Source: Bacteroidales bacterium
GTDB lineage: Bacteria > Bacteroidota > Bacteroidia > Bacteroidales > JAFGXI01
Assembly: GCA_027064025.1 (NCBI GenBank)
Contig: JAMOQL010000242.1
Coordinates: 1-32,962 of the forward strand
Reading direction: 5' to 3'
Length of the DNA stretch: 32,962 nucleotides
Shown here piece after piece: positions 1 through 32,962 of this stretch. Position numbers and translations under genes: made by a program. How positions within the stretch are numbered: position 1 is the stretch's first letter; each line of letters starts with the position of its first letter. The notes under the pieces were generated by a model. The model saw nothing but the letters and a program-made list of their open reading frames with translations, did no database searches and was not told where the DNA came from.

Positions 1-1
1 T

Positions 2-223
2 TTACATTTTATCGCTTTTCTTTTATTAATTAGCATTGGTCTGCTTGCTCATTTTGGTCTTTACTATTGGATAGGAGCAAGCCTTTTTAGCCTATTATTA
101 TTTTACCAACATAGTTTAGTGAAATTTGATGATTTGTCGAGAGTCAATTTGGCATTTTTTACAACTAATGGCATTGGGAGTGTGGTTTTTAGTGTTTTTT
201 CTATTTTAGAAGTATTTTTGTAA
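2..223 (+). CDS. UbiA-like prenyltransferase (menaquinone/4-hydroxybenzoate type), C-terminal fragment, 5' truncated by window
   Basis: Open frame from pos 2 to TAA at 221-223: LHFIAFLLLISIGLLAHFGLYYWIGASLFSLLLFYQHSLVKFDDLSRVNLAFFTTNGIGSVVFSVFSILEVFL; the YQH-LV..DDLSRVNLAFFTTNG motif is typical of the UbiA/MqnP C-terminus. Not in ORF track. Confidence 0.8.
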   Translation, partial: LHFIAFLLLISIGLLAHFGLYYWIGASLFSLLLFYQHSLVKFDDLSRVNLAFFTTNGIGSVVFSVFSILEVFL

Positions 224-414
224 ATTGAGTAAAAAAAATATTTTTACCATTTCCCTATACTCAGATTTTTTCTAATTATTTCTCTAAATTCTACATTGTT
301 TAATTAGATGATTCTTTCTAATACTCTGTAGACTTGTTCTATAGCGCTTTATCTAAGACATTTATTTTCTATTCACATCTGCTCAAAACTTAGTTAATAA
401 GAGAAAAAAAGGGC

Positions 415-445
415 TTGTTTTTTTTACTTGTAAAATGTAAATTTG
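415..445 (+). promoter_or_regulatory. Bacteroidota-type promoter (TTG-N20-TAAATTTG) upstream of the T9SS protein
   Basis: TTG at 415-417 and TAAATTTG at 438-445, about 75 nt before the ATG at 522; matches the -33 TTG / -7 TAnnTTTG pattern. Confidence 0.45.
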
Positions 446-521
446 TATGTCCTAATAAAGCAACCAATACCAAGAGTTTACGTCTTTGGGATACAATTAT
501 TAAAGAACAAAAAACTTTGAG

Positions 522-3500
522 ATGAGCATAAAAAAAAATATTTCCCTATTAGTGTTATTTACAATATTATCCTCCTTTAGTTTATATGCACAAGAAATTT
601 GTGATAATGGAATAGATGATGATGGTGATGGCTTAGTAGATATTAACGATCCTGATTGCGCTTGTAGTGGTATTGTAACTCAACCTTCTTCATTAATTCC
701 AAACCCGTCTTTCGAAGACCATTCTTGTTGTCCTTCAGAATATAGTCAAACTACAGACTTTTTAACAAACTGTGCCGACACATGGAATCAACCACAAACT
801 ACAGCTACCGCTGATTATTTTAATACTTGTGATTACACTGGTCCAGCACCACTTCCTTTCCCTGACGGGGATGCTGCTGCGGGTTTTATTGCTTATCATC
901 TAGATGGTGATATACTTACCCCAAGTAATACTTACGTTGAATATTTAGGTGCGAGCTTTACCTCTCCATTAGTAAATGGAACGGAGTATCAATTAGATTT
1001 TGGAATAGCTTTTACTTATACAGATAATATTATTGAAAACATTAGTAATCCTTTACCTGCAAATCCTTCTTGCCCAATTGATATAACAATATTTGGGACT
1101 CCAAATGCAGCAGATATACCTTGGAATGGTGATGATTGTCCAGATGGTGTAGGAGGGTTTGTCGAACTTGGACATGTTAGTTATAATCCAGATGCAACTT
1201 CTGGTTGGGGATCTATTTCTATTACATTTACACCTACTTTTAATGTGTATGCTATTGCTTTAGGAGGTCCTTGTAATATTCCAATGGGATGTGGATATAA
1301 TGGAGACGGTACAGATATTTCATATTTTATTGTTGATAATTTAATCTTAAATGAATCGAATGCTTTTTCTGTAAGCGTTTCTAAATCAGGAGATTTATGT
1401 ACTGACGATTTGGTCTTGTCAGCAACAGGGCCGGGTGCCGGAACATTTCAGTGGTATAAAGAAGGAGTTGCTATTGTTGGACAAACTAACCCAACACTAA
1501 ATGTTTCGGCTTTGGCTGGTACAGCAGGCGATTATCAGGTTCTTTATTCAGAAGGAGGAGGTTGCGATACCGCAAATATCTCAGTCCAATTGAATACAGT
1601 GACTGCAAGCTTGTTGCAAGATGCTACTATTTGTAATGGAGAAACAACTAACTTAACAGCATCGGGTGGAGATACTTATGCTTGGAGCAACGGATTGCCT
1701 GCCAATAATACCAATACAGTGTCTCCAAGTGCTACTACACGCTATTATGTAACGGTTAGTAATACAAGTGGTTGTTCAGATACTGCAAGTGTATTAATTA
1801 ACGTAAATCCAGTACCAACCGTAGATATTATTGGAGATACTATTTTTTGTGCAGGAGATTCTAGTTTGTTAGATGCTAATGTAACTAATGCAAGCTATTT
1901 TTGGGGTCCTACAACAGAAACAAGTCAAACTATTATGGTTCATTCTGCAGGTCTTTATGTTGTTACGGTAACCAATTCGTATAACTGTTCTAGTATCGAT
2001 CAAGTTAATGTAATTGTTAATCCAAATCCAATCCCCAATATTACGGGTAATTCTGTAATTTGTCCTTCACTTTCTACTATTTTAGATGCCGGAGCTGGAT
2101 TTACTGGTTATGAATGGTCTAATGCGTCAACACTACAAACTTCAGAATATTTTACAGCAGGAATGTCATATGTAACAGTTACAGATGCTAATTCTTGTCA
2201 AGGGGTCGATTCTTTAGAGCTTACAGTAAGTCCACAAATTGTTCCTAATGTAACCGCAAATAGTAGTTTTGTTTGCATTGGAAATCAAGTGCAATTATCG
2301 GCAACAGGAGCAGGGCCTTCTGGAACTTATAATTGGGATAATGGACTAGGATTAGGACAAATTCAAAATACAACAGTGACCAATACCGCAGATTATTTTG
2401 TAACCCTTACCGATGTTAATAATTGCTCTGAGATTGGTAGTATTACTATTACAGGGATAGATGTTCCAGCATTAGCTGTTAATCCTGACGATACTACAAT
2501 TTGTAAAGGAACGTCACTTAATATTTCGGTAAATGGAGCATCCAGTTATTCATGGTTTCCTTCCTATGGCTTATCGTCAAATGTAGGGTCTGTTGTTGTA
2601 GCATCTCCAGAAGTATCTACCATATACTATATTACAGGTTCTAACGAAATGGGAGGTACCGTTTGTTCCTCAACTATTCAATCTAATGTTATTGTAGATA
2701 AATACACCTTCTCATTACCTGTCGACAAAACCGTTTGTAAAGGCGTCGAAGAGACTATTTCGGCAAGTGTTTCTAATGGAGTAGCACCGTACTTTTATTC
2801 GTGGACAGTAAATAATATTCCAAGACAAGAAACGGTCTCAAGTATTGTAGATACGATTGATGGTGATAGAAATTATACTTTAGTAGGTGTAGATGGAAAT
2901 GGATGTTCGATTACAAAAAGTGCAATTTATAAAAATTACCCACAATTAGTGATGGCTCCTTATATCAATAAGGATACAGCTTGTCCAAATACACCAATTT
3001 TATTTAATGCATCAATTTCAGGCGGAACAGGAGAACCTTATCAGTTTACCTTTGATGGGTATTATTCTAATACTATTTTGAGTATTTATCCAAAAGAAAC
3101 TTATACTTATCAACTTACAGTCAGAGATGGCTGTGAAGAGATAAAAGATTCAATTACAATATATACTTACCCTATTCCTTACCTTGATTTTGTTGCTAAT
3201 GAATATGGTGGCTGTGTTCCGAAAGAAATTAAATTTTCTTCAATTAGCAATCCAATAGGATTAATTGATAAATATAGATGGAATTTTGGAGATAATGATA
3301 ATAATAACTTATCGTTATCAGCTTCGCCATCTCATATTTACAATACTCATGGTATTTATGATGTAAATCTACAAGTGATAACAACAGATGGCTGTTTTAC
3401 CGATACAACAAAGACAGCGTTGATTCATATAGAAGCTAAACCTGTTCCTAGTTTCAAAGCTCAGCCTTCAACGGTTAGTATTTTAAAACCAGTAATTAAT

Positions 3501-3968
3501 TTTAATAATCTTTCAGAAAATGTGGACTCATTATCTTATATCTGGAATTTTGGAACTGGAGATTTATCTAATTTAAAATCGCCAGAATATTCTTATGAAG
3601 GAGTTGGAACTTATGAAGTAGAATTAATAGCATTTACACATTATGGTTGCTCCGATACAACATATAAATTTGTTGAGGTTAAACCAGAAGTTAAGTTTTA
3701 TGTACCTGATGCTTTTACCCCAGATGGCGATAATCATAATGAGGTATTTTTACCTGTTGGAACCAATATCTTAAATAAAGGTTATCATTTCTATATTTAT
3801 GATCGTTGGGGAGAACCTATTTTCGAAACAAACAATTTACATGAAGGATGGGATGGAAAAGTAAATGGTAATTTTGTTAAGCCGGGTATTTATGCATATT
3901 ACATCATTTACAAAGATATTTATGATATTAAATATGAAAGAGATGGTACGGTAAATGTGATTAGATAA
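522..3968 (+). CDS. Large secreted PKD/Ig-like repeat protein with T9SS type B (gliding motility-associated) C-terminal sorting domain
   Basis: Signal peptide (MSIKKNISLLVLFTILSSFSLYAQ), CDNGIDDDGDGLVDINDPDC motif, repeated Ig/PKD-like segments, and C-term FYVPDAFTPDGDNHNEVFLPVG...YIYDRWGEPIFE...GWDGKVNGNFVKPGIYAYYI. Confidence 0.9.
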   Translation: MSIKKNISLLVLFTILSSFSLYAQEICDNGIDDDGDGLVDINDPDCACSGIVTQPSSLIPNPSFEDHSCCPSEYSQTTDFLTNCADTWNQPQTTATADYFNTCDYTGPAPLPFPDGDAAAGFIAYHLDGDILTPSNTYVEYLGASFTSPLVNGTEYQLDFGIAFTYTDNIIENISNPLPANPSCPIDITIFGTPNAADIPWNGDDCPDGVGGFVELGHVSYNPDATSGWGSISITFTPTFNVYAIALGGPCNIPMGCGYNGDGTDISYFIVDNLILNESNAFSVSVSKSGDLCTDDLVLSATGPGAGTFQWYKEGVAIVGQTNPTLNVSALAGTAGDYQVLYSEGGGCDTANISVQLNTVTASLLQDATICNGETTNLTASGGDTYAWSNGLPANNTNTVSPSATTRYYVTVSNTSGCSDTASVLINVNPVPTVDIIGDTIFCAGDSSLLDANVTNASYFWGPTTETSQTIMVHSAGLYVVTVTNSYNCSSIDQVNVIVNPNPIPNITGNSVICPSLSTILDAGAGFTGYEWSNASTLQTSEYFTAGMSYVTVTDANSCQGVDSLELTVSPQIVPNVTANSSFVCIGNQVQLSATGAGPSGTYNWDNGLGLGQIQNTTVTNTADYFVTLTDVNNCSEIGSITITGIDVPALAVNPDDTTICKGTSLNISVNGASSYSWFPSYGLSSNVGSVVVASPEVSTIYYITGSNEMGGTVCSSTIQSNVIVDKYTFSLPVDKTVCKGVEETISASVSNGVAPYFYSWTVNNIPRQETVSSIVDTIDGDRNYTLVGVDGNGCSITKSAIYKNYPQLVMAPYINKDTACPNTPILFNASISGGTGEPYQFTFDGYYSNTILSIYPKETYTYQLTVRDGCEEIKDSITIYTYPIPYLDFVANEYGGCVPKEIKFSSISNPIGLIDKYRWNFGDNDNNNLSLSASPSHIYNTHGIYDVNLQVITTDGCFTDTTKTALIHIEAKPVPSFKAQPSTVSILKPVINFNNLSENVDSLSYIWNFGTGDLSNLKSPEYSYEGVGTYEVELIAFTHYGCSDTTYKFVEVKPEVKFYVPDAFTPDGDNHNEVFLPVGTNILNKGYHFYIYDRWGEPIFETNNLHEGWDGKVNGNFVKPGIYAYYIIYKDIYDIKYERDGTVNVIR

Positions 3969-3992
3969 TACTAATAAATATACTGATAATAT

Positions 3993-4020
3993 AATCCTCA
4001 GCTTTTGCTGGGGATTTTTT
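3993..4020 (+). terminator. Rho-independent terminator after the T9SS protein gene
   Basis: AATCCTCAGC-TTTT-GCTGGGGATT hairpin (one G-T wobble) followed by T-run. Confidence 0.75.
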
Positions 4021-4107
4021 GTATCATAAGATTAGTGTTATTTATACCTAAAGTTAAGAAATATTTCTATTTATTTTAGAAAAAATTTCTTGATAAGAAA
4101 ATGATCT

Positions 4108-5412
4108 TTATAAGTCTTTTATGATGGCAATGCTATCTTCTTTCAATAAAGCATCAATCTTATGACTAATTTCTAGATATACCTTATTTGTAGGTTCTGG
4201 AATATCGTCTGTCCCATATTCATCAATGGCTTTAAGTATATATTTAATGGAGATAATAGAGGTATCGACAGCGGGCTGATATCTGATGACTTTATATTGC
4301 TCGTCTTCAATTCTCGAAAAAATATGACTTTCGGCTAAGTTTTCTGTAATTTGAGAAATTAATCGAAAAGGTAATTTCAATTCATCTTTAATATCTTGAG
4401 TCGTAGGGGCAATACCCTCTTGGAATTTCTGAATAACAAAATAAGCGATATAAATACTCAGTTTTTTTCTAAAAGAACTAGAGATATTACTAGATTCTTC
4501 TTTTAGTACATATTGCTCTACATTTTGATTTACAAAAGAAAGCTCAGCCCCAAAAAGTACAATAGTCCAACTGGTTCGTAACCAAACTAAAAATAATGGT
4601 AAAGCAGCGAAACTACCGTAGATAGCATTAAACTGAACGACACCTATTTGGAATTTAACATAAGCCCACTGAACAACAACAAACAAACTTCCTGCTATCA
4701 CTCCCGAGATTAAAGCGGGCTTAAATTTAACTTTGGTATTGGGCATTATCATATAGACCATTGTCAATAAAAGCCAAAAAATAATATATGGTGATAAGCT
4801 TAATAAAAAAGAAAGTTCTTTATCTACGTATGACAAAAAGCTGATTGAATTTACCACCTGCTCTTTAACAGATGAAATATATACTGTTAGGCTACTAGAT
4901 AGAATAAGTAAAATAGGAGCTATAAGCATTATGGTTAGATATTCTGTAAATTTCTTAATCCAAGATCGCCCTTTAGAAATACCCCAAATTGCATTAAAAG
5001 ATTCTTCAATATTAGCCATAACTTTAAGTACAGACCAAAATAATAGAATAACTCCAATTCCTGCAATTACACCTCCTTTTGTGTTGTTGAGTAAACTATT
5101 AGCAAAACTAATAACTTGATCCATAATATCTTGATGAGCAGATAATTTTTCTATTAGAAGAGCATTAAGCTTTTCTTCCATACCAAAACCTTTAGATATA
5201 CCAAAAGCTAAGGCCACCACAGGAACAACAGAGAGCAGAGTGAAATAAGTTAGAGCCGATGAACGGATTTGTACACCGTCTTCGTTGAATCCTTTAAAGG
5301 ACATCACTAATACTCTAAGAAATTTTATTAGATAGGCTTGAATTTTAGGAAGGGTAGAAATTTCTTTTAGCCAAATCTCTTTTTCTATGAAATGTCTAAT
5401 TTTTTTAATCAT
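4108..5412 (-). CDS. YihY/BrkB family inner membrane protein
   Basis: Multi-TM 434-aa ORF with SSALTYFTLLSVVPVVALAFG, FWSVLKVMANIEESFNAIWG and FNAIYGSFAALPLFLVWLRTSWTIVLFGAELSF motifs of the family. Confidence 0.88.
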   Translation of the reverse strand: MIKKIRHFIEKEIWLKEISTLPKIQAYLIKFLRVLVMSFKGFNEDGVQIRSSALTYFTLLSVVPVVALAFGISKGFGMEEKLNALLIEKLSAHQDIMDQVISFANSLLNNTKGGVIAGIGVILLFWSVLKVMANIEESFNAIWGISKGRSWIKKFTEYLTIMLIAPILLILSSSLTVYISSVKEQVVNSISFLSYVDKELSFLLSLSPYIIFWLLLTMVYMIMPNTKVKFKPALISGVIAGSLFVVVQWAYVKFQIGVVQFNAIYGSFAALPLFLVWLRTSWTIVLFGAELSFVNQNVEQYVLKEESSNISSSFRKKLSIYIAYFVIQKFQEGIAPTTQDIKDELKLPFRLISQITENLAESHIFSRIEDEQYKVIRYQPAVDTSIISIKYILKAIDEYGTDDIPEPTNKVYLEISHKIDALLKEDSIAIIKDL

Positions 5413-5500
5413 AAGGATAAGTTATACTTGAATTTTAATTATTATTAGCATATTCAAAATATGAATATTTTTTTTGAATAGGTCTTGCTTGAAAATTTTG

Positions 5501-5508
5501 TATTTTTG
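5501..5508 (+). promoter_or_regulatory. Putative -7 element TATTTTTG upstream of RluA-family gene
   Basis: TATTTTTG about 95 nt upstream of ATG 5603; the -33 TTG spacing is not ideal. Confidence 0.35.
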
Positions 5509-5602
5509 TAAAATTAAGATTTTATACTGAAAAGGATACGACTTAATACTACTTTTATATATAAATTGAATTTTATTAATATCCCAGATCAATAAATTTA
5601 TC

Positions 5603-6499
5603 ATGTCAGAACATTCAAAACATAAATCAACTAAAGCAGCAAAAAACACTACATTTATTATTAAAGAAGAAAATGAGTTGCTAAAATTTTTATATCAGAA
5701 TTTAGGAAAGAGTAATAAAGTTAAGGCTTTATTAAAAAATAAACTAGTTCTGGTAAATAATGAAGCTATTTCGCAATTCAATCATCCTTTGAAAGTAGGT
5801 GATAATATCGAAATTTCTAAGGAAACAAAAACTGAAGAAAAAAGATATCGAGACATAAGTATTGTTTACGAAGATAACGATATTATTGTGATAGATAAAC
5901 ACGCTGGACTTTTATCTATTTCTACAGCTAAAGAAAATAAACGAACAGCTTTTCGGATTTTAAGTAATCATGTAAAAAAGGAAGATCCTTCAAATTTAAT
6001 CTTTGTGGTACACCGATTGGATAGAGAAACCTCAGGATTAATGATGTTTGCCAAGAGTATTAAAGTTAAAGAGTATTTACAAGAAAATTGGACTGATGTT
6101 GTTACAGAACGATCGTATTTAGCTTTAGTAGAAGGGAAACCAGAGCCATGGAGTGGAAGTGTTAGTTCGTATTTACGCGAATCTAAAGCGTTAATAGTTT
6201 ATTCTAGCCAAGATCCAGAATCGGGGCAGTTAGCCACAACACACTACAAGACTTTCAAAAGCAAAAAACAGTTTGCATTGTTAAGAGTTTGGCTCGAAAC
6301 AGGACGTAAGAACCAGATAAGAGTTCATATGAAAGATATTGGGCATCCTATTGTTGGTGACAAAAAATATGGATCAACGCTCGATTTGATTGGTAGAGTT
6401 GGGCTTCATGCATGGGTTCTTAGTTTTAAGCATCCCACTACGGGAGAATTGATGGAATTTAAAACGGCTATTCCTCGTAAATTTTCAAGAATAGTGTAG
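5603..6499 (+). CDS. RluA family RNA pseudouridine synthase (S4 domain + catalytic domain)
   Basis: S4-like N-term plus VVHRLDRETSGLMMFAKS catalytic motif and RKNQIRVHMKDIGHPIVGDKKYG. Confidence 0.92.
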   Translation: MSEHSKHKSTKAAKNTTFIIKEENELLKFLYQNLGKSNKVKALLKNKLVLVNNEAISQFNHPLKVGDNIEISKETKTEEKRYRDISIVYEDNDIIVIDKHAGLLSISTAKENKRTAFRILSNHVKKEDPSNLIFVVHRLDRETSGLMMFAKSIKVKEYLQENWTDVVTERSYLALVEGKPEPWSGSVSSYLRESKALIVYSSQDPESGQLATTHYKTFKSKKQFALLRVWLETGRKNQIRVHMKDIGHPIVGDKKYGSTLDLIGRVGLHAWVLSFKHPTTGELMEFKTAIPRKFSRIV

Positions 6500-6524
6500 T
6501 GAAAAAACTCAAAACTAACTTATC

Positions 6525-9500
6525 ATGATTTTATCAGAATTTCAAATTAATAGTAAATATTTGAAAAATTATTTATTATTAATTTTTGTTCTATTATATA
6601 TTAGTCAGGGATTTTCGCAAGCAAGAAAACCCTTTGTTGAGAATTATAATCAAAAAGCATACGGGGTTGATTGTAATAGTTCTAATGCATCTGTTCTCGA
6701 AAGTGAAGATGGAATAATGTACTTTGGTAATTATACAAAAGTTATAAGTTTCGATGGTGTCAATTGGGAGAAAATAAATATTACGCCAAGTTCAAATTAT
6801 ATTACATCCTTAGCAGAAGGTTTCGATAATCGAATATATATTGGAGCTCTAAATGAATTTGGATATATTGATATTAATGCAAAAGGAGAGAAGTCCTATT
6901 TTTCTATTTCTGATAGTTTAAAAATTGAAGATAAAAATTTTGGAGCTGTATGGCAGACATTCAAATTAGACTCATCTATTATTTTCTTTACTCAAAAGCA
7001 GATATATGTATTCAAGAATAATAAAATAAAAATCATAAAACCTATTGGAGACAACGCAGGAACTTTTCATAATGCATTTGTAAGTCATCAAAGATTATTT
7101 GTAAGACAACGTAATTTAGGCTTGTTAGAATATAGAAATAATCAATTAATATTAGTCTCCGAAGGAGAAAAGTTTAAAGATATTGGCGTTTTTGGGATCC
7201 TTTATTCCAAATCAGAATATATTATTGTAACTCAAGAAAAAGGACTTTTTATATATTCTCCTAAAGCAAAAAAATATAAAATTAACCCTATTATTTCTAC
7301 AGATAATCATGAATTAATATCGTCATTAATTTTCGGAGCAAAATTATTAAAAGATGGTAATATCGCATTAAATACTCAAATGAATGGTTTACTGATTATT
7401 TCTAAAAATGCCAAAATAATATTTGAGTTTAATCAAAAAACCGGTTTGTTATCGAACGATATAAAGAGTATATATCAAGATAATTATAGAAATTTATGGC
7501 TAGCTACGGCAAATGGAATTAGTTTTGTAAATTACGCATCTCCAGTTTCATTCTTCAACGAAGAATCAGGTTTATATGGTTCTGTTTCTGATGTCTTGAA
7601 ATATAATAATCAACTATATGTTGCTACATCGAGAGGACTTTTTGTGCAAACAACAAAATCTGATAATCGATTTTTTAAACGAATCGAAGATATCGATTTA
7701 AGTATTACAGATCTATGTATATCTCCAAACGGTTTACTTATTGGTACAAAAGAAGGTCTATTCCAGATAAATAAAAAAGGTAAACTAAATCTTGTTGCTT
7801 CAATTGATGCTCGAAAATTAATTTATATTTATTCAAACAATCAATTGCTCGCTGCAGGATTAAACGGTGTATATATTTATCAACATAAAAATAAATGGGT
7901 ACAAAAAAAGTATAATAACGAAATAGCCGCAGATATAACAACCCTAAGTTGTTTGGCAGACTCTAGTAATAATGCTGTAATTTGGATAGGGACAAAAGCC
8001 ATGGGAGTATATAAAGTTCAAATTAATAAGAATTCGGAGATTAATTATGAATGGTTTATTGGCGAAGAAGATGGTTTAGATGAAGGATGGACTAAAGGCT
8101 TTATTTATAATGATAATATTTATTTCTCAACTTTTTCTGGGGTGAAGAAATACAAAACAAAAGAAGAAATAATTAAACAGACTCCAGCCAATTTTAAGGC
8201 TGATATTCAGAAAGGTTCTTTTGAAAATTATTATGATTTTAAAGTAGATTCTTTTGCTTCGATTCAAGAAATGAAGCAAATAAATGACGAATCTTATGCT
8301 ATTATTGATAATAAAATAATGTATTCAAAAAATTCGGATAGCCTTTCATGTAAACCATTTAAGGCATTATTATTTCATAATTATAATAATCTATTTATAG
8401 AAAATGAATCTAGGATTTGGATAGGTACAAAAGAAGGATTAATTGCTTTTGATAACAATTATAACCGTGAAATAAAGCCTAGTTCATATATTAGGAAAAT
8501 TCTCACTTTAAACGATTCCAATATTTATAAAGGTTTGGATACAATAATAAATTTCAGTTTAGATTATTCAAAAAATACATTAGAATTTATTTATTCGTCT
8601 CTTTATCAGCAAAATAGTCAAAAATTAGAATATTCTTATATTCTTGAAGGTGCAGATAAATATTGGTCCAATTGGTCAGAACAAAATAAAGTTAAATATC
8701 AAAATTTACACGAAGGTTCATATACTTTTAAGCTTAAGGCAAAAAACAGATATAATATTGAAAGCAATATTCGAACTTATTCCTTTACCATAGAAACTCC
8801 GTGGTTTAGAACAATTTGGGCTATGACTTTTTATATATTAATATTTATTTTAATCATAATTATTTTAGTCCGTTTATATACCGCGCGTTTAAAAGCTAAA
8901 AATATTCATTTAGAAAAAATTGTAGAAGAAAGAACGCTTGAAATCGTAAAGCAGAAAGATGAAATTATGGAAATTCATCACGAATTAAAAGATAGTATTA
9001 ATTATGCCGAACGAATACAATTAGCCGTTTTGCCATCAAAAGAATTAATCGATGACGCTTTAGAAGATCATTTTATACTATTTAAACCTAAAGACGTTGT
9101 AAGTGGAGACTATTATTGGGCGCACAGAACTAATCAAACACTTATTATTACAGTTGCCGATTGCACTGGGCATGGTGTTCCTGGAGCATTTATGAGTATG
9201 TTGGGGATGTCTTTTCTTAATCAAATTGTTAATGATAATAGAAATTTATCTGCAGCTGATATTTTAAATGAATTGAGAAAGAAAGTTATCTTTGCTCTAA
9301 AGCAAAAAGGTATTAGTGGAGAGCAAAAAGACGGGATGGATATGTCTTTATGTGTAATCGATTTAAAAACCAATAAAGTGCAATGGTCAGGAGCTAATAA
9401 CCCATTATATATAATCTCTAAATCGGAACTAAATATAGAAAGCCCACAGACAACGTATAAAATATTTGACGATAAAAAGATTGAAATAGAAGGGAAAACA

Positions 9501-9827
9501 CTCTACGAATTAAAACCTGATAAAATGCCTGTGGCCCATTATTTGGTTATGAATAATTTTCAGAACAATGTTATATATTTATCGAAAGGAGATCAATTAT
9601 ATATGTTTTCCGATGGATATGCCGATCAATTTGGAGGAATAAAAGGCAAAAAATATAAGTATAAGCCTTTTAAAAGGTTAATATTAAATAACTCTGATAA
9701 AGGAATGCCTCAGCAAGGGAAATTACTCGATAATAGTATTGAAGAATGGAAATCAGGAATTGATGAACTAACCCAAAAACCTTATGAACAAATTGATGAC
9801 ATTTGTGTTATTGGGATAAAAATATAA
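6525..9827 (+). CDS. Sensor protein: Reg_prop beta-propeller, Y_Y_Y domain, TM helix, coiled coil, SpoIIE/PP2C-type serine phosphatase
   Basis: Repeated propeller motifs (SIYQDNYRNLWLATANGISF, IWIGTKEGLIAFD), Y_Y_Y-like segment (YSYILEGADKYWSNWSEQNKVKYQNLHEGSYTFKLKAKN), TM near residue 760, and SpoIIE motifs (FILFKPKDVVSGDYYW, VADCTGHGVPGAFMSMLG, GMDMSLCVIDL, GANNPLYII, MFSDGYADQFGG). Confidence 0.9.
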   Translation: MILSEFQINSKYLKNYLLLIFVLLYISQGFSQARKPFVENYNQKAYGVDCNSSNASVLESEDGIMYFGNYTKVISFDGVNWEKINITPSSNYITSLAEGFDNRIYIGALNEFGYIDINAKGEKSYFSISDSLKIEDKNFGAVWQTFKLDSSIIFFTQKQIYVFKNNKIKIIKPIGDNAGTFHNAFVSHQRLFVRQRNLGLLEYRNNQLILVSEGEKFKDIGVFGILYSKSEYIIVTQEKGLFIYSPKAKKYKINPIISTDNHELISSLIFGAKLLKDGNIALNTQMNGLLIISKNAKIIFEFNQKTGLLSNDIKSIYQDNYRNLWLATANGISFVNYASPVSFFNEESGLYGSVSDVLKYNNQLYVATSRGLFVQTTKSDNRFFKRIEDIDLSITDLCISPNGLLIGTKEGLFQINKKGKLNLVASIDARKLIYIYSNNQLLAAGLNGVYIYQHKNKWVQKKYNNEIAADITTLSCLADSSNNAVIWIGTKAMGVYKVQINKNSEINYEWFIGEEDGLDEGWTKGFIYNDNIYFSTFSGVKKYKTKEEIIKQTPANFKADIQKGSFENYYDFKVDSFASIQEMKQINDESYAIIDNKIMYSKNSDSLSCKPFKALLFHNYNNLFIENESRIWIGTKEGLIAFDNNYNREIKPSSYIRKILTLNDSNIYKGLDTIINFSLDYSKNTLEFIYSSLYQQNSQKLEYSYILEGADKYWSNWSEQNKVKYQNLHEGSYTFKLKAKNRYNIESNIRTYSFTIETPWFRTIWAMTFYILIFILIIIILVRLYTARLKAKNIHLEKIVEERTLEIVKQKDEIMEIHHELKDSINYAERIQLAVLPSKELIDDALEDHFILFKPKDVVSGDYYWAHRTNQTLIITVADCTGHGVPGAFMSMLGMSFLNQIVNDNRNLSAADILNELRKKVIFALKQKGISGEQKDGMDMSLCVIDLKTNKVQWSGANNPLYIISKSELNIESPQTTYKIFDDKKIEIEGKTLYELKPDKMPVAHYLVMNNFQNNVIYLSKGDQLYMFSDGYADQFGGIKGKKYKYKPFKRLILNNSDKGMPQQGKLLDNSIEEWKSGIDELTQKPYEQIDDICVIGIKI

Positions 9828-9848
9828 TCTTTGTAATTAAAGACAAAA

Positions 9849-10640
9849 TTGAACCTTATGAAAAAAATACTAAGTTTATTGCTAATATTGTCGATTAGTA
9901 CGCTTTATGCTCAGAACTATAGAGTTATTAAAGTAGATGGCGATATTGTGTATAAAAAAGATGATAATCCTTTACAAAAAGGAAGCTCATTTAAAGCAGG
10001 AGAACAATTTCTTTTTAAATCGAAAAATGCAAGAGCCGCCCTCATTCTACCTGGGAAAGGACGATTTATTCTAAAACCTGATAACAGCAATTTGGCTTTT
10101 GCCAAAGCCAACCTTGCACCAGCTATGAGTAATATGAGTTCACGTTCAGGAGCTCTTGTGAATAGGGTAGATTTAGAAAACTATTTTTCTGGAAATTATG
10201 TGATATTAAATAAAGTAAAACTGCAAATCAGCGAAAGTATTTTTCCAATGAATGATAATCAATTCTTTTATGTAAGCTATATGTATAGAGGAGAGCGAAT
10301 TGATAAATTATTATCGCACGAAAAAGATATTCTAATACTCGAAAAAAAAGAGCTCCTAAAAATAGATGGCATTCCAATCGATGGCTCTGAGATTTCAGAA
10401 ATGAAATTAAAATACATGAATAGAAAAGAGAACAATGGACGAGTTACAATAAGTTCTTTTACTCCAATTTTCCCCGATTTAAAACAATTAAAAGAAGAAG
10501 TACAAATTGTATTGGATGGATTTTCTCAAAATTCTAAAGAAGATAAAATTAAGGAAGTTCTTATGTTTATCAATGAATTCTATGGAAAATACGATAAAGA
10601 CGATGTGCTATTATGGTTAGATTCTGAATTCACTTTCTAA
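9849..10640 (+). CDS. Secreted protein with FecR-like N-terminal segment, function unknown
   Basis: Signal peptide MKKILSLLLILSISTLYAQ; YRVIKVDGDIVYKKDDNPLQKGSSFKAGEQFLFKSKNARAALILPGKGRFIL resembles FecR-type beta domains; 21 nt downstream of the phosphatase gene. Confidence 0.6.
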   Translation: MNLMKKILSLLLILSISTLYAQNYRVIKVDGDIVYKKDDNPLQKGSSFKAGEQFLFKSKNARAALILPGKGRFILKPDNSNLAFAKANLAPAMSNMSSRSGALVNRVDLENYFSGNYVILNKVKLQISESIFPMNDNQFFYVSYMYRGERIDKLLSHEKDILILEKKELLKIDGIPIDGSEISEMKLKYMNRKENNGRVTISSFTPIFPDLKQLKEEVQIVLDGFSQNSKEDKIKEVLMFINEFYGKYDKDDVLLWLDSEFTF

Positions 10641-10864
10641 AAGAATGGCATCTTTATTGATTAAACAATTTTGCTTTTTAAGTATAAAGATTATTTCTAT
10701 TATCCATCTAAAGTAGTAAAGAATATAAAAAAATGTTGGAAACTCTCTACATTTCTTGAAATTTTGATACTTTCGTGACTAAAGTAGAATTATTAATCTT
10801 TATTCAATAATTAACCAAATTAGTTCTTTTGCAATTTTAAAGAACTTGATTAAAACATTAAAAG

Positions 10865-12442
10865 ATGAAAAAATTAGTTTCACTATTTATTATTATCAGC
10901 TTAACAGTAAGCTTATATGCACAATCGTTAGAGTCTGTCGATTGGGGAGCATATAAAGAAATGCCCGAACAAACATCATATCAACAAGCTGTTGGTTTCG
11001 ATTCTGATGCGTATTATTATATACGCTCCGATCATAAAGTAGGCTTAAATAGAAATAAAGTTTGGTTAGAAAGTTTTTCTTCATTAACCAATTCTTTCGA
11101 GCAATCGAACGAAATTCTTTTGCCAAGTGTTAGTGGAGTACAAACACAGTACGAGACTATGTTTTATAGAAATAATAAATTTATTTTATTTTCATCAGCC
11201 AAAAATAAAAATAGAAACCAATTAATTTTGTATGTTTCCTATTTAAAACCAGATGGTACATTGAAAAATAAGCCCAAAGAATTAGCTTCAGTTCCTTTGA
11301 GCAATGCTCCAAAAGATGGATTTAATATATTTTTGTCTGACGATGAAAAAAATATTGTGATTGAGTCTCATAAATCATTTAAAAAATATAATTCAGATAA
11401 ATTAAACACGATTATTCTAGATTTTAATCTTGCCGAAGTATTTAAGACAGATATCGTATTAGATGAAAAATTTAATAATAAAGATCTTATCATTGTTCAG
11501 AAATCGTACAATAACGGGAAAGTTATTATACTTGCAAAATCTGAAATTGTAAGCACAAGAAAAAGCTCGACAACCAAGACCTATAATTATATTGTTTTTA
11601 TATATAATACGGCAAAGAAATCTATGTTTAACTTTGTTGTAACCATGCCTAAATTTAAAGTAGCAGATGCTAGATACACCATTAATAAGAAAGGGAATAT
11701 TGTAGTTGGAGGATTTGTTAAAGGACGTTCCGTAAAATTTGCTAACGAAAAACAAGGAATGTTTTTTAAGAAATATAATCCAAATACCCTTAAAGCTATT
11801 CCAGATTTAGATTTAAAATCTTTCTTTATGAAGTTTCCTAGAGAATTTTTAACTGAAATAATAAAGCCTGAATATGGTGATACCAAAGATATTCAATATG
11901 CATACAGTGTAAATTCGATAGAAGAATTGGCCAATGGAGGGTATATCATTCTTACAGAACAAAAATGGGTAGATGGAAGAACTGTTGTCAAAGCAGGATC
12001 AAAAGAAGAAGATGGAATACAGTATTATCACTTCAACAATATTATGGCTGGAGGTATCAATAAAAAAGGAAAGTTTGAGTGGATAAAAATCTTCCCTAAA
12101 GTTCAAAACACAACCAATGATCATGGATATTATTCTTCTTATAAATTAGTGAAAGTTATGAATAAATTAAAATTATTCTATAATGGCAATGAATCTAATT
12201 TACACACTGGAGATTTAAAAAAAGTAAAAGAATTTAAGAATAATATTAGAACAAAACCTAACGGAATGGCTGCTGTATATACCATATATATGGACGGTAG
12301 CTACGAAAGAGACCCCATGTTTACAGGTAAAGACAAAGATGTTGTATTAATTCCGCAAACGTTGGCTCCTAACAGTGTCGAATACGGAGTGGGTGTTACT
12401 AACGGAAAAGAAGTTAAATTTTGTTCTTTTTCTGTAGAATAA
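10865..12442 (+). CDS. Secreted protein of unknown function
   Basis: 525-aa ORF with signal peptide MKKLVSLFIIISLTVSLYAQ; no domain recognised by eye. Confidence 0.75.
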   Translation: MKKLVSLFIIISLTVSLYAQSLESVDWGAYKEMPEQTSYQQAVGFDSDAYYYIRSDHKVGLNRNKVWLESFSSLTNSFEQSNEILLPSVSGVQTQYETMFYRNNKFILFSSAKNKNRNQLILYVSYLKPDGTLKNKPKELASVPLSNAPKDGFNIFLSDDEKNIVIESHKSFKKYNSDKLNTIILDFNLAEVFKTDIVLDEKFNNKDLIIVQKSYNNGKVIILAKSEIVSTRKSSTTKTYNYIVFIYNTAKKSMFNFVVTMPKFKVADARYTINKKGNIVVGGFVKGRSVKFANEKQGMFFKKYNPNTLKAIPDLDLKSFFMKFPREFLTEIIKPEYGDTKDIQYAYSVNSIEELANGGYIILTEQKWVDGRTVVKAGSKEEDGIQYYHFNNIMAGGINKKGKFEWIKIFPKVQNTTNDHGYYSSYKLVKVMNKLKLFYNGNESNLHTGDLKKVKEFKNNIRTKPNGMAAVYTIYMDGSYERDPMFTGKDKDVVLIPQTLAPNSVEYGVGVTNGKEVKFCSFSVE

Positions 12443-12472
12443 TAAAAGAACAAAAAAAATAGTTATAAATTT

Positions 12473-12500
12473 AAGCTGTCAATTTTTGACAGCTTTTTTT
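12473..12500 (+). terminator. Rho-independent terminator
   Basis: AAGCTGTCAA-TTT-TTGACAGCTT perfect stem followed by T-run. Confidence 0.8.
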
Positions 12501-12508
12501 ATTCAAGA

Positions 12509-13387
12509 ATGTTGAAACGAATAATATTTTTAATAAGTTTATTTTTAGTAACGAATAGTGCTTTCTCACAAATTAGAAATACAATCAATCAAAAAAGATT
12601 ATACTCTAGTTTAATGATTGATGCAGTTGGTTTATCAGTTAGTTATTTTATGTTAAATGAACTTTGGTATGCCGATTATCCACAATCAAAATTACATTGG
12701 TTTAACGATTGTAACGAATGGAGAGGTATGGATAAAACAGGACACGCATTCTCATCGTACCATTTATCAAATGTATATACTCAACAAATGCAATGGTCAG
12801 GATTAAAAACCTCTACAGCATCTATAATGGGTGCTGCTTTAGCTTTTGTAAGTATGTCGACTATAGAACTTTTAGATGCAAAATCAGAATATTGGGGCGC
12901 CTCTGTTTGCGATTTAACAGCAAATTTCACTGGCTCTGCAATATTTCTGACACAGCAATTACTCTGGAAAGAACAAAAAGTAAATATTAAATATTCTTTC
13001 CATCAAACCAAATTCCCATCTTATCGACCTAAAATTTCAGGACAAAATTTAAGTCAACAAATATTAAAAGACTATAATGGGCAAACTTATTGGTTAAGTG
13101 CTAATGTAAGGTCGTTTATTAATATAGAATGGTTTCCTAAATTGATAAATTTTGCGATAGGATACGGTGCTACAGGAATGATAGGAGGAAAATCTAATCC
13201 CGAAGATATACCATATTATGAACGGGAATCTCAGTTTTTTGTAAGTCTAGATATCGATTTAAGAAAGATTCCTGTAAAATCTAAATTTCTTAAAAAAGCA
13301 TTTTCTGTATTAAATATTATTAAAATCCCAATGCCTACACTTGAATTAAAGTCTGGTAAAATTTATGGACATTACCTTTATTTTTAA
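12509..13387 (+). CDS. DUF2279 (YfiM-like) family protein
   Basis: Signal peptide ending AFSQ; GMDKTGHAFSSYHLSNVYTQQMQWSG...FVSMSTIELLDAKSEYWGASVCDLTANFTGSAIF matches the YfiM/DUF2279 pattern. Confidence 0.7.
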   Translation: MLKRIIFLISLFLVTNSAFSQIRNTINQKRLYSSLMIDAVGLSVSYFMLNELWYADYPQSKLHWFNDCNEWRGMDKTGHAFSSYHLSNVYTQQMQWSGLKTSTASIMGAALAFVSMSTIELLDAKSEYWGASVCDLTANFTGSAIFLTQQLLWKEQKVNIKYSFHQTKFPSYRPKISGQNLSQQILKDYNGQTYWLSANVRSFINIEWFPKLINFAIGYGATGMIGGKSNPEDIPYYERESQFFVSLDIDLRKIPVKSKFLKKAFSVLNIIKIPMPTLELKSGKIYGHYLYF

Positions 13388-13503
13388 AAATAATTTATAT
13401 TGTCTATTCAAATAGATACTGAGTATCATTAATAATTACACTTTAGTACTTCCTTGAACTCAATAAAGTAAATATTATTAGTATCTAGTTTCTTTAAATT
13501 GCG

Positions 13504-13536
13504 TTGAGCCTTTTGGATTAATAATGTGTATTTTTG
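13504..13536 (+). promoter_or_regulatory. Bacteroidota-type promoter (TTG-N22-TATTTTTG) upstream of Dabb-manA-engB
   Basis: TTG 13504-13506, TATTTTTG 13529-13536; ATG at 13561. Confidence 0.45.
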
Positions 13537-13560
13537 TTTTTTTTATATAATTTCTAAGAA

Positions 13561-13851
13561 ATGATAAAACATATAGTGTCCTTTAAATTGAAGGAAGAGC
13601 ATAAAGATAAGACACAAATAATAAAAAAAGCTCTAGAGGCCTTACCTTCAAAAATAAATCAAATTATAGGTTTTGAAGTTGGAATAAATATTTCTGATTC
13701 TGTTGCTGCGTATGATATAGTATTGGTTTCTGAATTTATTTCTCTAAAAGAATTAAACGAATATAGAATACATCCGGAACACATTAAAGTTACAGAAATA
13801 ATAGCGTTGTACAAATCAGAGTCAATGGTTGTCGATTATCAAATTAATTAA
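13561..13851 (+). CDS. Dabb (stress-responsive A/B barrel) family protein
   Basis: MIKHIVSFKLKEEHKD...GFEVGINI...YDIVLVSEFISLKELNEYRIHPEHIKV is typical of Dabb. Confidence 0.85.
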   Translation: MIKHIVSFKLKEEHKDKTQIIKKALEALPSKINQIIGFEVGINISDSVAAYDIVLVSEFISLKELNEYRIHPEHIKVTEIIALYKSESMVVDYQIN

Positions 13852-13869
13852 AAAGAAGAGAAAATAATT

Positions 13870-14865
13870 ATGGAATTATATCCAATAAAATTTGAACCTA
13901 TCCTTATCGATAAAATTTGGGGAGGATCAAAACTTAAAAAAAAATTAGGCAAAGAGAAAGCTTCCAATACTTGTGGAGAATCTTGGGAAATATCAAGTAT
14001 AGAAGGGCATGTCTCGGAAGTTAAGAATGGCTTTCTAAAAGGAAACGATTTAAACGATTTGTTGGAAGTTTACATGGCTGACTTGATAGGAGAAGTTATT
14101 TATGAGAAATTTGGAAACGAGTTTCCTTTATTATTCAAGTTTATAGATGCTTCAGACGTCTTATCTATTCAAGTACACCCAGACGATAATTTGGCTAAGA
14201 ATAGGCACAATGCATATGGGAAAACAGAAATGTGGTATGTTTTAGATGCTGACAAAGATGCTGAATTAATTATTGGATTTAAGAAGACAATTAACAAAGA
14301 AATATATTTGCAATCTTTGAATAATGACGAGCTTACAACTATTTTAAATACAGAAAAAGTAAAAGCTGGTTCTTCATTTTATATTCCTGCTGGAAGAGTA
14401 CATGCCATTGGTAAAGGTATATTACTAGCCGAAATACAGCAAACTTCGGACATTACCTACCGTATATATGACTGGAATCGCAAATCCAAGAATGGAGAAG
14501 AGAGAGAACTCCATACCGATCTGGCTGTAGATGCTATTGATTATGCATATCACAAGAAATTAAACATCGAATACGATGTAAAAAAGAATGATGCATCAAC
14601 GCTTGTCGATTCAAAATATTTTACTACAAATTTTTTATTTTTAGATAAAAAAATAGAAACAGATTATTCAATTTTAGATAGTTTTATTGTTTATATGTGT
14701 TTAGAAGGGGAGTTCATGGTAGAGTTGGATAATGGAACCAAAGAACTAATTAAGAAAGGAGAAAGTGTCCTAATACCTGCCATTGCCGAGCAAGTTAGTT
14801 TGACACCTATTATTGAGACTAAAATTCTTGAAGTTTTTATTAAACCTGATAAATTAAAGAAATAA
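13870..14865 (+). CDS. manA: Mannose-6-phosphate isomerase, class I
   Basis: [84 protein letters not shown]. Confidence 0.93.
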
Positions 14866-15470
14866 TGATTATTAAAACAGCACAATTCGAAGTTAGTAAT
14901 TCTGATTATAAAAAATGTCCAGATACAAGCAAGTTAGAATATGCATTTATTGGGCGTTCAAATGTAGGTAAGTCATCGTTAATCAATATGTTAACAAATC
15001 ATAAAAAATTAGCTAAAATATCATCATCACCAGGGAAGACACAGCTAGTTAATCATTTCTTAATTAATGATAAATGGTACTTGGTAGATTTGCCCGGTTA
15101 TGGATACGCTAAAGTTTCTAAATCTAACAGAGAAAAATTTGGGCAGTTGATAAAAGATTATATCCTTAAAAGAACACAATTAGTAATTCTATTTGTTCTG
15201 ATAGATGTAAGGCACGACCCTCAAAAAATCGATTTAGAATTTATGGAGTGGTTAGGCGAAAAGCAGATTCCTTTCTCAATAATTTTTACCAAAGCAGATA
15301 AACTATCATCCTCGAAATTACATAAAAGCCTTACTTCTTATAAAAAGAAAATGCTTGATAGATGGGAGATTATGCCATCTCATTATATTAGTTCATCCGA
15401 GGATAAAAGAGGAAAGGACGAAATCCTTGATTATATCGATGAGTTAAACAAAAATATTAAGTTAGAGTAG
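14865..15470 (+). CDS. engB: Ribosome biogenesis GTP-binding protein YihA/YsxC
   Basis: [14 protein letters not shown] (G1), [25 protein letters not shown] (G3), FTKADKL (G4); start overlaps the manA stop (TAATG). Confidence 0.95.
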
Positions 15471-15535
15471 GTTGTTAACGTTTTTTCTTAATAACTATTT
15501 CTTTTAGAAAACAATAATACTTCATTCGAAATCTT

Positions 15536-15543
15536 TATTTTTG
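15536..15543 (+). promoter_or_regulatory. Putative -7 element TATTTTTG upstream of prs
   Basis: TATTTTTG about 30 nt upstream of ATG 15574; no clear -33 TTG. Confidence 0.4.
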
Positions 15544-15573
15544 CAAAATAATTAACAAAACAAATATTTAGTT

Positions 15574-16512
15574 ATGTCTCATATTTCTCCAATTAAATTT
15601 TTTACAGGAACAGAAACTCGGTATTTTGCCGAAAAAGTGGCACATTCTTATGGTCAACCATTAGGTAAATCTTCTCTAACTCGCTTTAGTGATGGGGAAT
15701 TTGTAGTTGCATTTGACGAAACAGTTCGTGGAACAACAGTTTTTATTATTCAATCTACTTTTACTCCAACAGAGAATTTGTTCGAGCTATTACTCTTGAT
15801 AGATGCTGCAAAAAGAGCGTCTGCTTATAAAATTGTGGCTGTAATTCCTTATTTTGGATTTGCCAGACAAGACAGAAAAGATAAACCAAGAGTTGCTATT
15901 GGAGCAAAGTTAATGGCCGATTTATTAGAAGCGGCAGGTGTAAGTCGAGTTATGACAATGGATTTACACGCCGATCAGATTCAAGGATTCTTTAATATCC
16001 CTGTTGATCATATTTATGCATCATCTGTATTCTTGCCATATATAAAAAGTCTAAATCTCGATAACTTGGTTATTGCTTCGCCAGATATGGGTGGCACAAA
16101 ACGAGCCAATGCATATTCTAAATTTTTAAATGCTCCAATGGTTGTTGCTCATAAGAGTAGAGAAAAGGCAAATGTGGTTTCTGAAATGACAGTTATTGGA
16201 GATGTAAAAGGTAAAAATGTAATCATTCTTGATGATATGATTGATACAGCTGGAACAGTTACTAAGGCAGCTGATATTATGATGGAGCATGGTGCTTTGA
16301 GTGTTAGAGCTATTGCAACTCATCCTGTATTGTCTGGACCAGCATATGATAGAATTAGAGAATCACAAATTAAAGAAGTAATTGTAAGTGATTCGATTCC
16401 TGTAAATACAAGTTGTAAAAAAGTTAAAGTGTTATCAGTTGCAGAGGTCTTTGCAGATACTATTAACAAAGTATATAATTTTGAATCTATAAGTGGAAAT
16501 TTTATTTTATAA
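15574..16512 (+). CDS. prs: Ribose-phosphate pyrophosphokinase
   Basis: GQPLGKSSLTRFSDGEFVVAFDETVRG, IPYFGFARQDRKDKPRVAIGAKLMADLLEAAGV, MDLHADQIQGFF, VIILDDMIDTAGTVTKAADIMMEHGA. Confidence 0.96.
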   Translation: MSHISPIKFFTGTETRYFAEKVAHSYGQPLGKSSLTRFSDGEFVVAFDETVRGTTVFIIQSTFTPTENLFELLLLIDAAKRASAYKIVAVIPYFGFARQDRKDKPRVAIGAKLMADLLEAAGVSRVMTMDLHADQIQGFFNIPVDHIYASSVFLPYIKSLNLDNLVIASPDMGGTKRANAYSKFLNAPMVVAHKSREKANVVSEMTVIGDVKGKNVIILDDMIDTAGTVTKAADIMMEHGALSVRAIATHPVLSGPAYDRIRESQIKEVIVSDSIPVNTSCKKVKVLSVAEVFADTINKVYNFESISGNFIL

Positions 16513-16536
16513 AGAAATCTATATAAAAATTAAATG

Positions 16537-16570
16537 GACTGTTTCACTAATTTGAAGCAGTCTTTTTTTT
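16537..16570 (+). terminator. Rho-independent terminator after prs
   Basis: GACTGTTTCA-CTAATT-TGAAGCAGTC (one wobble) followed by an 8-T run. Confidence 0.75.
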
Positions 16571-17594
16571 ATTGTAGTAATTCTATTGTCTCAATAGCTT
16601 TATCTATCACTGCGTCTTTTCCAAGTAACACATCGGTTTCATTTAGCTGCGAGAATATATCAGGAGGAACTCCATTCTCAAAATTTTCATTTTTTAATGA
16701 CAAAGTTTTGCTAACCGAAAAACGATATGTCCAACCGTTTGGTAATTGACCACCTGATGGAGCACCGAGACCTCCACCTGTAGTATCTCCAATCAGAGTA
16801 ATATTTGGAATAGCTTTGCAGGCGAGAGAGAAAAAAGATGTTGCCGAAAAACTACCTCTATCGATTAACACTATTATTGGTTTGTTGGTATAATAATACT
16901 GAGCATTTGGCTTTACATATGCTTTCTGAACCTCTGAAAAGTTATCATGTTCTGGTCCTTTTTTTATATAAGAATGATAAATCTCCGTTTTTGTTCTTAC
17001 AAAGTGTTCCAATATTTTAAAGACATTTGTGATAGATCCGCCACCATTTTGTCTTAAATCTAATATCAGTCCATCGGTTTTAGAAAATCTTGCTAAAATA
17101 AAATCCATGTCGTATTGACTTACAGTGCCTGAGAATGAATTATAACGAATGTAACCAATGTTATTATTTTTTGCATAATCATGAATAAATGGGCCTGTAA
17201 CATAATATTTTGAAGAAATATAATTTTCTTTTATTATGCGCTCATTATAGTTGTTGGGAGCGTTTAGATCAAATTCATATCTAGAAACATTGAAAGGAGA
17301 AATCAGATTTACGTGTCCATCTTTTAATTCACATAGCATATCAAATAATACATCGAATAATTGATATTCGCTCATACTATTGTTAACTTGATTTTTATAA
17401 ATATGGTAAATACTATCCCAGTCTACTTTCTTATAATCAAAAAATGAATAGTGTTGATCGACCTCTTTCCACAAATACTCAAAAGTTTCATTTGGTTTTT
17501 CCGATGGGGCATCATCCATAAATAATTTATCACAAGAGATTAAGGATGAGATAATTACGATTAAGATACTGTATTTTATTAAAAATGCCTTCAT
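16569..17594 (-). CDS. S41 family peptidase, predicted lipoprotein
   Basis: Lipobox-like SSLISC; GLILDLRQNGGGSITNV; PIIVLIDRGSFSATSFFSLACKAIPNITLIGDTTGGGLG. Confidence 0.88.
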   Translation of the reverse strand: MKAFLIKYSILIVIISSLISCDKLFMDDAPSEKPNETFEYLWKEVDQHYSFFDYKKVDWDSIYHIYKNQVNNSMSEYQLFDVLFDMLCELKDGHVNLISPFNVSRYEFDLNAPNNYNERIIKENYISSKYYVTGPFIHDYAKNNNIGYIRYNSFSGTVSQYDMDFILARFSKTDGLILDLRQNGGGSITNVFKILEHFVRTKTEIYHSYIKKGPEHDNFSEVQKAYVKPNAQYYYTNKPIIVLIDRGSFSATSFFSLACKAIPNITLIGDTTGGGLGAPSGGQLPNGWTYRFSVSKTLSLKNENFENGVPPDIFSQLNETDVLLGKDAVIDKAIETIELLQ

Positions 17595-18454
17595 TAGTTT
17601 AATCTAAATAATAACGAAAATTGTAAAATGTGTTCTGTTGATTGATATGAATTAAAGACATCTGTAAATTTAAAGCCTTGCCATAAGTACGAAATCCTTA
17701 TTGCATTATTATTTGACAAATAGTAGGTCATATTCATGTTTGTATTTATTTGAAATGCATTGTTAAAAATAAAAAATGATTGTGAATCTATGTCTATAAA
17801 ATTTTCGCCATTGCTAAAATCACTAATCGAAGAGTAAGGAGGTCTTAGATTATAAAAGAAAATAGGGAGATTGAATTTAAAATCGAGCTTAATTTTTCTA
17901 TTTCGTCTATTTATTTTTAAAAACCAAATTTTCAGAGTTTTACTCTTCCAACTAAAGTAATGTTCTACTTGATATGATAATGCTAAGTTGTTTAAAAATG
18001 AATAGTTTAATGATGCGTTTTGTAGATTGTAATTATAATAGAAAAGAGCATTATTGTTAATTTGTCCTCCAATAAAATTACGAAATTTAGAGTCCGATCG
18101 TGTTATCGAATGAACATATCTAAAATTGAAATTTAAAGTATATTCTGTGGCAGGATAGATAACATACTCAGTTGTAGCAGATAAGTTACCATAGAAGCCC
18201 TTTAAATTAATTTCATATTTATGTTTATTACCCTCGGATTCGAAAGCAATATTACCACCGATTAGTGCCCCTTGATACAAAAGTGGTGAGCTTTGTAAAT
18301 CTTGTCGCTTAAAATAATTTGCAGATATTCCGAAACTAAAATAGTGTTGTTGTATTGTGTCAGTAAATAAATAATCGTCATTCTCTAAATTTACCACTTG
18401 AGAAAAGCTTATCGCAGAAAATAATAATAAACAGAATATTAATGTATTACGCAT
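17594..18454 (-). CDS. Predicted outer-membrane beta-barrel protein of unknown function
   Basis: Signal peptide (MRNTLIFCLLLFSAISFSQ); many alternating aromatic/polar beta-strands; ends with TEHILQFSLLFRLN, typical of a last OMP strand. Confidence 0.65.
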   Translation of the reverse strand: MRNTLIFCLLLFSAISFSQVVNLENDDYLFTDTIQQHYFSFGISANYFKRQDLQSSPLLYQGALIGGNIAFESEGNKHKYEINLKGFYGNLSATTEYVIYPATEYTLNFNFRYVHSITRSDSKFRNFIGGQINNNALFYYNYNLQNASLNYSFLNNLALSYQVEHYFSWKSKTLKIWFLKINRRNRKIKLDFKFNLPIFFYNLRPPYSSISDFSNGENFIDIDSQSFFIFNNAFQINTNMNMTYYLSNNNAIRISYLWQGFKFTDVFNSYQSTEHILQFSLLFRLN

Positions 18455-20606
18455 CTACAATATCTAATTTAAAACTGAAGATTGAACCACCGCCACTGAA
18501 AGATTCAATTTCGAGTTTTGAGTTCATTTTTAATAATATATTATTTGCAATAAATAAACCAACACCTAAGCCTGGGTATTTTAGATGCTCATCTTCTTTG
18601 AATTTTCTAAAATCCTCTAAGACTTGGAGTAAGCGCTCTTTAGGAATTCCAACACCCGAATCGCTTACGGTAAAGCATATTTGATTATCGATTATTTTCG
18701 AACCAACATTAATAAATCCTTTTTCTGTAAATTGAAAAGCATTGTTAATTAATTTGTTAAATACAATATTTAGTTTAAAAAGATTAGCCTTTATCAATAA
18801 ATCTGTCTCACTAAAGCTAGTTGAAAATTCGATCGCTTCAGTTTTTTCAAAATATTTAGATTTAAGAAAATTATCATTTTCTACAGCAAAAACAATATCA
18901 GAATGTTTTACATTTTCTATTTTACACTTTAACAGACCTGCTTCAATCTTAGAAACATCAATAATGTCGTCAATAATATTTAATAGCTCAAAACCTTTAT
19001 TACGTACTATACTACTAAACCGACTGACGTTTTCAAGTTGCACATCGGGTTCGCATAATAAATCGGAAAATCCCATTATTGAATTCAAAGGAGTGCGTAT
19101 TTCGTGTGAAATATTTGCTAAAAATTTAGACTTTAACAAATCAGATTCTTCTGCTCTTAATTTTGCTATATTAAGTTCTTTTGTTCGTCCTTCGACAATT
19201 TCTTCAAGTTCAGTATTATATCTGTTAATAATTACATTTCGTTTATTAATGCTTGTGTTTAATATTCTAATCTTCTTATTAGTTCTTTTTATCGTTATTA
19301 TTAAAATAATTAATATTAGAATGAAAAATAATCCAATCGTTAGTAAAATATTTTTGGTGTAAATCTCATTATTATTATTTTCAATTTCTTGTAATCTTAT
19401 TTTTTTATCTTTAGAAGCTAATTTAAGTAAATGTTTAGTTTGAATGATTTCCATTTCATTCTGATATTTCGCTAAGGCTTCTTCCGAACTTTTTTCTTGG
19501 TTTTTTTTAAGTATTTTTTTGTAAGTATTAAAATATTTCAGAAAATTTAACTTGTTATTATTCATTCCGGCTACTATAACAAGATTTTGGTAGATTTTAT
19601 CTAATAGGTAGTCAATCTTGTTTTCTTTAGAAATTTGGAGTGCTTTTAGTAAATATTGATTCGCTCTAGTATATTTTTTTTTAATATTATTTAATTCACC
19701 TAAATTTAAATATGAAAAAGTGAGAGGAGCCTTATATTGATCGTTAATACGAATGGCATCAATGAAATATTCAGTAGCTAAGTCATAATGTTTTAAATTC
19801 AAATTAGCAAATCCCATATTATTTAATGTGATGATCTGATAATAAGTAGAATTGTTATCTTCAAAATAGCTGTAAGAGGCTGTTAAATATTCTAGTCCCA
19901 ATTTGTACTTGTCCGACTTTACAAATAAAACCCCTAGATTATGCTTGGTGATAGCAATATACTTGGTATTATTAAGAGATAAATAATAGTTTAAAGCCGT
20001 GGAGTAGTGTTTAATTGCAACTTTATTATTAAAGTTACTGTATAAATTACCTAAATTATTTTCAATCTTTGCAAGTCCAGATGTATCTTGCGCTTGTTGG
20101 TATTCTAACATTGCAAGATTATTGTAGTGTATGGCGCTATCTATTTGCCCATTAAGACGATAGGCGACACCAATGTTACAATAAGCACCTTTAGTCTTGT
20201 TGTGGTAACCCATGTTTTTTTCTACATTTACTTCTTCCTTAAAGAAATAGATGGCCGAGTCAATAATTCCAAGATGATAATAATTTAAAGCTAAATAATA
20301 ATATATGTCAGAATAGTTAATGTTTGAATAATCGATATTGTTATGTATGGACTTGAATAATAACAAGTTAGATTTTATGTAGAATTTGTTCTTACTGTGG
20401 ATTATTCCCTCAAAATAATTTAGCTCATTTTCTTTAAATAATTTTGAATTAGAATTAATAAATATTGAACAGGAGTCAGGGCTTTTGTCAAGAATTTGTT
20501 GAGTTTTCTGGTATAAAGAGTCTCTATTAAAATTTTTTGTAGAATAAGCTAACTTAGAAATTAATAAGAGCAAGAATACGATAAATAATAGTTGTAAATT
20601 TTTCAT
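18447..20606 (-). CDS. TPR-containing membrane sensor histidine kinase
   Basis: Signal peptide, multiple TPRs, TM, coiled coil, H-box FLANISHEIRTPLNSIMGFSDLL, N-box NNAFQFTEKGFINVGSKI, G-box VSDSGVGIPKE, G2 GLGVGLFI. MKNLQLLFIVF start (20606) preferred over track start 20645 because it begins at a clean signal peptide. Confidence 0.92.
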   Translation of the reverse strand: MKNLQLLFIVFLLLLISKLAYSTKNFNRDSLYQKTQQILDKSPDSCSIFINSNSKLFKENELNYFEGIIHSKNKFYIKSNLLLFKSIHNNIDYSNINYSDIYYYLALNYYHLGIIDSAIYFFKEEVNVEKNMGYHNKTKGAYCNIGVAYRLNGQIDSAIHYNNLAMLEYQQAQDTSGLAKIENNLGNLYSNFNNKVAIKHYSTALNYYLSLNNTKYIAITKHNLGVLFVKSDKYKLGLEYLTASYSYFEDNNSTYYQIITLNNMGFANLNLKHYDLATEYFIDAIRINDQYKAPLTFSYLNLGELNNIKKKYTRANQYLLKALQISKENKIDYLLDKIYQNLVIVAGMNNNKLNFLKYFNTYKKILKKNQEKSSEEALAKYQNEMEIIQTKHLLKLASKDKKIRLQEIENNNNEIYTKNILLTIGLFFILILIILIITIKRTNKKIRILNTSINKRNVIINRYNTELEEIVEGRTKELNIAKLRAEESDLLKSKFLANISHEIRTPLNSIMGFSDLLCEPDVQLENVSRFSSIVRNKGFELLNIIDDIIDVSKIEAGLLKCKIENVKHSDIVFAVENDNFLKSKYFEKTEAIEFSTSFSETDLLIKANLFKLNIVFNKLINNAFQFTEKGFINVGSKIIDNQICFTVSDSGVGIPKERLLQVLEDFRKFKEDEHLKYPGLGVGLFIANNILLKMNSKLEIESFSGGGSIFSFKLDIVDA

Positions 20607-20641
20607 AAAAAAAGAGTTGTACCAAAGATAATAGATACAAC
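20607..20641 (-). terminator. Putative rho-independent terminator/attenuator between the EF-Tu-D3-like gene and the histidine kinase
   Basis: On the minus strand GTTGTATC...GGTACAAC followed by TCTTTTTTT; the T-run abuts the kinase ATG. Confidence 0.45.
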
Positions 20642-20666
20642 CCAATATAAGAAATTATTAATAAAT

Positions 20667-20924
20667 TTATTCTACAATATCTATTACTTGTCCGGCTCCA
20701 ACGGTATGGTGTTCCTTTACTTCATCTCCATCTTTAGTTTTAACATCTTGTTCAAGTTTTATAATAACAGTTACTGTTTCCCCAATATTTATGATTGTAA
20801 CTCCTGGAGGAAATTCCATAAAACCAACAGATTCATCACCACTCTCAAAAACAAAAGTGTAATCTTTGTTGGGGTACATAGCGTCTTTTATCGCTGTCAT
20901 CTTTACTTTAATTACTTTAGCCAT
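20667..20924 (-). CDS. Small standalone protein resembling elongation factor Tu domain III
   Basis: 85 aa; YTFVFESGDESVGFMEFPPGVTIINIGETVTVIIKLEQDVK...HHTVGAGQVIDIVE parallels EF-Tu D3 FYFRTTDVTG..ELPEGVEMVMPGDNV...V.LI...GGRTVGAGQVT.I. No G domain present. Confidence 0.75.
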   Translation of the reverse strand: MAKVIKVKMTAIKDAMYPNKDYTFVFESGDESVGFMEFPPGVTIINIGETVTVIIKLEQDVKTKDGDEVKEHHTVGAGQVIDIVE

Positions 20925-21011
20925 AATATTATAAGTTTTAGTTTGAAAATAAATTACTCTAAATGTACAAAAAAATACCTATATTACCAACAATATGAAA
21001 AACAAATTACA

Positions 21012-21731
21012 ATGAAAGCTATTATTTTTGCTGCAGGATTAGGTACAAGAATTCAACAAATTAGTAAGGGCAGACCCAAAGCCCTTGTTGAAATAAATAA
21101 AAAAACATTACTCGAAATTGCTATTGGATTTCTTTCAGATAACGGAATTGATGAAGTAATTGTAAATATACACCATCAGGCGGTCTTAATGCGAACATAT
21201 ATTTCTTCTCAAAGATTTTCAATTCCCGTGACTATTTCAGACGAGTCAGATTTACTTTTAGATACGGGAGGAGGCTTACTAAAGGCTAGATCGTTTTTTA
21301 AAGGGGAGGAAGATTTTATTGTCTATAATGTCGATGTACTTTCTAATATAAATATACAAAAGATGCTTAAGGTTCACAAAAAATCGGAAGCTCTAGCAAC
21401 ATTAGCTGTTCGAACACGACTAACGTCTAGATATTTATTGTTTAACTATAGTAATAGAATGATTGGTTGGGAGAATGTGAAAACACAAGAAAAAATTATT
21501 CACACTAACGAAAATTATCGGCAATTAGCTTTTTCAGGAATTCATATTCTTTCGACTAAAGTTTTTAGTCTGTTGGAGCAAGAAAAAGAAAAAAAATTCT
21601 CAATTACAAAATCTTATATAAATTTAGCTAAAGATAATTTAGTTATGGCTTATGTCCATGATAACGATTATTGGTTCGATGTTGGTAAACCAAAAAGTTA
21701 TCGGGAAGCAGTAGATTTCTTAAATCAATAA
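21012..21731 (+). CDS. Nucleotidyltransferase family protein (MurU/RfbA-like sugar-1-phosphate nucleotidylyltransferase)
   Basis: MKAIIFAAGLGTRIQQISKGRPKALVEINKKTLLE; YNVDVLSNINIQKML; FSGIHILSTKVF; WFDVGKPKSYREA. Track start 20688 is an upstream extension; ATG at 21012 is the natural N-terminus. Confidence 0.88.
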   Translation: MKAIIFAAGLGTRIQQISKGRPKALVEINKKTLLEIAIGFLSDNGIDEVIVNIHHQAVLMRTYISSQRFSIPVTISDESDLLLDTGGGLLKARSFFKGEEDFIVYNVDVLSNINIQKMLKVHKKSEALATLAVRTRLTSRYLLFNYSNRMIGWENVKTQEKIIHTNENYRQLAFSGIHILSTKVFSLLEQEKEKKFSITKSYINLAKDNLVMAYVHDNDYWFDVGKPKSYREAVDFLNQ

Positions 21732-21739
21732 TTATTTTG

Positions 21740-22657
21740 TTATCCCTCAGTAACAGAAGTAAAGGGTTTGCTAATAGATTTCTTCTTCTTTTCAGAAATC
21801 AAAAGCCCACCAATTACTAAAATAATTCCAACGTATTTTATGAAATCAAGTTTTTCATCTAAAACAAAGTATGAAACAACGATTGTGAAAATAGGGATTA
21901 GATTAGTATAAACTCCAATTTTGGCTACACCAAAGTATTTTAATGCGTGAGTATATAGGATAAATGCCATATTCGATGCAAAAATAGCTAATAATACAAT
22001 ATAGATAAAGTCGCTTTGAATAATACCAATTTCCGAAAATTGTTTATAATCGGATATTAAAAAGAATGGAAAAAAAGCAATGCTAGCAATTATGTTTTGC
22101 CAAGCAACAATTGTAAATGTATTGTATTTGTAGGTAATTTGTTTTAGAACAACAGTGTAACCCAGTGCTGAAAAAACAGCCAACAATAATAAAGCAATAC
22201 CTAACGGTTGACCAAAGAGGCTGAAATCTTTATTTATTATCACAAAAAGAACGCCGATTACACTTATTAATACGCCAAGAATATTGTTTCTTGTAACTTT
22301 CTCTTTAAAAATATAGTACCCGAGTATAGGCATAAATAAAGGAATAGTTGCGATTAATATAGATGCCGTACTTGCAGAAACTAATTGCAATCCAAAATTT
22401 TCACCAATAAAATATAAGAAAGGTTCAAAAAAGGAAAGGAGTAAAATAATTTTATAGTCTTCTTTTTTAATTTTTTGAAGAGTACCTAAAATTTTAGAAA
22501 AAATTAAAAGAAAAACCCCTGCGATGGATAAACGAAAAAATAATACGGTAAATGGGTTATAGGTTTCAAAGGCAAATTTACTCCATATAAAAGACATAGA
22601 CCAAAGTAGCATAGAAGTAATTATGGCTATGTAACTAAAGGTTTTGGGGTTTTTCAT
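21740..22657 (-). CDS. EamA/DMT family transporter
   Basis: About 10 TM helices, two EamA-like halves; SMLLWSMSFIWSKFAFETYNPFTVLFFRL; NLIPIFTIVVSYFVLDEKLDFIKYVGIILVIGGLLIS. Confidence 0.9.
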   Translation of the reverse strand: MKNPKTFSYIAIITSMLLWSMSFIWSKFAFETYNPFTVLFFRLSIAGVFLLIFSKILGTLQKIKKEDYKIILLLSFFEPFLYFIGENFGLQLVSASTASILIATIPLFMPILGYYIFKEKVTRNNILGVLISVIGVLFVIINKDFSLFGQPLGIALLLLAVFSALGYTVVLKQITYKYNTFTIVAWQNIIASIAFFPFFLISDYKQFSEIGIIQSDFIYIVLLAIFASNMAFILYTHALKYFGVAKIGVYTNLIPIFTIVVSYFVLDEKLDFIKYVGIILVIGGLLISEKKKKSISKPFTSVTEG

Positions 22658-22673
22658 GATAAATATGTTATAT

Positions 22674-22707
22674 AAAAAAAACTGTCCAAATTTATAATTT
22701 GGACAGT
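22674..22707 (-). terminator. Rho-independent terminator after ferredoxin gene
   Basis: ACTGTCCAAA-TTTATAA-TTTGGACAGT perfect 10-bp stem; minus strand followed by TTTTTTT. Confidence 0.8.
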
Positions 22708-22732
22708 TTATCTTGTACTTTTTACGAAATAT

Positions 22733-22900
22733 CTATTCAGGGCTGATAGCCTCAACTGGACAAACGTCAGCGCAAGCGCCACAGTCAGTACAGATTTCAG
22801 CATCAATTACATAGATATCGCCCTCAGAGATAGCCTCTACTGGACATTCGTCGATACATGATCCACATGCAGTACAATCATCAGAAATTTTGTAAGCCAT
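22733..22900 (-). CDS. 2[4Fe-4S] ferredoxin
   Basis: Translated by hand: MAYKISDDCTACGSCIDECPVEAISEGDIYVIDAEICTDCGACADVCPVEAISPE (55 aa); two CxxCxxCxxxCP motifs. Below the ORF-track size cutoff. Confidence 0.97.
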   Translation of the reverse strand: MAYKISDDCTACGSCIDECPVEAISEGDIYVIDAEICTDCGACADVCPVEAISPE

Positions 22901-23137
22901 AATTTTATTGTTTTATTTAGTTAAACGTTGCAAATATATATAATTCTCAATATTATATTAATATTTTTAAAAGGATTTTTTGAACAAGTATAAGTATTTA
23001 TTAATGGTGTAAATTAACAATAAGAGTGTATGGGTAAAAAGATACCTTGTAAAGGTAAATCATTCAGACAAATACACACTTTTGATAGAGTGAAATAATT
23101 ATTGCTTTGTACTTCTTATTATTAGAATTGTCAGTTT

Positions 23138-23548
23138 TTAAAAGCTTTTAAAAACTCTAGCCAAAGATTTACCTGGGGCATCTAACTTAATATCTAAAAA
23201 GTATCCAAATGGTGTTTGAAAGCTTTCGTAATCTGCATTTTTCATTCTTGCATCGACCAAGTCGAACAATTCTTTGGTGAAGTCTGGAGAGGCTTTACTT
23301 TCTGATAAATGAGCAAAAGAATGAAGAATAACCCGCATGGTATCATTTTTTTTAGCAGCCCATTTTAGGTTTTTAACCAATTTCTTTTCAACTTTTTTAA
23401 TATCTTCTTGGTCGTGCTCTTCAGCTTGAATAAAAGCCAAAATTGCATTTTCTATAGTTTCGCCATCCGTAATTGTTTCAAATTCTTCTAAGGTTTTGCT
23501 TCTAGGGTGATAAGAAAAAGAATCGGTATACATCATCAATAATTTCAT
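23138..23548 (-). CDS. Freestanding archaeal-type threonyl-tRNA synthetase editing domain (tRNA-Thr_ED-like) protein
   Basis: 136 aa; MKLLMMYTDSFSYHP..., MRVILHSFAHLSESKASPDFTKELFDLVDARMKNADYESFQTPFGYFLDIKLDAPGKSLARVFKSF parallels the N-terminal editing domain of archaeal ThrRS (YPFAHLSS.LA.P..A...L......L......V..APFGYYK.F.I...GHPLAELSR). Confidence 0.82.
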   Translation of the reverse strand: MKLLMMYTDSFSYHPRSKTLEEFETITDGETIENAILAFIQAEEHDQEDIKKVEKKLVKNLKWAAKKNDTMRVILHSFAHLSESKASPDFTKELFDLVDARMKNADYESFQTPFGYFLDIKLDAPGKSLARVFKSF

Positions 23549-23569
23549 ATTTCTTTATGTATTAAGATT

Positions 23570-23593
23570 AAAGTTATAAAGTTATAAAGTTAT
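23570..23593. repeat. Three perfect tandem copies of AAAGTTAT
   Basis: AAAGTTAT x3 read directly in the divergent intergenic region upstream of uvrB. Confidence 0.95.
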
Positions 23594-23638
23594 TTCCAAA
23601 ATATATCAGATTTTTTATATAAAACCAGACGAAGTCCG

Positions 23639-23646
23639 TATTTTTG
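23639..23646 (+). promoter_or_regulatory. Putative -7 element TATTTTTG immediately upstream of uvrB start
   Basis: TATTTTTG ends 4 nt before the GTG at 23651; no clear -33 TTG. Confidence 0.4.
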
Positions 23647-23650
23647 AAGC

Positions 23651-25669
23651 GTGGATTTTAAAATACATTCGGAATATAAACCAACAGGAGATCAGCCTCA
23701 GGCCATTAAGAAATTATATCAAGGTATAAAAGATGGAGAAACCCATCAAACCTTATTGGGTGTAACGGGTTCTGGAAAAACTTTTACGATTGCTAATGTG
23801 GTGGAACAATACAATCGTCCAACTTTAGTTTTAAGTCATAACAAAACTTTGGCCGCTCAGCTCTATAGTGAATTTAAGGCTTTCTTCCCTGATAATAAGG
23901 TTGAATATTATGTTTCGTACTACGATTATTATCAGCCAGAAGCTTATTTACCTACTTCCGATACCTATATAGAGAAAGATTTAGCTATTAACGATGAAAT
24001 AGAAAAATTACGTTTAGCAACCACATCGGCATTACTTTCTGGTCGGAGCGATGTTATTGTTATTGCCTCTGTTTCATGTATTTATGGTATTGGAAATCCC
24101 GAAACATTTCACAAAAATATTATTGAAGTAAATAAATCACAAGTAATTGGCAGAGATTCTTTTTTGCATTTGCTAGTCGATAATTTATATTCTCGAACTA
24201 CAATAGAATTTAATAGAGGAACTTTTCGTGTAAAAGGCGATACCGTAGATGTTTTTTTAGCTTATGATGATATTGCTTATCGGATTGTTTTTTGGGACGA
24301 CGAAATTGAAGAAATTTATTCTATAGAACCCGAGACCTCATCTATTATTGAGGGACATGATAAAGTATTAATTTATCCAGCCAATTTATTTGTGACCGAA
24401 AAAGGAGCACTAAAAGATACTATTTATCAGATTCAAGACGATTTGGTTAAGCAAGTTGATTTTTTTAAAGAAATTGGGAAACCACTAGAAGCCAAGAGAA
24501 TAGAAGATAGAGTAACTTTTGATTTGGAAATGATTCGAGAAATTGGACATTGCTCAGGAATTGAAAATTATTCGCGTTATTTCGATGGTCGAGAAGCAGG
24601 GACACGTCCTTTTTGTTTGTTAGATTATTTCCCCGAAGATTATTTATTAGTGATTGATGAAAGTCACGTTACTATTTCGCAAGTTCGTGCTATGTATGGC
24701 GGTGATCGTTCGAGAAAGCAAAATCTTGTAGAATATGGATTCCGATTACCTTCGGCAATGGATAATCGTCCTTTACAATTCGAAGAATTTGAGGCATTAA
24801 CCAATCAAGTTATCTATGTTTCTGCCACTCCTGCCGATTATGAATTAGAAAAAACGGGGGGAGTGGTTGTAGAGCAATTAATCCGACCAACAGGCTTGTT
24901 AGATCCTGATATAATTGTAAAACCAAGTTTAAATCAGATTGACGATTTACTGGAAGAAATTCGTTTGAGAATAACTAAGAATGAGCGAGTTTTAGTAACT
25001 ACATTAACTAAAAGAATGGCCGAAGAATTAGATAAGTATTTATCTAAGATGGCTATTCGTTCACGATATATACACTCCGATGTAGATACCTTGGAACGTG
25101 TAGAAATAATGGAAGATTTGCGTGCTGGCAGATTCGATGTTTTAGTTGGGGTGAATTTATTACGTGAAGGTTTGGATTTGCCAGAAGTTTCTTTGGTTGC
25201 TATTCTCGACGCCGATAAAGAAGGTTTTCTAAGGTCAACACGTTCCTTAACACAAACAGCTGGTCGTGCAGCAAGAAATATTAATGGTAAAGTTATTATG
25301 TATGCTGATAAAATAACTAAATCGATGCAAATTACAATTGATGATACTAATAGAAGAAGAGAAATTCAGCTTAAATATAACGCCGATAATAATATCACCC
25401 CTAAGCAAATTGTAAAAGCTCAGAAATCAATTCTGGGGCAGGATAGCAAGGCTAAAAAGGCAAGAACTTATTCTAATACAATAACTACAAATGTAGCTGC
25501 AGACCCTGTTATTAAATATATGAATGCTGATGCTTTACAAAAAACGATTGAAAATACAAAAGTAACAATGCATAAGGCAGCAAAAGAGCTTGATTTTATT
25601 GAAGCTGCAAGATTGCGAGACGAGATTAAAGTGCTGAATCAATTATTGGAAATACAAAAGACAACGTAA
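23651..25669 (+). CDS. uvrB: Excinuclease ABC subunit UvrB (GTG start)
   Basis: FKIHSEYKPTGDQPQAIKKL, LLGVTGSGKTFTIANV, YYVSYYDYYQPEAYLP, DESHVTISQVRAMYGGDRSRK, LREGLDLPEVSLVAILDADKEGFLRS, C-terminal UVR motif. Confidence 0.98.
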   Translation: MDFKIHSEYKPTGDQPQAIKKLYQGIKDGETHQTLLGVTGSGKTFTIANVVEQYNRPTLVLSHNKTLAAQLYSEFKAFFPDNKVEYYVSYYDYYQPEAYLPTSDTYIEKDLAINDEIEKLRLATTSALLSGRSDVIVIASVSCIYGIGNPETFHKNIIEVNKSQVIGRDSFLHLLVDNLYSRTTIEFNRGTFRVKGDTVDVFLAYDDIAYRIVFWDDEIEEIYSIEPETSSIIEGHDKVLIYPANLFVTEKGALKDTIYQIQDDLVKQVDFFKEIGKPLEAKRIEDRVTFDLEMIREIGHCSGIENYSRYFDGREAGTRPFCLLDYFPEDYLLVIDESHVTISQVRAMYGGDRSRKQNLVEYGFRLPSAMDNRPLQFEEFEALTNQVIYVSATPADYELEKTGGVVVEQLIRPTGLLDPDIIVKPSLNQIDDLLEEIRLRITKNERVLVTTLTKRMAEELDKYLSKMAIRSRYIHSDVDTLERVEIMEDLRAGRFDVLVGVNLLREGLDLPEVSLVAILDADKEGFLRSTRSLTQTAGRAARNINGKVIMYADKITKSMQITIDDTNRRREIQLKYNADNNITPKQIVKAQKSILGQDSKAKKARTYSNTITTNVAADPVIKYMNADALQKTIENTKVTMHKAAKELDFIEAARLRDEIKVLNQLLEIQKTT

Positions 25670-25697
25670 AGTCTTGTTTGGCGATATTAGAATAAAA

Positions 25698-26258
25698 ATG
25701 AATATAATCTCAATAATAATAATTGCAATTGGTTTATCAATGGATTCGTTTGCGGTTTCAGTGACAAATGGATTGATAATAAGAGATTTAAATGCAAAGC
25801 GAATTTTAACAATATCTTTTTCATTAACAATATTTCAAGCATTAATGCCTTTAATTGGATGGTTTGCTGGTATAGGAATTGAAAAGTATATTAATGAATT
25901 CGGTCATTGGATAGCATTCTCTCTTTTATCATTTATTGGATTGAAAATGATTTATGATGGATTAAAGAAAAATGAGATTGTAAAAGATAATGAATTAAAA
26001 ATCTTAACATTAATTGGACAGTCTTTTGCAACAAGTATTGACGCTTTTGTTGTGGGAGTTAGTTTTGCATTATTGAATTTATCAATTGTAATCCCTATGC
26101 TGATTATAGGATTAATTACATTTATAGTTTCGATAATTGGTTTACTTCTTGGGAAATACCTTGTGGAGAGAATCGGAAAAAAAGTTGAGATTTTTGGAGG
26201 AATTGTTTTAATAGGAATTGGAATAAAGATTTTAATAGAACATTTATATTTTTTGTAA
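25698..26258 (+). CDS. mntP: Manganese efflux pump MntP family protein
   Basis: Six TM helices; IIIAIGLSMDSFAVSVTNG and FATSIDAFVVGVSFALL duplicated DxF motifs of MntP. ATG at 25698 preferred over TTG 25674. Confidence 0.9.
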   Translation: MNIISIIIIAIGLSMDSFAVSVTNGLIIRDLNAKRILTISFSLTIFQALMPLIGWFAGIGIEKYINEFGHWIAFSLLSFIGLKMIYDGLKKNEIVKDNELKILTLIGQSFATSIDAFVVGVSFALLNLSIVIPMLIIGLITFIVSIIGLLLGKYLVERIGKKVEIFGGIVLIGIGIKILIEHLYFL

Positions 26259-26354
26259 TGGCACTTAATGGTAGAATACACATCGCCTAACGCAAATTAA
26301 AAATCATTTTTCTGGTGTTTGCTTGTGTGGTTGGTTGTCCTTAGTTCGAGTATT

Positions 26355-26373
26355 ACAAATCCTTCTGATTTGT
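26355..26373. repeat. Perfect 7-bp inverted repeat ACAAATC-CTTCT-GATTTGT in post-mntP intergenic tract
   Basis: Read directly; part of a noncoding tract with other short inverted repeats. Confidence 0.7.
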
Positions 26374-26523
26374 TAATTTTACAATGATGAAAAAAATATC
26401 AAACAAAACCAAAAGGAAACTTTTTATAGCTTCGTTCTCAAAGATGAACTACGTTAGAAGGGCATTATAAAAAAATTACAAACTTATTAATAATCTATTT
26501 CTATAATATCGTTTAATTAATGA

Positions 26524-26560
26524 CCAAAAAAACCTCCCTAAATCTTAATTAGAGAGGTTC
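26524..26560 (-). terminator. Rho-independent terminator after thioredoxin gene
   Basis: AACCTCCCTAA-ATCTTAA-TTAGAGAGGTT stem (one mismatch); minus strand followed by T-run. Confidence 0.75.
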
Positions 26561-26584
26561 TTTGTTTATAATAATTATGCTTAC

Positions 26585-26944
26585 TTATTTTGTTACTTTT
26601 AAAACATCAGCAATAGCTTTTTCGAAAGTTTCTTTTGGTAAAGCACCTTGAGCCATTTGTGGTTGACCTTCTTGAGGGACAAATAATAAAGAAGGAATAG
26701 ACTGTACACCAAATACACCAGCTAATTCTTGTTGTTCTTCTGTGTTAATTTTATAAATAACGATTTTTTCGCCATATTCGTTTTGTAACTCTTCTAAGAT
26801 TGGAGCAACCATTTTACAAGGTTGGCACCAGTCTGCATAAAAATCGATTAAACAAGGAGCTGTTCCTTCGTATTTCCATTCTTTGTTGTCTGCGTAATTA
26901 AATACTTTTGTTTTAAAAGTGTCTGAAGTTAAGTGTTCTAACAT
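26585..26944 (-). CDS. Thioredoxin family protein
   Basis: CLIDFYADWCQPCKMVAPILEELQNEYGEKIVIYKINTEEQQELAGVFGVQSIPSLLFV; WCxPCK active site and cis-Pro. Confidence 0.95.
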   Translation of the reverse strand: MLEHLTSDTFKTKVFNYADNKEWKYEGTAPCLIDFYADWCQPCKMVAPILEELQNEYGEKIVIYKINTEEQQELAGVFGVQSIPSLLFVPQEGQPQMAQGALPKETFEKAIADVLKVTK

Positions 26945-27262
26945 TATTTCTATTTTTAAATTGTTTCTAAATATAATTTTCGTCTTGCTTTACCAAAATT
27001 TGTTCCAAAGAAAATATTTAATAATTATTCTTCTAAAATCTGTTATTATGTCAAGAAAAGTGGAAAAGTGGACTTTTTGTCTACTTAAATTTAACACATA
27101 CATGCCACTTTTGGGTTAGTAGTATTACCATAATTTATTAAAACAAAAAGATAGATAACTATGAAACGAATATATTTGTAATAGAAAAATTATTGTTTAA
27201 TCTAAAAAGTTATATTTGTAACTTGAATTTATCATTGATTAACTTTACGCAAAAAAAAACAA

Positions 27263-28090
27263 ATGAAAACATTTATTAAATTATCAATATTTATTGTATT
27301 TCTAATTACCATAGCTTGTAATACTAATCCTAATAAGGAAACAAATACAAATTCATCAATTAAAACTGAAAAGATCGTTAATAGCGATTATTTATTGATG
27401 TCTACTTTATGGTTTCAGAAATCGGCAGAGATGCAGGCCGTATATTTGCAAACCTATCATTTTGCAAAACTAATAATTGATAACAAATTAAATCTAAATA
27501 ATAATGATAAGCCCAAAGCTGTTGTCGTAGATATTGATGAAACTGTTCTTGACAACAGCTCTTTCGAGGCTCATTGTATTACTAAAAATACATCTTACAC
27601 TTCGGAGGAATGGAAAGCTTGGGTGGATAAATCTGAAGCAAAGGCTTTGCCTGGAGCTTTAGATTTTTTGAAATACGCTAAAGAAAAAGGAGTAGAGACT
27701 ATTTATATTTCTAATAGAAAGAAAAATACTCAAGTTTCAACATTAACAAATCTTCGGAAATTAGAATTTCCATTCGCCGATGACACTCATTTATTTCTTC
27801 GAGATTCGGTTAGTACCAAGCGGTATAGGAGAGAAGCCGTTTTAGATAAATACGATGTTATTCTGTATATTGGAGATAATCTAACCGATTATTCAGAAAT
27901 ATTTGAAAATAGAAATTCAAAATTGGCAAAAGATATCGTTGAGAAAAATAAAGCAGTATTAGGAGTAGATTTTTTGATTCTCCCCAACCCGATGTATGGA
28001 GAATGGGAAAAACCTGTTTTTGATAATAATATGCGATTACCCAAAGCTGAAAAAGATAGCTTAAGAAAAGCTATTCTAAATACTTATTAG
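27263..28090 (+). CDS. Lipoprotein acid phosphatase / 5'-nucleotidase, e(P4) family (HAD)
   Basis: Lipobox (FLITIAC); AVVVDIDETVLDNSSFEAH; ISNRKKNTQVSTLTNLRKLEFPF; LYIGDNLTDYSEIF. Confidence 0.92.
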   Translation: MKTFIKLSIFIVFLITIACNTNPNKETNTNSSIKTEKIVNSDYLLMSTLWFQKSAEMQAVYLQTYHFAKLIIDNKLNLNNNDKPKAVVVDIDETVLDNSSFEAHCITKNTSYTSEEWKAWVDKSEAKALPGALDFLKYAKEKGVETIYISNRKKNTQVSTLTNLRKLEFPFADDTHLFLRDSVSTKRYRREAVLDKYDVILYIGDNLTDYSEIFENRNSKLAKDIVEKNKAVLGVDFLILPNPMYGEWEKPVFDNNMRLPKAEKDSLRKAILNTY

Positions 28091-28823
28091 AAATAAGATT
28101 ATCAAATATTCTTTTTGCTAAAACACGATGTCCTAAGGTATTAAAATGGATTCTGTCATTTTCAAACTGTTCGTTATTAATATCATAAATATTAATATTA
28201 GAAATTGAACTTTCTTTTAATTTAACTAGTAATTTGTTGTTTATTTTTTTACAGACTACTTTACTCATGAGAGTTTCGTGATACTGTGGAGGTAAAATAA
28301 CTACAAGCTTAATCTGATTTCTACGACATGATTTAGAAATTTTATCTATTTCATCAAAAATATAATTTGTGCTTTTATTATTTAATCCTAAAAATGACCC
28401 CAAGAATAAGTTAATATCCTGAAATCCTACGGTACTACGTCGGGGTGTTTGATAATTAGTAATAATCTGATTGTCAGTAATTTTATTATCCCACCTTAAT
28501 TTAGATTTAAAGAGAAAAGGGTTAATCGTTCTTTTAGTTTTAAAATTTGATATATCATATTTTATTAGAACTTTATTAAGGATTAATAAAGGGAAAGGTC
28601 TAATAAATAAATATATAATATCAGGTTCTTTTTTTGTAATAAACGATTGCGTTTGATTATGTAATTGACTATAATTCTCGTAATTACCCAAAACGACAGA
28701 TACTTCTTCATGGTTCTCATTTCTCAATAATTGATTAACGACAGAATAAAAAACTTGATTCCTTGTGATATTTCTTGGATTAATAATGCACCCACCAATA
28801 AATCCTATTTTTCTCATTCTCAT
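28071..28823 (-). CDS. SGNH/GDSL-like hydrolase family protein
   Basis: C-terminal NDRIHFNTLGHRVLAKRIFDNLI (DxxH block), FIGGCIINPRN start; VVILPPQYHETL central strand. Confidence 0.6.
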   Translation of the reverse strand: MRMRKIGFIGGCIINPRNITRNQVFYSVVNQLLRNENHEEVSVVLGNYENYSQLHNQTQSFITKKEPDIIYLFIRPFPLLILNKVLIKYDISNFKTKRTINPFLFKSKLRWDNKITDNQIITNYQTPRRSTVGFQDINLFLGSFLGLNNKSTNYIFDEIDKISKSCRRNQIKLVVILPPQYHETLMSKVVCKKINNKLLVKLKESSISNINIYDINNEQFENDRIHFNTLGHRVLAKRIFDNLISNKYLE

Positions 28824-29734
28824 TACTTCAATTTGGTTTCTCGCTTTTGAATAAGGATTTGTTCTTGAGGTGTAATAATTCTCTGGTTCTTATCCAAAGC
28901 AAAACTTCTACCTCTAAGTTTATTATCATCAAAAATAAATCTTGTTGGATAGTCTATATATCTTTGTTTTATTTCTAATTCCGTATTATTTATGATCTTA
29001 CTAAAATAGAGGGTTTGTTTTTTATGTAATGACATTACAGCAAAATCCTTGGTACAGCAGGATATTAAATTATTATAAGCATAATTTAAACAATTAAAAT
29101 CATTTAATCTTGTATAAGGACTATTCCCAAACTTACAATTATTTTTTTCGGTAATACTAATAATAGGCTTAATAATTTCCCAATATTTTTCTGAATACTG
29201 TTCGTTAATTGGGAAAATATTTTGGCTTAAATGATAGTCGTAATTTCCGAAAAAAACATATTCTATATTTTCTCTATACTTTGAGTGTAGAATTTCTTCT
29301 AAGTTTTTTATTCCTTTTTCAGATTCTATTATTAATGAAATTTGCGTGTTGATTGGAAAGTTTTTATAGAACAAATCCAAATCTATAAGCTCTTCTGTTT
29401 TAGGTAATAATACACTCCTAACTCTTGATAGGTAAGGCGTTATTAATAGGTGGTCTTTCGTAAATTCTATAGAATTTATAGGGTTTATTCTAATATCAAA
29501 ATTAATATCGTTAACCTCATTTAGAATTTCACGAAAATCTATTCTTGCTTGACGTTTTAATATAATATTTCGTTCTTTATTAAACATATCACCAATACTA
29601 TCTTCAATATCGAGAAGTATCCTACTATCACTTTCTTTAAGAATAGTTCGAATTATTCTAATAGTTGGAATGGGTTTATAGCATGGGATACATTGAAAAA
29701 TAGTATGGCTTTTAGCTATTTTTTTTGAATTCAA
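28823..29734 (-). CDS. HpcH/HpaI aldolase / citrate lyase beta (CitE)-like protein
   Basis: ILLDIEDSIGD, DIRINPINS, VLLPKTEELIDL, ISLIIESEKGIKNLEEI, YVFFGNYDYHLSQN follow the order of CitE-family active-site blocks; stop overlaps next start (TAATG). Confidence 0.65.
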   Translation of the reverse strand: MNSKKIAKSHTIFQCIPCYKPIPTIRIIRTILKESDSRILLDIEDSIGDMFNKERNIILKRQARIDFREILNEVNDINFDIRINPINSIEFTKDHLLITPYLSRVRSVLLPKTEELIDLDLFYKNFPINTQISLIIESEKGIKNLEEILHSKYRENIEYVFFGNYDYHLSQNIFPINEQYSEKYWEIIKPIISITEKNNCKFGNSPYTRLNDFNCLNYAYNNLISCCTKDFAVMSLHKKQTLYFSKIINNTELEIKQRYIDYPTRFIFDDNKLRGRSFALDKNQRIITPQEQILIQKRETKLK

Positions 29735-29851
29735 TATTAATCTGGTTTTATTTTATTAGAGATATTTATTATAATCAATATTTACAAATATACTAAACCA
29801 TTGTAAGTAAATTAACTAATTATTCAAATTTTTCATATTTTTTAACAAGTA

Positions 29852-29883
29852 TTGTACAATTAATGAGTGGCATATTATTTTTG
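29852..29883 (+). promoter_or_regulatory. Bacteroidota-type promoter (TTG-N21-TATTTTTG) upstream of alpha-2-macroglobulin gene
   Basis: TTG 29852-29854, TATTTTTG 29876-29883; ATG at 29931. Confidence 0.55.
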
Positions 29884-29930
29884 GTAAGCTTATTGTATTC
29901 AGCATTTATTCAAAATAACTTTCAGATATT

Positions 29931-32900
29931 ATGCATAAACAATTCTTAATTTTCGTTGCAAGTTTCATTTTTATTATTCTTTCGGCATTTAGTATTAAAA
30001 GTATCTATACTGCAAAAAATGCCAAACCCATTATCTTTAAGGCGGGTCCCTCTTATCAAAAAGAATGGCATAAAGTCGAAAAATTGGAAAATGAAGGCTT
30101 GCCAAAATCTGCATTAAAATTAGTAAATCAGATCTACGAAAAAGCGAAAAAGGCAGGCAATATTCCACAAGTTGTTAAATCTGTTATGTATCAAATTAAG
30201 ATAACAAATTACACAGAAGAAGATGGATTAGTAAAATCAATAAATAGAATAGAGAAAGAAATTAAGTTGACACAAACTCCTGTAAAACAGATACTTTATT
30301 CAGTAAATGCAGAACTTTATTATCGTTTTTTTCAGAAAAATAAATGGAAAATATTTCAGCAAACCACAGTTAATAATAATACTTCTGAAGATATTCATAC
30401 ATGGGATGCGAAAAAAATAAGTAATAAAATAATTGCTGAGTATAAAGCATCTCTATCGCAAAAAGACAGTTTACAACGCATTTCTATCCAAACAATAGAC
30501 CAATTAATCGTATCAAAATCAGATAATTACCAACGAATTTGGCCTACAGTATACGATTTTGTTGCATATAGAGCTATAAATGCGTTTTCTAACAATTTGT
30601 TAGGTATCACAAAAATTATAGATGAATTTTCATTCGATAAGGCTGAATATTTCTTACCTACTCAGAAATTCATCAATTTGTCGATAAATTCAGAGGATAG
30701 TCTTTCCTTAAAATTTCAGGCCTTACAAACAGTTCAGTCTTTAGTTAAATTTCATTCAGAACTAGAAAATCCAGATGCTTTAATCAATGTGGAATTATTT
30801 CGACTTAAACTTATTTATAAAGAATCCAAAAATAAAAATAAGGATGAGCTTTATCTATCTTCGTTAGATACTCTTCTAAATCAGTACTCTAAGGTAAAAC
30901 AATCCGATTATATTAGATACGAAATAGCTGAAATAGCTCAGATAAAAGCTTCGAAATTAATTACTAAAATCAATCAAAAAGAAGATTTCAATAAATATAA
31001 CAAAATAGCTTTAAAACAAATTCATTATTTATTAATAGAAAATACAGATAGTATTTTATTACAAAAATCTATGTTTCTAAAAAATAAAATATATAAGGCA
31101 ATTTTAAATATAACGACAGAAGAAGTGATCTTGCCTAACGAAAATTTCCCTATAAATATTTCGTCGAAGAATGTAGAAAATATTAAATTAAAGTTACTTA
31201 AAATAGAAGAACAAAAGTTTGATGAAATATCTGATAAACAAATATATGGAAAAGATTTGTATCAAGAATATAATAAATTTTCTGTGCTTATTTACGAAAA
31301 AAAAATATCATTAAATCGGATAAATGATTTTCAACAACATTCTGTAGATTTAATTATGGATGGGTTAGATAGAGGACTTTATATCTTAGAGGCAGAAGCT
31401 TACAATGAAAAAGGGGATACTTTATTGTTAAATTACACCACACTAAAAGTTACAAATTTATCATTCTTACAGCGTTCGGATAAAGAAAATTTAGAAATTG
31501 TAGTATTAAATAGAAAAACAGGCCACCCAATACCAAATGTTAATGTTCAACTGCGAAACTCGCACTATTCTTATAGGCAAAGAAAAAGAGTAAAAGAAAA
31601 TTTAGGTGTTTTTAAAAGTGATAAGGACGGAAGAGTTGTCAAAAAAATTGATAATGCAGAGAATATTCTAGTGGAAGTTTATACTAAAAATGATAGGTAT
31701 CGATCAAACAGAAACCTATATTTATACAAATCTCGTCCACAGCAGGAGCATACTACAAGTTATTTTTTTACGGATAGAGCTATATACAGACCTGGTCAGA
31801 CCATTCATTTTAAAGTTATTACATTATCAGAAAATCAAACAAAGAAATGGATATTTAAGGATAAAGATATTATTGTTAATTTTTATGATCCTAATTATCA
31901 GAAAATTTCAGATATTAAAATGAAAACAAACAAATTTGGATCAGTGAGTGGTAGTTTTATTATTCCGATAGGAATTTTAACAGGTCGAGTTCGGTTACAA
32001 ACGCAATATGGAAGTATATTAGTAAATGTAGAAGAATATAAGAAACCTAAATTTGAAGTTATTTTTGACGATTTCTCCGGGAATTATAAATTAAATGAAA
32101 ATATTAATATTCAAGGTTCTGCACTAGGATTTTCGGGAGAAGGTATCAGTAATGCAAAATATAAATACAGAGTTGTTCGCAAACCCAATTACTCTTTTTT
32201 TGGAAGATACTCACCAGCTAATACTCAAGAAATAGAAATAGCTAATGGAGAAGGGACAACTGACGGAGAAGGTGTTTTTAGATTCAATTTTTGGGGCAAA
32301 GCGGATAATCTAAAAAAAGATAATGTTTCATATAATTATCATATTACAGTCGATGTTATTGATATTACAGGAGAAACTCATTCCGCAACAGCTGATATCA
32401 ATATAGGTACAGTTTCTCTGAAAATTGATGCTGATATTCCTAATTATATCACAGTAAACCAAGCAGATAGTTTTAAAATAATTACCCAAAATCTAAATGG
32501 TCAGAAAATCCAAGCAAAAGTTAATTTGGAGCTTTACAAAATACAAACTTCTAAAAGCTTAAAAAACAATCGCTTATGGGCTGAACCAGATCAGTTTTTA
32601 GACTCTAGCTCAGATTGGAATAAAAAGTTAAATAATATATTAAGAACTCATAATAGACTAGAAGATAAGCCAATAGAACTTATTACAGAATCTAGTTTAG
32701 ACACAAAAACTAACATATTCTGGAAAAATCCAAAATTACTGAAAGAAGGGTATTATCAACTAATATTAAAGTCTAAAGATATTTTTGGTAGAGAGGTCGA
32801 AAACAAAAAGTTTTTCTTAGTTATAAATGAAAAAATAACTAAAATGCCTTCTTTGGAAAAGAACCTTTTTAAGGTATTAACACCTAATGTAGAGCCCGAA

Positions 32901-32962
32901 CAGACAGCTCGAATATTAATTGGAAGTTCGTTTCGAAATATAAAAGTGCTTCTAGAAATTAG
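29931..32962 (+). CDS. Alpha-2-macroglobulin family protein (MG2 domain), 3' truncated by window
   Basis: Open frame from ATG 29931 to window end: MHKQFLIFVASFIFIILSAFSIKSIYTAKNAKPIIFKAG...; YFFTDRAIYRPGQTIHFKVITLSENQTKKW (MG2 signature), VEEYKKPKFEVIFDDF (MG3 start). Missing from ORF track, presumably because no stop occurs in the window. Confidence 0.9.
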   Translation, partial: MHKQFLIFVASFIFIILSAFSIKSIYTAKNAKPIIFKAGPSYQKEWHKVEKLENEGLPKSALKLVNQIYEKAKKAGNIPQVVKSVMYQIKITNYTEEDGLVKSINRIEKEIKLTQTPVKQILYSVNAELYYRFFQKNKWKIFQQTTVNNNTSEDIHTWDAKKISNKIIAEYKASLSQKDSLQRISIQTIDQLIVSKSDNYQRIWPTVYDFVAYRAINAFSNNLLGITKIIDEFSFDKAEYFLPTQKFINLSINSEDSLSLKFQALQTVQSLVKFHSELENPDALINVELFRLKLIYKESKNKNKDELYLSSLDTLLNQYSKVKQSDYIRYEIAEIAQIKASKLITKINQKEDFNKYNKIALKQIHYLLIENTDSILLQKSMFLKNKIYKAILNITTEEVILPNENFPINISSKNVENIKLKLLKIEEQKFDEISDKQIYGKDLYQEYNKFSVLIYEKKISLNRINDFQQHSVDLIMDGLDRGLYILEAEAYNEKGDTLLLNYTTLKVTNLSFLQRSDKENLEIVVLNRKTGHPIPNVNVQLRNSHYSYRQRKRVKENLGVFKSDKDGRVVKKIDNAENILVEVYTKNDRYRSNRNLYLYKSRPQQEHTTSYFFTDRAIYRPGQTIHFKVITLSENQTKKWIFKDKDIIVNFYDPNYQKISDIKMKTNKFGSVSGSFIIPIGILTGRVRLQTQYGSILVNVEEYKKPKFEVIFDDFSGNYKLNENINIQGSALGFSGEGISNAKYKYRVVRKPNYSFFGRYSPANTQEIEIANGEGTTDGEGVFRFNFWGKADNLKKDNVSYNYHITVDVIDITGETHSATADINIGTVSLKIDADIPNYITVNQADSFKIITQNLNGQKIQAKVNLELYKIQTSKSLKNNRLWAEPDQFLDSSSDWNKKLNNILRTHNRLEDKPIELITESSLDTKTNIFWKNPKLLKEGYYQLILKSKDIFGREVENKKFFLVINEKITKMPSLEKNLFKVLTPNVEPEQTARILIGSSFRNIKVLLEI

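Follow-up and report, generated by a model that had tools for sequence, protein, structure and literature searches.

A free-standing editing domain of the archaeal threonyl-tRNA synthetase type, with an altered active-site pocket, in a Bacteroidales genome

The window analysed here, a stretch of 32,962 nucleotides, is a contig (C242; JAMOQL010000242.1) of the 3.0 Mb assembly of a Bacteroidales bacterium (GCA_027064025.1). It contains a minus-strand gene for a 136-amino acid protein, which diverges from uvrB (from 23651, plus strand) across an intergenic region of ca. 100 bp and is followed on the same strand, after ca. 240 bp, by an ORF for a ferredoxin of the 2[4Fe-4S] type. The features at this locus are:

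23138..23548, minus strand: solo tRNA-Thr_ED (PF08915) protein of 136 amino acids, complete from ATG to stop, recognized from the ORF, the profile match and the structural model
about 22733..22900, minus strand: small two-cluster ferredoxin ORF, read directly from the sequence
22709-22679: strong terminator-like hairpin, past the ferredoxin ORF

The G+C content of the editing-domain gene is 33%, that of the window 30%. Contamination, or an archaeal contig in the bin, was considered and rejected, uvrB and other bacterial genes flanking the gene and its closest relatives being found in Bacteroidales. Elsewhere in the window an 85-amino acid ORF with no Pfam match (20667-20924, minus strand) lies upstream of, and is co-oriented with, a histidine-kinase-like gene.

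The product of the gene matches PF08915 over positions 1–136 of 137 with 127.4 bits (gathering score 30.2 bits; E = 5.3e-37). Profile searches found no synthetase, anticodon-binding or other domain in it, and no match to PF02580, the DTD family. Two NCBIfam models, those for full-length archaeal threonyl-tRNA synthetase (ThrRS) and for the Ser-tRNA(Thr) hydrolase (NF011500), are matched over their first ~130 positions only, at 79 bits (cut-off 484) and 41 bits (cut-off 362), respectively. This is the sole PF08915 locus that a profile search recovered from the 304 contigs of the assembly; a genuine dtd gene is located elsewhere in the same genome (L002).

AlphaFold2, supplied with an alignment of 76 sequences (A2), produced a monomer model with a pLDDT of 94.0 and a pTM of 0.89. 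Its best Foldseek match is the N-terminal editing domain (NTD) of P. abyssi ThrRS (1y2q; E = 2.7e-15, TM 0.92), and the top 23 matches are all ThrRS editing domains (TM 0.83–0.93), with DTD further off (best E = 2e-7, TM ~0.6). A sequence search of solved structures gave the editing domains of P. abyssi (~27% identity), M. jannaschii and A. pernix as the only significant relatives. Since the protein is 54–71% identical over its whole length to dozens of homologs, a chance match is excluded. The predicted structure is a DTD-like fold of the NTD type. The initial annotation had read the gene as an archaeal-type editing domain standing alone, with no synthetase domain, in a bacterial genome; family, fold, architecture and host all bear this out. 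It had also supposed that freestanding homologs might already be on record, as indeed they are: standalone tRNA-Thr-ED proteins are encoded near SepCysS in archaea, and also in Ignicoccus, and N-terminal fusions to SepRS occur in a few bacteria (PMC5424206, PMC8762117).

According to Ahmad et al. 2015 (PMC4491819), the archaeal domain uses the 2'-OH of A76 as its catalytic group, with the catalytic water positioned by Lys121; His83 contacts the carbonyl, Tyr120 lines the pocket, and Glu134 grips the α-amino group of the substrate across the dimer. Tyr120 and Glu134 are reported to be completely conserved in archaea, and Met mutants at Lys121 of three archaeal NTDs are severely compromised on Ser-tRNA(Thr); the P. 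abyssi and A. pernix enzymes withstand removal of Glu134, their Tyr120 and Glu134 side chains being dispensable for Ser/Thr discrimination, but Glu135Ala kills the M. jannaschii enzyme (PMC4491819). Because the spacing to the conserved Gly126 (Gly129 in P. abyssi) is the same as in P. abyssi, the pocket aligns without gaps. The equivalent codons in the window, with the residues counted among homologs found by HMM, are:

23309..23311, minus strand: His80, equivalent to P. abyssi His83, in the motif LHSFAHLS; His in all full-length homologs (57 of 57)
23198..23200, minus strand: Phe117, equivalent to Tyr120; 56 Phe, 2 Leu
23195..23197, minus strand: Leu118, equivalent to the water-positioning Lys121; 53 Leu, 3 Met, 1 Tyr, 1 Asn
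23156..23158, minus strand: Arg131, equivalent to the cross-subunit Glu134; 57 Arg, 1 Lys

This recount was confined to profile-found sequences (58 alignable, 57 full-length) to avoid the bias of a genome-contig scan which, being seeded with the peptide pattern QTPFGYFL, favours Leu118; the odd row of the recount is a decayed extra copy (L175) in genome G477. None of the 58 has lysine at the Lys121 position. The wider set of 98 unique sequences has Phe in 98, Leu in 86 and Met in 12, Arg in 98 and His in 98 at the Tyr120, Lys121, Glu134 and His83 positions, respectively. As the counts hold in the profile-found sequences alone, the pocket change is, at the level of sequence, a stable mark of the bacterial subfamily. 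SFAHL and FGY, the core motifs, are retained, and Lys62, Trp63, Lys67, Asn68, His76, Ser77 and Lys85 are near-invariant and missing from the P. abyssi NTD. Judged by its residues, the protein would fall outside the functional Ser-tRNA(Thr) editors: of their defining residues His83 is kept, and Lys121, Tyr120 and Glu134 are replaced throughout the subfamily.

Whole-genome profile searches found 2 carriers among 396 genomes sampled phylum-wide and 32 among 198 from the order of the window's genome. Phylum samples centred on the labels Cloacimonadota, Atribacteria and Thermoanaerobaculales, which may not equal the true taxonomy, had it in 11 of 99, 4 of 50 and 8 of 297 genomes, respectively. At least 522 relatives came out of the genome-contig scan, cultured Sunxiuqinia, Draconibacterium and Maribellus among them, and the nearest homologs in the genome collection (~70% identity) belong to Bacteroidales metagenome genomes. 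Scans of phages, plasmids and IMG/VR viral contigs gave zero matches, and cargo of a mobile element was rejected on that ground. Comparison of patristic distances between the editing-domain and ThrRS trees of 28 genomes yielded a weak correlation, with a Mantel r of 0.19, a value as high being obtained in 167 of 2000 permutations, and some sequences from the Acidobacteriota-like sample nest within Bacteroidota clades (support 0.91–0.95). Together, patchy presence and tree conflict suggest horizontal transfer and loss, with the qualification that a 136-amino acid protein makes a weak tree. Genome G477 has three copies on as many contigs (L006, L174, L175), two of them intact and one decayed (33 bits), and G633 has two copies (L158, L159). 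Four sequences of the Acidobacteriota-like sample (L164, L165, L167, L168) are divergent, with 28–50% identity and an unusual residue at the Tyr120 or Lys121 position, and still have Arg or Lys at the Glu134 site; they may branch deeply within the bacterial subfamily.

The ThrRS of the window's genome proved on inspection to be a complete enzyme of the bacterial type, its N2 editing site intact (HSSAH, DLCRGPH), and the HxxxH and CxGPH motifs of N2 are intact in all 30 carriers checked, this genome included. Ser-tRNA(Thr) is therefore already edited in the carriers, and compensation for a broken or editing-less ThrRS, of the ThrRS-ed type, was rejected. Replacement of DTD was likewise discarded, dtd being present in 46 of 50 genomes irrespective of the editing domain. 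With N2 intact and DTD present the protein therefore substitutes for neither. The window's genome also encodes a 555-amino acid protein (L038:1267-2934) in which an N2-like (ThrRS editing) region is followed by a uridine-kinase-like domain.

At two of 111 loci (L018:1037-1911 and L102:6001-6908) the editing-domain gene is located directly upstream of dtd (PF02580) on the same strand, with gaps of 2 and 44 nt, respectively; two deacylases of DTD-like fold apparently share one operon there. The pairing may be a single event, since both loci are on adjacent branches of the gene tree, and it speaks for a function in the quality control of aminoacyl-tRNAs. No conserved functional partner was found among 80 loci with flanks of up to 6 kb; the recurrent neighbours, uvrB (15 loci), a RarA-like ATPase cluster (16) and a Sir2-like gene (7), look like housekeeping genes. 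The archaeal domain has been proposed to recognize its tRNA by U73 (PMC8762117). The few relevant tRNAs in the retrieved loci, namely the tRNA-Cys of the window's genome and three tRNA-Thr and two tRNA-Gly of relatives, have this nucleotide.

The reading that we prefer, and hold to be reasonably probable, is that of a free-standing, dimeric, trans-acting aminoacyl-tRNA deacylase of DTD-like fold with altered specificity. The protein would descend from the lineage of archaeal ThrRS editing domains and act in trans on mischarged tRNAs already released. Modelled here as a monomer, it would form a homodimer, and catalysis would be RNA-assisted through the 2'-OH of A76, by extension from the archaeal NTD and DTD. 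The pocket would serve not L-Ser-tRNA(Thr) but some other mischarged, or α-amino- or side-chain-modified, aminoacyl-tRNA, possibly on tRNAs of the U73 type (Thr, Cys, Gly); candidate substrates would have a blocked α-amino group or an acidic moiety, or an aminoacyl group placed differently in stereochemical terms. A different substrate is argued because the residue contacting the α-amino group is charge-reversed and Lys121 is lost, and deacylation is compatible with Met at the latter position because DTD naturally has it there (PMC4491819). Going by these residues, all bacterial copies probably police a different mischarged tRNA. The change of side chains alone is no proof of a new substrate, since the P. 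abyssi and A. pernix enzymes lose no discrimination when those of Tyr120 and Glu134 are taken away. Animal ATD, in which relocation of an arginine has reset the chirality filter of the DTD-like fold (PMC5802732), offers by analogy a precedent for such a pocket change, not a claim of homology. It has been argued that an unmodified NTD might endanger Gly-tRNA(Gly) in bacteria (PMC8762117), and we speculate that the change of pocket may also be a way round this danger. Of the three functions which the initial annotation had offered, an extra deacylase with another substrate is thus the best fit; trans-editing of Ser-tRNA(Thr) and a repurposed fold fare less well.

The stronger rival, which we nonetheless regard as unlikely, is a redundant L-Ser-tRNA(Thr) trans-editor acting as a back-up to the N2 domain of ThrRS, for example upon oxidation of the N2 cysteine. 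It would agree with the closest solved relatives being Ser-tRNA(Thr) editing domains, with U73 in tRNA-Thr of the host lineage, and with the tolerance of two archaeal enzymes for loss of the Tyr120 and Glu134 side chains. However, such an editor would have to work without Lys121, which no homolog has and whose exchange for Met cripples three archaeal NTDs, and with the opposite charge at the position where Glu135Ala is lethal to the M. jannaschii enzyme, in carriers whose N2 is invariably intact (30 of 30).

A repurposed fold, which would bind aminoacyl-tRNA, tRNA 3' ends or a nucleotide in a regulatory or metabolic role without deacylation, we consider more doubtful again. Loss of Lys121 and Glu134 speaks for it. 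Against it, Met occupies the Lys121 position in DTD too, which is an active deacylase; the catalytic group of the fold is a 2'-OH of the tRNA, and SFAHL, FGY and His83 are all retained. The unconserved neighbourhood and the extra near-invariant residues absent from the P. abyssi NTD (Lys62, Trp63, Lys67, Asn68, His76, Lys85) would suit a new role, but the operon arrangement with dtd at two loci argues for deacylation. Partnership with the indirect SepRS/SepCysS cysteine pathway, suggested before for standalone tRNA-Thr-ED of archaea and SepRS fusions of bacteria, is the only published context that we found for standalone homologs (PMC5424206, PMC8762117) and would accord with U73 in the tRNA-Cys of the window's genome, but it is highly improbable and was rejected: none of 40 carriers, the window's genome included, has SepCysS above the curated cut-off (weak partial matches to the profile are likely cysteine desulfurase-like), neither SepCysS nor SepRS was recognized among the flanking clusters examined, and the serine motif kept in the published SepRS-fused domains is not kept here.

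The sequences mark the protein as part of a real, conserved bacterial branch within an already known family of editing domains. The literature on the DTD-like fold covers DTD, the archaeal NTD and animal ATD. A search of the openly accessible literature found no description of a bacterial subfamily with the changed pocket, which appears to be undescribed and uncharacterised. More tentatively, we propose a fourth functional branch beside these three: a patchy, probably horizontally spread bacterial trans-proofreader, with a charge-inverted pocket (Arg for Glu, Leu or Met for Lys), which would clear mischarged or modified aminoacyl-tRNAs of a class dealt with by none of the known editors. If this is true, a widespread standalone branch with its specificity residues swapped as a set adds a proofreading activity to bacteria and provides a natural experiment in how an RNA-catalysed fold changes substrate. 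The cultured carriers Draconibacterium, Sunxiuqinia and Maribellus make the proposal directly testable. Naming such proteins threonyl-tRNA editing domains from the Pfam match alone probably misstates their substrate.

Among known systems the protein is most like the archaeal ThrRS NTDs (P. abyssi 1y2q, M. jannaschii 4rrf), with which it shares the PF08915 family, length, fold (TM 0.92), His83 and the FAH/FGY core; it differs in standing alone, in being bacterial, in the replacement of Lys121 by Leu or Met, Glu134 by Arg and Tyr120 by Phe, and in having ~27% identity to P. abyssi. Archaeal ThrRS-ed (Sulfolobus, Aeropyrum ThrRS-2; NF011500) is likewise an editing domain without a synthetase domain, but bears an anticodon-binding domain (PMC4491819, PMC11295145), whereas the bacterial protein is devoid of any further domain and its hosts' own ThrRS retains N2. 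The archaeal standalone tRNA-Thr-ED proteins and the bacterial SepRS fusions resemble it as a single standalone domain or in their bacterial occurrence, respectively; the context of the former is inapplicable since no SepCysS scored above the cut-off in any of 40 carriers. Both are tied to SepRS/SepCysS, and the published fusions have a fully conserved serine recognition motif, neither of which is true of the bacterial solo subfamily. With DTD (PF02580) and animal ATD it has the wider fold and trans action in common, and with DTD also a non-polar residue at the Lys121 position. It belongs, however, to another Pfam family, lacks the SQFTL and NxGP (NxGPVT) motifs, has a lower structural similarity to them, and coexists with DTD in the same genomes.
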